NCBI RefSeq assembly: GCF_001701025.1
Contig: NZ_CP016793.1
Span: 7,006,001 to 7,070,000 of the forward strand
Reading direction: 5' to 3'
Source: Lentzea guizhouensis
GTDB taxonomy: Bacteria; Actinomycetota; Actinomycetes; Mycobacteriales; Pseudonocardiaceae
Length of the DNA: 64,000 bases
Every line of letters begins with the position of its first letter. Position 1 is the first letter of the stretch. A program made the position numbers and the translations under genes. The notes under the pieces were generated by a model, which saw only the letters and a list, made by a program, of their open reading frames with translations, had not been told where the DNA came from and did not search any database. This document shows positions 1 to 64,000 of the stretch, one piece after another.

Positions 1-2
1 CG

Positions 3-281
3 GACCTGGTGAGCGCGGTGTTCCGGCAGTCGATCCTGCAGACCTTCGTACCGGACCGGCTGCGGGGGCGGTTGCAGGGCGTGTTCACCGTGGTGGTCAC
101 CGGAGGTCCGCGGCTGGGGGACCTGCGGGCCGGGGTGATGGCGGCGACCACGACCTTCACGCTGGCCTGGTCCGGGGCCGCGTTGCTGTGCATCGCGGTC
201 GTCGTGGTGGCGGCGGTGTGCGTGCGGCCGTTCTGGCACTACGACCGCCGCGAGGCGGAGGTGGCGCAGCCGGCCACGTGA
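3..281 (+). CDS. MFS transporter, C-terminal fragment
   Basis: Only the last roughly 90 codons are in the window; the reading frame is open to the left edge. The fragment shows two hydrophobic helices of the kind that end a 12-helix major facilitator transporter, a conserved RLRGRLQG loop typical of the EntS/DHA3 drug or siderophore exporter group, and a short charged tail. Substrate cannot be told. It converges on the BMP lipoprotein gene and shares a terminator hairpin with it. Confidence 0.7.
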   Translation, partial: DLVSAVFRQSILQTFVPDRLRGRLQGVFTVVVTGGPRLGDLRAGVMAATTTFTLAWSGAALLCIAVVVVAAVCVRPFWHYDRREAEVAQPAT

Positions 282-285
282 GAAC

Positions 286-321
286 GACCGGGCTGCCACT
301 CACGCAGGCGGCAGCCCGGTC
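286..321. terminator. Bidirectional terminator hairpin
   Basis: Perfect 12-bp inverted repeat (GACCGGGCTGCC at 286-297 and its complement at 310-321) between two convergent genes. No T-run follows, as is common for actinobacterial terminators. Confidence 0.7.
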
Positions 322-327
322 CGATGC

Positions 328-1461
328 CTACGGCTGTTCCGCGACCTTGATCTTGCCCTCGATGATCTGGGCCTTGTAGCCCTCGAGGATGCCCTGCAGC
401 CTCGCGTCGATCTTGCCGCCCGACGTGGCGTACCCGACGCCGTCCGACTTGAGGTCGAACACCTTCGGCAGCGACGCGAGGTCGTTCTTCGCGGCCGCGC
501 GGAAGAAGTCGTACACCGCCACGTCGACGCGCTTGAGGCTCGACGCCACGATGACGTCCCTGGTGTTCACCAGGGCCGGCTGGTTGTACTGGTCGGCGTC
601 ACAGCCGATCGCGAGCACGCCCGCCTGCTTCACCGCGGAGAACACGCCGATGCCGGACGCGCCGGCGGCGGGGTAGAGGACGTCGGCGCCCTGGTCGATC
701 AGGCCCTTCGCGGCCTCCTGGCCCTTCGGCGGGTCCTGGAAGCCGGTGAAGTCACCGGCCGGGGTGATGTACCTCTTGTCGACCTGGATCTTCGGGGCGG
801 CGGTGCGGGCGCCCTGGGCGTAGCCGGCCTCGAACTTCTGGATCAGCGGGATGTTCACGCCGCCGACGAAGCCGACGTGGCACTTCTTGCTCTGGTACGC
901 GGCGACGACGCCCGCCAGGAAGGCGCCCTCCTGCTCGGCGAAGACCAGCGGCGTCACGTTGGCGGCGCCCTCGACCGCGGAGTCGACCAGGCCGAACTTG
1001 ACGTTCGGGAACTCCGGCGCCACGACCTTCAGCGACTCGGTGTAGGCGAAGCCGACGCCGACGATCGGGTTGAAGCCCTCGGAGGCGAGCTGGCGCAACC
1101 GGGTCTGCTTGGCGGCCTCGTCCTCGTTCGGCGCCGCGGACAGCTCGCGGGTGTTCTCCTTCTTGACGCCCAGGTCCTTGATCGCCTGGTCGAACCCGGC
1201 GGCGGCGAGGTCGTTGAACGACGCGTCGCCGCGGCCACCGATGTCGTAGGCCAGGCCGATCTTGAGAGCGCTCCCGTCGACCGGCTCCCTCGCGGCCGTG
1301 GTGGTGCTGGACGCGGCGGCCGCGGTGGGCGGGGTGGCGAGCTCACAGGCGGCACCGGTGGGCGTCGCGGTGGTGCCACCTCCGGAGTCCTTCGCGCAGG
1401 CGCTCACCACCATGGTCAACGCGATCGCGGCAACAGCGGTGCCACGCATACGACGGCGCAC
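328..1461 (-). CDS. BMP/PnrA-family ABC transporter substrate-binding lipoprotein
   Basis: About 377 residues. A lipoprotein signal with lipobox VSAC is followed by a Thr/Ala-rich spacer and a BMP (basic membrane protein, PnrA-like) periplasmic-binding fold, shown by the IGLAYDIGGRGDASFND start, GVGFAYT and ADVLYPAAGASG blocks. Family members bind purine nucleosides for ABC import. I chose the GTG at 1459-1461 because GGAGGAG lies about 9 nt upstream; the ATG four codons later is too far from it. No ATPase or permease genes are adjacent, so the partner transporter lies elsewhere. Confidence 0.85.
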   Translation of the reverse strand: MRRRMRGTAVAAIALTMVVSACAKDSGGGTTATPTGAACELATPPTAAAASSTTTAAREPVDGSALKIGLAYDIGGRGDASFNDLAAAGFDQAIKDLGVKKENTRELSAAPNEDEAAKQTRLRQLASEGFNPIVGVGFAYTESLKVVAPEFPNVKFGLVDSAVEGAANVTPLVFAEQEGAFLAGVVAAYQSKKCHVGFVGGVNIPLIQKFEAGYAQGARTAAPKIQVDKRYITPAGDFTGFQDPPKGQEAAKGLIDQGADVLYPAAGASGIGVFSAVKQAGVLAIGCDADQYNQPALVNTRDVIVASSLKRVDVAVYDFFRAAAKNDLASLPKVFDLKSDGVGYATSGGKIDARLQGILEGYKAQIIEGKIKVAEQP

Positions 1462-1590
1462 GGCTCGTCTCCTCCCTGCTCGGCAGAGCAGAACCCGGTT
1501 GGCGGTTGTGGGGCTACGCGGACGGACGCTACCTCGCCTGCCGAACAACCCGGTCACGCGCTCACCTGCTGGGAAACGTCCACAGTGGAA

Positions 1591-2427
1591 TCACAGCGCC
1601 ACCTGGCCCGTGACACCGACGACCGTGTCCCCGCCCACCCAGATCTCGCCGTCGGCCTGGCGCAGGTGCACCCGGCCACGCCGGCCGAGCACCGTGCCCT
1701 GCGCGGCGACGTACTCCGCGGGCGCGACGCCCGCCGGGATGAGCCACTGGGCGATGGCGGCGTTGAGGCTGCCGGTCACCGGGTCCTCGTCGTACCGGCT
1801 GCCCTCGTCGACGAACGCCCGCACCTCGAACGCCGCGTCACCGCCCGGCTGGTGCGGCCCGACCACGCCGACGCTGGTGAACCCGCCGAACTGCGCGTAG
1901 TCCGGTTCGAGGGCGAGCACCGCATCGGCCGACCGCAGCAGCACGGCGACCCAGCCGGGTCCGTTGTCCGCCCACCGCGCCTCGACGATCTCGCCAGGCT
2001 GGATCCGCAGCGCTGCCACCAACGTGTCCAGCTCCGCCGGCGTGACCGGTCCGCTGCGCTGTCGCGGTGGAGCGGCGAACGCGAGCCGGCCACCCTCGCC
2101 GCGCACCGTGACGAGCCCGGCCGCGCACTCCTGCACCAGCTGCCCCGGTGTGCGCGGCCGGCCGCCGGCGGCCAGCCAGGCGCGGGCGGAACCGAGGGTG
2201 GGGTGGCCCGCGAAGGGCAGCTCGCGGCTGATGGTGAAGATCCGCAGCCGGTAGTCGGCGGCCGGGTCGGAGGGGGTGAGCAGGAACGTGGTCTCGGCCA
2301 GGTTCGTCCAGCGGGCGAACGCCGCCATCTGCTCATCGGTCAGGACGTCCGCGTCGTGCACGACGGCGACCGCGTTGCCGTACAGGAACTCGTCGGTGAA
2401 CACGTCCACCTGGCTGAATGCTCGCAT
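1591..2427 (-). CDS. PhzF family isomerase/epimerase-like protein
   Basis: 278 residues, the normal PhzF length (diaminopimelate-epimerase-like fold). The N-terminus contains the family's conserved catalytic-glutamate region (NLAETTFLL) and the SRELPFAGHPTLGSA substrate-loop motif, and the C-terminal half has DPVTGSLN. PhzF proteins isomerise small cyclic or amino-acid-like substrates, but no phenazine genes are nearby, so the substrate is unknown. The ATG start at 2427 faces the ABC gene at 2535; the 107-bp gap must hold both promoters. Confidence 0.85.
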   Translation of the reverse strand: MRAFSQVDVFTDEFLYGNAVAVVHDADVLTDEQMAAFARWTNLAETTFLLTPSDPAADYRLRIFTISRELPFAGHPTLGSARAWLAAGGRPRTPGQLVQECAAGLVTVRGEGGRLAFAAPPRQRSGPVTPAELDTLVAALRIQPGEIVEARWADNGPGWVAVLLRSADAVLALEPDYAQFGGFTSVGVVGPHQPGGDAAFEVRAFVDEGSRYDEDPVTGSLNAAIAQWLIPAGVAPAEYVAAQGTVLGRRGRVHLRQADGEIWVGGDTVVGVTGQVAL

Positions 2428-2534
2428 CAGGCCACGGTAGGCCCATCCGGGCCGCGTGCGTTGACATTTGTCATCCCGACGACGTGACTCCCGCTCACTA
2501 CAACCGAAAGCCGTTGCGCGCCAGGCTGTTCACC

Positions 2535-3425
2535 ATGGAAACGGTGCTTGAGGTCCGTGGGGCGAGGTACGACTACGGCACCACGAAGGCGTTGGCCGGG
2601 GTCGACCTCGACGTCGGAGTGGGGGAGTGCGTCGCGTTGCTCGGGCCGAACGGCGCGGGCAAGACGACCCTGGTGAACCTGGTGGTGGGACTGCTCGCCG
2701 CGAAGGAGGGCCGGATCAGGGTCGGCGGCGGGGACCCGCGGATCGCGTCGACCCGGCGCCAGCTCGGGGTGGTGCAGCAGTCGCTCGGGTTCCCGAACAC
2801 GTTGAAGGTGGCCGAGCTGGTCACCGGGGCGGCGGTGCGGGCGGGGGTGCCGAGGTCGGCGGCCGGGCCGGTGCTGGCCGAGCTCGACCTCACCGACCTG
2901 GCCGGGCGGCGGGCGGCGAAGCTGTCGGGCGGGCAGAAGCAACGGCTGCAGCTCGCCATGGCGCTGGTGGCCGAGCCGCGGTTGCTCGTGCTGGACGAAC
3001 CGACGGCGGGACTGGACGTGCCGGCGCGCAGGAGGTTCTGGCAGATCCTCGCGCAGCGGCGCGAGCGCAGCACCGGCGTGCTGCTCACCACGCACCTGGT
3101 CGAGGAGTCGTCCGCCGTCGCCGACCGGGTGGTGGTGCTCGACCGCGGGCGGGTGGTCGCCGGTGGGACGCCGGACGAGCTCGTGGCGCGGTTGCCCGAC
3201 CGCACGGTGATCGCGCGGACCGGGCTGACACGGGAGCGGCTCGAAGCGCTGCCCGGGGTGGTGTGGGTGCGCCAGGACGGCGAGCACGCGCACCTCGGCA
3301 CCCGCGCGCCGGAGGCGTTGCTGCGGGTGTGGCTCGCGCAGGACCCCGGGCTCACCGACCTGCGGGTCGAGGGCGCCGGGCTGGAAGAGGCAGTGGCCGG
3401 GCTGATCGGGAGGGGTGCGGCGTGA
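2535..3425 (+). CDS. ABC exporter ATP-binding protein
   Basis: 296 residues. Walker A GPNGAGKTT, a VVQQSLGF Q-loop, signature LSGGQKQRLQLAMAL and Walker B LLVLDEPTAGLD are all present, followed by the C-terminal domain usual for drug/lipid ABC-2 exporters. The ATG at 2535 was preferred over an upstream TTG-initiated frame because homology begins there. The stop overlaps the permease start (GTGA), so the pair is translationally coupled. First gene of a four-gene operon with a permease, a histidine kinase and a response regulator. Confidence 0.9.
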   Translation: METVLEVRGARYDYGTTKALAGVDLDVGVGECVALLGPNGAGKTTLVNLVVGLLAAKEGRIRVGGGDPRIASTRRQLGVVQQSLGFPNTLKVAELVTGAAVRAGVPRSAAGPVLAELDLTDLAGRRAAKLSGGQKQRLQLAMALVAEPRLLVLDEPTAGLDVPARRRFWQILAQRRERSTGVLLTTHLVEESSAVADRVVVLDRGRVVAGGTPDELVARLPDRTVIARTGLTRERLEALPGVVWVRQDGEHAHLGTRAPEALLRVWLAQDPGLTDLRVEGAGLEEAVAGLIGRGAA

Positions 3426-4153
3426 AGGTCTTCGGAGTGGAGCTCGCCGACGAGCTGAGGGGGATCTTCCGCGAACCGGCGGCGTTGTTCTTCTCGATCG
3501 TGATGCCGGTGGCGTTCTTCGCGCTGTTCGTGTCGCTGTTCGGGAAGTTCGGCAGCGGTGGGATGTCGGCGGGTACCACGATGGTCGCCACGTTCGGTGC
3601 TTTCGGCGTGATCTCGGTGGTGCTGATGAACCCCGGCATCGGGGTCGCGGCGGACCGGGAACGCGGGTGGCTGCGGGCGAAGCGGGTGTCGGCGGTGCCG
3701 GTGGGCGTGACGCTGGCGGCCAAGGTGGTGGCGGCGCTGCCGTACGCGGCGGGGGTGCTGGTGGCGATGATGGTGACCGCGGCGGTCACCGGGTCGCTCG
3801 ACGCGCCGGTGCCCGCGTTGCTGCGGATGCTCGTCGTGCTGGTGCTGGGCGCGTTGCCGTTCGCGTTGCTGAGCCTGGCGATCGGTTTCCAGGTCGGGTC
3901 GGGTGCGGCGGCCGCGGTGCTGAACGCGGTGCTGATCCCGTCGGCCGTCGTGTCCGGGCTGTGGATGCCGCTCGCGATCATGCCGGCGTTCTTCGCCGAC
4001 ATCGCGCGGTTCCTGCCGACCTACCACCTGGCCGAGCTCGCCCGCGCCCAGCTGACCGGCGGGCCGGTGCTGACGCACGTGCTCGCGCTGCTCGGCACCA
4101 CGATCGTGGCTGCGGCGCTGGCCGCGGTGTCGTATCGTCACGCCCGGTCATGA
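3422..4153 (+). CDS. ABC-2 type permease
   Basis: 243 residues with about six membrane helices and the ABC-2 pattern: a cytoplasmic amphipathic start (LADELRGIFREPAALFF), helices near 20-40 and 55-75, and a conserved SGLWMPLAIMPAFFADIARFLPTYHLAEL block near the end. It forms the export channel for the ATPase encoded just upstream. GTG start inside the preceding stop; its own stop overlaps the kinase ATG (ATGA). Confidence 0.88.
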   Translation: MKVFGVELADELRGIFREPAALFFSIVMPVAFFALFVSLFGKFGSGGMSAGTTMVATFGAFGVISVVLMNPGIGVAADRERGWLRAKRVSAVPVGVTLAAKVVAALPYAAGVLVAMMVTAAVTGSLDAPVPALLRMLVVLVLGALPFALLSLAIGFQVGSGAAAAVLNAVLIPSAVVSGLWMPLAIMPAFFADIARFLPTYHLAELARAQLTGGPVLTHVLALLGTTIVAAALAAVSYRHARS

Positions 4154-5214
4154 GAAAAGTCGCCGGAATCTCCCGCTGGGCACACCTGCTGTACCTCGGG
4201 AACCTGGCGTGGGCGCCGGTGTTCGACCCCGGTACGACGTGGTGGGACTGGGCGCTCGTGGCGGTCGTGGTCGTGGCCTTCGTCCCGATGTACGTGCTGG
4301 CGTGGCACCGGCCGGACCTCGTCCGCTGGCGCTGCACGGTGCCGACGGTGCTGCTGGGCGCGCTGGTGACGCCGTTCAACACCGGTGCCGCGGTGCTCTT
4401 CGTGTACGCGGGCGCGTTCGCGGGCCTCTCGGAGTCGCGCCGGGTGGCGATGCGGTGGTTCGTCGGCCTGACCGCCTTGATCGGCCTGTTCGCCGTGGTG
4501 TCGACCGTCGAGATGCCCTACCGGCTCTGGGGCCTGCTGCCGTCGCTGATCTTCCTGTGGCTGGTCGGCGTCCTGCAGGTCGAGTGGGCCGAACGCGACC
4601 GCGAGGCCGCCGAGCTGCGCATCCGCACCGCCCGCGTCGAACACCTCGCCACCCTCGCCGAACGCGAACGCATCGCCCGCGACCTGCACGACCTGCTCGG
4701 CCACACCCTGACCGCCGTGGTCCTGCGCGCCCAGCTGGTCTCCGCCGACCCCTCCCGCGCACGGGAGGAGGCCGCGGAGATCGAACGCATGGCCCGCGCC
4801 GCACTCGGTGAGATCCGCGACGCCGTCACCGGCTGGCGCAGCGCGAGCCTCGACACCGAGCTGGAGGCGGCCCGCGCCACCCTGACCAGCCTCGGCGTCG
4901 AGGTCGTCGTCCACCGCGACGCCGACCTGTCGATCGTCGGCTCCACCGAGCACGAACTGGCCCTGGCCCTGCGCGAGGCCGTGACGAACGTGGCCCGGCA
5001 CGCGCAGGCGAAGACCTGCCACATCGGCATCGAGGCGCGTGAAGGCGAGCTGCGGCTGGTGATCGCCGACGACGGCATCGGCGGCCACGCGCCGGAGGGC
5101 AACGGCCTGACGGGGGTGCGCGAACGGATCGCCGCACTGGGCGGGCTGGTCCGCCGCACCGCCTCGCCGGGCACCACCGTCACGATCGCCGTGCCGCTGC
5201 GGGTGGCGACGTGA
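4150..5214 (+). CDS. Sensor histidine kinase (HisKA_3, DesK/NarX type)
   Basis: 354 residues. Four to five membrane helices fill the first 140 residues with almost no external loop, suggesting sensing within the membrane. A short coiled coil follows, then HisKA_3 with the phospho-acceptor His in IARDLHDLLGHTL, and an HATPase domain with EAVTNVARHA (N box) and DDGIGG (G box). Overlaps both neighbours by 4 nt. Kinases next to ABC-2 exporters commonly detect the exported drug or the membrane stress it causes; that role is inferred. Confidence 0.9.
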   Translation: MRKVAGISRWAHLLYLGNLAWAPVFDPGTTWWDWALVAVVVVAFVPMYVLAWHRPDLVRWRCTVPTVLLGALVTPFNTGAAVLFVYAGAFAGLSESRRVAMRWFVGLTALIGLFAVVSTVEMPYRLWGLLPSLIFLWLVGVLQVEWAERDREAAELRIRTARVEHLATLAERERIARDLHDLLGHTLTAVVLRAQLVSADPSRAREEAAEIERMARAALGEIRDAVTGWRSASLDTELEAARATLTSLGVEVVVHRDADLSIVGSTEHELALALREAVTNVARHAQAKTCHIGIEAREGELRLVIADDGIGGHAPEGNGLTGVRERIAALGGLVRRTASPGTTVTIAVPLRVAT

Positions 5215-5813
5215 TCAGGGTCGTGCTGGCGGAGGACCAGGCGATGGTGCGCGGTGCCTTCGCGCAGCTGCTGGACCTGCAGCCGGACGTCACGGTGGTC
5301 GCCACCGCGGGGGACGGCGGCGAAGCCCTCGCGGTGGTCGCCGAACACGCGCCGGACGTGCTGCTGACCGACATCGAGATGCCCGGTCCCACCGGCCTCG
5401 ACGTCGCTCTGGAGCTGAACCGGCTGGGCTCCGCCACCAGGGTGCTGATCGTGACGACGTTCGCGCGCAGCGGGTACCTGCGCCGGGCGATGGACGCCGG
5501 GGTGGCCGGGTACGTGTTGAAGGACGCACCGATCGCGGACCTGGTGACGGCGTTGCGGCGGGTGCACGCGGGGGAGCGCGTGGTGGCGCCGGAGCTGGCG
5601 ATGGCCGCGTGGGACAGCGCGGACCCGTTGACACCGCGGGAACGCGAGCTGCTGCAGGAGGTGACGACGGGGGCGAGCAACGCCGACATCGCGGCCCGGT
5701 TGAACCTGGCGGAGGGGACCGTGCGGAACTACCTGTCGACGGCGATGGCGAAGCTCGGGGCGCGCAACCGGTCGGAGGCGGCGAAGGTGGCGCGGGAACG
5801 CGGCTGGCTCTGA
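5211..5813 (+). CDS. LuxR/NarL-type response regulator
   Basis: 200 residues: receiver domain with the acidic pair near residues 8-9, phospho-acceptor Asp in LLTDIEMPGPTG and conserved Lys in YVLKDAP, then a LuxR helix-turn-helix (LTPRERELLQE, SNADIAARLNLAEGTVRNYL). GTG start within the kinase stop codon. Partner of the kinase; it likely controls the 2535-5813 operon, though no operator was identified. Confidence 0.92.
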   Translation: MIRVVLAEDQAMVRGAFAQLLDLQPDVTVVATAGDGGEALAVVAEHAPDVLLTDIEMPGPTGLDVALELNRLGSATRVLIVTTFARSGYLRRAMDAGVAGYVLKDAPIADLVTALRRVHAGERVVAPELAMAAWDSADPLTPRERELLQEVTTGASNADIAARLNLAEGTVRNYLSTAMAKLGARNRSEAAKVARERGWL

Positions 5814-5832
5814 GGCACCCCAGGAGATCCGG

Positions 5833-6417
5833 TCAGTCGCGTGTGGACGGACGCAGCCCCGCCAGCAGCACGTCGGTGTAGCGCTCCGGCAGCTCCGTCA
5901 CCTCGACCGCCATCGCCACCGCGTGCTGCGCCCCGCAGATCAGCCGCAGCACGTCCCCGAACGTCAGCGTCGCCGCCACGAACCCGAGCTCCTGACCGCG
6001 TCCGACGACCACCGCCAGCGCCGTCTCGAACCGGCCGATCAGCGCCGCCGTCTCGGGGTCCGCGGCGTTCCCGGTGGACAGCACCTCGGTGAACGTGCGG
6101 TCGCGGCCCGTTTCCAGGCCGTGCAGCACGGCCGCGCGCCACGACGGTTCCAGGGCGTCATCGTCGGCGCGGGCGGTTGCCTCGAACACCTCGACCAGAC
6201 CCTCGAGGCGGTCCACGGTCAGTGCGGCGAGCAACGCGTCCCTGGTCGGGAAGTGGCGGTAGAGCGTGCCCTGGCCGACGCCGGCGCGGCGGGCGACCTC
6301 GCGCAGGCGCAGGGGGCCGGGGTGGGCGGCGAGCTCGGTGCGAGCGGCCTCGATCAGCAGTGCCCGGTTGCGCACGGCGTCGGAGCGCAGGGCGGGTGAG
6401 GTGCTCATGGCCACCAT
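5833..6417 (-). CDS. TetR/AcrR family repressor
   Basis: About 194 residues: N-terminal TetR helix-turn-helix (RLREVARRAGVGQGTLYRHFPTRDALL) and a variable ligand-binding half with a SoxR/TetR_C-like core. Two ATG starts are possible (6417 or 6408); neither has a strong ribosome site. It is divergent from the SDR gene at 6527, and the gap holds three copies of one palindrome, so it very probably represses both itself and the SDR. Confidence 0.88.
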   Translation of the reverse strand: MVAMSTSPALRSDAVRNRALLIEAARTELAAHPGPLRLREVARRAGVGQGTLYRHFPTRDALLAALTVDRLEGLVEVFEATARADDDALEPSWRAAVLHGLETGRDRTFTEVLSTGNAADPETAALIGRFETALAVVVGRGQELGFVAATLTFGDVLRLICGAQHAVAMAVEVTELPERYTDVLLAGLRPSTRD

Positions 6418-6428
6418 TCTACGGGTAA

Positions 6429-6500
6429 AACGGACATGCTGTCCAAATGGACACAGGGTCCGTTTGTGCTACGGTCGCGATAACGGACACAGGGTCCGTT
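6429..6500. promoter_or_regulatory. Three-copy TetR operator in a divergent promoter
   Basis: GGAC-N5-GTCC occurs at 6432-6444, 6449-6461 and 6485-6497. The third is the best, extended to a perfect AACGGAC-ACAGG-GTCCGTT at 6482-6500, and sites two and three share the same spacer. Site one to two is 17 bp, site two to three 36 bp. Location between a divergent TetR gene and its target makes this the likely operator region. Confidence 0.8.
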
Positions 6501-6526
6501 TAGTCCGATCGCGGGAGGACCAGGTC

Positions 6527-7498
6527 ATGAACAGCACGATCACGACCCGTTTCAGCGCGACCAGCACCGCCGACGAGGTGGTGGCAGGCGTCGACCTGAC
6601 CGGCACCAGGGCGGTGGTGACCGGTGCCGCGTCCGGCATCGGGATCGAGACCGCGCGGTCGCTCGCCAAGGCCGGCGCGGCGGTCACGCTGGCCGTGCGC
6701 AACACCGACGCCGGGCGTGAGGTCGCCGCGGACATCACCGCCACCACCGGCAACGAGGCCGTCGACGTGCGGCCTCTCGACCTGGCCGACCAGGCGAGCG
6801 TCCGGGACTTCACCACGAGCTGGTCGGGGCCATTGCACCTGCTGGTCAATAACGCCGGGGTGATGGCCACGCCCTTGCAGCGGACGCCGGAGGGGTGGGA
6901 GCACCAGTTCGCCGTCAACCACCTCGGCCACTTCGCGCTCGCCCTCGGCCTGCACGGAGCGCTCAAAGCCGGTGCGGCGCAACGAGGAGAGGCGCGCGTG
7001 GTGGCGCTGAGCTCGGCCGGGCACATGTCCGCGCCGGTGGACTTCGACGACCTGCACTTCGAACGGCGCGAGTACGACCCGATGATCGCGTACGGCCAAT
7101 CCAAGTCCGCCACCGTGTTGTTCGCCGTCGAGGCGACGCGGCGCTGGGCGGGTGACGGCATCGTCGTCAACGCGGTCAACCCCGGCGGCATAGCGACGAA
7201 CCTGCAGCGGCACTTCACGCCCGAGCTGAACGCGTACTTCGACCAGGCGGAAGCGGCCGGTGTCTTCACCTACAAGACGCCGGAGCAGGGTGCCGCCACC
7301 ACGCTCGTCGCGGCCGTGGCACCCGAGTTCGCCGGCGTCGGCGGCAGGTACCTCGACGACTGCCGGGAGGCGCGGGTCGTGGCCGACGACGCCGAGCCCA
7401 CGGCCGAGACCTCGCACGGCGTGAAGTCCTGGGCCCTCGACCCGGAAACGGCGAAACGCCTGTGGGACGTCTCGGCGAAGCTCCTGACCGGGAGCTAA
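6527..7498 (+). CDS. SDR family NAD(P)-dependent oxidoreductase
   Basis: 323 residues. Rossmann motif VTGAASGIGIETA near residue 30, NNAGVM, and the catalytic Ser and Tyr/Lys (ALSSAG; AYGQSK). The sequence resembles the retinol-dehydrogenase/WWOX-like branch of SDRs. A good ribosome site (GGGAGGA) lies 8-10 nt before the ATG. Regulated by the divergent TetR via the triple operator. Substrate unknown. It ends in a 4-bp overlap with the convergent LacI gene. Confidence 0.88.
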   Translation: MNSTITTRFSATSTADEVVAGVDLTGTRAVVTGAASGIGIETARSLAKAGAAVTLAVRNTDAGREVAADITATTGNEAVDVRPLDLADQASVRDFTTSWSGPLHLLVNNAGVMATPLQRTPEGWEHQFAVNHLGHFALALGLHGALKAGAAQRGEARVVALSSAGHMSAPVDFDDLHFERREYDPMIAYGQSKSATVLFAVEATRRWAGDGIVVNAVNPGGIATNLQRHFTPELNAYFDQAEAAGVFTYKTPEQGAATTLVAAVAPEFAGVGGRYLDDCREARVVADDAEPTAETSHGVKSWALDPETAKRLWDVSAKLLTGS

Positions 7499-8520
7499 CG
7501 CGGCGGCGCGGTGCTCGACCTCGGCACGAGCCGCGGCGCCGGCACCTCCACGCTGCGCTCGCCGTCGGCCCGGGTCACCACGTCGAGCAGCAACCGGGCG
7601 ACGCGGGCGCCGTAGGCCGTGACGTCACGGGCCAGCGCTGTGATCGCCGGGCGGATCACCTGGCACAGCTGGGAGTCGTCCCACGCGACGATCGACAGGT
7701 CGGCGGGGACGGAGAGCCGCATCTCGTCGGCCACCGACATGCCCGCCACGGCCATGATGCTGTTGTCGTACAGGACCGCCGTCGGGCGTTCGCGCGAGCT
7801 GAGCAGCCGGCGGGTGGCCTGAGCGCCTTCGAGGCCGGTGTAGTCGGTGTGCACGATGTCGAAGTCCAGCCCGTACGTGCCGCCCGCCTCCCGGAACGCC
7901 TCGTCGCGCCGCCGGGTGTGCAGCAGGTCGGGCAGACCCGCGACGCGCGCGATCCGGCGGTGGCCCAGCGCGGCGAGGTACCCGACGGTCTCCACGGCCG
8001 CCGCCGCGTCGTCCGCCCACACGTGCGGGAGCGATCCCACCTCGGCGGGGCCGCCGACCACCACGGCCGGCAGGGCGAGCTCCTCCAGCAGGCCGACCCT
8101 CGGGTCGTCACCGCGCAGGTCGACCACGACGATCCCGTCCACCCGGTGCTCGCCCCACCACGACCGGTAGACCTTCAGCTCGGCGTCCACATCGGCGACC
8201 ACCTGCATCATCAACGCGTACCCCGGCCCCGCCAGCACCGACTCGATGCCGCTGACCAGCTCCATGAAGAACGGTTCGGCGCCGAGGGTGGTGGCGGGCC
8301 GGGGGAACGCCATGCCGATCACGTTGGTCGTGCCGCCGGACAGCACGCGGGCCGCGCTGTTGCGGTGCCAGCCGATCTCGTCGGCGATCGCGAGGACCCG
8401 CTGCCGGGTCCGGTCGGAGACACCGGGCCTGCCGTTGAGGGCGAACGACGCGGCGCTGATCGAGACGCCCGCGCGTTGCGCGACGTCGGAGATCGTCGGC
8501 CGCTTCACGAGACCCAACAT
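7495..8520 (-). CDS. LacI family transcriptional regulator
   Basis: 341 residues. N-terminal LacI helix-turn-helix (RPTISDVAQRAGVSISAASFALNGRPGVSDRTRQRV) then a periplasmic-binding-type sensor domain with the VWADDAAAAVETVGYLAALGHRRIARVAG signature. ATG at 8520 starts just before the HTH; in-frame upstream starts would add an unrelated peptide. It is divergent from the GH26 mannanase and likely represses it in response to mannan oligosaccharides (inference from position). Confidence 0.88.
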   Translation of the reverse strand: MLGLVKRPTISDVAQRAGVSISAASFALNGRPGVSDRTRQRVLAIADEIGWHRNSAARVLSGGTTNVIGMAFPRPATTLGAEPFFMELVSGIESVLAGPGYALMMQVVADVDAELKVYRSWWGEHRVDGIVVVDLRGDDPRVGLLEELALPAVVVGGPAEVGSLPHVWADDAAAAVETVGYLAALGHRRIARVAGLPDLLHTRRRDEAFREAGGTYGLDFDIVHTDYTGLEGAQATRRLLSSRERPTAVLYDNSIMAVAGMSVADEMRLSVPADLSIVAWDDSQLCQVIRPAITALARDVTAYGARVARLLLDVVTRADGERSVEVPAPRLVPRSSTAPPR

Positions 8521-8554
8521 AGCAGCGCAGGTGATCATACCGCGCAACCCCATA

Positions 8555-8622
8555 TAACGCTTCATGGACAACGCGTTTCACCCGGGTTAAATTCATGTCC
8601 AGCCCCTGCTTAAGCGTTTTAG
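8555..8622. promoter_or_regulatory. Candidate LacI operator sites upstream of the mannanase
   Basis: Three related LacI-like core sequences: TAACGCTT at 8555-8562, the palindrome AACGCGTT at 8570-8577, and the imperfect palindrome CTTAAGCGTTTTAG at 8609-8622. They sit in the 142-bp gap between the divergent LacI and GH26 genes, in a locally AT-richer stretch. Confidence 0.5.
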
Positions 8623-8662
8623 CTCAGGCCTCGCCGCCGCGGCGAACCACGAGGAGGAGCGA

Positions 8663-9699
8663 ATGCGACGCACAACCACCGCGCGCCATCGACGCGCGGC
8701 GATGCGGTTCGGCGCGGCACTGGCCGCGGTCCTGACGTTCCTGGGAGCTCTGGTGGCGACGGCACCGCCGACGCAGGCGTTCCGCCGTCCACCAGGCAGC
8801 AGGTGGTCAACCACCTGGGTTCGATCACCGGCAGGTACGTCGTCTCCGGGCAGCACAACAAGGAACCGGCGAGCAACCCCGGCCAGTACACCCAGCAGGT
8901 CAAGGACATCACCGGCCAGTACCCCGGGCTGTGGGGCGGCGACCTGATGTTCCGGCCGGAGGACGTCGCCAACCGGCAGCGGGTGGTCGACCAGGCGAAG
9001 GTCGAGTGGGCCAACGGCTCGCTGGTCACCCTCACCTGGCACGTCTGCACCCCGACCGGCGGCAGCACCTGCCAGTTCGACGGCGGGGTGAAGACGCAGA
9101 TCAGCCAGGCGCAGTTCACCGAGGTGGTCACGAACGGCACGGCGCTCAACAACGCCTGGAAGCGCCGCCTCGACGAGGTGGTGCCGTACCTGCAACAGCT
9201 CAAGGCGGCGGGTGTGCCGGTGCTGTTCCGGCCGCTGCACGAGATGAACGAGGCCTGGAACTGGTGGGGCAACCGTCCGGGTCCGGAGGGCAGCGCCAAG
9301 CTCTACCGGATCACCCGCGACCACCTGACGGCCAAGGGGCTCGACAACCTGGTGTGGGTGTGGAACGTCCAGGACAACCCGGCCGGCGGCTGGGCCTCGT
9401 ACTACCCCGGCGCGCAGTACGTGGACGTGGTGTCGCTGGACGTCTGGTACAAGGGTCTGCCCAGTTCCGGTGACTACCAGCAGATCCAGGACATCGCGGC
9501 CGGCAAGCCCATCGCGCTGGCCGAGACGGGCAAGGTGCCCGGCAACGCGATGCTGACCAGCCAGACCCGGTGGAGCTACTTCATGGTCTGGTCGGAACAC
9601 CTGCGCGGCAACAACACCCCGGCCGAGGTGCAGGCGGGCTACTTCCACCCGCGCACGCTGAACCAGGGTGAGTTCACCGTCCCCCGCAACGGTTCCTAG
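8663..9699 (+). CDS. GH26 endo-beta-1,4-mannanase, frameshifted after the signal peptide
   Basis: A Sec signal peptide (to about LVATAPPTQA) is read from ATG 8663, preceded by GAGGAGG. The GH26 domain is read in another frame from about 8785. It carries the acid/base Glu in RPLHEMNEAWNWWG and the nucleophile Glu in ALAETGK, so the enzyme core looks intact. The new frame is open through the signal region but has no start. Restoring one C in the CC at 8782-8783 yields a continuous AFPPSTRQQVVNHLG junction and 345 residues. Expected to cleave mannan outside the cell. Either a homopolymer error or a real null allele. Confidence 0.8.
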
Positions 9700-9710
9700 C
9701 CGCGAATAGG

Positions 9711-9744
9711 ATGCGCAGGTGAACCTCCTGGCTCACCTGCGCAT
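9711..9744 (+). promoter_or_regulatory. Hairpin covering the heme oxygenase start codon
   Basis: Perfect 12-bp inverted repeat, ATGCGCAGGTGA at 9711-9722 and its complement at 9733-9744, with a 10-nt loop containing ACCTCCT, which resembles anti-Shine-Dalgarno sequence. The GTG start at 9719 lies in the 5' arm. In mRNA this could hide the start codon; function is inferred. Confidence 0.55.
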
Positions 9745-10273
9745 CGAGACCCGTGCCGCGCACCGCGCGCTCGAGGACGAGCTCGGGTTCCTGCACCGGC
9801 TCGACTCCCCGGCGCGCTACGCCGGGGTGCTGGCCGCGTTCCTCGGGTTCCACGAGCCGCTGGAGAAGGCGCTGGACGCCTCCATCGCGGCACACGACCT
9901 GCCGTGGGAGCTGGCGCCCGGCGCCGGACTGCTTGCCGGCGACCTGCGCGGGCTCGGGTGGAGCTCCGCGCGGATCGCGTCGCTGCGCAGGGCCGATCCG
10001 CCGGACGTGGCCGAGCTGCCCGCACTGGTCGGCTCGCTCTACGTCGTCGAGGGCGCGCGGCTCGGTGGCCGGCTGATCACCCGGTGGGTCGGTGAGGCAC
10101 TTGGTCCGGTGCCGGTGTCGTTCTTCGCCTCGGACGGCGATGTGCGGCGCAGGCTCAGGCGGTTCGGGGCGGTGGCGGAGCACGTGCTGACCGCCGATCA
10201 GGCCGAGGCGGCCAGCGCTGCGGCGAACCTGCACTTCCGGATCTTCGGCGAATGGCTGCGCGCGGTGAGCTGA
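9719..10273 (+). CDS. Biliverdin-producing heme oxygenase
   Basis: 184 residues, the size of compact bacterial heme oxygenases (BphO/HemO group). The proximal-ligand region IETRAAHRALEDELG with its His at about residue 15, the YAGVLAAFLGFHEPLE helix and VGSLYVVEGARLGGRLI distal helix match the family. It would open heme to biliverdin, CO and iron, for iron recovery or a bilin chromophore. No phytochrome or heme importer gene is adjacent. The GTG start has only a weak ribosome site and lies in a strong hairpin. Confidence 0.82.
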   Translation: MNLLAHLRIETRAAHRALEDELGFLHRLDSPARYAGVLAAFLGFHEPLEKALDASIAAHDLPWELAPGAGLLAGDLRGLGWSSARIASLRRADPPDVAELPALVGSLYVVEGARLGGRLITRWVGEALGPVPVSFFASDGDVRRRLRRFGAVAEHVLTADQAEAASAAANLHFRIFGEWLRAVS

Positions 10274-10290
10274 TCGGTAGCCTGCACCCC

Positions 10291-10476
10291 ATGAGCAGGA
10301 AACTGATGACCGGGCTCGGGATCGTGCTGCTCCTGATCGGCGGTGTCTGGACCGCGCAGGGCCTCGGCTACCTCAAGGGCAGCTTCATGACCGGCCAGCA
10401 GCTGTGGACGACGATCGGCCTGCTGTGCGTCGGTGGTGGCGTCATGCTGCTGATCCCGTGGCCGAAGAAGCGCTAA
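10291..10476 (+). CDS. Small two-helix membrane protein
   Basis: 61 residues with two hydrophobic helices (GLGIVLLLIGGVW and TIGLLCVGGGVMLLIPW), a glycine-rich turn and a basic PKKR end. It starts 17 nt after the heme oxygenase gene, so may be co-transcribed. Similar small proteins are common in actinomycetes; function unknown. Confidence 0.7.
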   Translation: MSRKLMTGLGIVLLLIGGVWTAQGLGYLKGSFMTGQQLWTTIGLLCVGGGVMLLIPWPKKR

Positions 10477-10590
10477 GTGTGTGAACGTCGGCGCAAATCT
10501 GTGAATGAACGGTCGCGTCGCTGACCCGTATTGGTCAGTGACAGGCCGTTCGTCCACGAGATCACCCGACGTTCGAAGGCGGGGACGCCA

Positions 10591-11367
10591 TTGCCCAGCA
10601 CAGCCGAGTCCGTCGTCCAGCAGGCCCGCGCCGGGGTCGTGCGCCGCCTGTGGTGGCGCAGCAGCCAGTCCGCGCGGCTGGCGATCGGGTGCCTCGGGGT
10701 CTGCACCGCGCTCGCCACCACCGGTGCCGCCGGGTTCGGCGCGGCAGGTCAGCCGCAGGACGGTGGCGGGCCGGGCGCTGCGGGGCACCGGGGCGACTCG
10801 TTCGAGGTCACCGTGCAGTCGGTGTCCGATGTGGACCTGTTCGAGGGAGCGGAGCCGGTCACCGGGCACGTCGTCCGCGCGCGGGTCGCCGGGCTCAGGC
10901 CCGTGACGGCGTGCTGGCCGGCCCGGTCGCGGGCGGTCGCCCAAGAGTTGTTGCAGGGCACGAAGGTCAGGGTCGTCGCCAGGAACGACGACACCTCCGG
11001 TGCCGACCGGATGCTGGTCGACGTGCAGCTGCCGGACGGGACCGACTACGCGCGGTCCGTCGTGGACAGAGGGGTCGTGCCGGTCGACTGCGCTCCGGTC
11101 CCGGTGACCACGACGGTTCCCAGCTCGCTGGCACCCTCGACGACGTCCGCCCCGGCCAGGACGACAACAACACCGGTGACCACGACGGAAAGCTCAGCGC
11201 CGCCGTCCACGACCAGCTCGTCACCGGCGCCCGACGAGGAGTGGCACGACGACCGGCTCGGCAAGCCGTGCCTGCTCCCCGGCGCGCGCAGGACCACCAG
11301 GGAGGGCAACGAGATGGTGTGCGCCCGCAACGACAGGAACCAGCTGAGGTGGCACCGTGCCGGCTGA
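10591..11367 (+). CDS. Membrane-anchored SNase-like (thermonuclease-fold) protein
   Basis: About 258 residues. A basic N-terminus and one membrane helix (SARLAIGCLGVCTALATTGAAG) precede a domain with the OB-fold pattern of staphylococcal-nuclease-like proteins (ACWPARSRAVAQELLQGTKVRVV, MLVDVQLPDGTDYARSVVDRG), then a Thr/Ser-rich linker and a 40-residue tail with two Cys. I do not see a clear set of catalytic Arg/Glu residues, so nuclease activity is doubtful. The TTG at 10591 follows AAGGCGGGG; an earlier TTG at 10531 is the alternative. Confidence 0.5.
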   Translation: MPSTAESVVQQARAGVVRRLWWRSSQSARLAIGCLGVCTALATTGAAGFGAAGQPQDGGGPGAAGHRGDSFEVTVQSVSDVDLFEGAEPVTGHVVRARVAGLRPVTACWPARSRAVAQELLQGTKVRVVARNDDTSGADRMLVDVQLPDGTDYARSVVDRGVVPVDCAPVPVTTTVPSSLAPSTTSAPARTTTTPVTTTESSAPPSTTSSSPAPDEEWHDDRLGKPCLLPGARRTTREGNEMVCARNDRNQLRWHRAG

Positions 11368-11869
11368 CGGGCAGGCCGACCTGTTCCGCGAACCGGTCCT
11401 CACCGACACCGCGCCGAGCCTCGCGGACGGCCGGGCACCCCGCGGCCTCACACCCGGCGGCTGGGTGCGCACCACGGGCTGGCTCCAGGTCGGCCACCAC
11501 GCGGTGAGCTCGCCGCTCCTCGCCGCGACGACCAGCACGCTGTGGGCGTTGGTGGCCGCCGCGGCACTCGTGCGCACGTTCCCCGTCCTCGCCGGAGTCC
11601 TGGTGCTCGCGACACCCGTGGTGTGCGGCGGGTCGTGGTGGCTGGTCACGGCCCGCATCAAGCCCGCGTCCCCGGCGCGCAACACCGGGACGAAGCACGC
11701 GGACGAGCTCGCCGCGGGTGACGTGGTCCGGCTGCACGGCTCGATCGGACCTGTCGGGCGGGTCGTGGCGGTCACGGTCGGCGAGCGCGCGGAGGTTGTC
11801 TTCCACGGCGGCTCGCACGGGTCGTGGGACCGCGGCCGGACCGTCCACCTCGCTCAGCTGCTCGGCTGA
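11357..11869 (+). CDS. Conserved membrane protein of unknown function
   Basis: 170 residues overlapping the end of the previous gene by 11 bp, so probably coupled to it. Two adjacent membrane helices near residues 50-95 are followed by a cytoplasmic or external domain of about 60 residues beginning ELAAGDVVRLHGSIGPVGRVVAV, which looks like a small beta-barrel. Not recognised. Its end overlaps the convergent gene by 16 bp. Confidence 0.6.
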   Translation: MPADGQADLFREPVLTDTAPSLADGRAPRGLTPGGWVRTTGWLQVGHHAVSSPLLAATTSTLWALVAAAALVRTFPVLAGVLVLATPVVCGGSWWLVTARIKPASPARNTGTKHADELAAGDVVRLHGSIGPVGRVVAVTVGERAEVVFHGGSHGSWDRGRTVHLAQLLG

Positions 11870-12582
11870 CGGCGCCTCGCGAGGTAGACCGTGTTGGTGG
11901 AGTCCCGGCCCTGCAACGGGTTCGGGAAGCTGACGACCTCGGCCCGCACGCCGGTGAAGACCTCGGCGAGACCGGCGGCGTACTCCTCGTCCGGCGGGTC
12001 GTTGGACCACAGCGCGAAGATCCCGCCCGGCCGCAGCAGCTCGGCGATCCGCCGCGAACCCGTCTCGCCGTAGAAGTCGGCGTTGGCCGGGTGCAGCAGG
12101 TGCCGCGGCGAGTGGTCGATGTCGACGACGACCGCGTCGAACCGCCTTCCCGGCGACTCCGGGTCGAAGCCCTGTCCGGAGCGGAGCATCGCGAAGAGGT
12201 CGCCGTGCACGAACCGGCACCGCCCGTCGGCGGCGAGGGTCTTCCCGGCGGGGATGAGGCCCTGCCGGTGCCACTCGATCACCTCGCCGAGCGCGTCCAC
12301 GACCACCATCGAGGCGACGCGCGGGTCCTCCAGCACGGTCTGGGCGGTGTACCCGAGTCCCAGCCCGCCGACGACCACGTCCAGCGGCCCGTCCGGCAGC
12401 TCGGCCAGTGCGAGGCGGGCCAGCTCGACCTCGGCGACGGTGAACATGCTCGACATCAGGAACTCGTCGTTGAGCTTGATCTCGTGGATCTCCGCGCCGC
12501 TGGCCGGGTCGAGGCGCCGGCGCAGGGTGAGCTCGCCGAGCGGCGTCCGCCGCCAGTCGAGCTCCTGGAAACGTGCACTCAT
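11854..12582 (-). CDS. Spermidine-synthase-like methyltransferase-fold protein
   Basis: 242 residues. It contains the polyamine synthase core: VVGGLGLGYTAQTVLED (cofactor loop), VVVDALGEVIEWHRQG, and FDAVVVDIDHSP where SpeE has its Asp-rich site. The expected gatekeeper arrangement is not complete, so it may act on another substrate. The C-terminal RDSTNTVYLARR is typical of actinobacterial members. Probably co-transcribed with the upstream lipoate-ligase-like gene (27-bp gap). Confidence 0.7.
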   Translation of the reverse strand: MSARFQELDWRRTPLGELTLRRRLDPASGAEIHEIKLNDEFLMSSMFTVAEVELARLALAELPDGPLDVVVGGLGLGYTAQTVLEDPRVASMVVVDALGEVIEWHRQGLIPAGKTLAADGRCRFVHGDLFAMLRSGQGFDPESPGRRFDAVVVDIDHSPRHLLHPANADFYGETGSRRIAELLRPGGIFALWSNDPPDEEYAAGLAEVFTGVRAEVVSFPNPLQGRDSTNTVYLARRRQPSS

Positions 12583-12609
12583 GCGGTGGTCAGCTCCGGG
12601 TGGGGGAGG

Positions 12610-13431
12610 TCAGGCGCTCGGCACGGGGTGTGCGCGCGTCCAGTCGTCGACGCGGAAGGGCGACGAGCCGTTCACCCTAGAGGCGACGGCCGACGCGTGC
12701 TCGGCGACCTCACCCGGCAGCTGCCCGTCGGTCATGCCGAGCCGGTCGCGGTAGTCCGCCACGAAGGCCGCCGCCACCTCCTCGGCGGTCAGCGCGGGGG
12801 CGTGGTCGGCCAGGCCCGCGATGGAGCTCGTGCGCAGGTCGTAGCCGAGCGCGTCGGACACGTCCGTGATCACCGCACGGACCCGGTCGGACATGTTGAC
12901 CTGCACGACCGTGCTGAAGAGCGACCCGGTGGCGGTGACGCGCTGGGCCGAGCCCACGACCTTCGCCACGCCGCCGACGTTGATGCTGAACTCGCCGGGG
13001 CAGTACTCGCCGTCCACCTCGCCGATGCGGGCGTCGACGGCACCGAGCGCGCGCAGCACCCGGACGTGGCTCTCGGCGTTGGCGGCGAACGTCGACCGGC
13101 CCGCCTGCCGGATGTCGGTGGTGCTGTCGAGGTGGTCGATCACGACGGCGCCGCTGTCGTAGGCGACCATCCGCCCGCCCGGCGAGCGGACCACGACCTC
13201 GAACCCCGCCGCACGGGCCACCTCGGTGGCCTCGGCGATGCCGGGGGAGCGGAGGTCGCGGCCGCTGAACGCGACCGTGGGGCCGTGGGGCACGTAGACG
13301 TGGACGAGCTGCGACCACGCGGGGCCAGGTGTGCGCAGCAACAGGGCCGGGATCACCAGCTCCGTGACCGCGTCGCCCGCGCTGCCGGACACGAGGAGCC
13401 GGGGGTGGTCGAGGTTCTCCGCTGGTGGCAC
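12610..13431 (-). CDS. Lipoate--protein ligase family protein
   Basis: 273 residues with the biotin/lipoate ligase (LplA/LipB) fold: a region with RSPGGRMVAYDSGAVVIDHL in place of the RRxxGGGxVxH loop, GEYCPGEFSINVGGVAKVVGSAQRV containing the conserved Lys, and a short helical tail. LplA-type enzymes attach lipoyl or octanoyl groups to carrier domains. No lipoyl-dependent complex is nearby. The divergence of the first loop leaves the substrate uncertain. Confidence 0.7.
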   Translation of the reverse strand: MPPAENLDHPRLLVSGSAGDAVTELVIPALLLRTPGPAWSQLVHVYVPHGPTVAFSGRDLRSPGIAEATEVARAAGFEVVVRSPGGRMVAYDSGAVVIDHLDSTTDIRQAGRSTFAANAESHVRVLRALGAVDARIGEVDGEYCPGEFSINVGGVAKVVGSAQRVTATGSLFSTVVQVNMSDRVRAVITDVSDALGYDLRTSSIAGLADHAPALTAEEVAAAFVADYRDRLGMTDGQLPGEVAEHASAVASRVNGSSPFRVDDWTRAHPVPSA

Positions 13432-13465
13432 GACGGTGATTCTCGACCACGACCCGGCTCGTCGC

Positions 13466-13987
13466 TCACAGGAGTGCCAGGAACTCCGCCCGCGTGCGTT
13501 CGATGCGGGTCCCCAGCTCGAGCACCGGCGGGCTCGTGCCGCCGGAGAGCTCTGCGCGGGCGACCGTGCGCGCTTCCTCGAACTGGGTGCGCAGCAACGT
13601 CCGCAGCCGCTGGTCGAACTCGCTGCCCCGGGAGTCGCCGATCGACGCCAGCTCGGCGGCCGTGATCATGCCGGGCATGTCGTGGCCGTCGTGCAGGTCG
13701 GTCTCCTGCCGGCCGGCCCGGGTGAGCAGCTCCCGTGCCCTGGCCAGCTCGGTCCGGTAGCCGGTCACGACCTGGTCCGTGACCGGGCGCAGCGCGGAGT
13801 CCTCGCGGCGCCCGGCCAGCTCCAGCACGGCGAGCGCCGACTCGTTCTGCGGGATCACCAGCTCCAGGAACGCGAGGTCGGTGGCGGTCGGCCCGGCCTG
13901 CGGGACAGGGGGCTCGGCGACTGGAGCGCCGCAGGCCGTGAGCAGGACCGCTGTGAGCGGGACCGCCGCGAGGAGGAGCGTTCGCAC
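13466..13987 (-). CDS. DUF305 lipoprotein with atypical metal-site residues
   Basis: 173 residues: a signal with lipobox LLTAC, then a four-helix DUF305 domain. Most DUF305 proteins carry an HH pair in the first helix (M-HHxxA-MA); here the place reads VIPQNESALAVLELA, so both His are gone, while the later GHDMPGM motif is kept. DUF305 proteins are often linked to copper. The GTG start overlaps the DUF1996 stop (TAGTG), so the two are coupled. Last gene of the sigma-GH128 operon. Confidence 0.8.
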   Translation of the reverse strand: MRTLLLAAVPLTAVLLTACGAPVAEPPVPQAGPTATDLAFLELVIPQNESALAVLELAGRREDSALRPVTDQVVTGYRTELARARELLTRAGRQETDLHDGHDMPGMITAAELASIGDSRGSEFDQRLRTLLRTQFEEARTVARAELSGGTSPPVLELGTRIERTRAEFLALL

Positions 13988-15045
13988 TACGGGCGGCCGT
14001 CCGGGCCGCACTTGACGATCCGGTTGATGCAGTCGCGCACGCGCTGGGCCATCTCGGCCTCCGGCCACGCGTTGAAGAAGTCGCCGTGCATCGTGAACCC
14101 GGGACCGGACGAGAGCTTGAACCGCGCCGGGTCACCGCTCGCGGGGTAGCGCAGCACCTGGCGCAGCTTCGGCACCGGGACCGGGTGCGTGGCCGGGCAG
14201 TCGCCGGCGACCGGGTAGGCCATGTGGCTCTTGTGGTCGGCCGAGTCGAGGTCCTTGCCGTTCCAGCACTGCGGGAAGTCCAGGTAGGACTCGATCATCG
14301 TGCCGGCCGGGCAGTTGACGAAGTCCTTGGACGCGCCGACGTGCCCGGCGTGCAGGCAGGACCAGCGCGAGTTCGTCGTGTTGTCCGGTGCGGTGGCCTT
14401 GGCGTTGCCGGCGACGATCCGCAGCCCGTACGGCAGCGGCTGGATGCGCTTGGTGACGTCGTCGCGCACGCCTTCACCGAGGTAGTAGAACGTCGTGCCG
14501 GTCGGTTCGACGGGCTGGCCGTCGACCAGCAGCGTGGGCACCCAGTACGAGGACAGGTCCTTCTTGGGGTTGCACGTGCTGGTGGCCTTGCCGAGGCTCT
14601 CGACGTCGCTGTGGGCGTTGGTCGAGACGTTGCCGAAGAAGCTGTGCATGTGCGAGACGCCGGGCAGCTTCGGGAAGACGATCGGGTCGTCGGGCAGCCG
14701 GTGCGTGAACGGGCACTCGGCGACGAACTCCGCGACGCGCACGGCGCCCGGCGGGATCGGTTCCTGCGGCGGCAGCTGGGCGGCCGGCTTGGTGGTGGCC
14801 GGAGCGGTCGTCGGCGCGTTGGTGGTGCCCGGCGTTCCCGGCGCGGCGGTCGTGGGGTCGGCCGTCTGCTGGGAGGTGGTCGTCGTGGTCGTGGTCGTGC
14901 TCGTCGAGATCGCGGCCGGTGGCGGCTTCGGCGGGGAGAAGAACATCGCGTTCGCCGTCACCGCGGACGCGGCGACGCCGGCCACGGACAGGACGGCGAT
15001 CAGGACGCGCCTCCGCATCCTCGACGGGGCAGGGGCGTGGGTCAT
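13987..15045 (-). CDS. Secreted DUF1996 protein
   Basis: 352 residues. N-terminal signal anchor (RRRVLIAVLSVAGVAASAVTANA), a long Thr/Pro/Ala linker at about 45-90, then a DUF1996 domain with VAECPFTHRLPDDPIVFP, GVSHMHSFFGNVSTNA, SYWVPTLLVDG, and LDFPQCWNGKDLDSADHKSHMAYP. DUF1996 is common in secreted fungal and actinobacterial proteins, often beside carbohydrate-active domains; its biochemical role is not settled. It is the middle gene of an operon with the sigma-GH128 protein (62-bp gap) and DUF305. Confidence 0.85.
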   Translation of the reverse strand: MTHAPAPSRMRRRVLIAVLSVAGVAASAVTANAMFFSPPKPPPAAISTSTTTTTTTTSQQTADPTTAAPGTPGTTNAPTTAPATTKPAAQLPPQEPIPPGAVRVAEFVAECPFTHRLPDDPIVFPKLPGVSHMHSFFGNVSTNAHSDVESLGKATSTCNPKKDLSSYWVPTLLVDGQPVEPTGTTFYYLGEGVRDDVTKRIQPLPYGLRIVAGNAKATAPDNTTNSRWSCLHAGHVGASKDFVNCPAGTMIESYLDFPQCWNGKDLDSADHKSHMAYPVAGDCPATHPVPVPKLRQVLRYPASGDPARFKLSSGPGFTMHGDFFNAWPEAEMAQRVRDCINRIVKCGPDGRP

Positions 15046-15060
15046 CGAAAGATCCTTTCG
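15046..15060 (-). promoter_or_regulatory. Small hairpin over the DUF1996 ribosome site
   Basis: CGAAAG at 15046-15051 and CTTTCG at 15055-15060 form a 6-bp stem with a 3-nt loop directly before the ATG; the AAAGGAT ribosome site is in the stem. It may damp translation; could also be chance. Confidence 0.35.
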
Positions 15061-15107
15061 GGCAGGGTCGGGTGACACAGGTGGAACGGAGAGCCGGCGC
15101 GGGCGTC

Positions 15108-16937
15108 TCAGCCCGCGTCGCGGTAGGCCTCGCCGGCCTGGTTCGGGGTGCCGCCGGGGGCGTAGAGGCCGGTGCCGGGCTTGTCGGCGGGCAGCGCGAA
15201 CCAGGCGTAGCGCTCCAGGTAGGGCAGGCCCTCCATCATCACGGCGGACCCGCGGGCGAACGCCGCGAGCTGGGCCTGGGTGGGGTAGCGCGGCGTGCCG
15301 GTGGAGAAGTCGATGAGCGAGTACTCGGTGAGCCACACCGGTTTGCCGTACCGGGCGTGGACCGCGTCGAGGTAGTTCTTCAGGTGCCCGACGGCCGCCG
15401 CGCTGAAGTCGGAGCCGTACCAGTGCACGGTGATGAAGTCGACGCGCAGGTTCCGTTGCGCCGCACCGGTCATGAACCGGTCGAGCCAGCCGCCCGGCTT
15501 GTCACCGCTGTGCGCGACGGCGGGGCTGCCGAGCCGCAGCCCGGTCGCGGCGAGCTTGGGCCACAGGTCGAGCGCCTGCTCGGGCGTCATGTTGGCCTGG
15601 TCGGGGAAGTCGGGCTCGTTGAACCCGAGCAGCACCTTGCCGTTGGCCTTGGCGCGGGCGATGGTCGCGTCGTCGGTGAACTTCGCGCCCCAGATCATCG
15701 GTACGAACTCGACGTTCGGCGGCGTGGGGACGCCGTCGGGGTGCACGGCCCAGTTGTAGTACCAGCTCGCCCGCACGTCGGTGAGCGCCTTGCCGACCCC
15801 GGTGAAGTTCCAGGTGCTGACGCCCTTCTTCGCCGACGCCGTGACGGTCTTGGCCGGCGGTGGAGGAGGCGGGGCGGCGACGGTCGTGGTGGTCGTCGGG
15901 GGTGCGGTGGAGGACGAGACCTCGCTCGTGGTGGGAGGCGTCGTGGTCGGGGTCTGCGAGGTGGTGGCGGAGATCGGCTGGGCGAGCGGCTCCTCCCGTC
16001 CGGGCAGGACGGCGACCACGATGCCGGCGGCGACCACCGCGGCTGCCGCGGCGGCGATGGGCTTCACCAGCGCGCCCTGCAGGAACACGCTGAACTTGCC
16101 GGTCGTGACCGGGGCCGCGGTCGCCTGGGAGATGCTGACCTGCGTCCCGATGAGCGCGGGCTGGTCCACCGTGAACAGGGCGGGCAGCGGCACGAGCGGC
16201 AGCCGGGCGATGAGCCCTTCGACCGCGGCGAGGTCGTACCCGCACCGCTCACACCTGGCGCAGCTGCGACTGTGCCGGGCGATCCGCTTGCGCCACAACG
16301 GACTCGGGTCACCGTCCCAGTCCGCGATCACCGCTGCCAGCTCGGGACAGCGCGGCTGGCGTTCCAACGTCCGCACCACGATCCGCGCGGCATCGAGCTG
16401 GGCCTTGACGCGTTGGACGCGCACTGCCGTGTGCTGCGGGGTCAGCTCGAGTGCGTCCGCGACCTCCGTGCGGGTCAGCCGCCCAGCCGCCTCCAACCAC
16501 CACAACGACAACAGCTCGCGCTCGTCCGCGCTCAACCACCGCGTGGCCGCGACGACCTCCCGCCGCTGCCCCGACAGCTGCAACCGCATGATGGTGAGGT
16601 CGACGAAGTCCGCACCGGGATCGGCCAGGTCCTCCAGCACCTCCCCGGTCACCGGCACCCGCTGCCGTTCCCGGTGCCGCAACCGGATCTGGTTCATCGC
16701 GATCACGACCAGCCACGACCGGAACCCGGCCGGATCACGCAACGACGACAAGCCGTGCACCGCCCGCAACATGGTCTCCTGGACCACGTCATCGGTGTCC
16801 GCGTGCCCACCGAGCGCGTGCCCCACGATGTTGTAGACCAGCGGCAGGTACCCGCTCACCAGGTCGTCCAACGCCCGCTGGTCGCCATCCCGCGCGGCCA
16901 CCACCGTCGCGACGCCGGGTTCCTCGGCCACCGCCAT
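15108..16937 (-). CDS. ECF sigma factor fused to a membrane helix and extracellular GH128 glucanase domain
   Basis: 609 residues. Sigma region 2 at about 24-90 (DTDDVVQETMLRAVHGL, GFRSWLVVIAMNQIRLRHR), sigma region 4 at 135-185 (LSADERELLSL, RTEVADALELTPQHTAVRVQRV), a His/Cys cluster (H222, C226, C229, C232) like an anti-sigma zinc finger, one membrane helix at 293-311, a Thr/Pro linker at 322-362, and a GH128 (Asl1-like endo-beta-1,3-glucanase) domain at 370-609 with likely acid/base E441 (GFNEPD) and nucleophile E538 (VWLTEYS). Start ATG 16937 has a GAGGTGGG ribosome site. The layout predicts a cytoplasmic transcription factor physically tied to a cell-surface glucan enzyme. Leads an operon with DUF1996 and DUF305. 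Confidence 0.88.
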   Translation of the reverse strand: MAVAEEPGVATVVAARDGDQRALDDLVSGYLPLVYNIVGHALGGHADTDDVVQETMLRAVHGLSSLRDPAGFRSWLVVIAMNQIRLRHRERQRVPVTGEVLEDLADPGADFVDLTIMRLQLSGQRREVVAATRWLSADERELLSLWWLEAAGRLTRTEVADALELTPQHTAVRVQRVKAQLDAARIVVRTLERQPRCPELAAVIADWDGDPSPLWRKRIARHSRSCARCERCGYDLAAVEGLIARLPLVPLPALFTVDQPALIGTQVSISQATAAPVTTGKFSVFLQGALVKPIAAAAAAVVAAGIVVAVLPGREEPLAQPISATTSQTPTTTPPTTSEVSSSTAPPTTTTTVAAPPPPPPAKTVTASAKKGVSTWNFTGVGKALTDVRASWYYNWAVHPDGVPTPPNVEFVPMIWGAKFTDDATIARAKANGKVLLGFNEPDFPDQANMTPEQALDLWPKLAATGLRLGSPAVAHSGDKPGGWLDRFMTGAAQRNLRVDFITVHWYGSDFSAAAVGHLKNYLDAVHARYGKPVWLTEYSLIDFSTGTPRYPTQAQLAAFARGSAVMMEGLPYLERYAWFALPADKPGTGLYAPGGTPNQAGEAYRDAG

Positions 16938-17504
16938 GCCCACCTCACTTGCCGGTCCAGGGTCCTCTGACCAGGAGATGTCCTGGGGAGCCGGCGATAA
17001 CGGAAAAACTTCGGCGACTTTTCCGGGCGCTCGGTGGGGGCCGGGCTCGGGGTGCCGACGGGCCACCCTACGGGGCGCGGCGGGGGTGGTGAAGGGGGCG
17101 CGGGCGCGGTGCGGGCGCCGTGAGGGTGCTGCGACGGGTTCGGCGGGCTGGTGCTGAAACGCCCACCTGCGCCGCCGTGCCGCTCCGCCGTGCCGCCCTC
17201 CCGACCGTGCCCGGCCGCCCTGTGCGGTCCAGCCGCGCAGCCCAACCGTGCGGTCCAGCCGCGCCGCCCTTCCGTGCCACCCAGCCGCGTGCCTGCTGGG
17301 CCCAGGCCTCCCACCGCGTTACGATCCCCCCGGCGAGTTCCACGCCCAACCTCCTGACCGGGTGCCCACGCCGCCCGGCGTCGCGGAGGCAAAGGGGACC
17401 TGCGTGCCTCGGGACGTCGTCTTCGTCATGCCTGGACCAAGGCTGTCGTGGCATCTGGGTGCGTGGGGTTCGGGTGTCTGTGGCGACGGCCGAGGAGTTT
17501 GGTG
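16938..17504. other. 567-bp intergenic region with inverted and direct repeats
   Basis: The region between the sigma-GH128 and BtrH-like genes, which diverge. It holds a 7-bp inverted repeat (CGGAAAA at 17001-17007 and TTTTCCG at 17019-17025) about 65 bp before the sigma gene, and a 17-bp direct repeat (GTGCGGTCCAGCCGCGC at 17222-17238 and 17248-17264) in a C-rich, low-complexity stretch. Several frames are open there but none shows ribosome sites or recognisable protein, so I call no gene. Confidence 0.5.
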
Positions 17505-18581
17505 ATGACGTCACGCAAGCAGCTCAAAGCCCAGGTCCGCGCCCGCATGGCCAAGACCGGTGAGCGCTACACCACCGCGCTGGGCCACCTCACCGGTGCG
17601 TCGGCGGTAGGCGGGTGGACGTTGCGCGGGGGCACGGATCCCGATGCGGCCGGGCTGACCGCGATGCTCGCCGCGAAGGACATCGGCAACCTGACCGAGG
17701 CGCTCGTGTTCGGCATCGGTGGTGGGATCGGCGCGGGCTACATCCTGTGGGAGTTCAAGCACGACAACGGCCGGCACGTCACGATCGGCTTCACCAACTC
17801 GTGGCAGTACGTCACCCGCCGCACCGAGAAGGTGCTGACCCGGCTCGGCATCAAGGCCGAGTGGCACCGATCAGCACCCAAAGCCGCGCAGAGGTGGCTG
17901 ACGGACCGGCTCGGCACCGGTGACGCCGTCATGGTGTGGCCCGACCGCTACCAGATCGGCTACTGGGACCTGCCCGAGGCCCTCGACGGGCACGGCGGGC
18001 ACCCGGTCGTGGTCTACGCGACCGCGGGCGATCAGGTGTACCTGGACGACCGCAACCTCACGCCGCTGACGGTCGCCCGCGAGGACCTGGACCGGGCCGT
18101 GGCGCGGGTCGGCAGCTGGAAGAACCAGGCGCTGGTGATCACCGACGAGAACCGCGAGCCCGATGTCGAGCGAGCGGTCCGCGAAGGGTTGCGGGACGTC
18201 GTCGAGCACCTGTCGCAGAAGTCCGACTCGTTCTCGTTGCCCGCGTGGCGCAAGTGGGCGCGGATGATGACCGACGAGAAGGCCGCCAAGGGGTGGCCGA
18301 AGGTGTTCGCCGACGGGCAGGGGCTCGACCTCGCGTTGCAGAGCGTGCGGGAGGGGGTGGACGGGCGGTTCGGGGTCACCGGCGGGAACCTGCGGCCGTT
18401 GTTCGCCGACTTCCTGGAGCAGGCCGGGCACTCCGGGCAGGCGCCGCGGTGGCGGGAGATCGGCGAGATGTGGCACGCGTTCGGGGAGATGACCGAGTTC
18501 GCGGACATGGGCAAGCAGCTCACCGAGCTGCACGAGGCCGAGACCGACGCGATCGCCAAGCTCAAGGCGGTTGTGGACTGA
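17505..18581 (+). CDS. BtrH-N/DUF4872-type protein lacking cysteine
   Basis: 358 residues. A basic 28-residue leader (TSRKQLKAQVRARMAKTGER) precedes a BtrH N-terminal-like papain-fold domain (LTEALVFGIGGGIGAGYILWEF, GGHPVVVYATAGDQVYLDD) and a helical DUF4872-like half. BtrH transfers an acyl group from a carrier protein in butirosin synthesis; family members have a Cys/His/Asp set. Here His and Asp are recognisable but the whole protein contains no Cys, so the usual chemistry should be absent. ATG start follows GAGGAG. A Cys-containing paralog lies at 28985-29974. Confidence 0.72.
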   Translation: MTSRKQLKAQVRARMAKTGERYTTALGHLTGASAVGGWTLRGGTDPDAAGLTAMLAAKDIGNLTEALVFGIGGGIGAGYILWEFKHDNGRHVTIGFTNSWQYVTRRTEKVLTRLGIKAEWHRSAPKAAQRWLTDRLGTGDAVMVWPDRYQIGYWDLPEALDGHGGHPVVVYATAGDQVYLDDRNLTPLTVAREDLDRAVARVGSWKNQALVITDENREPDVERAVREGLRDVVEHLSQKSDSFSLPAWRKWARMMTDEKAAKGWPKVFADGQGLDLALQSVREGVDGRFGVTGGNLRPLFADFLEQAGHSGQAPRWREIGEMWHAFGEMTEFADMGKQLTELHEAETDAIAKLKAVVD

Positions 18582-18588
18582 CCGGGGA

Positions 18589-18619
18589 GACGGGACGGGG
18601 TGTCCACCCCCGTCCCGTC
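18589..18619. terminator. Bidirectional terminator hairpin
   Basis: Perfect 12-bp inverted repeat, GACGGGACGGGG at 18589-18600 and its complement at 18608-18619, in the gap between convergent BtrH-like and SDR genes. Confidence 0.75.
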
Positions 18620-18626
18620 CACGAGA

Positions 18627-19376
18627 TCAGCCGAAGCAGGCGCCGAACGAGACGTTCACCTGCGTCGAGGTGATGCTGCGGCCCTTCTCCGAGGCGACGA
18701 ACGCGGCCACCGCGCCCACGTCGGCCGTCGTCGCGGCGCGCTTGAGCGGGGAGGCGTCGATGATGCTCTGCCTGGCGCCGTCCATCTCCGGGCCTTCCGG
18801 GAACGAGTCGACCAAGCCGCCGGTCAGCAGCGTCACAGTGCGGATGCCGTGCGGTGCCAGTTCCACCGCCCACTGCTTGCGCAGCGACTCGACGGCGTCC
18901 ATGCCGATCTGCACGTTCCCCATGCCGGGGTAGGTGTTGGCCGCGTCCGACCCGCCGAAGAACATCAACAGGCCGGACTCCTGCTTCACCATGTGCCGGG
19001 CGGCGGCCTTCGTGGTGATCAGCTGGGTCGTCAGCGCCCTGGTGACGGCGGCGGCGAAGTCGGCCGTCGGGATCTCCGCCAGCGGCTGGAAGATCGCCGC
19101 CTGGGTGATCACGTTGACCGAGATGTCCACGCTGCCGGTCTTCTCCACCACGGCGTCGAGGTGGTCGTTCACCGCGGCGGCGTCGAGCGCGTCGACCACG
19201 GCCGTCTCGGCCTGTCCGCCCGCGGCGCGGATCCGGTCGGCGACCCCGTCCAGCGTCGCCGGCGTCCGGCCGGCCAGGAACACCCGCGCGCCCTCGGCGG
19301 CGAACGCGGTGGCCATCGCGCCACCGACCGTGCCGCCGCCCCCGTAGATCACCGCGGTCTTGTTCTCCAGCAACAT
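18627..19376 (-). CDS. SDR-family protein with altered catalytic motif
   Basis: 249 residues with a good Rossmann start (VIYGGGGTVGGAMATAFAAEG) and SDR fold throughout, but the active-site region reads GGSDAANTYPGMGNVQIGMD. The Ser is arguably kept, while the YxxxK spacing is not: residues at the expected Tyr and Lys positions differ. It may be an atypical reductase or a non-catalytic SDR. Ribosome site AGGAG lies before the ATG. Downstream of, and same strand as, the LAL regulator gene. Confidence 0.75.
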   Translation of the reverse strand: MLLENKTAVIYGGGGTVGGAMATAFAAEGARVFLAGRTPATLDGVADRIRAAGGQAETAVVDALDAAAVNDHLDAVVEKTGSVDISVNVITQAAIFQPLAEIPTADFAAAVTRALTTQLITTKAAARHMVKQESGLLMFFGGSDAANTYPGMGNVQIGMDAVESLRKQWAVELAPHGIRTVTLLTGGLVDSFPEGPEMDGARQSIIDASPLKRAATTADVGAVAAFVASEKGRSITSTQVNVSFGACFG

Positions 19377-19432
19377 CTCCTGCTCCTCTCGTCGCCGAGA
19401 AGGCTAGGAGCCGGGCACCGGGGTCCACATCG

Positions 19433-19460
19433 GTCACGTGACTGGCGTGCGACCGGTCGC
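19433..19460. promoter_or_regulatory. Two adjacent palindromes upstream of the SDR gene
   Basis: GTCACGTGAC at 19433-19442 and GCGACCGGTCGC at 19449-19460 are perfect palindromes in the 91-bp gap before the SDR gene. They could be regulator sites for the SDR; no regulator is assigned. Confidence 0.4.
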
Positions 19461-19467
19461 ACTCCGG

Positions 19468-22103
19468 TCAGGTAAGTCGTCCGAGCCCGAGCTGCGCCAG
19501 TTCGATCCGCCGGGTGACCCCGAGCTTCGGGTAGGCGCGGTAGAGGTGGTGGCCGATCGTGCGCGGGCTGAGGAACAGCTGGGCGCCGATCTCCTTGTTG
19601 CTCAGCCCCGTCGCCGCCAGCCGGACGACCTGCACCTCCTGCGGGGTCAGGTCCTTCAACGGGTCGTCGGCCACGGGCGACGAAGGCCGTTCACCCAACG
19701 CGGTCAGCTCGCTCGTCGCGCGGGCCTCCCACGTCGCCGCGCCGAGCCGGGAGAACCCGGTCAGCGCGGCGGTCAGCTCGGTGCGCGCCTCGCCCCGGCG
19801 CCGGCGGCGGCGCAGCCACTCGCCGTACAGCAGCCGGGTCCTGGCCAGGTCGAACCGGCTGTAGTGCAGGTCGAGCGCCGCCCGGTAGTGCTCCTCGGAG
19901 TCCTGCAGCACCGCGTGGCAGCGGTGCAGCAACGCCGTCGCGACCGGACTGTCCACGTGCGCCGCCCACCGTTCGAACCCGGTGACCTGGTCGGCGACCT
20001 GCTCCGGCCGGCCGTCGCGCACCGCGGCCTCCACCAGGTCGGCGACGGCGCGGATGGGAAAGTCGTACCTCGCCGGCCCCGTGCACACGGCGTGCAGCGC
20101 GTCGAACGCGGCGCCGTACCGTCCCGCGGCGAGGTCGAGCAGACCGAGGCCCCACGACGTCAACGCGACACCGACGGCGTGCCGTCCTTCCAGCACCGGC
20201 AGCACCTCGGCGGCCAGCGCCCGGCACCGCTCGTCGTCGCCCGTCACCGCCGCGAGCCACACGGACGTCGCGCGCAGCACCGCGACCTCCACGTCCATCC
20301 CGAACTCGGAGCTCAGCGCCACCGCCTCGGCCAGGCAGGTCTGCGCCGTCAGGAAGTCACCGCGGAACGCCTGGGCCAGCGCCACGACCTCCTGCGCGTA
20401 CGGGATCCACGTCAGCGCCCCGCTCGCCCGCACCTCCGCGAGCATCAGCTCCAGCACCGCGACCGTCTCCGCGTCCTCGGCGAGCATCAGCCCGCTGAAC
20501 CCGGCCACGACCCGGTGGACGAAGTCCCCGCCCGGCTCTCGGCCGGCCTTGAGCGCGTCGCGCAGCGGGCCTGCCGCGTGCTCCGGCCGGCCGGCGAGCA
20601 CGTCACCCCAGCTGATCTGCGCCTGCGCGGACGCCCGCAGCGCGAAGTCCGTCAGCCGCAGCTCGCCCATCAGCCGCCCGCCCTCGGCGACCAGGTCCAG
20701 CGCACCCGCGTCCCGGCTCCGCGCTCGCCATGTCGCCGCGAGTGCCCGCGCGCGACGTCCGCTCGTACTCGATCTGGCCGCGCAGCAACGTCGCGTCGGC
20801 GACCAGAGCCGGGTCGGTGGTCAGCGACGTGACCTCCACGGCCAGCCGCGCCGCCCGGTCGGGTTTGCCGGCGTCGTAGGCGGCCAACGCGGCCTTGGCG
20901 ATGCGCCGGGCCTTGAGCGCGGGGTCCACGCTCAGCCGCCCGCGGTCGTACGCGCGGACACGGCCATGGCGCCACCACGGCGTTCCGCGCGCAACGCCGT
21001 GCGTTCCAGCTCGGCCGCCACCGCCTCGTCCGGTTCCGTGGTGGCGGCCGCGAGGTGCCAGGCCCTGCGGTCCAGCACGTCCGGCGTGGTGAGCGCGTCG
21101 GCGAACGCCCGGTGCACCGCGACCCGCTGGTGGTGGGTGGCGCACTGGTAGGCGGCGGCGCACGAGCGGGTGCCGGAACGCCAGCTCGGAGTCCGCCACG
21201 CTGATCAGCCCGCGTGCTCGGCCGCCTCCAGGTCGGAGGTGTCCGCCCGACCGCCGCGCGACCCGCAGCACCGTGTCCATCCCGGCGAACCGGTCGGCCG
21301 CCGCGACCAGCAGCACCGACTGGCACGCCGGCGGCAGGCCGACGATCTGCTCGCGGAACTTGTCCTGCACCGCCGCGTCACCGGCAGCGGCCCGACCTGG
21401 TGCGCCGGCTCCGCCGCCGTCCGCTGCGCCGCGAGCCGCGCCGCCCCAGTTCGAGCAGCGCCAACGGGTTCCCGCTCGCCTCCTCCAGCACCCGCGCCCG
21501 CATCGGCGCGGTCAGCCCCGGACTGTGCCGGTCGAGCAACCCGCCCGCCGCGTCCGGCGACAGACCGGCCAGCCGCAGCTCCTCGACACCGGGCGTCGCG
21601 AACGGCACCGCCGTGTCGCGCACCGCGAACAGCATCACCACCGGGTCCGCCTGGAACCTGCGCGCCGCGAACAACAACGTGTCCGACGACCCGCGGTCCA
21701 GCCACTGCGCGTCGTCCACCACGCACAGCACCGGCTGCTCGGCTGCCAGCTCGGCGAGCAACGTCAGCGTCGCCGCCCCGATCAGGAACGGCGTGGCCGA
21801 GTCGTCGCTCAGCCCGAACGCACCCCGCAGCGCCGCCGCCTGCGGGCCGGGCAGCAGGTCGAGCCGGTCCAGGTACGGGTACAGCAGCAGGTGCAGCGCA
21901 CCGAACGCCAGCTCGGCCTCGGACTCGATGCCGACCCCGCGCAACACCCGCATGCCCTGCGCCGCGGCCACCGCGTGGTCCAGCAACGCGGACTTGCCGA
22001 TCCCCGCCTCACCGCGCAGGACCAGCGCCGCGCCGCGTCCCGCCGACGCCTGCCCCAGTGCCCGCTCGACGTGGTCCCGCTCGCCGTCCCGGCCGACCAA
22101 CAT
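19468..22103 (-). pseudogene. LAL-type LuxR regulator broken by about seven frame changes
   Basis: An N-terminal AAA/STAND ATPase (Walker A RGEAGIGKSALL, Walker B PVLCVVDDAQWLD), a helical-repeat middle and a C-terminal LuxR HTH (LTPQEVQVVRLAATGLSNKEIGAQLFLSPRTI) make a standard large LAL regulator of about 880 residues. Between roughly 20745 and 21455 the recognisable protein hops frames about seven times (near 21446, 21371, 21247, 21210, 21165, 20960 and 20750), yet similarity continues on both sides of each hop. The first four can each be repaired by one base in a G/C run. Both ends look healthy, so sequence error is more likely than old decay. Confidence 0.75.
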
Positions 22104-22140
22104 GGCACGAGAGACTAGCCGCCGTTGTGCTGCGTCGAAG

Positions 22141-22180
22141 GCGAACGGCTGTCGCGGACCGGTCCGCGACAGCCGTTCGC
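22141..22180. terminator. 40-bp perfect palindrome, terminator of the subtilase gene
   Basis: Positions 22141-22160 and 22161-22180 are exact reverse complements with no loop. It lies 4 bp past the subtilase stop codon and before the LAL regulator start, so it should isolate the two same-strand genes. Confidence 0.8.
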
Positions 22181-22184
22181 GCGG

Positions 22185-25100
22185 TCACCTCAGGTCGTAC
22201 GCCCGGATGACCGTCTGCTCCACGGACCCGGCGCCGTCGCCTGTCTTCGCCTTGAACGACACCGACTTCGAGCCCTTCGGGTGCACCACCGGCAGCAGCC
22301 ACCGGTCACCCGCGCGCACCGGCGTGGCCGGCTGCCACGTGCCGCCCTCGTCGAACGACACCTGGACCTCCGGCGTCCGGACGTCGGTGACCGTGCCGGC
22401 GGTGCCGTTGCGCTCCACCGTCACCGGCACCACGAGTGCGCGCCCGGCTACCGCGCGGTTGTCGTCGTCCAGCTTCGGCGCGAACCGCACGGCGAGCAAC
22501 GGCACGTGCTGCGGGTCCGGTCCGCTGACGTGCCCCGAGGTGAACGTCCAGTCGAGGACCTGGCGGGTGCTCACCGAGCCGGGGGTTGTCGTCTCGACGT
22601 GGAACCGGAACTCGCCCTGCGCGGCGGGCACGTCGGCCTGCAGGAAGCCGGCGCTGGAACTCTCCGCGAGCGTGGAACCGTTGTGCGACAACGTCGACCG
22701 GCCCTCGTGACCGAGCATGCCGATGCCGATGTTGCCGCCGGACTGGGTGAACACCGGCACGTCGAACCGGAGCTCGTCACCCGTGCGGGAGGCGTTGCTG
22801 CCGAAGAACCTCTTCGGCTGGGACGGGCCGAACACCGCGGTGTTGTGGTGGTCGGTCACCGCCTTGCCGCGCTGGAACGTCCGCTGGGGCGCGTACTGCA
22901 CGCTGTACCGCTCGAAGCCCTGCCCGAGCGTCCGGAACTCGGTCAGCGACGACGCCCACGGCACGCCGGGCGTGTAGAGCCGTTGCAGCCGCAGCGGTGT
23001 CGGACCGGCGGCGCCACCGTCCAGCTGGGCGATCGCGCCGGGAACCCGTGCGCGCACCACGGTGTCGACGGTCGCGAGGTCGCGGTCGAGCACCGTGCGC
23101 CGCACGTCCTCCGGCACCCGGCCGCGTTCGGTGACCGCCACCCGGTACTGGTAGGGGCTGCCGAGGAAGCGGCCGTTGCCGTCCGGGCGCGCCTTCACCG
23201 CCTGGACGGTCCACTCGAAGTCCGGTGAGGACGACTTCGACGGCTGCACGAGCACCGTGCTGTTCCTCGGCGCGACGTAGTGCATGTTGGTCGACCCCCA
23301 CGCGGTCTTCGAGGCCGACCCGACCGACCACTCGACGTCCGCGGCGTCGGGCCGTTCCACGTCGATGCCGGCGGGCTTGCCGGCGCGCGCGTCCACCACG
23401 ACCTCGGCAGGCCCGGTGACCTCGAAGCGGGGCTCGATCACGACCGTCTGCCTGGTCGTGCCACCGGTGGTGGTGACCGGTCCGGCGCTGAAGGTGTAGG
23501 TGCCCTTCGGCAGGCGGCGGGTGACGGTGCCGGACGGGTCCGAGCCGCCGGGGTCGAAGGCGCTGTACTCGAGCGGCCTGGCCAGGTCGGTGAACCGGTA
23601 GGGGCTGAACCGGACCGGCTCGCCGTCGTGACCGATGAACGTGAGCTTCACGTCGTGGGCCTCGGCCTGCTTGTCCACCCTGACCGGGATGCGGATCCCG
23701 TTCGACGCGACCAGCGCCGCCGTGTGGACCTCGTCCGGCACGTCCACCCGCGTGTCGGCGGTGAGCGTGGCGTCGGCGGTGCCGCCGGCGGGAACGGTGA
23801 TCCGGGCGGGGGACACCGTGAACAGCTGCTGCTGCCCGTCGATCTTCAGGTCCAGCGTCACCGGCGCGGTGCCGGTGTTGCGGTAGCTGACCTCGCGGGT
23901 GATCGGCTGGTCGTCGTCGTGCGGCCACAGCGCCGTGCCCAGGCTGAGGCTGCCGACGCTCGTGGTCACCTGCGCGGACACGGCCGCGGCCACGTCGACC
24001 CGGCCGGCGCCCTGCTCGTCGGCTTCGTTGACGTCGTTGGGCCTCGCGCTGTTCATCAGCGCCGCCTTGACGTCCTGCCCGCTCCACGTGGGGTGCTGCG
24101 CGGCGATGATCGCCGCCGCGCCCGCCACGTGCGGTGCCGCCATCGAGGTGCCGGACGCCGCCACGTGCCCTTCGCCGACCGGCGTGCCCATCGAGCCGTT
24201 CGTGGCCTTCGCCGCCGCGATGTCCACGCCCGGCGCCGTGATGTCCGGCTTGAGCGCGCGGTCCTTGCGGCCGCGCGAGGAGAACGGCGCGAGCTTGTCG
24301 CTGCGCTCGACCGCGCCGACGGTGAGCGCGGCGTCGGCGGCCGCCGGTGACCCCACCAGACCACCGGTGTTGCCGGCCGAGACGACGAACAACGCCCCGG
24401 TCTGCGCGGAGATCCGGTTGAGCGCCACCGACACGACGTCGTCGCCGGCGCTCTGGGACTGGTCGCCCAGGCTCATGTTGACGATCTTGGCCCTGGCGGC
24501 GGCCCACTCCATGCCGGCGAGGACGCCGGACTCGGTGCCCTCACCGTTGTCGCCGATCACCTTGGCGTTGACGATCTTCGCATCGGGTGCGATGCCCTGG
24601 TACTTCCCGGCACCGGTGATGGTCGAGGCGACGTGCGTGCCGTGGCCGTGCATGTCGTCGGTGGTCGGGCTGGTGGTGAAGTTCTTCTCCTCCACCACGG
24701 CGCCTTCCAGGTCCGGATGCGTCGCGTCGATCCCGGTGTCGAGCACCGCGACCGTGACGCCACCACCGGTCAGTCCCTGCTCCCACGCCTGCGGCGCACC
24801 GATCTGCCGGGCGCTGCGGTCCAGCGACGCCGTGACCTTGCCGTCCAGCCAGACCTTCGTCGTGCCGGCCGCCCTGGCCGCGGACCAGAACCGCCCGTTC
24901 TTGGGCGTCTGCACGGCGTTGAGACCGGTGCCCTGGACGATCAGCGGCGTCGTGTCCCGGCCGCGGTCGTCGTAGCCCCACCTCGCCAGCAACGAGACGT
25001 CGAACAACCGCGGGTCGAGCACGCCCGCCGCGATCTGCTCCTCGGCGTCGGACGGCACGACGTGCAGGCCGCCCCGCACGTCGGTGTGGGTGCGGAACCC

Positions 25101-25304
25101 GATGCCGTCCCTGCCCTCGCCCCGCACCGGCCGGACCTGGCCGTCCACGACCTCGATCCGGTCGCCGGTGACGAGCGTGACCGTGGTCGTGAGCCCGGAG
25201 TGCGGGCGCTCGGCCGGCTTCCCGATGGCTGCCGGGACGGGCACGGCCGCGGTGGCGAACACCACCGCGGCCGCGATCCCGGCAGCGCTGTGCCTGCGTT
25301 TCAA
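22185..25304 (-). CDS. Large secreted S8 subtilisin-like serine protease
   Basis: 1039 residues. Signal peptide 1-28, N-terminal propeptide-like region to about 165, then a subtilase domain at about 170-430 with the full triad: D189 (VLDTGID), H221 (HGTHVAS), oxyanion N312 (SAGN) and S387 (GTSMAAPHVAG). Over 600 residues of beta-rich C-terminal domains follow. This is the size and layout of actinobacterial secreted subtilases that digest extracellular protein. Stand-alone gene with its own strong terminator. Confidence 0.93.
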   Translation of the reverse strand: MKRRHSAAGIAAAVVFATAAVPVPAAIGKPAERPHSGLTTTVTLVTGDRIEVVDGQVRPVRGEGRDGIGFRTHTDVRGGLHVVPSDAEEQIAAGVLDPRLFDVSLLARWGYDDRGRDTTPLIVQGTGLNAVQTPKNGRFWSAARAAGTTKVWLDGKVTASLDRSARQIGAPQAWEQGLTGGGVTVAVLDTGIDATHPDLEGAVVEEKNFTTSPTTDDMHGHGTHVASTITGAGKYQGIAPDAKIVNAKVIGDNGEGTESGVLAGMEWAAARAKIVNMSLGDQSQSAGDDVVSVALNRISAQTGALFVVSAGNTGGLVGSPAAADAALTVGAVERSDKLAPFSSRGRKDRALKPDITAPGVDIAAAKATNGSMGTPVGEGHVAASGTSMAAPHVAGAAAIIAAQHPTWSGQDVKAALMNSARPNDVNEADEQGAGRVDVAAAVSAQVTTSVGSLSLGTALWPHDDDQPITREVSYRNTGTAPVTLDLKIDGQQQLFTVSPARITVPAGGTADATLTADTRVDVPDEVHTAALVASNGIRIPVRVDKQAEAHDVKLTFIGHDGEPVRFSPYRFTDLARPLEYSAFDPGGSDPSGTVTRRLPKGTYTFSAGPVTTTGGTTRQTVVIEPRFEVTGPAEVVVDARAGKPAGIDVERPDAADVEWSVGSASKTAWGSTNMHYVAPRNSTVLVQPSKSSSPDFEWTVQAVKARPDGNGRFLGSPYQYRVAVTERGRVPEDVRRTVLDRDLATVDTVVRARVPGAIAQLDGGAAGPTPLRLQRLYTPGVPWASSLTEFRTLGQGFERYSVQYAPQRTFQRGKAVTDHHNTAVFGPSQPKRFFGSNASRTGDELRFDVPVFTQSGGNIGIGMLGHEGRSTLSHNGSTLAESSSAGFLQADVPAAQGEFRFHVETTTPGSVSTRQVLDWTFTSGHVSGPDPQHVPLLAVRFAPKLDDDNRAVAGRALVVPVTVERNGTAGTVTDVRTPEVQVSFDEGGTWQPATPVRAGDRWLLPVVHPKGSKSVSFKAKTGDGAGSVEQTVIRAYDLR

Positions 25305-25539
25305 CGCGAACCCCCAGTTCTGTGTCAGGTGACCGAAGTCCTCCCTCTGGGCAAGACCACGTCATGAGCGGGTTCGTGCGCTGCACGGGCGCGAAAGCGG
25401 GACCGGATCACGGTCCGGCACACGGATTCGGTCGGATGGAGCAGGTGTTGCGGCTCGGCGCAAAGGCTTCTTCGCCCGCCGGACTCGCTGTTAGCTTCCG
25501 TGCTTTCCGGGCTGTGCAGGCAAAAAGGGGAGTGCTGGG

Positions 25540-25992
25540 GTGCCGAGGAGCTTCAACAGGACCGTCAACCGGGTCGTGGCCGCCACCGCGGTGGCGCTGT
25601 CGGTCGTCGTCGCGACCACGCCCGCGGCCGGTGCCGCTGACCAGGAGTTCATCTACTCGGGCCAGGACTACGGGTACGCGGGGGCGACGTTCGACTGGAC
25701 CGGGCGCAGCTCGGTCGGCAACATCGACCTGCTCGTGTCGGACTGGGGCTGCGACGCGAAGCCGGTCTACGCGTACTTCCTGTTCTACAACGGCGCGCTG
25801 GTCCCGGACTCGACGCCGACGCGCCGCTACGACCACTCGGGGTGCGACAAGGAGGACTATTCCTCCTACAACAACCTGACGTGGTCGATCAGCGGCGACT
25901 CGATCACCTACATGGGGGTCGTGGTCTGCCGGGACGCGGTGAACGGCCCGTGCAAGGTCGGCGGGCTCTCCGGGCGCAACCCGCACGCGTGA
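25540..25992 (+). CDS. Small secreted protein of unknown function
   Basis: 150 residues: signal peptide (RVVAATAVALSVVVATTPAAGA) and a mature domain of about 118 residues rich in Tyr, Asp and Gly with four Cys (near GCDAK, SGCDK, VVVCRD, GPCKV), likely two disulfides. GTG start with AAAAAGGGGAG upstream. Not recognised. It converges on the CBM2 hydrolase and shares a terminator with it. Confidence 0.7.
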   Translation: MPRSFNRTVNRVVAATAVALSVVVATTPAAGAADQEFIYSGQDYGYAGATFDWTGRSSVGNIDLLVSDWGCDAKPVYAYFLFYNGALVPDSTPTRRYDHSGCDKEDYSSYNNLTWSISGDSITYMGVVVCRDAVNGPCKVGGLSGRNPHA

Positions 25993-25998
25993 CCGGAG

Positions 25999-26034
25999 AC
26001 GACGGTCCCCGTGCCGCCGCACGGGGACCGTCGT
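25999..26034. terminator. Bidirectional terminator hairpin
   Basis: Perfect 16-bp inverted repeat: ACGACGGTCCCCGTGC at 25999-26014 and its complement at 26019-26034, 4-nt loop, between convergent genes. Confidence 0.85.
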
Positions 26035-26049
26035 GGGTCGGCGCGCCGG

Positions 26050-27297
26050 TCAGAAGTTCTTGTTCGCCGTGACCCAAGGCGGTTTCGAAGCCAACCCCGA
26101 CGGGCTCAGGACGTACTCGCGTGCCGTCTGGTTGTCGTTGAGCACCATGTCCAGGAACTGCACGACCGTGGTCATCCCGTCGACCAGCTGACTGCCGGTG
26201 ATGAACCCGACGTGCCCGGCCTGCGGGTGGCGGGCCAGCACCGACGGAACGGTCGCCAGGTCGTGGTTGGCCTGGTTGTTGGCGTAGGCGACGTCGCTGG
26301 AACCGCCGTCCATGAACAGGGCCGGGGTGTGCAGCTTGCCGAGCTCCGAGCGCGGGTAGCCGAACGCGCCGTCGGCGAAGAAGCCGCTGTTGAGGGAGGC
26401 GGCGGCGGAGACGCGGCGGTCCTGGGCGGCGACGAGGGCTTCGAGGCCACCGCACGAGTGGCCGGCGGTGGCGACCCTGGTCAGGTCGAGGCGCTGGTGC
26501 AGGGCGGCGCCGGAGCGGGTGTGCTCGCGCTCGGCCCACGTGATCGCGTCGGTCAGCAGTGACGGGATGGGGGAGCCGCTCGGGACGCCGTTGGGAGACC
26601 CGTCGGCCGAGCCCGTGTTCACGACGACGAAGCCCTTCGAGGCGACGAACGTGAGGATCCTGGTGACCTCGCTGTTGTTCGTGTGGGCGCAGGCGCCGTT
26701 GCCGAACGCCAGCACCGGCAGCGGGCGGTCGATCGACTGCGGGGACGACGGCCGGAACACGGTGAAGCGGTTGTCGCCGTACGCGCCTTCCCTCGTCACC
26801 GGGTGGTTGTTCTCGATCATGGGACGGCCAGGGGCCGGCGTCGTGGTGGTGGTGGTGGTGGTGGTGGTGGTCGCGGGCGCGCCGGTGCACGCGGTTCCGT
26901 TGAGCGAGAACGCCGTCGGCGGAGTCGAGCGCGAGCCGGACGAGGCGTTGAAGCCGAACGACACGCTCGCGCCGGTTGCGATGGCGCCGTTCCACGTCGC
27001 GTTGACGGCGGTGACCCGGGCGCCGGACTGGGTGTGCGATCCGTTCCACGACTGCGTGACCCGCTCGTCGCCGGGGAACGTCCACGACAGGTGCCAGCCG
27101 TTCACCGGGTCGCCGAGGTTCGTCACGACCGCGGCGGCGGTGAAGCCGCCCGGCCACTGCGAGCCGATCGTGTAGTCGACCCGGCACGCGGGCGCGGCCG
27201 ACGCGGACTGCGAGCCGATCAGGGCGGCCGACGCGACGAGCGCGGTGGTGGCCAGCAGCGCTCCGAGCCGGGACACGCGGAAACCGTCAGCGGACAA
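26050..27297 (-). CDS. Secreted CBM2 plus alpha/beta-hydrolase
   Basis: 415 residues. Signal peptide, CBM2 cellulose/xylan-binding module at about 30-125 (CRVDYTIGSQWPGGFTAAAV, VNGWHLSWTFPGDERVTQSWN), a poly-Thr linker, then an alpha/beta-hydrolase of the PET-hydrolase/chlorophyllase-like type with the nucleophile in GHSCGG and later Asp and His regions. Probably an esterase acting on plant polymer side groups; the substrate is inferred from the CBM and the neighbouring xylanase. TTG at 27297 is chosen because GAGGAG precedes it by about 8 nt; the GTG seven codons later lacks a ribosome site. Confidence 0.82.
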   Translation of the reverse strand: MSADGFRVSRLGALLATTALVASAALIGSQSASAAPACRVDYTIGSQWPGGFTAAAVVTNLGDPVNGWHLSWTFPGDERVTQSWNGSHTQSGARVTAVNATWNGAIATGASVSFGFNASSGSRSTPPTAFSLNGTACTGAPATTTTTTTTTTTPAPGRPMIENNHPVTREGAYGDNRFTVFRPSSPQSIDRPLPVLAFGNGACAHTNNSEVTRILTFVASKGFVVVNTGSADGSPNGVPSGSPIPSLLTDAITWAEREHTRSGAALHQRLDLTRVATAGHSCGGLEALVAAQDRRVSAAASLNSGFFADGAFGYPRSELGKLHTPALFMDGGSSDVAYANNQANHDLATVPSVLARHPQAGHVGFITGSQLVDGMTTVVQFLDMVLNDNQTAREYVLSPSGLASKPPWVTANKNF

Positions 27298-27351
27298 GGG
27301 TCTGCTCCTCGGCTCGACACAGGGCTGGACACGGTTCGACGGTGTGGGAGA

Positions 27352-27398
27352 GGCGTGAGGGCCCCTGGAATCCGACCCCGCGCAGGGGCCCTCACGCC
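27352..27398. terminator. Terminator hairpin after the xylanase
   Basis: Perfect 16-bp inverted repeat: GGCGTGAGGGCCCCTG at 27352-27367 and its complement at 27383-27398, just beyond the xylanase stop and upstream of the CBM2 hydrolase start. Confidence 0.8.
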
Positions 27399-27404
27399 GT
27401 CCGA

Positions 27405-28883
<1,479 letters not shown>

Positions 28884-28971
28884 TCATTCCGCCGATCAAG
28901 GTTTCGTTTCAGGATGGTGAATCCTGTGTCGAACGCGCGTCGAACGCCCGGTTGAGCTGCTCTGTTCGGGG

Positions 28972-29000
28972 AATGTTTCGAAACTTATTTTCGAAACATT
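28972..29000. terminator. AT-rich 12-bp inverted repeat over the BtrH stop codon
   Basis: AATGTTTCGAAA at 28972-28983 and TTTCGAAACATT at 28989-29000, 5-nt loop. The last codons and TAA of the BtrH-like gene fall inside it, so it can act as its terminator. It is unusually AT-rich for this genome and lies about 225 bp before the xylanase start; CGAA-TTCG palindromes are known repressor sites for streptomycete xylanase genes, so an operator role is also possible. Confidence 0.6.
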
Positions 29001-29974
29001 GAGCTGAGGAACCGCGCGGCGTTGCGTTCCTTCTCCGCGAGTGCGAGGAGAAGTGCGGAGGCGCGGGTGAGGTGGTCCGGGTCGCCGGTCTCTCCCGCGG
29101 CTGCGACGTGGTGTGCGACCTCGGTCCAGAGCGGGGCGATCTCGGCGTAGAGCCGGTGGCCGTGGTGGAGGTTCTCGTCGTCGAGGACGGCGGCGGCCTC
29201 GGCGAGGAAGTCGCGGTACAGGACGCGGAACAGGGAACCGCCGGTGCCGCCGCGTTCCATCAGCGTCGCGGCCAGCGGCAGGTCGCGGGACGGGTCGGCC
29301 GACCGGTCGAGCCACCCGGTGACCTGCCTGGCCGCCTTGGCGATGCCGCGGTGGCCCAGGTTGGCGATCGGCGGGTTCAGGAACGTGGTCGCGTTGGCGG
29401 AGATCGCGTTCCTGATGGCGTCGCCGAGGTTCCGCGGGCCGGTGGAGCCGGTGATCGTGAAGGAGAGGTTGCGGGCGGTCATCGGGCCGCGTTCGGCGCG
29501 GGCCTGGTGCAGGCTCTGCAGGGTGGTGCGGACGGCTCCGCCCTGCTGGGCGGTGTCGACCAGGTAGGCGTGCGTGTCGTCGTAGCCGTACATCGCGACG
29601 AAATGGCCTCCGAAGTGGACCTTCGTGGTGAAGTGGTCGAGGTGGTAGGAGTCCAGCTGCAGGCCGACCGGGTGCCCGGCGGCGAGTGCGTCCGTGACGT
29701 TCCGCCAGGCCTTGCGAGGTGAGGTGGTCTCCTCGGCGTGCAGGGCGAGGCCCAGCCGTCCGGTCGCGGTCCTGGTGAGGGCGCCGGGTTTGACGCGGCC
29801 GCCGAGGAACGGGAAGTCCATCCTCCTGCTGTCCCAGTAGACGAAGCCCAGCCCCTCGCCGAGACCGAACAACACCGGTTCGGACAGCTCGATGCCGTTG
29901 TGGCGCAACAGGGCACCGAGGGTGGTGGTCTCGCAGTGCACGCCGCCGGGGAACTCGACGTTCTCGATGAGCAT
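28985..29974 (-). CDS. BtrH-N/DUF4872 family protein, likely catalytic
   Basis: 329 residues. BtrH N-terminal papain-like domain with a candidate triad C14 (GGVHCETTTL), H124 (GGHFVAMYGYDD) and D140 (AYLVDT), then a helical DUF4872-like half (LGHRGIAKAARQV, LFRVLYRDFLAEAA). BtrH moves an acyl chain from a carrier protein onto an amine; other members are uncharacterised. No carrier protein is in the window. It follows the Clp ATPase gene by 33 bp on the same strand, suggesting an operon with it and the SARP regulator. Confidence 0.78.
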   Translation of the reverse strand: MLIENVEFPGGVHCETTTLGALLRHNGIELSEPVLFGLGEGLGFVYWDSRRMDFPFLGGRVKPGALTRTATGRLGLALHAEETTSPRKAWRNVTDALAAGHPVGLQLDSYHLDHFTTKVHFGGHFVAMYGYDDTHAYLVDTAQQGGAVRTTLQSLHQARAERGPMTARNLSFTITGSTGPRNLGDAIRNAISANATTFLNPPIANLGHRGIAKAARQVTGWLDRSADPSRDLPLAATLMERGGTGGSLFRVLYRDFLAEAAAVLDDENLHHGHRLYAEIAPLWTEVAHHVAAAGETGDPDHLTRASALLLALAEKERNAARFLSSMFRK

Positions 29975-29986
29975 CGGTGCAGCCTC

Positions 29987-30009
29987 GACCCTCTCCCCGT
30001 GTGAGGGTC
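29987..30009 (-). promoter_or_regulatory. Short hairpin between Clp and BtrH genes
   Basis: GACCCTC at 29987-29993 and GAGGGTC at 30003-30009 make a 7-bp stem in the 33-bp gap. It could reduce read-through from the Clp gene; weak evidence. Confidence 0.35.
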
Positions 30010-32020
30010 AACCGCCGGTGACCGACAGGGTCAGACCGGCGTCGGTGACCGAGACGACGGCGTGCTGCCCGCTTTGGAGCTCACCCGCGAGCAGCGCGCG
30101 GGACAGGCGCCGGTCGAGCTCCCTGGCGATGGTGCGCCGCAACGGCCGGGCGCCGTACTCGGGGGCGTACCCGCGTGCCGCGAGCCAGTCGACGGCCTCG
30201 TCGGTCACCTCCAGCGTGATATCCTTCTCCCGCAGGCGTTCGCGGGTGCGTTCGAGCAGCAGCACGGTGATCTGCCGCAGCTGCCGGGCGTCCAGGCCGC
30301 GGAACAGGATGATCTCGTCGAGCCGGTTGAGGAACTCCGGCCGGAAGGTCCGGCCGACCGTGGCCATCAGCGGTCCGCGCAGCTCCTCGACCTCGACCCC
30401 GGAGGCGGCCGCGGCCAGCAGCTGGTCGGCGCCGATGTTGCTGGTCATGATGATGACGGTGTTGGCGAAGTCAGCGGTGCGCCCCTGGCCGTCGGTGAGC
30501 CTGCCCGCGTCCAGCACCTGCAGCAGGGTGTTGAAGACGTCGCCGTGCGCCTTCTCGATCTCGTCGAGCAGCAGCACCGAGTACGGCACGCGGCGGACCG
30601 CGCCGGTGAGCTGGCCGGCCTCGCCGTAGCCCGCGTACCCCGGCGACGCGCCGATCAGCCGCGAGACGGTGTGCTGCTGCGAGTACTCGCTCATGTCGAA
30701 CCGGATCAGCCGGTCCTGCGCACCGAACAGCGCCTCGGCCAGCGCCCGCGCGACCTCCGTCTTGCCGACCCCGGTCGGCCCGAGGAACAGGAACGACCCG
30801 ACGGGCCGGTGCGGGTGCTTCAACCCGGCGCGCCCCTGCCGCACCGCGTCCGCGACGGCCTCCACCGCCTCCTCCTGCCCGACGATCCGCTGGTGCAGGT
30901 GTTCCTCCAGGTGCAGCAACCGGTGCCGTTCAGCCTCGGTGAGCTGCGCGACCGGGATGCCGGTGCTGCGCGACACCACCTCAGCGACGTCGTCGGCCCC
31001 GACCTCCGGTGCGTTGGCGAGCGCCACGAGCGCCGCGTCGAGCTCCGCGACGGCCCGGTCGAGCTCGTCGTCGATGGTCAGCGCGTCCTCGGCCGGTGCG
31101 GCCGCCCGTTCCCGTTCCAGCCGTTTGACGCGTTGCTCGAGCCGCACCGGATCCTGCGGCATCGGCGCCTTCTCCCGCAACCGCACCCGCGCGCCGGCCC
31201 GGTCCACCAGGTCGACGGCCTTGTCCGGCAGGAACCGGTCGGTCACGTACCGCGCCGACAGCTCCACCGCCGCGGTGATGGCGTCATCGGAGATCCGCAC
31301 CCCGTGGTGCAGCTCGTACCGGCGGCGCAACCCGTGCAGGATCGCGACCGCCTCCTCCGCCGACGGCTCACCCACCAGGATCGGCTGGAACCGCCGCTCC
31401 AACGCCGCGTCCTTGCCGATGTGGCGCCGGTACTCCTCGACCGTGGTGGCCCCGATGACCTGGATCTTCCCGCTGGTGAGCACCGGCTTCAGCATGTTCG
31501 CCGCATCCATCGGCGCCCCCTCGGCACTGCCCGCCCCCACCACGGTGTGCAGCTCGTCGATGAACAGCACCACCATCCGGTTCGACGCGGCCACCTCGTC
31601 GAGCACGCCTTCCAGCCGCTCCTCGAACTCACCCCGGTACTTCGCCCCGGCCACCATGCCCGCGAGGTCCAGCGACACCACCCGCCGGCCGCTCAACGTG
31701 GCCGGCACGTCCCCGCTCGCGATCCGCGCCGCGATGCCCTCGACGATCGCGGTCTTGCCCACCCCGGGATCACCGATGAGCACGGGGTTGTTCTTCGTGC
31801 GCCGCGACAGCACCTCCAGCACCTCGTCGATGACGTCCTCACGCCCGACGACCGGGTCGAGCAAGCCCTCCTTCGCCGCGGCGGTGAGGTCGCGCCCGAA
31901 GTGGTCGGTCCTGCGGGTGGCGGACCGCGGCTGGCCGAGCCCGCCGAACAGCTTGCCGACCAGGTCCTCGAACGAGTTGGACCCGAAGCCGAACACCCAG
32001 TCGTCGTTCACGCGTGCCAC
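30008..32020 (-). CDS. Two-domain Clp/Hsp100 ATPase without N-domain or ClpP loop
   Basis: 670 residues. The repeat-type Clp N-domain is replaced by a 35-residue Gly/Phe-rich start. AAA-1 has Walker A 83-90 (GDPGVGKT) and VLFIDELHT; a short middle region near 285-330; AAA-2 has Walker A 414-421 (GPTGVGKT), [10 protein letters not shown] and the sensor TSNIG. Between TSNIGADQ and [11 protein letters not shown] there is no IGF/LGF-type loop, which ClpA/ClpC need to dock ClpP. It therefore looks like an unfoldase or disaggregase rather than part of a Clp protease. Co-directional with SARP (87-bp gap) and BtrH (33-bp gap). Confidence 0.88.
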
Positions 32021-32107
32021 CTCCTGGCGGGGGTTCCGGGGCTTACGTGTTGATCCTCCCCCTCGGCGGGGCTGGGCACAGGCTGGTGGGGGAGTTCAGC
32101 CGGTTGC

Positions 32108-34966
32108 TCAGGCGCGGGCACCCGGTTGGCGGGCAGGCCGGTGGGCTGAGGGGGTGCGGGCGAGCTGGTCGTGGCCGGGGAGATCGTCGAGTTGTCGTTG
32201 CACACGGGCGGCCTCGTCGCCGCGGCCTTGTTCCCGGTACATCCGCAGAGCTTCCCGCCACGCGGCACGAGCGCGGCCGTGGTGACCGAGGGCGGCATGT
32301 GCATCGCCCACCAGGGCCAGGTTCTCGGCCACGTGGTACGTGTCGCCCATGTCGCGGTGCAGTGCGATGGCCGCCTCGTAGTCGCGGACCGCCTGGTGGT
32401 GATCGCCGGTGTGATGACCGATGTAGCCCATGGTGCTGAGGATCGCGGCCTCACCTTCGCGGATGCCGTGCTCGCGGCACTGCTGGAGCCCGATCTCGCA
32501 GTCTTCGGACGCGCGGTCGTAGTCGCTGGTGAAAGCGGCATAGCAAGCGGTGAGGCACCGTGACAACGCCGCCTCCACGGGGTCGCCGAGCAAGCGGTGG
32601 ACGTCCAAGGCCAGGGTGGCGTGGTGCAACGCCTTGTGGTTGTCGCCCGCATGCCTCCACGTCCACGCGAGCGCCCGGTGGTTCCGGCCCCGGTTGAGGA
32701 GGTCGTTGTGGTGTTCTGCCAGGACGAGTGACTGGTTCAGGTGCTCGACCGCCTCCTCGAACCGCCCGACGTTGACATAGGCCATGGCCATCAGCCGACG
32801 GGTGAGGATGTCGACGGCCGGCACGTCGAGGTGGCGGCTGGCCGCCAGTGCGGCCCGCGTCGCGGTGAGCCGGTCGCGGTGGTGTCCTCGCCGGTTCTGG
32901 TACGTGAACAAGGCCCAGGCCATCTGCCACACGATCGGGTGCCACCGGCGGGTGACGGCGGTGTGCTGGGCTGCCAGCAGGTTCGGGTGTTCGGTGTCGA
33001 ACCAGTCGAAGGCCGCTCGGGTGTCGGCGAGCGCGAGGGGCCGGGAACCGGTCGCGGGCGTGTGCAGGTGGACGGCTGGACGGTGCGGATCGAGAACTCG
33101 TTCGCCGGTGTAGGCGGTGTGCAGGTAGAAGTCGACCACTCGCCTCAGCGCCCTCTCCCGCACCTCGTCGGGCAACCGGCGGGCGGTGTCGGCGGCGTAG
33201 GCGCGGACCAGGTCGTGCATCGCGTATCGGCCGTGCGGTCGTCGTTCGAGCAGAGATGCTTCTTCCAACGCCGACAACGCTTTGCGTGCGCCGGTCGGGG
33301 ACAGGCCGGTGAGAGCGGCGACGGCGGGCAGGGTGGTGTCGGGGCCAGGGGCGATGCCGAGCAGCCCGAACACCGTGCGCCGCGCCTCGGTGAGCCGGCG
33401 CAGGGAGTACGACAGGATGGTGGGCAGGCTGGCGTCGGGGGCGTCGGAGTCCAGGGCGTCCAGACCCAGTTCGCGCAGGTCGTCGACGATGTCGCCGGCG
33501 AGGCCGGAGTTGCTGCGGATGCGGGCGGCGACCAGGCCGAGCGCGAGTGGCAGTCCGCCGCACAGGCCCGTCAGCTCGGTGACCACGCGCTCCGCCACGA
33601 CGGCGGGAGCGCCGCCGAGCGCGCCGTCCAGCAGGGTGCGGGCTTCGGTGCTCGTGAACACGTCGAGGTGGACGGGGTGGGCGCCGTGGCGGGCCAGCAG
33701 AGCGGGGAGCCGGTGGCGGCTGGTGACCAGGACGGTGCACGAGTCACCGCCGGGCAACAGGGGGACGACCTGTTCGGGGGTGGCGGCGTTGTCCAGCAGG
33801 ACCAGCATCCGCTTGCCGGTGGTGTGGGTGCGGTAGAGCGCGGCGCGGGCGTCGAGGTCCTGGGGCTGGCGGTCGCGGTCGACACCGAGGGCGGCGAGGA
33901 ACTCGGCCAGCACGTCGGCCGCCTGCTTGGGCTCACCGGGGCTGAAGCCGCGCAGATCCACCCAGAGCTGCCCGTCGGGGAAGCGGTGCAGGTTGCGGTG
34001 GGCCCAGTTCAGGGCGAGCCAGGTCTTGCCGATCCCGCCGGTGCCACCGATCGTGGCGACCACCGCTGTCGCGCCCCGTCCGGCTTCGGCCGGAGAACCG
34101 CCGGTCCCGGTGACGAGAGCACGGTCCAGTTCGGTCAGTGCGCTCACGCGCCCGGTGAACAGCCCCGGCACGGCAGGTAGCTGCAGGGGCACCACCGGTG
34201 GTTCGCCCACCTGTGCCGTCGTCGTGGACAGGGCCGGGTCGGCGGCCAGGATCCGCCGGTGCAGGTCCCGCATCGGCGCGCCGGGATCGGTGCCCAGGTC
34301 CTCGACCAGCTGCTCCCGCAGCCGCCGGTAGTGCTCCAACGCATCGGCCGCCCGGCCGGCGCGGTACAGGGCGACCATGTACTGACCGGCGATCCGCTCG
34401 TCCAACGGGTTGTCGGCGGCGCGCGCGGACAACCCGGACACCAGGTCCTCGCCGTGTCCCAGCCGCAACAGGGCGTCGGCGAGGTCGTGCTCGGCGTTCA
34501 GCCGCTTCTGGTGGAGCCGGTGGCGTTCGGTCGCGGACCACTCGCCGTCGAGTCCGGTCAACGCCTCCCCACGCCACAGACTCAGCGCTTCCTCCAGCAA
34601 CGCCACGACCTGCCGGTCGTCGCCGGTGCAGGCTCGGGCACGCGCGCAGAGGTCGTGGAACAGGTGGAGGTCCACCACCGACCGCCCGGCCTTCAGCGTG
34701 TAGCCGCCCGCCCCGCGAACGAGGTGTGCCGCATCCACCGCGGCCAGCACCTGGCGGAGACGGGACAGGTAGTTCACCAGCGTCGCCCGAGCCCGTTGCG
34801 GCGGGTGGGCACCCCACACCCGTTGGGCCAGGACGTCCACCGAGACGACCCGGCCGACGTCCACCGCCACCGCGGCCAGCACACATCGCTGCCGTGCCGG
34901 ACCCAGATCGATCCCGCGGCCGTCCACGAGCACGGCCACTTCCCCCAGCAGCCTGACCTCCACCAC
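32108..34966 (-). CDS. AfsR/SARP-family transcriptional regulator
   Basis: About 952 residues. OmpR-like DNA-binding domain at the N-terminus ([37 protein letters not shown]), BTAD helical domain ([26 protein letters not shown]), NB-ARC ATPase with Walker [14 protein letters not shown], and C-terminal TPR-like repeats ([20 protein letters not shown] onward). Such regulators activate secondary-metabolite or stress genes. The GTG at 34966 has GGGGG 9 nt upstream; earlier in-frame codons encode no recognisable domain. Divergent from two small secreted-protein genes, which may be targets. Confidence 0.9.
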
Positions 34967-35133
34967 TTCGCCGCACCCCCCAGCCGCGACAAGCCCCCAT
35001 CCGCGTGGGTACCAGTGCGGACCAGCGACTGTGGGATTTCGAGGCGGATTCACACGTTCGGTCGCGCACGGTTGTCATCGCAGGCGGCCGGCACTGGTCC
35101 GGTCGCCACGGGACAGATCCGAGAGGGGAACTC

Positions 35134-35514
35134 ATGTCTGCCAAAGCAGCGATGACAGGACTCGCGGTGGCGGCCGCCGTCCTGGCGGCACCACTGGCCG
35201 CGACGCCGGCCCAAGCTCAGGCCCGGCCCGAGGTGGGCATCACCGCGTCGGGCTGCAACCACCAGGTGTGCCTCTACACCGTCTACACCGGCTCGGGCTA
35301 CCAGGCGTGGGCGGAGTTTACGGTGGACGTGGCCAGGGGCCACATCGACTTCCGGGGGCCGGGCCTGAGGGCCAGCTCGCCCGACGGGCCGTGGAAGGCC
35401 CGCATCGACACCCGGCGCTACCCGGGCAGCGGCAGCGGCAAGGTGTGCGCCGAGGGCTGGTCCTACCACAGCGGCCGGTGGCACTCGATCGGCCTGCCCT
35501 GCGTGACGATGTGA
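35134..35514 (+). CDS. Small secreted four-cysteine protein A
   Basis: 126 residues. Signal peptide to about residue 29 (PAQAQA), mature domain with Cys 41, 46, 105 and 123. The C-terminal block VCAEGWSYHSGRWHSIGLPCV is nearly shared with the next gene, and the four Cys have the same spacing there (5, 59, 18). Ribosome site GAGAGGGG. Function unknown; tandem duplication and divergence from a SARP gene suggest a regulated secreted product. Confidence 0.75.
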   Translation: MSAKAAMTGLAVAAAVLAAPLAATPAQAQARPEVGITASGCNHQVCLYTVYTGSGYQAWAEFTVDVARGHIDFRGPGLRASSPDGPWKARIDTRRYPGSGSGKVCAEGWSYHSGRWHSIGLPCVTM

Positions 35515-35580
35515 GCGGGTGAGGATCCGGCGCTCATCCCGTCGGTCCACGCCACGCCCACGAGAGGACAGGAGGACACC

Positions 35581-35943
35581 ATGTCCATCACCGCAGCGGT
35601 GACGAGCGCCGCTCTGCTCGCGACGTTGTCGGCGCCGCTCCCCGCCACCGGGCCGGTCGAACCGGATGCGGCCTCGGCCGGGTGCACCACCACGCACTGC
35701 CTCGAGATCGAGCGCACCGGCACGGACTACACGACGTGGGCCTGGTTCACCCAGGACATCGCCCTGGGCTACTTCCGGCTGACCGGGCCGAACCTGAACG
35801 TCACGACGCCCGTCAAGCGGTGGCGGGCGGGAGAGGAGACCCAGCACTACACCCGGCCCGGCCGAGGACAGGTGTGTGCCGAGCCTTGGACCTACCACAG
35901 CGGCCGGTGGCACTCGCACGGCATGAGTTGCGTCAGGTTGTGA
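35581..35943 (+). CDS. Small secreted four-cysteine protein B
   Basis: 120 residues, paralog of the preceding gene 66 bp upstream. Signal peptide, then Cys 35, 40, 99 and 117 with spacing identical to protein A, and the VCAEPWTYHSGRWHSHGMSCV block. The region between the second and third Cys is much less conserved than the ends. Ribosome site AGGACAGGAGG. No function recognised. Confidence 0.75.
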   Translation: MSITAAVTSAALLATLSAPLPATGPVEPDAASAGCTTTHCLEIERTGTDYTTWAWFTQDIALGYFRLTGPNLNVTTPVKRWRAGEETQHYTRPGRGQVCAEPWTYHSGRWHSHGMSCVRL

Positions 35944-35957
35944 GTGCGGCGAGCGGT

Positions 35958-35987
35958 CGTCCCGTCCGGCTGGTGCCGGACGGGACG
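35958..35987. terminator. Bidirectional terminator hairpin
   Basis: Perfect 13-bp inverted repeat: CGTCCCGTCCGGC at 35958-35970 and its complement at 35975-35987, 4-nt loop, between secreted protein B and the convergent GNAT gene. Confidence 0.8.
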
Positions 35988-36017
35988 ATCCCGTTCCACC
36001 CCACGGCGTTCGTCAGG

Positions 36018-36542
36018 TCAGAACGCGTGGAAGTCCTTGGCCAGCAGTCCGAACAACAGGTCATCGGTCCACTCACCCTTGATCCACGTGTTCTCGACGC
36101 GATGCCCCTCCTGCCGGAAACCGAGCCGCTTCAACAACTTCACTGAGCGCTCGTTCCGCGCGTCGCACTCAGCGGACACCCGCCGCAGGCCCCGGTCCTC
36201 GAACAGGTGCCGCACCACCCGCCCCACCGCCTCGAAGGCAAGACCCCGACCCTGGTGCGCGGGAGCGAGCGTGTACCCGATGTCCGCCTGCATCAGGTTC
36301 TCGTGCGTGTTGACGCCGATGTCGCCGATCAAGGCACCGTCGAGGTCGACCGCGTACTGGAACCAGCCCGGTGCGGCCGGGTCCGTCATCTCCGCGATCA
36401 TCCGTTCGGCGGCCTCCACCGGGTACGGCGTGTCCCACCCCTGGTACCGCGCGACCTCCGGGTCCGACCGGTAGGCGGCGAAGGCCTGGGCGTCGCCGGC
36501 GCGGAACGGTCGGAGGGTGAGGCGGGCGCTGGTGAGGATCAC
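36018..36542 (-). CDS. GNAT family N-acetyltransferase (RimJ-like)
   Basis: 174 residues. Full GNAT fold of the RimJ/RimL type: start TSARLTLRPFRAGDAQAFAAY, acetyl-CoA loop HQGRGLAFEAV, and RVSAECDARNERSVKLLKRLGFRQEGHR. Moves an acetyl group to an amine; substrate unknown. No operon partners. Confidence 0.88.
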   Translation of the reverse strand: MILTSARLTLRPFRAGDAQAFAAYRSDPEVARYQGWDTPYPVEAAERMIAEMTDPAAPGWFQYAVDLDGALIGDIGVNTHENLMQADIGYTLAPAHQGRGLAFEAVGRVVRHLFEDRGLRRVSAECDARNERSVKLLKRLGFRQEGHRVENTWIKGEWTDDLLFGLLAKDFHAF

Positions 36543-36620
36543 GACGACAGGCTAGCCACCTGGCTGCTCAGACGTTGAGGTAATCTGGATGATGAGAACA
36601 TCTGGAACCGAGGAGCGGCG

Positions 36621-37670
36621 ATGGTGAGGCTCACGAGGGCGCAGCAGCAGGCGCGGACCAGGGCGGCTGTGCTGGCGGCGGCGAAGGACGAGTTCACCGA
36701 GCACGGGTACGCGCTGGCGAAGGTCGACCGGATCGCCGAGCGGGCCGAGTTGACGCGGGGGGCGGTGTACTCGAACTTCCCGAGCAAGCGGGCGTTGTAC
36801 CTGGCCGTGCTGATCGGGCTGGTGGAGCAGGGCGCGCCGGCGGAGGTGTCACCGGCGTCCAAGGTCGATGCGCTCGGGGTGTTCGCGCGGGTGTGGCTGG
36901 AGCGGTTGCCGTTGGCCGGGGACTCGGCGTCGGGTGGGCGGCTGCAGTTGCGGTCGTTGAGCGGTGTGCTCGACGAGGCGCACGGGGCGGTGCTGGCGCA
37001 GGTGGCGCGGCTGGAGGCGGTGTTGCTGGCCGTTGCGCTGGAACGGGGTGGGGGCGCGCGGCAGGTGCGGTTGGCGGAGCTGGTGTTGACGATGCTGGAC
37101 GGGGCGGTGCACCGGGCGGAGACGTCGCCGGGGTTCGGGGATCCGTTCGACGTGGCGCACGCGTGCCGGCACCTGGCGCAGATCGATCTGGCGGACACGT
37201 GGGCGCCGCCGCACCTGCCGTACGTGGCGCCGGCGCGGGCGTGCACCGAGTCCTGGGCTGCGCCACGAGGGCTGGTCGACCTCATCGGAGGGGAGGAGGC
37301 CGACCTGCGAGAAGGGGTCGTCGCGGTGTTGGGGGCGAACAGGCTCGGGGCGGCCGAGGAGGCGGTGAGGTCCGGGGAGCTGGTCACGCTGGTCGTGGTC
37401 ACGGGGGAGAAGGAGGAGACCGGGCGGCTCATCAGGTTGCGGCTGACCGATCTGGTCCGGAGCCTGCGCAGGGTGTTCGCGGCCGACGCCTGGCAGCGCG
37501 TGCGGCTGGTGCTCGACGAGGACGCGGAGGTGGCGAGGGCGATCGGGCTCCAGGCCGCCGGCGACGACACGGAAGTCGCGGTCAGGGTGCATGACGGGGT
37601 GGTCGTGGCGAGGGCGCAGGGGCGGGGAGCCGGGCACGCGGTCGGGGCGGGAAAGCGGGCGACGTCATGA
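36621..37670 (+). CDS. TetR family regulator with C-terminal extension
   Basis: 349 residues, about 150 more than usual. TetR HTH at about 12-58 (VDRIAERAELTRGAVYSNFPSKRALYLAVL), a TetR ligand domain to about 200, then an extra domain ending TEVAVRVHDGVVVARAQGRGAGHAV. The extension has the strand pattern of a thioredoxin-like fold but no CxxC; that assignment is tentative. ATG with GAGGAG upstream. Overlaps the next gene by 4 bp (ATGA), starting a three-gene operon with a winged-helix protein and a short PPDK-like enzyme. Confidence 0.82.
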   Translation: MVRLTRAQQQARTRAAVLAAAKDEFTEHGYALAKVDRIAERAELTRGAVYSNFPSKRALYLAVLIGLVEQGAPAEVSPASKVDALGVFARVWLERLPLAGDSASGGRLQLRSLSGVLDEAHGAVLAQVARLEAVLLAVALERGGGARQVRLAELVLTMLDGAVHRAETSPGFGDPFDVAHACRHLAQIDLADTWAPPHLPYVAPARACTESWAAPRGLVDLIGGEEADLREGVVAVLGANRLGAAEEAVRSGELVTLVVVTGEKEETGRLIRLRLTDLVRSLRRVFAADAWQRVRLVLDEDAEVARAIGLQAAGDDTEVAVRVHDGVVVARAQGRGAGHAVGAGKRATS

Positions 37671-38263
37671 CCGTGCTGCACGCGTTGCGGTGTGTCGGTT
37701 CGACCGATGTCGGGCGGGTGGCGGCGTTCACCGGCCTGGGGGAGTCCGAAGTGGAGTCCGAGCTGATCGACCTCGCGGTGGCGGGGCTGGTGACGCACCA
37801 CAAGGGGTTCGGCGGCTGGCAGCTGACCGAGGCCGGCAAGGCGGCCGACGCCGAGCGCACGGCAGCCGAGCTCGACGCGGCCGGGACGAGAACCGCGCTG
37901 AAGGAGGCGTTCGAGGACTTCCTGGTGCTCAACCCCGAGCTGCTCGACCTCTGCACGGCGTGGCAGGTGCGGCAGGTCGACGGCGTCATGACGATCAACG
38001 ACCACCGCGACGCCGCGTACGATGACCGCGTCGTGCGGATGTTCGCTGACTTCCACGAACGCGCGGTCGTCGTCATCGGGGAGCTGGCCGCCGCGGTGCC
38101 GAGGTTCGGGCGCTACGAGACGCGGCTCGGCACCGCGCTCGCCCGTGCGCGGGCGGGGGAGCGGAAGTACCTGGCCGACACCATCGCCTCGTTCCACACG
38201 GTGTGGGCCGAGCTGCACGAGGACCTGCTCGCGACCCTGGGGATCCAGCGGTGGACCACCTGA
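37667..38263 (+). CDS. Winged-helix protein linked to PPDK-like enzyme
   Basis: 198 residues. The first 65 residues look like a winged helix (VGRVAAFTGLGESEVESELIDLAVAGLVTHH, WQLTEAGKAADAERT), followed by a mostly helical domain. No membrane or signal segments. Overlaps both neighbours, so it is made with them; a regulatory or adaptor role for the PPDK-like enzyme is inferred from linkage only. Confidence 0.65.
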   Translation: MTVLHALRCVGSTDVGRVAAFTGLGESEVESELIDLAVAGLVTHHKGFGGWQLTEAGKAADAERTAAELDAAGTRTALKEAFEDFLVLNPELLDLCTAWQVRQVDGVMTINDHRDAAYDDRVVRMFADFHERAVVVIGELAAAVPRFGRYETRLGTALARARAGERKYLADTIASFHTVWAELHEDLLATLGIQRWTT

Positions 38264-39528
38264 GGCACGTCACGGCCGCGCTCGACGAACCGCCGGAGGT
38301 GGTGGGCGGCAAGGCACACGGCCTGGCGCTGCTGCACCGGCTCGGGCTGCCGGTCCCCGAAGCGGTGGTGATCACCACCGAGGCGTGCCGCGCGTTCCTC
38401 CGCGACGGCAGGCTGCCGGCCGGGCTGGCGGCAGAGCTGACGGCCGCCGTCGCGGGCATGTCCGTGGTGTCGGTCCGCTCCGGAGCCGCCGTGTCGATGC
38501 CCGGCATGATGGACACGATCCTCAACGTGCGCCCGGAAGCAGTGGAAGACTCTGTGAAGGCCGTCTTCTCCTCGTGGAACACGCCCCGCGCGCGGACCTA
38601 TCGCACGCTCCACGACATCCCGCACGACCTCGGCACCGCCGTCATCGTGCAGCGGATGGTGTTCGGCGACCACGACGACCGCAGCGGCACCGGCGTCGCC
38701 TTCAGCCGCGATCCCAGCACCGGCGAGAACACCCCGTTCGGCGAGGTCCTCTTCGGACACCAGGGCGACGCCGTCGTGTCGGGCCGGGAACTGACCCTGC
38801 CGCTGCGCGAGCTCACGCACGAACCCGAGCTGTGGCAACAATTGGAAGACGCGCTCACCCGGATCGAACGCCACTACCGCGATGCCTGCTACGTCGAGTT
38901 CACCTTCGAGTCCGGCGTGCTGTGGCTGTTGCAGGTGCGGCCCGGCAGGTTCACCGGCGCCGCCGCCGTCCGCCTCGCCACCGACCTGGTCGACGAAGGC
39001 GCGATCACGAAGGAGGAAGCCCTGCTCCGCGTGTCACCGCAGCACCTCCGGCACGTCCGCACGCCCAGGATCGCGCCCGGCGCGGAGGTCGTGGTGCGGG
39101 GATTGGGCGTCTGCCCCGGGGTGGCGACGGGCCGGGTGGCGCTCACGGCGGACGAGGCCGTCCGGATGGCGGGACCATCCGTTCTGGTCCGGCCGGAGAC
39201 CTCGCCCGACGACATCCGCGGGCTGGCCGCGGCCGCCGGAGTCGTCACGGCGCGCGGGGGACCGGCCAGCCATGCCGCCGTCGTCGCACGGTCGATGGGC
39301 AAGCCCGGCGTCGTCGGGGTCGGCCGTCTCGACCTCGCCGCGGGCACGCTCGTCACCATCGACGGCACCAGCGGCGAGGTCGTGCTCGGCACGCCCGAGA
39401 TCGTCACGACCGCCGCCGACACCCATCTGCACCGGTTGCTCGAGTGGGCGGACGAGGTGTCGGGCGATGATTCCGAACGCCCCGAGACCGAACGCCTCGA
39501 GGCCGCGCAAGCCGTGCTCCGCCGGTAG
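38251..39528 (+). CDS. Short PPDK/PEP-utilising enzyme (ATP-grasp plus phosphohistidine domain)
   Basis: 425 residues, about half of a pyruvate phosphate dikinase. The ATP-grasp portion is clear (VVGGKAHGLALLHRLGLPVPEAVV, SVRSGAAVSMPGMMDTILNV, LWLLQVRPGR) and the swivelling domain carries the phosphorylated His in TARGGPASHAAVVARSMGKP. The C-terminal PEP/pyruvate barrel is missing, so it cannot perform the full PPDK reaction alone; it may phosphorylate another acceptor. GTG start inside the preceding gene, 13-bp overlap. Confidence 0.82.
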   Translation: MDHLRHVTAALDEPPEVVGGKAHGLALLHRLGLPVPEAVVITTEACRAFLRDGRLPAGLAAELTAAVAGMSVVSVRSGAAVSMPGMMDTILNVRPEAVEDSVKAVFSSWNTPRARTYRTLHDIPHDLGTAVIVQRMVFGDHDDRSGTGVAFSRDPSTGENTPFGEVLFGHQGDAVVSGRELTLPLRELTHEPELWQQLEDALTRIERHYRDACYVEFTFESGVLWLLQVRPGRFTGAAAVRLATDLVDEGAITKEEALLRVSPQHLRHVRTPRIAPGAEVVVRGLGVCPGVATGRVALTADEAVRMAGPSVLVRPETSPDDIRGLAAAAGVVTARGGPASHAAVVARSMGKPGVVGVGRLDLAAGTLVTIDGTSGEVVLGTPEIVTTAADTHLHRLLEWADEVSGDDSERPETERLEAAQAVLRR

Positions 39529-39529
39529 C

Positions 39530-39632
39530 TCACGGCTGCGGGCCCGGACCGAACCTCGTCCAGCGCAGCCTTCCGGCAGGTCACGGCCGCGGGCCTGGTC
39601 CGAACCCCGTCCAGCGCAGCTCCTCCGGCAGG
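39530..39632. repeat. Tandem duplication of the phosphatase gene's 3' end
   Basis: Copy 1 (39530-39580, 51 bp) and copy 2 (39581-39632, 52 bp) align with few mismatches and a one-base gap. Copy 2 is the last 17 codons and stop of the phosphatase gene; copy 1 lies beyond that stop and ends beside the PPDK-like gene. Confidence 0.8.
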
Positions 39633-40164
39633 TGACCCATGTCGTTGTACAGCACCAAAGCCGGCATGCCCGCGCGGTACTGGATCACCGTCAACGCCGT
39701 GTTGCCGCAGCTCATCCCGAGCCACCGCGCGGGTGGTGCCCCGAGCGCGTCCCGCACCAGCCAGGCCACCGGGTAGGCGTGCGTCACCAGGACCTCGTAC
39801 GTCTCCGTCTCGGCCGGGCGGGCGAACCGCGCGGTCAACGCCTCCGCCACCCGAGCACCGGCAGCGGCCTCCTCGGCGTCGTACCCGTCGAAGAACCCGG
39901 CCCACTCGGGCGGCACCTCGGCCGGCACGTGCGGCACGTGGTCGACCAGCTCAGGAGCCTCGCCCACGCCGCGCCCGGCAGGTGCTCGGCCAGGATCCGC
40001 GCCGTGCGCGCCGCCCTGACCAGCGGTGAGTGCCACACGGCGGTGACCGGGCACCGGGCCAGCCGCTGCCCGAGCAGGTGCGCCTGCCGTTCACCGACCT
40101 CGGTCAGCTCGCCGAACGGGTCCGCCGCGCCGTGCCGCACCACGTACAGGTGCCGAGTCGCCAT
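39581..40164 (-). CDS. Histidine phosphatase superfamily protein, frameshifted
   Basis: The N-terminal part from ATG 40164 has the RHG motif (YVVRHGAADPFGELTEVGERQAHLL) and SPLVRAARTA; from about 39970 the homology moves to another frame (GVGEAPELVDHVPHVPAEVP, LVTHAYPVAWLVRDALG, including the second catalytic His). Adding one base to the CC at 39969-39970 restores a continuous LPGAGVGEAPEL and a 194-residue protein. Members dephosphorylate sugars or other small molecules; substrate unknown. Confidence 0.78.
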
Positions 40165-40179
40165 CCCGCCCCACTTCGA

Positions 40180-40192
40180 ATGTTGACAACAT
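40180..40192. promoter_or_regulatory. Palindrome upstream of the phosphatase
   Basis: ATGTTG-A-CAACAT, 15 bp before the phosphatase start, in a short AT-richer gap. Possible operator or promoter element. Confidence 0.4.
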
Positions 40193-40218
40193 CCGAATGG
40201 TAGCAACAGGCGACAGGG

Positions 40219-40686
40219 TCACATCGCCTCCGCGCCCGCCTTGATCGCCTCCCGGATCCGGAAGTACGTCCCGCACCGGCAGATGTTCCTGATCCCGTCG
40301 AGATCCGCCTCCGTGATCGTCCGGCCCTCCGCCTCGGCCCGGCGCACCAACGCCACCGCGGCCATGATCTGACCGGGCTGGCAGTACCCGCACTGGGCCA
40401 CGTCGTGCTCCAGCCACGCCCGCTGCATCGGGTGCAGCTCCTCGCCGCCGAGGCCCTCGATCGTGGTCACCTCGTCGTCCGGCTTCAGCGCGCCGACCGG
40501 GATGGAACACGGGCTGACCGCCCGGCCGTTGAGGTGGCTGGTGCACGCCTTGCACACGTTGATGCCGCACCCGTACTTCGGGCCGGTGATGCCGAGCAGG
40601 TCGCGCAGCACCCACAGCAGGCGCACGTCGTCGGCGACCTCGATCGTCACCACCCGGCCGTTCACCCGGAAAGTGTGCTCTGACAA
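40219..40686 (-). CDS. oxiA: OxiA-like [2Fe-2S] subunit of molybdenum hydroxylase
   Basis: 155 residues, the two-cluster iron-sulfur subunit of the isoquinoline-1-oxidoreductase/aldehyde oxidase family. First cluster ligands in YGCGINVCKACTSH plus a later Cys; second cluster in CGYCQPGQ and CRCGTY. TTG start (40686) with AGGAG 7 nt upstream. It follows the large subunit by 10 bp. In Streptomyces K30 the equivalent oxiAB pair sits next to lcp and is implicated in oxidising the aldehydes released from rubber; symbol given on that basis. Confidence 0.85.
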   Translation of the reverse strand: MSEHTFRVNGRVVTIEVADDVRLLWVLRDLLGITGPKYGCGINVCKACTSHLNGRAVSPCSIPVGALKPDDEVTTIEGLGGEELHPMQRAWLEHDVAQCGYCQPGQIMAAVALVRRAEAEGRTITEADLDGIRNICRCGTYFRIREAIKAGAEAM

Positions 40687-40696
40687 GGGAATTCTC

Positions 40697-42916
40697 CTAC
40701 AGGCCGTCGGTGGGGGACTGGGGGATGGGCGGCACGGTCGGCTTCGGCGTGAACGACAGCGTGCCGTGGTTGATCGGGAACGTGGTCGGCATCGTCCCCG
40801 TGGCCCGGCCGTAGGCGCAGGCGACCGCGGCCATCGACGCGGCGACGCCCAGCTCGCCGGCGCCACCGGGCCGGTCGCCGGACTGGAGCACGACCACCTC
40901 CAGCTCTGGTGGCGTGTTCCACTGGCGGGTGTAGAAGTAGTTGTCCCAGCTGGCTTCCAGGAAGTGGCCGTCGCGCAGGTGCAGGCTGGACGTCAGCGCC
41001 AGCGCGATGCCGTCCATCAGACAGCCCTGCATCTGGGCTTCCAGGCCGCGCGGGTTCACCGCCAGTCCGACGTCCACGGCGACCACGGCCCTCGTCACCC
41101 GCGGGCCGGTCACGCCGTCGCGGATCGGGCGGTTCACCGTCTGCGGGCGGCAGTCGATCTCCACCAGCACCGCGCTCACGGCGTGGTACTCGCCGTGGAA
41201 CGCGATGCCCTGCGCGGTGCCGGGAGCCATCGGCCTGCCCCAGTTCCCCGCGGTGGCAACCGCTTCGAGCACCGCCCGCGCGCGGGAGTCGCGCAGGAAG
41301 CCGAGGCGGAACCGCAGCGGGTCCTGCCGCAGCTGCGCCGCCAGCCGGTCGACGATCAGCTCACGCGCGCAGGTGACGTCCGGCGAGTACACGTTGCGCA
41401 TGCTGCCGGTGTTGAAGCTCTTGTCGGTCTCGGCGAGCAACTGCGTGGCCGCACCGAACTCGTACGGCATCGACTGCGACAGGTGGAAGAACGTCTGCGA
41501 GAACCCGATGTCCCCGACCGGCAGCCGGGTGGCCATCGCGGTGAACAGCTCCCCGAGGCCGTGGCCGAGGTCCGTGCACACGCTGGTGTGCCGCTGGGCG
41601 TAGCTCAGCACGGTGTTGCCCGCGTACGACACCCGCACCCGCGAGGTGGCCATCGGGTGCGTGCGGCCCTGCCGGGTGTCGTCCGCGCGGTGCCACATGA
41701 GCTTCACCGGCTTGCCGATCTTGCGGGAGACCTCGACGGCCTCAAGCGCGGCGTCGAAGAAGAGCTTGCGCCCGAACGAACCGCCGCCCTCGGTCACGTG
41801 CACGGTCACGGCGCGCACCGGTAGCCCGAGCTTCGCCGCGATCAGCTCCTGCGCGACGATCGGCGCCTTCAGCGACGACCAGACCTCCGCCCGGTCAGGA
41901 CGCACGTCCGCGACGGCGCAGTTGGGTTCCAGCGCGCTGTTGCCGCGGAAGTGGAACGTGAACCTGGCTTCGATCGAAGGTGCAGGCGAAGGAGCGATCG
42001 GCAGCTCGGCCGCCCGCAGCGCCGCCAGCACCGACTCGTCGGACTTCCCCTCCGCCGTACCGGGTTTCCACGACACCCGCAACGCGCGCACGGCGTCGAT
42101 GCACTGGCCGAACGTCGATGCGCGCACCGCCACCCCGGTCGAAATGGTGACGACATCTGTCACCCCCGGCAGCGCGCGGACCTCGGCGAGGTTGGGCACC
42201 GAGCCGACCTTGCCGTTGATCGTCGGCGGCCGGCACACCATCGTCGGCAACGCGCCGGGCACGGCGAGGTCCATCGTGAACTTCTTGCGCCCGGTCACCG
42301 CCGCGACGCCGTCGACCCGGTTCCGCGGCCTGCCGATCACGGTGAAGCTCGACCGCGGTTTCAACGTCACCGCGACCTGCCGGACGTCCGCACTGGCCGC
42401 CCGCGCGGCGAGCTCACCGATGCCGACGCTGCGGCCGGCACCGGTGACAACTCCGTTCCGCAGCACCAGGTCCTGCGTTCCGAGCACCGCCGCCGCGGCC
42501 TCCAGCAGCCGGAGCCTCGCGGTCGCGGCGGCGACCCTGATCGGCGTGTAGGTCGCGAAGGTCGTGTTGGACGCGCCGGTGAGCTGGTTGAACAGCAGCT
42601 CTGGCCGGGCGTCGGCCAGCGTGACGCGCACCCGGTCGACCGGCACGTCCAGCTCCTCGGCGATCAGCATCGCCGTGGACGTGGTGATGCCCTGCCCGAC
42701 CTCGGCCCGCGGCAACGCGAACGACACCGTGCCGTCCGCGCCGACCTCCACCCTGATCAGGCCGGAGGTCGGCAGCGCCGCCGCGGTCATCACGGCGTTC
42801 AGGTCGAGCAGCCGGGTGAGGTCGGGCGAGGGGATCTCCCCGTCCGGCCCGAACCCCGCCGCGGTCACCAGCGTCGGCGCCGCCAGCACGAACCCGAGGA
42901 AGTGCCGTCGGTTCAC
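40697..42916 (-). CDS. oxiB: OxiB-like molybdopterin-binding large subunit
   Basis: 739 residues. Begins with a Tat-type signal (NRRHFLGFVLAAP), followed by the molybdenum hydroxylase fold of the IorB group: VSFALPRAEVGQGITTSTAMLIAEEL, EGGGSFGRKLFFDAA, and GGAGELGVAASMAAVA with the likely catalytic Glu near the end. A Tat signal fits export with the small subunit to meet Lcp products. GTG start overlaps the Lcp stop by 4 bp, so the four-gene group lcp-lcp-oxiB-oxiA should be one transcript. Confidence 0.87.
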   Translation of the reverse strand: MNRRHFLGFVLAAPTLVTAAGFGPDGEIPSPDLTRLLDLNAVMTAAALPTSGLIRVEVGADGTVSFALPRAEVGQGITTSTAMLIAEELDVPVDRVRVTLADARPELLFNQLTGASNTTFATYTPIRVAAATARLRLLEAAAAVLGTQDLVLRNGVVTGAGRSVGIGELAARAASADVRQVAVTLKPRSSFTVIGRPRNRVDGVAAVTGRKKFTMDLAVPGALPTMVCRPPTINGKVGSVPNLAEVRALPGVTDVVTISTGVAVRASTFGQCIDAVRALRVSWKPGTAEGKSDESVLAALRAAELPIAPSPAPSIEARFTFHFRGNSALEPNCAVADVRPDRAEVWSSLKAPIVAQELIAAKLGLPVRAVTVHVTEGGGSFGRKLFFDAALEAVEVSRKIGKPVKLMWHRADDTRQGRTHPMATSRVRVSYAGNTVLSYAQRHTSVCTDLGHGLGELFTAMATRLPVGDIGFSQTFFHLSQSMPYEFGAATQLLAETDKSFNTGSMRNVYSPDVTCARELIVDRLAAQLRQDPLRFRLGFLRDSRARAVLEAVATAGNWGRPMAPGTAQGIAFHGEYHAVSAVLVEIDCRPQTVNRPIRDGVTGPRVTRAVVAVDVGLAVNPRGLEAQMQGCLMDGIALALTSSLHLRDGHFLEASWDNYFYTRQWNTPPELEVVVLQSGDRPGGAGELGVAASMAAVACAYGRATGTMPTTFPINHGTLSFTPKPTVPPIPQSPTDGL

Positions 42917-44127
42917 GAGGGCCGGTTCGAGTCGGGGATCTCGATCGAGATGCGGCGGCCCTCGGAGAAGAACAGCAGCACGAACCGCCGGATGACCTCC
43001 TCCAGCGCCCAGGCGGCGTCCGGGATGAGCGGCAACGGCATCAGGTGCTCGCGGAACGCCACCAGCTTCGGCCACGCCGTGCGGACCAGCGTCTCCCAGA
43101 ACGGTTCGCGCGACAGGCCGATCCAGTTGCCGATCTGGTCGCCGACGGTGTACCGGGAGAACCCGGCGATCATCGGCCGCGTCAGGCCGCCGTCGACCTC
43201 CGCCACGATGTCGAGCAGGTCGTTCGCCAGCGCCACGCCTTCGCGGGTGGGCCCGAGCGCCGGGTCGAGCAGCTGCTTCGACTGCGCGTTGGCCGCCGCC
43301 CACGTCGCCGGGATGTACTCGTCGCGCACGCCCAGCATGTGCGCGGTCACCTGCCACACGTGCAGGTACGCCGCCGAGTCCGTCGAGTTGACCCGGACGC
43401 CCCACTCCAGCATCTTGCGCATGACGAACGTCGGCAGGCTGTGCCAGGTGACCATCATGTCGGCCAGGCTGATCGGGATCTTCTGCCCGCCGTTCGTGCC
43501 GGACCACCCCGGCGACTTCGGCAGCAGGTGCCGCACCGCCGCGTGCACCATCCGCGTCTTCACCGCGGTCACGATCATCGACCCCTGGGGCTGGTAGGCG
43601 TCCAGGTCGCCGACGTCGTACCCGAGCTTCGCGGTCTTGGCCACGCGGTCCTTCATGTCCGCGCCGCCCTGCGAGTAGTAGACCGCGCGGGCCTCCTTCG
43701 GGATCGCCGTGCTCATCAGCCCGCTGCCGAGTCCATACAGCACACCGACGTAGATCCCCTTGGTGCGGTTGAACTGCGCGGCCGCGTCGAGCTTGCGCTG
43801 GTCCGCCCACGCCGGCAGCTGCCGCGCGCGCTGCATGAAGTCGCGCACGTCGGCCGGTAACGAGTCCGGTAACGGCTGGTCGTTGCGGGTCCACGTGCGC
43901 AGCGCCTGGTTCACCCTCGGCACGTCACCGCGGTCGATGACCGACGCGAGCAGCTGGTCGGCCTCGTCGTCCCACACCCAGTTCGGGTCGGTGCCGGTGC
44001 CGGAGCCCGCGAGCGAACCGCTGGGCGACCACGTCCACAGAGATCTCGCGTTGGCGGGGGAAGCCAGGCACAGCGCACCCAGCGTCCCGCCCGCGACCAA
44101 CATCTTGCGCCTGCTGATTTCGTTCAT
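42913..44127 (-). CDS. lcp: Latex clearing protein (rubber oxygenase), copy 2
   Basis: 404 residues, Tat signal SRRKMLVAGG. DUF2236/MpaB-type heme-b dioxygenase. Relative to the characterised Streptomyces K30 Lcp, whose residues I recall, the known functional set is present with a constant offset of three: E145, R161, K164, T165, the heme ligand H195 in KTRMVHAAVRHLL, H200, H229, H256 and H263. Lcp splits cis-1,4-polyisoprene outside the cell into oligo-isoprenoids with aldehyde and ketone ends. 30 bp after copy 1. Confidence 0.92.
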   Translation of the reverse strand: MNEISRRKMLVAGGTLGALCLASPANARSLWTWSPSGSLAGSGTGTDPNWVWDDEADQLLASVIDRGDVPRVNQALRTWTRNDQPLPDSLPADVRDFMQRARQLPAWADQRKLDAAAQFNRTKGIYVGVLYGLGSGLMSTAIPKEARAVYYSQGGADMKDRVAKTAKLGYDVGDLDAYQPQGSMIVTAVKTRMVHAAVRHLLPKSPGWSGTNGGQKIPISLADMMVTWHSLPTFVMRKMLEWGVRVNSTDSAAYLHVWQVTAHMLGVRDEYIPATWAAANAQSKQLLDPALGPTREGVALANDLLDIVAEVDGGLTRPMIAGFSRYTVGDQIGNWIGLSREPFWETLVRTAWPKLVAFREHLMPLPLIPDAAWALEEVIRRFVLLFFSEGRRISIEIPDSNRPS

Positions 44128-44157
44128 GACAGGAACTCCTCGTCGAGTCCGCGCGGG

Positions 44158-45384
44158 TCAGGAAGGCCGGTTGGTGTCGGGGATCTCGATGTGCACCTCA
44201 CGCCCCTTGGTGAGGTAGAACATGATGTAGCGGCGCGCCGCCTCGTCGATCGTCCAGGCGAGCTGCGGCACCAGCGGCAACGGGATGAGCTTCTCCCGGA
44301 ACCCCACCAGCTTCGGCCAGACGGCCGCGATCGTCGGGTCCCAGAACGGTTCGCGCTCGATGCCGTCCCAGTCCGCGATCTGGTCGCCCACGAGGTAGCG
44401 CGCCAGCGCGTTGACCAACGGCCGGCTGATGCTCGCCGGACTGGTCTGCTCGGCGAGCTGCCCGAGCAGGATGTCGGTCAGTTCCACGCCCTCGCGGGTG
44501 GGGCCGAGCACCGGGTCGAGCAGCTGCTTCGACTGCGCGTTCGCCGCGTCCCACGTCGCCGGGATGTACTCGTCGCGGATGCCGAGCAGGTGCGCGGTCA
44601 CCTGCCACACGTGCAGGTACGCCGTGGACTCGGCGGAGGTGATCGGGACCCGCCACTCCAGCATCTTGCGCATCGCGTAGGTCGGCAGCGTGTGCCAGGT
44701 GACCAGCATGTCCGCCAGGCTGATCGGGATGCGCTGACCATCGCTGCCCGACTGCCACCCCGGTGACTTCGGCAGCAGGTGCCGCACGGCCGCGTGCACC
44801 ATCCTGGTCTTGACCGCCTCGACGATGATCGCGCCGCTCGGCTGGTAGGCGTCCAGGTCGCCGACGGCGAAACCGAGCCGGCTGGTCTTCGCGACGCGGT
44901 CCTCCATGTCGGCGCCGCCCTTGGAGTGGTAGACGGCGCGGGCCTCCCGCGGGATCGCCGTGCTCAACATGCCGCCGCCGACACCGTTGAGCAGGTTGAG
45001 GTAGAAGCCCCTGCTGACGTTGAACCTGGCCGCGACGCCGAGCTTGCGCTGGTCGGCCCACGCCGGCAGCTGCCGGGCCCGCTGCATGAAGTCGCGCACG
45101 TCGGCCGGCAAGCCGTCGGGCAACGGCTGGTCGTTGCGGGTCCAGGCGCGCATCGCCTGGTTGACCCGCGGGACGTCACCGCGGTCGATCACCGACGCGA
45201 GCAGCTGGTCGGCCTCGTCGTCCCACACCCAGTTCGGGTCGGCGCCGGCACCGGTTCCCGCCACCGAGCCGGCGGGTGCCCAGGTCCACTCCCTCGCCAG
45301 CGCGGGGGAGGCCATGCCCAGCGCCCCCAGTGCTCCGAGCGTGCCGCCGGCGATCAACATGTTGCGCCTGCTGAGTCCGTCCAT
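44158..45384 (-). CDS. lcp: Latex clearing protein (rubber oxygenase), copy 1
   Basis: 408 residues, Tat signal LSRRNMLIAGG. Closely related to copy 2, with the same heme and active-site residues two positions later (for example E147, K166, H197). Differences cluster around residues 120-145 and 205-215, near the substrate entrance in known structures, so the two may prefer different chain lengths. ATG 45384 follows GGAGG by about 11 nt. First gene of the operon, divergent from a TetR gene across a 120-bp gap with an inverted repeat. Confidence 0.92.
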   Translation of the reverse strand: MDGLSRRNMLIAGGTLGALGALGMASPALAREWTWAPAGSVAGTGAGADPNWVWDDEADQLLASVIDRGDVPRVNQAMRAWTRNDQPLPDGLPADVRDFMQRARQLPAWADQRKLGVAARFNVSRGFYLNLLNGVGGGMLSTAIPREARAVYHSKGGADMEDRVAKTSRLGFAVGDLDAYQPSGAIIVEAVKTRMVHAAVRHLLPKSPGWQSGSDGQRIPISLADMLVTWHTLPTYAMRKMLEWRVPITSAESTAYLHVWQVTAHLLGIRDEYIPATWDAANAQSKQLLDPVLGPTREGVELTDILLGQLAEQTSPASISRPLVNALARYLVGDQIADWDGIEREPFWDPTIAAVWPKLVGFREKLIPLPLVPQLAWTIDEAARRYIMFYLTKGREVHIEIPDTNRPS

Positions 45385-45418
45385 CGCAGGGAAGTCCTCC
45401 TCGACTTCGATGTCGGGT

Positions 45419-45453
45419 TGATACAATGAAACAAGTCAAGTATCTCTGTATCA
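45419..45453. promoter_or_regulatory. Inverted repeat in the lcp/tetR divergent promoter
   Basis: TGATACA at 45419-45425 and TGTATCA at 45447-45453, 21 bp apart, in a strikingly AT-rich gap. The left half-site overlaps a TTGATA that could be a -35 box for the TetR gene. Good candidate operator for the adjacent TetR. Confidence 0.55.
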
Positions 45454-45504
45454 TGGGAGCACAGGCGCGGTCATGATCGCCAGAGTTCGTCAGGGGGAAC
45501 GACG

Positions 45505-46188
45505 TTGGAACCTGTACCGTCGACCGCCATGAGTTCCCCGGACCCGCGTTCGGTGCTGGAGCTGGCGTTCAGCGAGGCGGTCGAGGGCGCGGACGCCGAC
45601 GACGAGGTCACCACGCGCCTGCTCGACGCCGCCCGCGAGCAGTTCCGCCGCAGGGGTGTCAAGCGGTCCACGATGGCCGACGTCGCCAAGCTCGCCGGCC
45701 TGTCGCGGATCACCGTCTACCGCCGGTTCGCCACCAAGGACGCACTCGTCGAACACGTGGTGCGGCGCGAGTTCCGGCGCTACTTCAACCAGTTCATCGT
45801 CGACGTCCAAGGTGCGCGGACCGTGGCGGACCGCGTTGTCGTCGGGTTCGTGAGCTCATTGCGCGCCATCCGCGACAACCCGCTCATCGGCGGCCTGATG
45901 GACGTGGAACCCGACGCCGTCGTGCCGTCCATGATCAGCGACGAGGGCCGGACGCTGGCCGCCGTGCGGGAGTTCGTCGCGAGCAGGCTGCGCTGGGAGC
46001 AGCACGCGGGCACCGTCGCGGAGTCCGTCGACGTCGACGTGGTCGCCGAGATGATGGTCCGGATCTCCGCCTCCTTCCTGGTGATCCCCAGCCACGTCAT
46101 CGACCTCGACGACGATGAGCAGCTGCGCGCGGTGGCCCGGCGGTTCCTGGTGCCGATGCTCGAGCCACCGCGCGAGCCGCGCCAGTAG
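45505..46188 (+). CDS. TetR family regulator, probable lcp repressor
   Basis: 227 residues. TetR HTH at about 50-95 (STMADVAKLAGLSRITVYRRFATKDALV) after a longer acidic N-terminus. TTG at 45505 is favoured by CAGGGGGAA 5-6 nt upstream; an ATG eight codons on has no ribosome site. TetR genes (LcpR) next to lcp are known to control it in Gordonia and Streptomyces; here the divergent position and the shared inverted repeat support the same job. Confidence 0.85.
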   Translation: MEPVPSTAMSSPDPRSVLELAFSEAVEGADADDEVTTRLLDAAREQFRRRGVKRSTMADVAKLAGLSRITVYRRFATKDALVEHVVRREFRRYFNQFIVDVQGARTVADRVVVGFVSSLRAIRDNPLIGGLMDVEPDAVVPSMISDEGRTLAAVREFVASRLRWEQHAGTVAESVDVDVVAEMMVRISASFLVIPSHVIDLDDDEQLRAVARRFLVPMLEPPREPRQ

Positions 46189-46216
46189 CGAGGGCTGGTG
46201 GGACGCCTCCCGCGCT

Positions 46217-48321
46217 TCACTCGTAGCGCTCGCCCTTCGCCGCCTTCTCCCGCACCGAGTCTGGTGGGCTGAACCGCTCGCCGTAAGCGGCAGCCAGCTC
46301 CTCCGCCCGCGCCACGAACCCTGGCAGGCCGCCGGGATAGCCGTTGACGTACTGCAGCACCCCGCCCGTCCACGCCGGGAACCCGATGCCGAGGATCGAG
46401 CCGACGTTGGCGTCGGGCACCGACCGCAGCACGCCCTCGTCCAGGCAGCGGATCGAGTCGAGCGCCTCGGCGAACAGCATCCGCTCCTTCATGTCCTCGA
46501 ACGGGATCACCCGGCCCGCCACGGTGAAGTGCTCGCACAGCCCCGGCCAGAGCCCGACCCGCTTGCCGTCGGCGTACTCGTAGAAACCCGCCCCGCTCGA
46601 CCTGCCGCCGCGGCCGAACTCGTCGATCATCCGGTCGACGACGGCCTCGGCGCCGTGTGCGTGCCACTGCCCGCCCTCGGCGAGTACGGCGGCCTTGGTC
46701 TCCTCGCGGATCTTGCGCGGCAGCGTCAACGTCAGCTCGTCCAGCAACCGCAACGGCGGCGCGGACAACCCGCCTGCGCACCGGCCTGTTCGATGGAGGC
46801 GGGGTGCAGGCCTTCGCCGAGCATCGCCACCGCCTCGTCGATGAACCGGCCGATCACCCGGCTGGTGAAGAACCCGCGGCTGTCGTTGACGACGATCGGT
46901 GTCTTGCCGATCTGCCGGGCGATGTCGACGGCCTTCGCGATGGTCTGTTCGCTGGTCTGCTCGCCGACGACGATCTCCAGCAACGGCATCTTGTCCACCG
47001 GCGAGAAGAAGTGCAGGCCGATGAAGTCCTCGGGACGGCCGACCCCCTCGGCCAGCTTCGTGATCGGCAACGTCGACGTGTTCGACCCGAGCACCGCGTC
47101 CGCCGCGACGACGCCCTCGATCTCGGCGAACACCTTCTGCTTCACGTCCGGGTCCTCGAACACCGCCTCGATCACCAGGTCGCAACCGGCGAGATCGGCG
47201 GCGTCGGCGGTGGGCGTGATCCGGGCGAACGCCTCAGGTGTCTTCGCGGAGTACTGCCTGCCCTTCTCCGCGGCCTCCAGCGAGACGTCCTTGAGCACGA
47301 CCTCCAGCCCGGCTTTGGCGCAGGAGTAGGCGATCCCGGCGCCCATCATGCCCGCGCCGAGCACCCCGACCTTGCGCGCGGCGTGCCGCGGGTGGCCCAG
47401 CGGACGGTTGCCGCCGGAGTTGACGTGCTGCATGTCGTAGAAGAACGCCTGCATCATGTTCTTCGCGACCTGGCCGGTCATCAGCTCGACCAGGTAGGTC
47501 GTCTCGATCTTCTCCCCGGCCTCGAAGCTCAGCTGCGCGCCTTCGACGGCGGCGGCCAGGATGTTGCGCGGCGCGGGCATGGTCGCGCCCTTGAGCTGCT
47601 TGCGCAGGTTCGCGGGGAACGCGGGCAGGGTCGCCGCGACCTTCGGGTTCGACGGAGCACCACCAGGAATCCGGTAGCCCGCGACGTCCCACGGCTGCCG
47701 CGCGTCCGGGTTGGCGAGCACCCACTCCCTGGCCTTGGCGAGCATCTCCTCGGGTGTGGCGGCGAGCTCGTCGACGAGACCTTTCGCCAGCGCCTGGGCC
47801 GGGCGGTAGCGGGTGCCGGTCAGCAGCACGTCCATCAGCGCGGTCTGCAGGCCGAGCAGCCGCACGGTGCGCGTGACGCCGCCGCAGCCCGGCAGCAGCC
47901 CCAGCGTGACCTCCGGCAGACCGAACCTGCTGTCCGCGGCGTCCAGTGCGACGCGGTGGTGGCAGGCGAGCGCGATCTCGTAGCCGCCGCCCAGCGCGGT
48001 GCCGTTCAACGCCGCGGCGACCGGCCTGCCGAAGGTCTCCAGCCGGCGCAGCTGGGCCTTGAGCACCCGGCACACCTCGCTGATCTCGGCGGCGTTCTCC
48101 GGCTGCGCCCTGCTCATGAACCCGACGTCACCGCCGGCGAAGAAGCTCGCCTTGGCCGAGGTGAGCACCACCCCGGTGATCGTCTCGCGTTCGGCCTCCA
48201 GCCTGGTGACGGCGGCCTCCATGCCGTCCACGTAGGACTGGTTCATCGTGTTGACGGGCTGGTCCGGGTCGTCCATGGTCAGCACGACGACGCCGTCGGA
48301 GCCCTGCTCCCAACCGATCAC
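46217..48321 (-). CDS. Fused enoyl-CoA hydratase/3-hydroxyacyl-CoA dehydrogenase (FadJ/FadB type), frameshifted
   Basis: Crotonase domain at the N-terminus ([43 protein letters not shown]), then the NAD-binding 3-hydroxyacyl-CoA dehydrogenase ([41 protein letters not shown]) and C-terminal dehydrogenase domains. The frame breaks beside the CCC at 46769-46771; one extra base rejoins AGAQAG to [19 protein letters not shown] and gives 701 residues. GTG 48321 has AGGAGG 6 nt upstream. Performs steps two and three of beta-oxidation; 16 bp after the thiolase. Confidence 0.85.
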
Positions 48322-48337
48322 GTGGTTCCTCCTGGAG

Positions 48338-49546
48338 TCAGAGACGTTCGACGACGGTCGCGATGCCGATGCCGCCACCGGCGCACAGGCTGACGACGGC
48401 GCGGCGGGCGTCCCGGCGTTCCAGCTCGTCGACGACGGTGCCGACGAGCATCGCCCCGGTGGCGCCGAGCGGGTGGCCCATGGCGATCGCGCCGCCGTTG
48501 ACGTTGACCTTCTCCCACGGCAGGCCGAGGTCCCTGACGTACTTGAGGACCACCGCCGCGAAGGCCTCGTTGATCTCGAACAGGTCGATGTCGTCCACGG
48601 TCAGGCCGGCCAGGCCGAGTGCCTTGCGGGTGGCGGGCGCCGGGCCGGTGAGCATGATCGTCGGATCGGCTCCGCTGACCGCGGCGGACACGATCCTGGC
48701 GCGCGGTGTGAGCCCGTGCTCGGCGCCCGCCTGCTCCGAGCCGACGAGCACCAGCGCGGCGCCGTCCACGACACCGGAGGAGTTGCCGGGGGTGTGGACG
48801 TGCTCGATTCGCTCGACCCAGTGGTACTTCTGCAGCGCGACCGCGTCGAAGCCGCCCATCTCGCCGATACCCGCGAACGACGGCTGCAGCTCGGCCAGCG
48901 TCTCCTCGGACGTGGCGGGGCGCAGGTGCTCGTCCTGGGCGAGCACGATGACGCCGTTGCGGTCCTTGACCGGGATGACGGACTTCGTGAAGTAGCCGCC
49001 GGTCCACGCCTGCGCGGCCAGCAGCTGTGACCGGACCGCGTACGCGTCGACGTCGTGGCGGGTGAAGCCCTCGGTCGTCGCGATGAGGTCCGCGCTGATG
49101 CCCTGCGGCACGAAGTACGTGTCGTAGGCCGTCTCGGGATCCGCGGCCATCGCGCCACCGTCACTGCCCATCGGCACGCGGGACATCGACTCGACACCGC
49201 CCGCGAGCACCAGGTGGTCCCAGCCGGACCTGACCTTCTGCGCCGCGGTGTTCACCGCCTCCAGGCCCGAGGCGCAGAACCGGTTGAGCTGCACGCCGGC
49301 GGTGGTGTCCGGGAGCCCCGCTTTCAGAGCGGCGGCCTTGGCGAGGTTCATGCCCTGGTCACCGACCGGCGTGACGACCCCGAGGAGGACGTCGTCCAGC
49401 CGCGCGGGGTCGAGGTCCGGCTGGCGGCGCCGCAGCTCGTCGATCAGGCCCGTCACCAGGGACACCGGTTTGACGTGGTGCAACGCGCCGCCGCGGCCCT
49501 TGCCGCGCGGGGTGCGGATGGCGTCGTAGATGAATGCTTCGGTCAC
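48338..49546 (-). CDS. Acetyl-CoA acetyltransferase/3-ketoacyl-CoA thiolase
   Basis: 402 residues. Thiolase with nucleophile Cys in [33 protein letters not shown] and the second Cys in [11 protein letters not shown]. Catalyses the last beta-oxidation cut. First gene of the minus-strand operon with the FadJ-type gene; its promoter region contains the TTGAC-N5-GTCAA palindrome at 49606-49620. Confidence 0.93.
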
Positions 49547-49605
49547 TGGTCCTCACGCTTCCTCTTCGCCCGCGGCAAGTCCGGCGGGGACAGGTGGTGG
49601 GGTTG

Positions 49606-49720
49606 TTGACTGACTGTCAATAAGCTCGAACGTAGCAGCGATTCGTTCGATTGCAACAGGTTGTGGTTCTGAATCGACACTGATGAGCCAGGTGGAGCAG
49701 CACTATTGACAGATGGTCAA
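49606..49720. promoter_or_regulatory. Paired palindromic operators between thiolase and acyl-CoA ligase genes
   Basis: TTGAC-TGACT-GTCAA at 49606-49620 and TTGAC-AGATG-GTCAA at 49706-49720, exactly 100 bp apart. Site 2 matches the reverse complement of site 1 at 14 of 17 positions. One lies before each divergent operon, and a TetR gene is the second gene of the plus-strand operon, so both are probably its operators. Confidence 0.75.
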
Positions 49721-49784
49721 CAGTGGCGCCACGGTGGAGCACGCTCAGCCGAGACCAGTTGGTTCGCGATGGAGGGGACCCGCC

Positions 49785-51601
<1,817 letters not shown>

Positions 51602-51605
<4 letters not shown>

Positions 51606-52219
51606 GCGGTCAACGCCAGGCACAGCGGCGCAGGATGGAACCGGACGCGCGGCGTGCGGAGATCCTGGGCGCCGCCCGCCGGCTCTTCGGCGCCAACGGG
51701 TACAGCTCGGTGTCCACGACGGACATCGCGACCGAGGCCGGCGTGACCCGCGCGTTGATCCACCACTACTTCGACACCAAGCGCGCCCTCTACCTGGAGG
51801 TCGTGCGCCAGATGATGGTCGTGCCGGCGTCGGTCTCCGAACGGCTGCCGCCGACCGACCCCGCGGAACGGGTCTCGATCTGCGTCGACCGGTGGCTGGA
51901 GGTCGTCGAGCGCAACCGGGAGATGTGGCTCTTCGCGATCAGCCTGGAGAACCACGGCAACGACCCCGAGATCGACCAGATCATGCTGGAGGCCGACGAG
52001 ATCGCGACCGACCGCGTGCTCGAGGCGGTGATGATGACCGACGTCGCCGAGGGGCAGCAGAAGCTGCGGGCGATGATCCGCGCCCACAGCGGCATGTTGA
52101 AGGCCGCCTCCCGCGAGTGGCTCGTGCGCGGCACCCTCAGCCGCGCCGACCTGCACGTGATGCTCACCCGCACCGTTCTGCACCTGGTCGACACCGTCTT
52201 CCCCGCCGTGCGGGACTGA
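51602..52219 (+). CDS. TetR family regulator of the acyl-CoA genes
   Basis: 205 residues. TetR HTH (VSTTDIATEAGVTRALIHHYFDTKRALYLEVV) then a helical ligand domain. Encoded between the ligase and the acyl-CoA dehydrogenase and overlapping the former, so probably autoregulated; acyl-CoA is the likely ligand by analogy with other fatty-acid TetR proteins (inference). Confidence 0.88.
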
Positions 52220-52230
52220 GGAGCTGCGCC

Positions 52231-54325
<2,095 letters not shown>

Positions 54326-54416
54326 CGTCCGGCGGGGTCGAGCTCCGGCCGGGGACGTGCGGCACGCGGATGAGGACGGGATCGCGTTGCTGCCGGAACG
54401 GCAAGGGTGACACCCG

Positions 54417-54797
54417 CTAGAGCAAGAACACCGCCACAACGCCGACGACGATGATCGCGATCGCGCGCCACTGGTACCGCTCCGTCCTGGCCACCTCCTC
54501 CTCGGTGGCCGCGTCTTCGCCGCGGAACTCCGCGTCGACCATGAGCTCGGGCCGGAAGTTCGTCGCGAGCCACGGGACGACGGCCGCGGCGCCGATCATC
54601 AGCGCCGCGGCCGTCAGCGGGAACCCCTTGGCCAGCGCACCGCCGAAGCCGCCGACCGGTAGGAGAGCCGCAGTGCCCACCAGCACCAACGCCTTGTTCC
54701 TCGGCAGCTTCAAGGCGTAGCGGAGCAACAGGGCCGCCCACGCCGCCAAAGCGAGTCCTACCGCGACAGCGGGTGGGACCGTGACACCGGCGAACAC
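54417..54797 (-). CDS. Small membrane protein of unknown function
   Basis: 126 residues with about four hydrophobic helices (two in 8-55, one near 62-80, one at the C-terminus) and a hydrophilic stretch EFRGEDAATEEEVARTERYQ before the last. Not recognised. It lies between the fatty-acid operon and the GH43 gene, pointing against the former. Confidence 0.6.
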   Translation of the reverse strand: MFAGVTVPPAVAVGLALAAWAALLLRYALKLPRNKALVLVGTAALLPVGGFGGALAKGFPLTAAALMIGAAAVVPWLATNFRPELMVDAEFRGEDAATEEEVARTERYQWRAIAIIVVGVVAVFLL

Positions 54798-54864
54798 CCG
54801 TCCTCCCGCACCACGTCCGGACCTGTCTCGGCAAAGTGGTCAGGATGATAGGCGGCCCGCGGGC

Positions 54865-56349
54865 TCAGCGGTGCGCGATCGCGAAGTTGTCGAACGCCGC
54901 CCCCGTGCCGAACACGCGCACCCCGTTCGCCCCGGACGCGAAGCTGCTGTCGGTCACCGAGATCTTCGGTGTCGCCATGTCCCCGACGTACACCTTGATC
55001 GTCGACCCGATCGCCTCCACCCGCAGCCGGTGCGCCACGTTCGGCCGCACGGACACGGGCGCCGACGCCAGCTGCGTCCAGTTGTTGTCCGCCTTGCCGA
55101 GCACGACCCGGCCGTTCCCGGTGATCCCCGCGTAGTAGCCCCGGTAGCTGTCCGTCCCGGTGGTGGCCTGGGAGACGCGGAACACCACGCCGCTGTCACC
55201 GGCGGCTGACCGCGGGATCACGTCGACGTCCTGCACGAAGTTCGAGAAGTTCGTGTCCAGCAACGACTTCCCGCCGAACGACGAACCCGTCTCGTACCGG
55301 CCGCCGCGTGCTGCCCAGGTGCCGCCGTGCGTCGTCCAGCCGATCGCGTTGTTGTCGGCGAAGTTGTCCTTGACGCGCATGGTGACCGGCTGGATGGTGC
55401 CGTCGGCGTTGAACGTCATGCGGTCGTAGGCGAGCTGGCGGTCGTTGGCACCGGTGCGGCTCAGTGGGCGGCGGTGGTAGGTGATGTACCAGATGTCGGT
55501 GCCCGGTACGTTGATCACGCCGTTGTGACCGGAACCCCTTGCCACGGCGGGGTCCTGGCTCAGCACGCGGCCGAGCTTGGTGAACGGGCCGGTGGGGGAG
55601 TCGGAGATCGCGTAGGCCACGGCGTAGTTCGGGCCGGTCCAGCCGTCCTCCGACCACATGAAGTAGTACCTGCCGTTGCGCTTGAACATCTGCGCGCCCT
55701 CGGTGAAGTTCGCCGGGGTGATCTCCTTGTACGTGCTGCCGTCGGCGAACGTGCCGAGGCTCGTCATGTCGGCGTTGAGCTTGACGACGTTCGCGTGTCC
55801 CCAGCCGCCGTAGTACATGTAGGCCTGGCCGTCGGTGTCGATGAAGACGTCCTGGTCGATGGGCTGGGCGCCGTTGACGAACTGCGCGATCAACGGCCTG
55901 CCGATCGCGTCCCGGTACGGGCCCTCGGGCCTGTCGGCGACCGCGACGCCGATGCCGCCGAGCTCGGAGTTCGACTGGATGTCGTTGGCGCCGAAGTACA
56001 GGTAGTACTTGCCGTTGCGCTGCACGGGGGCCGGTGCCCAGACCGCGCGGCGGGCCCAGGAGACGGACGCGGTGGTCAGGACGTTGGGGTGCTTGGTCCA
56101 GTTGACCAGGTTGGTCGAGGAGAACGCGTCGAGGTAGGTCTGCTCGTCGTAGGGACGGGACGAGGTGGGGAAGACCCAGTGCCTGTTGTCGTAGAACGCG
56201 GTGTCGGGGTCGGCGTACCACCCGTCCACGAAGGGGTTGCCGGCCTCCGCCGTCGCGAAGTCGGGCACGGCGGCCGCGGACGAGGCCACGGCGGGCACGC
56301 TGCCGAGCAGCAGGGCGGCTAACGCGGAGGCGACGATCCTGGAGGTCAA
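54865..56349 (-). CDS. Secreted GH43 glycoside hydrolase with C-terminal beta-sandwich
   Basis: About 494 residues. Signal peptide SRIVASALAALLLGSVPAVA, five-bladed GH43 propeller (NPFVDGWYADPDTAFYDNRHW with the base Asp, IDQDVFIDTDGQAYMYYGG with the middle Asp, TEGAQMFKRNGRYYFMWSE with the likely acid Glu), then a CBM66/LamG-like domain from about 335. Removes arabinose or xylose, or related sugars, from polysaccharide. The TTG at 56349 is preferred; an in-frame GTG at 56388 lies upstream of the operator palindrome at 56372-56383, which would then be coding. Confidence 0.85.
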   Translation of the reverse strand: MTSRIVASALAALLLGSVPAVASSAAAVPDFATAEAGNPFVDGWYADPDTAFYDNRHWVFPTSSRPYDEQTYLDAFSSTNLVNWTKHPNVLTTASVSWARRAVWAPAPVQRNGKYYLYFGANDIQSNSELGGIGVAVADRPEGPYRDAIGRPLIAQFVNGAQPIDQDVFIDTDGQAYMYYGGWGHANVVKLNADMTSLGTFADGSTYKEITPANFTEGAQMFKRNGRYYFMWSEDGWTGPNYAVAYAISDSPTGPFTKLGRVLSQDPAVARGSGHNGVINVPGTDIWYITYHRRPLSRTGANDRQLAYDRMTFNADGTIQPVTMRVKDNFADNNAIGWTTHGGTWAARGGRYETGSSFGGKSLLDTNFSNFVQDVDVIPRSAAGDSGVVFRVSQATTGTDSYRGYYAGITGNGRVVLGKADNNWTQLASAPVSVRPNVAHRLRVEAIGSTIKVYVGDMATPKISVTDSSFASGANGVRVFGTGAAFDNFAIAHR

Positions 56350-56371
56350 CGTCTCGTCCAATCTGCCGGGA

Positions 56372-56383
56372 TACAACGTTGTA
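56372..56383. promoter_or_regulatory. LacI-type operator palindrome before GH43
   Basis: Perfect TACAACGTTGTA between the divergent GH43 and GH76 genes. The AACGTT core is typical of LacI-family operators, though it differs from the AAGCGCTT sites at 58498-58541. Confidence 0.55.
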
Positions 56384-56526
56384 AGCACCGTGTGTGATCA
56401 TCCAAACACCCGTGGCTCAGCGGTGTCCAGCGTTCCGGGGCGAATCTGTCCTGGACAGCAATCGGTCGCGCCGTTGACCGCGTGCCGAGCGCTCCGAAAC
56501 CATGAGAGCGTTCCCACGACGCGGGG

Positions 56527-58371
56527 GTGGTCGGCGTGCTGAGCTTCTTCGTGGCCTTCCTGATGGTGTTGACGCCGGTCTCGCCACCGCCCAGCACACC
56601 ACCCAGCACACCACCCAGTGCGCCGTCGTCGCCCGTGGTCGCGGCCGCGGTGGTGTGCGTGCTGTCGTGCGACACCCGCGATCCCTCGCAGGCCGGCCAG
56701 GAGACGTTCCCGGTGCCGGAGAGGCAGATCAACGGCCGGCGGCTCGTGCTGCACGTGTCCGACCGCGACGGCATGGCGTGGGGGAGCATCGACAACGGCC
56801 GCACCGGCGACTCGGTCTGGCTGGACCGGTCCTGGGACGGCGGCGCCACGTGGGAGGGTCTGCTGGGCAGGGCGAGCATTCCCGGCGCGTGGACCGGCAC
56901 CAGAACGTTGATGTACAACGTGACCGACCCCGGCCACCACCGCCGCGGCCTGATCCGCGCGTGCGGTGACGCGGCCGCCGTCGTCTGCACCGGCTGGATC
57001 TACCCGACCGTCTGCGACGTGCTGTGCGACCGGACGAGCGCGAGCCAGGCCAACGGCGCCACGCAGCCCGTCCCGCCGACGACCCTCTTCGGCCGGGTCA
57101 TCCGGCTGCAGACCGACCTCAACGGCATGGCGTGGGGCACGATCGAGGCGGGCGGGCCGGGTGACGAGGTCTGGCTCGACCGCTCGTGGGACGGCGGCGC
57201 GAGCTGGCCGGGCGGCGCCTCCCTCGGCCGGGTCTCGACACCGGCCAGCGCGACCTCCTCGCGCACCGCCATGTTCGCCACCCGAGACCCGCGCGGCCGC
57301 CACTTCGGCGGAGCCGTGCGCGCGTGTGGCCGGGAAGCGGCTCATCAGGAAGGCAGCTGCACGGCATGGGCACGGCCCGTACCGACGAGAGCGCGCGCTG
57401 CCGCCGATGCGCTGCTCTACTCCTACGACCCGTACACGGCGTGGTGGCCGACGAGCTGGTGGAACTCGGCCACGACGCTCACCGCGGTGATGGACTCCGG
57501 CATCCGCGACTACGACTGGGTGATCGCGCGGACGTTCGACGTCAACCGCGTCCCCTTCCCGGCGGGCCAGCGCAGCTCCGACCCGGTCGAGGGCGACTTC
57601 ATCAGCCGCTCGATCGACGACAGCGCCTGGTGGGGCCTCACCTGGGTGGCCGCCTACGACCACACCGGCGACCGGCGTTACCTGACCATGGCCACCACGA
57701 TCGCGACCTACGTGCACCAGTACTGGGACACGCGCACATGCGGCGGCGGTGTGTGGTGGGACCGCGAACGCACCTACAAGAACGCCGTGACCAACGGCCA
57801 GTACCTGCGGCTCACCGCGGCGATCCACCGCCGCACCCCCGGCGACTCGATGTGGCTGCAGCGCGCCCGCACCGCCGCTGACTGGTACCTGGCGAGCGGG
57901 ATGGTCGGCTCGGCCGGCCTGGTCAACGACGGGCTGACCGGCGACTGCCGCAACAACGGGCAGACGGTGTGGACCTACAACCAGGGGCTGGCGATCGGCG
58001 GGTTCGTCGAGGTGTGGCGGGCGACCGGGGACGCTCGGTACCTCGACACCGCACGCCGGCTCGCGGACAGCGCGATCGCGAGCCCGGTGCTGACGCGCGG
58101 TGGGGTGCTCACGGAGTCGTGCGACGTCGGGTCGGCGGTCTGTGACGACAACCAGAAGCAGTTCAAGGGCATCTTCATGAGGTTTTTGAACGATCTGGCG
58201 CGAGCGACCGGCTCTGCGGGCTACCGGCAGTACGCCCAGCGGCAGGCCGACTCGGTGTGGGCGGCGGACCGGGACGCGCTGAACCGGATCGGGCAGCGGT
58301 GGGCCGGGGGCACGCCGAACCAGGTGGACTGGCGGACGCAGGCGAGCGGGCTGAACGCGGTCACCAGCTGA
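56527..58371 (+). CDS. Secreted GH76 alpha-1,6-mannanase-like enzyme with two N-terminal repeats
   Basis: 614 residues. Signal segment, Pro/Ser-rich spacer (20-36), then two homologous repeats of about 104 residues (44-147 and 163-267), each with GMAWG, GD-VWLDRSWDGGA-W and a closing RACG. The GH76 (alpha/alpha)6 domain spans 291-614 with the catalytic pair D364-D365 in SRSIDDSAWWGLTW. GH76 cleaves alpha-1,6-mannan such as the yeast cell-wall backbone. The repeats are not a module I recognise and may bind sugar. Start is GTG 56527 or the GTG at 56536. Confidence 0.85.
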   Translation: MVGVLSFFVAFLMVLTPVSPPPSTPPSTPPSAPSSPVVAAAVVCVLSCDTRDPSQAGQETFPVPERQINGRRLVLHVSDRDGMAWGSIDNGRTGDSVWLDRSWDGGATWEGLLGRASIPGAWTGTRTLMYNVTDPGHHRRGLIRACGDAAAVVCTGWIYPTVCDVLCDRTSASQANGATQPVPPTTLFGRVIRLQTDLNGMAWGTIEAGGPGDEVWLDRSWDGGASWPGGASLGRVSTPASATSSRTAMFATRDPRGRHFGGAVRACGREAAHQEGSCTAWARPVPTRARAAADALLYSYDPYTAWWPTSWWNSATTLTAVMDSGIRDYDWVIARTFDVNRVPFPAGQRSSDPVEGDFISRSIDDSAWWGLTWVAAYDHTGDRRYLTMATTIATYVHQYWDTRTCGGGVWWDRERTYKNAVTNGQYLRLTAAIHRRTPGDSMWLQRARTAADWYLASGMVGSAGLVNDGLTGDCRNNGQTVWTYNQGLAIGGFVEVWRATGDARYLDTARRLADSAIASPVLTRGGVLTESCDVGSAVCDDNQKQFKGIFMRFLNDLARATGSAGYRQYAQRQADSVWAADRDALNRIGQRWAGGTPNQVDWRTQASGLNAVTS

Positions 58372-58497
58372 CCGACAAACCCGAAACTTCTCAACAAAGT
58401 TCTGACCAGCGGTTTTCATGTGTTGCCGGCAGGTGACCGGCAAGCGTCGCTCTTGTGTCCCGCCGCGACCCGTGCCTATATTTGCCCAATCAGTTGT

Positions 58498-58541
58498 ATG
58501 TAAGCGCTTACATCACAAGTAGTGACATGTAAGCGCTTACA
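58498..58541. promoter_or_regulatory. Two LacI operators
   Basis: A 16-bp perfect palindrome ATGTAAGCGCTTACAT at 58498-58513 and a second TGTAAGCGCTTACA at 58528-58541, centres 29 bp apart, directly before the LacI gene. They should control the LacI-ABC importer operon. Confidence 0.85.
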
Positions 58542-58578
58542 CAACACCGGCAGCGACGACGAGGCGGCAGGCAGCGTG

Positions 58579-59604
58579 ATGGCGAAGCAGCACCAGGTCT
58601 CCCCGGAGGCCAAGCCCGCGGGCGCGACGATCTACTCCGTCGCCGAGCGCGCCGGGGTCAGCATCGCCACCGTCTCGCGGGTGCTGCAGGGTGTGGCGGT
58701 CGTGGCCGAGACCACCCGGCAGAAGGTGCTGCGAGCCGTCGACGAGCTCGGGTACGTGCCGCTCGGAGCGGCGCGGAGCCTGGCGGTGCGGCACCACGAG
58801 GCGCACGGGCTCGTGCTGCCGGAGCTGTCCGGTCCCTACTACGCCGAGCTGCTCATGGGGTTCGAGGCGCGGGCGGCCGAGCTCGCGCAGTCCGTCGTGC
58901 TGGTGCTCACGAACAGCCGCACCGACCTGGCCGCGGCGGTGCGGCAGCTCGCCACCAGGGTCGACGCTATCGCGGTCTTCGGGGCGGCGGCGACCTCCCA
59001 CGACGTGCTCAGGCTGCTGCACGCCAAGAAGCCCGTGGTCGTGATCGCGGGGGAACCGCGCGACCAGGTCGAGGCGGTCACGGCGGAGAACCTGGAGAGC
59101 GCGCGCGAGCTGGCCGGGCACGTGCTCGACCACGGCCGGCGGCGGGCGTTGTTCGTCGGCGACCCGGACAGCGGGCCCGACATCCGCGACCGGTACGCGG
59201 GGTTCGTGGCCGCGCACGACGATCGTGGTCTCACCGCCGCCGAGCCGGTCAGGGTCGCGTTGCGCGAGGCCGACGGGGCCGCGTTCGCGCAGGAGCTGCT
59301 ACAAGGCGAGCACGAGGCGGACGCGCTGATGTGCGCCAACGACGAGCTCGCGTTGAGCGTCATGACCACGTTGCAGGACGCCGGGCGGACCGTGCCCGGT
59401 GACATCGCGGTGGTCGGCTGGGACGACGTCATGACCTCGCGGTACGTGCGGCCGGGGCTCACCACAGTCCGCCAGCCCGTCCACGAGCTCGGGGCGCTGG
59501 CCGCGAGCCGCCTGCACGACCTGGTGAGCGGGGAGCCGGTGCGGACGAACGCGCAGACGTTGCCGACGCAGCTCGTCGTGCGCTCGTCGTGCGGCTGCCC
59601 CTGA
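58579..59604 (+). CDS. LacI family repressor of the sugar importer operon
   Basis: 341 residues. HTH ATIYSVAERAGVSIATVSRVLQGVAVVAETTRQKVL and a sugar-sensing domain (AHGLVLPELSGPYYAELLMGFE, DDVMTSRYVRPGLTTVRQP). ATG 58579 is chosen because the earlier GTG at 58522 lies inside the operator region. It is the first gene of the operon, 44 bp before the binding protein, so it likely represses itself and the importer. Confidence 0.9.
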   Translation: MAKQHQVSPEAKPAGATIYSVAERAGVSIATVSRVLQGVAVVAETTRQKVLRAVDELGYVPLGAARSLAVRHHEAHGLVLPELSGPYYAELLMGFEARAAELAQSVVLVLTNSRTDLAAAVRQLATRVDAIAVFGAAATSHDVLRLLHAKKPVVVIAGEPRDQVEAVTAENLESARELAGHVLDHGRRRALFVGDPDSGPDIRDRYAGFVAAHDDRGLTAAEPVRVALREADGAAFAQELLQGEHEADALMCANDELALSVMTTLQDAGRTVPGDIAVVGWDDVMTSRYVRPGLTTVRQPVHELGALAASRLHDLVSGEPVRTNAQTLPTQLVVRSSCGCP

Positions 59605-59648
59605 TCACCGTCCACTTCAGACGAACCCAGAGAGGAAGCGGGAAACCA

Positions 59649-60923
59649 ATGGTGCGCAAGACCGCCAAGTCGCTCGCGGGCCTGTCCGCCCTGGTGCTGG
59701 TGCTGGCCGCGTGCGGGCGCGGCGACGACCAGGCCGGTGGCCAGTCGGCTGCCGACATCTCCCAGGGACCCGCCACGGGCACCATCACCGTCTGGGCCAT
59801 GGGTGCCGAGGGGGAGAAGCTCCCCGCGCTCGCGAAGGAGTTCGAGGACGCGAACTCCGGTGTCGACGTCCAGGTGACCGCCATCCCGTGGGACGCCGCG
59901 CACAACAAGTTCACCTCGGCGATCACGGCCGGCCAGGCGCCCGACGCGGCCATGGTCGGGTCGACGTGGATGGGCGAGTTCGCGGGCATGAACGCGCTCG
60001 ACCCGACGCCGTCCTCGATCGACAAGGGCGCGTTCTTCGACGGTGCGCAGCGCACGACCGAAGTGGACGGCACCTCCTACGGCATCCCGTGGTACGTCGA
60101 GACGCGGCTCATCTACTACCGCAAGGACCTCGCCAAGACGGCCGGGTACGAGACGCCGCCGAAGGACTGGGCCGGCCTGAAGGACATGGCGAAGGCCATG
60201 CAGACCAAGGCGGGTGCCAAGTTCGGCATCGGGCTGCAGGCCGGTGGCACCGGGTCGTGGCAGTCGCTGCTGCCCTTCGCCTGGTCGAACGGCGCGCAGC
60301 TGACCAAGGACAACGGCGGCGCCTACAACTTCGACAGCCCGGAGATGAAGGAGACGCTGGAGTACTACGGCTCCTACTTCTCCGAGGGCATCGCGGACAA
60401 GGAGGCACCCGCGCAGCCCACGACCGAACCCGACTTCGTCAGCGGTCGCGTGCCGATGTTCATCTCCGGCCCCTGGATGATGTCCGCGGTGGAGAAGCTC
60501 GGCGGTGAGGGCTTCAAGGACAAGTACGACGTCATGCCGATGCCGACGAAGAAGACCTCGTCGAGCTTCGTCGGCGGCTCGAACTTCGTGGTGTTCAAGG
60601 AGACGAAGAACCGCGACTCCGCCTGGAAGTTCGTGAAGTGGCTGACCGAGGCGAAGACCCAGGTCAAGTGGTACCAGCAGTCGACGGACCTGCCGTCGGT
60701 GAAGAGCGCGTGGCAGGACCCGGCGCTGACCGCCGACACGAAGCTCGCGCCCTTCGGCAAGCAGCTCGACACCGCGCAGTCGCCGCCCACCTTCGCCACC
60801 TGGGAGCAGGCGATCACCGCGCTGGACACCGAGGTCGAGAAGGTCGCCCGCTCCGGCGCCGACCCGGCCGGCGCGCTGAAGGCGGCCCAGTCCTCGGCCG
60901 ACTCCATCGGTACCGGCAAGTGA
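59649..60923 (+). CDS. Sugar ABC transporter substrate-binding lipoprotein
   Basis: 424 residues. Lipobox LAACG, then a family-1 (MalE-like) binding fold: TITVWAMGAEGEKLPALAKEFED, GIPWYVETRLIYYRKDL, GRVPMFISGPWMMSAVEKLG. Captures an oligosaccharide, plausibly one released by the adjacent GH76, GH43 or glycoamylase-domain enzymes. Followed without gap by the two permeases; no ATPase is encoded here, so a shared MsiK-type ATPase probably serves it. Confidence 0.92.
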   Translation: MVRKTAKSLAGLSALVLVLAACGRGDDQAGGQSAADISQGPATGTITVWAMGAEGEKLPALAKEFEDANSGVDVQVTAIPWDAAHNKFTSAITAGQAPDAAMVGSTWMGEFAGMNALDPTPSSIDKGAFFDGAQRTTEVDGTSYGIPWYVETRLIYYRKDLAKTAGYETPPKDWAGLKDMAKAMQTKAGAKFGIGLQAGGTGSWQSLLPFAWSNGAQLTKDNGGAYNFDSPEMKETLEYYGSYFSEGIADKEAPAQPTTEPDFVSGRVPMFISGPWMMSAVEKLGGEGFKDKYDVMPMPTKKTSSSFVGGSNFVVFKETKNRDSAWKFVKWLTEAKTQVKWYQQSTDLPSVKSAWQDPALTADTKLAPFGKQLDTAQSPPTFATWEQAITALDTEVEKVARSGADPAGALKAAQSSADSIGTGK

Positions 60924-61816
60924 GCTCGCCCGTCGCGGTCCGCCGCCGCGGGGCAGAACGGGCGGCGTGGTTCCTCATCCTCCCGTTCTGCCTGTTGTTC
61001 CTCGTGTTCACGGCGTGGCCGGTGGTCCAGTCGCTGTTCATGAGCTTCACCGACACGCGCAACCGCGACCTGCGCACGCCGTTCGCGGTGGAGTTCGTCG
61101 GGCTCGAGAACTTCCTGAAGGCGTTCGCCGACCCGATCTTCCGCACGGCGGCGGTCAACACCGCGTACTTCGTGCTGGTCGGCGTGCCGCTCACGCTGGC
61201 GATCGCGCTCGCGGCCGCCGTGGTGCTGGACAAGGGGATCAACCGGTTCCGGGCGTTCTTCCGGCTCGGCTTCTACACCCCGGTGATCACCTCGATCGTC
61301 GCGGTCGCGGTGGTGTGGCGGTTCCTGCTGCAGGACGAGTTCGGCCTGATCAACACCGTGCTCGGCTGGGTCGGGATCGACGGGCCCAACTGGCTCGGCG
61401 ACCCGGACTGGTCGATGCCCGCGCTGATCCTCATGGCCGCGTGGCGCAACTTCGGCACGGCGATGATCATCTTCCTGGCCGGGCTGCAGGCCGTGCCCGC
61501 GTCGCTGCACGAGGCCGCGTCGATCGACGGCGCCGGGGCGTTCAGCAGGTTCCGGCACATCACGCTGCCGCTGCTGCGCCCCACGATCCTGTTCGTGTCG
61601 GTGACCACGGCGATCGGCTACCTGCAGTTCTTCGAGGAGCCCTACGTCATGACCAACGGCGGCCCGCTCAACTCGACGATCTCCGCGTCGATGTACGCCT
61701 ACCGGCAGTTCGGGTTCGGCAACTACGGCTACGCCTCCGCGATGAGCTACCTGATCTTCGTGGTGATCGCGGTCGTCACCGCGCTGCAGTTCCGCCTGCT
61801 GCGGGAAAGGGGCTGA
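60920..61816 (+). CDS. Sugar ABC transporter permease (MalF type)
   Basis: 298 residues, six membrane helices, and the EAA loop EAASIDGAGAFSRFRHITLPLLRP that docks the ATPase. GTG start overlaps the binding-protein stop by 4 bp, and its stop overlaps the next start (ATGA). Confidence 0.92.
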   Translation: MSSPVAVRRRGAERAAWFLILPFCLLFLVFTAWPVVQSLFMSFTDTRNRDLRTPFAVEFVGLENFLKAFADPIFRTAAVNTAYFVLVGVPLTLAIALAAAVVLDKGINRFRAFFRLGFYTPVITSIVAVAVVWRFLLQDEFGLINTVLGWVGIDGPNWLGDPDWSMPALILMAAWRNFGTAMIIFLAGLQAVPASLHEAASIDGAGAFSRFRHITLPLLRPTILFVSVTTAIGYLQFFEEPYVMTNGGPLNSTISASMYAYRQFGFGNYGYASAMSYLIFVVIAVVTALQFRLLRERG

Positions 61817-62635
61817 TGATGACCGCCAAGAACCGCTGGTGGCTCTACGTTCCGCTCAGCCTGGCGTTGGTCGCGGTGGTCGCGCCGTTCGTGTGGATGG
61901 TGCTCGGCAGCTTCAAGGGCGAGGGCGAGATCCGGGCCAACCCGCCGACGTGGCTGCCCTCGGCGCCGTCGCTGGACAACTACACGCAGCTGTTCTCCCG
62001 CCTGCAGTTCGGGACGTACTTCCTGAACTCGGCGATCGTCGCCGTGGTGGTGACGGCGGGAAACCTGCTGTTCTGCTCGATGGTCGGCTACGCGCTCGCC
62101 AAGCTGGAGTTCCGGGGCAAGCGGACGTTGTTCGCCGTCGTCATGGCGACCCTGATGATCCCCGGCGTGGTGACGTTCGTGCCGCTGTACGTGCTCGTCG
62201 TCAACGCGGGGCTGGCGAACTCGTTGCCCGCGCTGATCCTGCCGTTCCTCGTCTCGCCGTTCGGCGTGTTCCTGATGCGGCAGTTCATCGCGGGGCTGCC
62301 GGGTGAGCTGCTCGACGCCGGACGCGTGGACGGCGCGAGCGAGGTGCGGATCTTCGCCAGGATCATCCTGCCGCTGTGCGGGCCCGCGCTCGCGACGCTG
62401 GGCATCCTCACGTTCCTGGGGAGCTGGAACAACTTCCTGTGGCCGTTGGTGGTGGCGCAGCAGGAGAGCGAGTACACGCTCCCCGTCGCGCTCGCCCTGT
62501 ACTCGACCGGGCAGAACTCCATCCAGTACGGCCTGCTGCTGGCCGGGGCCACCATCGTCGTCGTGGGTGCTGGCCGTGTTCCTGGTCTTCCAGCGGCGTT
62601 TCATCGAAGGCATCGCGACCACCGGCATCAAGTGA
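61816..62635 (+). CDS. Sugar ABC transporter permease (MalG type), frameshifted near its end
   Basis: Six-helix permease with EAA loop (LLDAGRVDGASEVRIFARIILPLCGP). Frame is intact to about 62565 (ATIVVV), after which the family C-terminus (LAVFLVFQRRFIEGIATTGIK, stop 62633-62635) is in the next frame. Removing one G from the GGG at 62565-62567 restores a 272-residue protein; without it the first frame shows no early stop and runs into the following gene. Likely a homopolymer error, otherwise the importer would be damaged. Confidence 0.85.
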
Positions 62636-62671
62636 GAGGCCCGCAGTGGATCCAACTGGAGGGGGAGCCCC

Positions 62672-64000
62672 GTGACATTCACCCGCCGAACACTCCTCAT
62701 CGGCAGCGCCGTCGCGCTCGCCGTTCCCGCGTCCGCCACGGCCGCGTCCCGGCACTTCGACCCCGCCAGGGTCCGGGGCTGGGCGAAGGACACCTGGCGC
62801 AGCCTCGTCGCCATGACCCCGGCGAGCACCGGCCTGCCCGCCGACAACATCCCCGAGTCGCTCGCCGCCTCCGACCGCTCCGGCTACACCTCGCCGACCA
62901 ACATCGGCGGCTACCTGTGGTCGACGGTCGTGGCCCGCGAGCTCGGGTTCATCTCGAAGGACGAGGCGTCACAACGGCTGGTCCGCACCTTGTCCACTCT
63001 GGACCGGATGGAGCACCACGTCCCGAGCGGCATGTACTTCAACTGGTACGACGAGGAGACCGGGGAGGCGTTGCGGGCCTGGCCTGGCACCGGTGCCGTC
63101 GTCCACCCGTTCTGCTCCAGCGTCGACAACGGCTGGCTCGGTGCCGCGCTGCTCGTCGTGGCCGGGTCCGACCGCGGCGCTGCGGCCTTGGCGCGGCGGA
63201 TCTTCGCCAGGATGCGCTGGGACTCCTTCTACAACCCCGGCGACGATCCCGCGCACCCCGCGGTGCGACCGGGTGGCCTGATCCACGGCGGGTTCTTCCC
63301 GTTCGACCACGACCGGCCCGGCGGCGTCTACCAGGGCACGCACATCGGCGGCGACCCCGTCTGGCTGACCAACCACCACTACGACACCACGGTGTCCGAA
63401 ACGCGGATCACCAGCTACCTCGGCATCATCACCGGTCAGGTGCCGCCGAAGCAGTACTTCGCGATGTGGCGGACGTTCCCGGCCTCGTGCGACTGGTCGT
63501 GGCACGAGATGCAGCCGGTGGGGGAGAACCGCACCTACTACGGCATCGACGTGTTCGAGGGCGCCTACACTTACCGCGGCATGAGGATCGTGCCCGGCTG
63601 GGGCGGTTCGATGTTCGAGGAGCTCATGCCGGACGTGTTCGTGCCGGAGGCGAAGTGGGCGCCGCGCTCGTGGGGCCGCAACCACCCGTTGCACGTCCGC
63701 GCGCAACGCGAACACGGCCTGCTGGAGGCGAAGTACGGGTTCTGGGGCTTCAGCCCGTCCAGCAACCCCGCCGGCGGCTACCGCGAGTACGGCGTCGACG
63801 CGCTGGGTCTGGGGCCGGGCAACGAGCCGGGCAACGGCGCCAACGGCTACTTCTCCGACCAGGAGATGACGAACTACGACGTCGGCTTCGGCACCTGCCG
63901 TCCCGCCACCGCACCGACACCGGTGTACGGCTACGGCGTGGTCACCCCGCACGCGGCGTTCCTCGCGATGATGCACGAACGCGACGAGGCGTACACGAAC
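62672..64000 (+). CDS. Glycoamylase-domain (PF10091, GH144-like) exported enzyme, partial
   Basis: At least 443 residues, continuing past the window edge. Tat-like signal (FTRRTLLIGSAVALAVPASATA), then the (alpha/alpha)6 glycoamylase-like domain: TSPTNIGGYLWSTVVARELGF, VDNGWLGAALLVVAG, and PGWGGSMFEELMPDVFVPE. Related enzymes include GH144 beta-1,2-glucanases, so a beta-glucan substrate is possible but unproven. GTG start after GGAGGGGGAG, 36 bp beyond the permease stop; presumably last gene of the importer operon. Confidence 0.8.
   Translation, partial: MTFTRRTLLIGSAVALAVPASATAASRHFDPARVRGWAKDTWRSLVAMTPASTGLPADNIPESLAASDRSGYTSPTNIGGYLWSTVVARELGFISKDEASQRLVRTLSTLDRMEHHVPSGMYFNWYDEETGEALRAWPGTGAVVHPFCSSVDNGWLGAALLVVAGSDRGAAALARRIFARMRWDSFYNPGDDPAHPAVRPGGLIHGGFFPFDHDRPGGVYQGTHIGGDPVWLTNHHYDTTVSETRITSYLGIITGQVPPKQYFAMWRTFPASCDWSWHEMQPVGENRTYYGIDVFEGAYTYRGMRIVPGWGGSMFEELMPDVFVPEAKWAPRSWGRNHPLHVRAQREHGLLEAKYGFWGFSPSSNPAGGYREYGVDALGLGPGNEPGNGANGYFSDQEMTNYDVGFGTCRPATAPTPVYGYGVVTPHAAFLAMMHERDEAYTN

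Follow-up and report, generated by a model that had tools for sequence, protein, structure and literature searches.

ECF sigma factors of the groups ECF52 and ECF53 are described, in passages of a review, as carrying fused zinc-finger anti-sigma regions and one or two membrane helices, and proteolytic release of the membrane-held sigma factor is expected there for ECF48, ECF52 and ECF53 (PMC8999054). Published ECF52 and ECF53 members include some whose catalytic domains are predicted to be glycosyl hydrolases, with no validation given there (PMC10766802). ECF52 is stated to be exclusive to Actinobacteria, and its studied member, SCO4117, is said in sections of the same paper to be phosphorylated and to modulate development even when truncated to its sigma part (PMC5826349). 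Regulated proteolysis has been characterised for IutY (ECF243) of Pseudomonas putida, in which an anti-sigma segment bound to the membrane is fused to the sigma factor (passages of PMC8999054). In Clostridium thermocellum, the outer part of the anti-sigma factor RsgI6 is a GH10 domain which, according to excerpts of its description, has very low activity but still binds (PMC4711584). RseP of this organism is reported to cut RsgI within the membrane helix, after which ClpXP, by recognising XAA sites, degrades the released part (PMC12203970).

The window analysed here, a 64,000-nucleotide stretch of Lentzea guizhouensis DNA, contains a single minus-strand frame of 609 codons in which ECF sigma regions 2 and 4, a His/Cys cluster, one membrane helix and a GH128 domain follow one another (Table 1). 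This layout, read from the letters alone in an earlier note, was confirmed by Pfam, TIGR02937, motif and hydropathy analyses. The ATG was chosen as the start over an upstream GTG at 17066 because the GTG would place the promoter-like motif of the gene within its coding sequence, and because aligning the window with 11 relatives showed conservation of the bases surrounding the ATG.

Table 1. Features of the fusion gene and its neighborhood, in window positions
Feature	Position	Strand	Basis or remark
ECF sigma factor-ZAS-type segment-TM-GH128 fusion gene	15108..16937	(-)	609 aa + stop; ATG at 16937
Sigma region 2 (residues 26-93)	16659..16862	(-)	Pfam PF04542 Sigma70_r2, E 1.4e-13
Sigma region 4 (residues about 125-182)	16392..16565	(-)	TIGR02937 cover and model helices; limits by eye
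Hx3Cx2C cluster (residues 222-229), anti-sigma zinc-finger type	16251..16274	(-)	motif
Single membrane helix (residues about 292-312)	16002..16064	(-)	hydropathy; model pLDDT <50
Pro/Thr/Ser-rich linker (residues 311-366)	15840..16007	(-)	sequence
Predicted GH128 subgroup I domain (residues 367-609)	15111..15839	(-)	PF11790 and fold match
Codon of E441	15615..15617	(-)
Codon of E538	15324..15326	(-)
Promoter-like motif GTTATC-N16-ATCTCC of the sigma gene	16974..17001	(-)	presumed autoregulatory; 36 bases ahead of ATG
Secreted DUF1996 protein, 352 aa	13987..15045	(-)	PF09362; 62 bases downstream of sigma gene
DUF305 putative lipoprotein	13466..13987	(-)	PF03713; start overlaps DUF1996 stop by 1 base

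The NCBIfam model TIGR02937 (sigma70-ECF) spans residues 22-181 (E 5.8e-22), and it was through this model and the model helices that region 4 was seen, no Pfam match above the cut-off having been obtained there. Given that the Pfam scan found no zinc-finger domain, the ZAS-type anti-sigma segment was assigned by the Hx3Cx2C motif only. This motif is present in 81/81 family proteins (L001-L081, of which L080 is the window's own), and H222, C226 and C229 were invariant in all 25 proteins compared; the cluster would be expected to bind zinc. The hydrophobic stretch at residues 294-312 has a Kyte-Doolittle mean of 2.53 over 19 residues. A stretch of at least 1.37 was found past the Hx3Cx2C region in 78 of the 81 proteins, the other three (L052, L063 and L065) having none within the scanned span, and the best hydrophobic window lay directly after the cluster instead in 17/81. 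The outer part matched Glyco_hydro_cc (PF11790) at residues 389-605 (E 1.6e-50). An AlphaFold model of the whole protein (mean pLDDT 75.6, pTM 0.45) was confident over most of the sigma and glycoside hydrolase parts but not over residues 251-365, and is therefore uninformative on the relative placement of the two ends.

With sigma regions 2 and 4, a zinc-finger type anti-sigma segment, a membrane helix, a Pro-rich stretch and an outer carbohydrate-related domain, here a hydrolase, the fusion resembles ECF52 and ECF53, and all titles among the best 79 of 527 related loci name actinobacteria, in line with the restriction of these groups. By its sequence it is of the ECF52/ECF53 kind, the two groups being taken together here. 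Since proteins of these groups with predicted hydrolase domains are in print, the architecture belongs to a known kind, and the novelty claimed for architecture and mechanism in the earlier note is not supported in view of the fusions described (PMC8999054 and PMC10766802) and of RsgI6-GH10 (PMC4711584). The fusion nevertheless differs from each described system. SCO4117 has a carbohydrate-binding module where the fusion has a predicted catalytically complete GH128 domain, and the motif given for it in the sections used, CSGYN-17-SRHA (PMC5826349), is unlike the GTTATC-N16-RTCTCC found here. RsgI6 and sigma-I6 share with the fusion an outer glycoside hydrolase, a membrane segment and sigma control inside, as well as, in the excerpts, a sigI6 promoter read by sigma-I6 itself and polysaccharide-degrading targets (PMC4711584). 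By contrast, sigma and anti-sigma are separate proteins in that system, the sigma factor is of another family and the GH10 domain has very low activity. An RsgI-type protein is a separate anti-sigma factor with an RsgI N-terminal domain; the Pfam scan of the fusion protein contained no RsgI domain, and sigma and anti-sigma share one chain. IutY likewise joins a sigma factor to a membrane-bound anti-sigma segment but serves iron-starvation cell-surface signalling with the xenosiderophore aerobactin, and no glycoside hydrolase is described for it in the passages used. Among the open-licence literature matches listed (titles and abstract starts), there was no description of a GH128 sigma factor or of DUF1996 under a sigma factor, nor were the promoter motif, the DUF1996 link or the GH16 target described below seen; one paper among the matches listed contains both "GH128" and "sigma factor" (PMC10061750). 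The architecture is thus not new, and it is the output side, comprising the motif, DUF1996 and GH16, that is the new part.

What the sequences provide is the fusion, an intact predicted active site, a conserved promoter-like motif and its recurrence at candidate targets. The reading we consider probable is that the protein is a one-chain receptor for beta-1,3-glucan whose sigma factor is freed by membrane proteolysis and induces both itself and glucan-related secreted proteins. Inside the cell, the fused Hx3Cx2C segment would keep the sigma factor of the same chain inactive at the membrane; outside, the GH128 domain on its Pro/Thr stalk would engage beta-1,3-glucan of fungal, oomycete or plant callose walls. 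Engagement would trigger proteolytic cleavage, first outside the cell and next in the Ala-rich membrane helix, and the released sigma fragment, free of the anti-sigma part, would drive its own promoter (GTTATC-N16-RTCTCC) and a small set of genes for secreted proteins, namely DUF1996-DUF305 in Lentzea and Umezawaea and a GH16 beta-1,3-glucanase in Actinoplanes. Restraint at the membrane and release by proteolysis are suggested by the protein layout, as reviewed for ECF48, ECF52, ECF53 and IutY, and by analogy the Ala-rich helix may offer XAA-type sites for ClpXP. That beta-1,3-glucan is the signal is suggested by the GH128 domain and, independently, by the GH16 target. The one-protein sensor of the earlier note accordingly stands in its layout, its intact glutamates and its conserved motif, but not in the novelty claimed for its architecture and mechanism.

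The closest structural relative of the outer domain is AmGH128_I, a solved endo-beta-1,3-glucanase of GH128 subgroup I from Amycolatopsis mediterranei. The modelled domain superposed on it with 59% identity, 1.0 A rmsd and a TM-score of 0.98 (over the target), and the best five PDB matches of the model were all AmGH128_I entries of subgroup I (58-59% identity, 1.0-1.2 A). E441 and E538, both named as catalytic in the earlier note, align with the two catalytic glutamates of AmGH128_I and lie 97 residues apart, as do E102 and E199, which carry the mutations in the PDB entries matched. Fold, sequence and glutamate pair thus agree with subgroup I, and on this comparison the outer part of the fusion is a GH128 subgroup I domain with a predicted intact active site. 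E441, E538, N440, H505, W506 and Y507 were present in 37/37 fused domains and in 22/22 free GH128 domains. These 37 came from 31 GH128-type loci, four loci of another genus, the distant L030 and the window itself; the GH128-type loci L035 and L050 were left out.

Whether catalysis takes part in signalling bears on a first alternative, in which the GH128 domain is a ligand-binding module only and its residues persist because they line the -1 subsite. A precedent exists in the very weakly active but binding RsgI6-GH10 (excerpts of PMC4711584), and PDB entries of GH128 subgroup VII are titled oligosaccharide-binding proteins. However, a role in binding only would usually permit loss of the catalytic glutamates in some lineages, and none was seen in the fused or the free domains. 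Sensing by binding only is therefore a doubtful reading, albeit the best placed of the alternatives. Conservation favors a part for catalysis in the signalling of the proposed receptor, whereas the nearly inactive RsgI6-GH10, as excerpted, shows that it need not be required (PMC4711584). In a bolder and equally tentative version of the receptor, the sensor would be a working enzyme: binding or cutting of glucan would start the release of sigma and cutting would end it, such that one protein might detect the glucan, attack it, time the response and switch on further genes for glucan attack (GH16 in Actinoplanes, DUF1996 in Lentzea).

AmGH128_I shares the subgroup I fold and active site with the fusion but is a free secreted enzyme with no sigma part. 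That it might natively be a sigma fusion was ruled out, since the domain matching it at 100% belongs to a frame of 296 codons whose start resembles a signal peptide. Free as well as fused GH128 copies occur in several genomes of the genus of the window; in the window's genome only the fused copy was found. A quick tree of 54 of the 59 GH128 domains is compatible with a single origin of the fused state. With L030 omitted, a branch with support 54 separated the 31 fused rows from the others; with L030 included, the fused label required 2 changes and two Dactylosporangium domains fell among the free ones.

The earlier note had proposed a search for the sigma-TM-GH128 architecture and for a conserved promoter motif ahead of it, and both were found. 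The first returned 4884 protein matches, and both Pfam domains were present in all 120 listed, which argues that the fusion is not a chance product. Named hosts include Lentzea, Umezawaea, Saccharothrix, Actinosynnema, Kutzneria, Dactylosporangium and Actinoplanes. Many Streptomyces genes among the best 79 related loci match the sigma and Hx3Cx2C part only, and in most of the fetched Streptomyces relatives this chassis bears a CAP domain. In a 47-protein alignment (A2), a CAP domain replaced the hydrolase in 42, a distant Glyco_hydro_cc domain was present in 1 and neither domain in 4. The window's genome itself has a CAP-type paralog at G000:C1:8057728 (L081:1087-2628). A third kind of outer domain, as yet unassigned, is borne by L105, a family member in another genome of the genus that also has the motif ahead of it. 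As judged from these sequences, the chassis is constant and outer domains are exchanged. On a tree of the sigma part (54 of 82 rows, 28 near-copies or odd rows having been dropped), outer-domain type was clustered: the GH label required 5 changes and the CAP label 4, compared with shuffled means near 18, on a tree in which several long branches are of unsure place.

A DNA alignment of the window with 11 relatives revealed one conserved block upstream of the sigma gene, from which the motif GTTATC-N16-RTCTCC was read. Between -300 and +150 of the chosen starts, the strict form was present at 67 of 80 related sigma genes, against 0/80 in reversed stretches and 2/80 on the opposite strand; a relaxed form, counted without its own control, was present at 7 more (74/80). 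GH128-type and CAP-type sigma genes share it. At L071 it lies 67 bases past the chosen start, which was probably set too far upstream. It was absent at six of the 80 genes (L026, L030, L062, L073, L075 and L081) and in the four fused loci fetched from another genus (L240-L242 and L244). Since L081 is the CAP-type paralog in the window's genome, this paralog may use another promoter. The 67/80 count is not independent of the discovery of the motif, which was read off part of the same loci, and genome scans are therefore the better test. Within the window there was no other mismatch-free site, and two-mismatch sites were at chance level; the one other strict match in the window's genome, before nuo-like genes, is probably due to chance. 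That the motif would be the element read by this sigma factor is suggested by its position ahead of the sigma gene in different families and by its repeated occurrence at a gene whose presence and absence follow those of the fusion.

This gene encodes the DUF1996 protein that follows the sigma gene in the window. No terminator-like site was found in the 62-base gap between the two, and DUF305 is presumed to be the third gene of the operon. In 24 genomes of the genus, the strict pattern gave 45 matches compared with 17 for the backwards pattern. Fourteen lay at the fusion promoter (11 assigned by sequence; G213, G245 and G272 by coordinates), 9 at a DUF1996 ortholog, 1 at the ECF paralog L105 and 21 elsewhere, the last being close to the control number. 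The DUF1996 ortholog (81-88% identity to the window's) was present in 14/14 genomes with the fusion and in 0/10 without it, where the best DUF1996 matches were 51-67% identical. It follows the sigma gene in 5 of the 14, including the window, and lies elsewhere with a motif of its own in 9; a DUF305 lipoprotein-like gene comes after it in 13 of the 14 loci. Sixteen lesser DUF1996 loci that were fetched contained no motif. DUF1996 also adjoins the sigma gene in 3/3 genomes searched of a second genus, named Umezawaea because the match figures of two of the three loci equal those of Umezawaea L006 and L007; in L006 it starts 98 bases past the sigma gene. Taken together, DUF1996 is presumed from these sequence patterns to be a conserved target of the sigma factor. 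DUF1996 genes fetched from 14 of 17 genomes searched elsewhere in the family lacked the motif, and as far as searched the link appears confined to the two genera.

We know of no activity for DUF1996. The window's protein is 59-88% identical to 40 aligned relatives, and many relatives carry F5/8 type C domains. For its model (mean pLDDT 69.6), the best that the PDB offered was a match at E 0.27, and its sequence-profile matches touch the low-complexity N-terminal part only.

The strict pattern located the sigma promoter in most of 21 further genomes of the family. Among close relatives, it recurred before one gene in L174 and L190 and before another in L183 and L197, which we take, from protein features, to be dxr and coaA, respectively. 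This recurrence may reflect chance or a wider regulon. Since neither gene has a glucan link, recurrence in close kin is weak evidence by itself. A second recurrent match in Saccharothrix-like genomes was rejected as a target, as by eye it seems to lie within a coding gene read the other way, and no further motif target was recognised in these genomes. Free GH128 enzymes were likewise discarded as targets, the stretches fetched around 22 such genes containing no motif.

Scanning of 17 more genomes gave 46 strict matches compared with 7 for the control, and 30 of the 46 were fetched. In Actinoplanes siamensis and Actinoplanes cyaneus, a second site lies 73 and 70 bases, respectively, before a gene for a secreted GH16 protein with a ricin-B-lectin domain, the catalytic part of which matches solved beta-1,3-glucanases and laminarinases. 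A. palleronii also has this site, and A. regularis has a degraded copy; the motif thus stands about 70 bases ahead of the start in three orthologs of at least 90% identity. Among GH16 homologs below 90% identity, it was found in 0 of the 27 other loci fetched (one degraded copy), 26 of the 30 loci fetched (from 35 matches in 12 genomes) having no copy of any kind. The output enzyme in Actinoplanes shares its predicted substrate class with the sensor domain.

This agreement bears on a second alternative, in which the GH128 domain is simply an anchored surface glucanase and the sigma factor answers wall stress, phosphorylation or some such unrelated cue. CAP-type relatives, with a quite different outer domain, share the sigma part, the Hx3Cx2C cluster and the motif, as this alternative would have it, and the phosphorylation reported for SCO4117 (sections of PMC5826349) provides a candidate switch. 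The shared substrate class of outer domain and target in Actinoplanes speaks against an unrelated cue, as does the clustering of outer-domain type on the sigma tree, and we regard it as unlikely. Least probable, and very improbable in our estimation, is a separate secreted GH128 protein, made or shed either alongside the fusion or in its place: free secreted enzymes of the same family exist, native AmGH128_I among them, and the Pro/Thr linker could be cut, but none of the six in-frame GTG codons at residues 240-380 is preceded by a ribosome-binding-like sequence, leaving no sign of the internal start named in the earlier note as a point against the sensor, and the fused state is kept across families.

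If the receptor reading is correct, soil actinomycetes possess a series of modular receptors, with outer domains (GH128, CAP and others) swapped on one chassis, and a link to beta-glucan emerges for DUF1996, which is widespread but of unknown function. The conserved switch site before the fusion's own gene and before likely targets makes the job of the fusion testable, as motif and target genes give a concrete promoter, an inducer to try and outputs.

Several observations stand beside these results. Divergently from the sigma gene, the plus strand encodes a BtrH_N and DUF4872 protein at 17448-18581; its only match within the loci scanned was the window's own locus. In three CAP-type genomes (L258, L272 and L263), a secreted protein of 498 aa has the motif 6 bases ahead of its chosen start, and fetched matches in CAP-type genomes also precede genes for an alginate-lyase-like protein, a further ECF paralog and a protein with a CAP domain. 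In Actinoplanes (L266 and L276), the two halves of the GH16 motif are separated by an inverted repeat (GGGTTCCGGAACCC), which might be a repressor site that overlaps the promoter.
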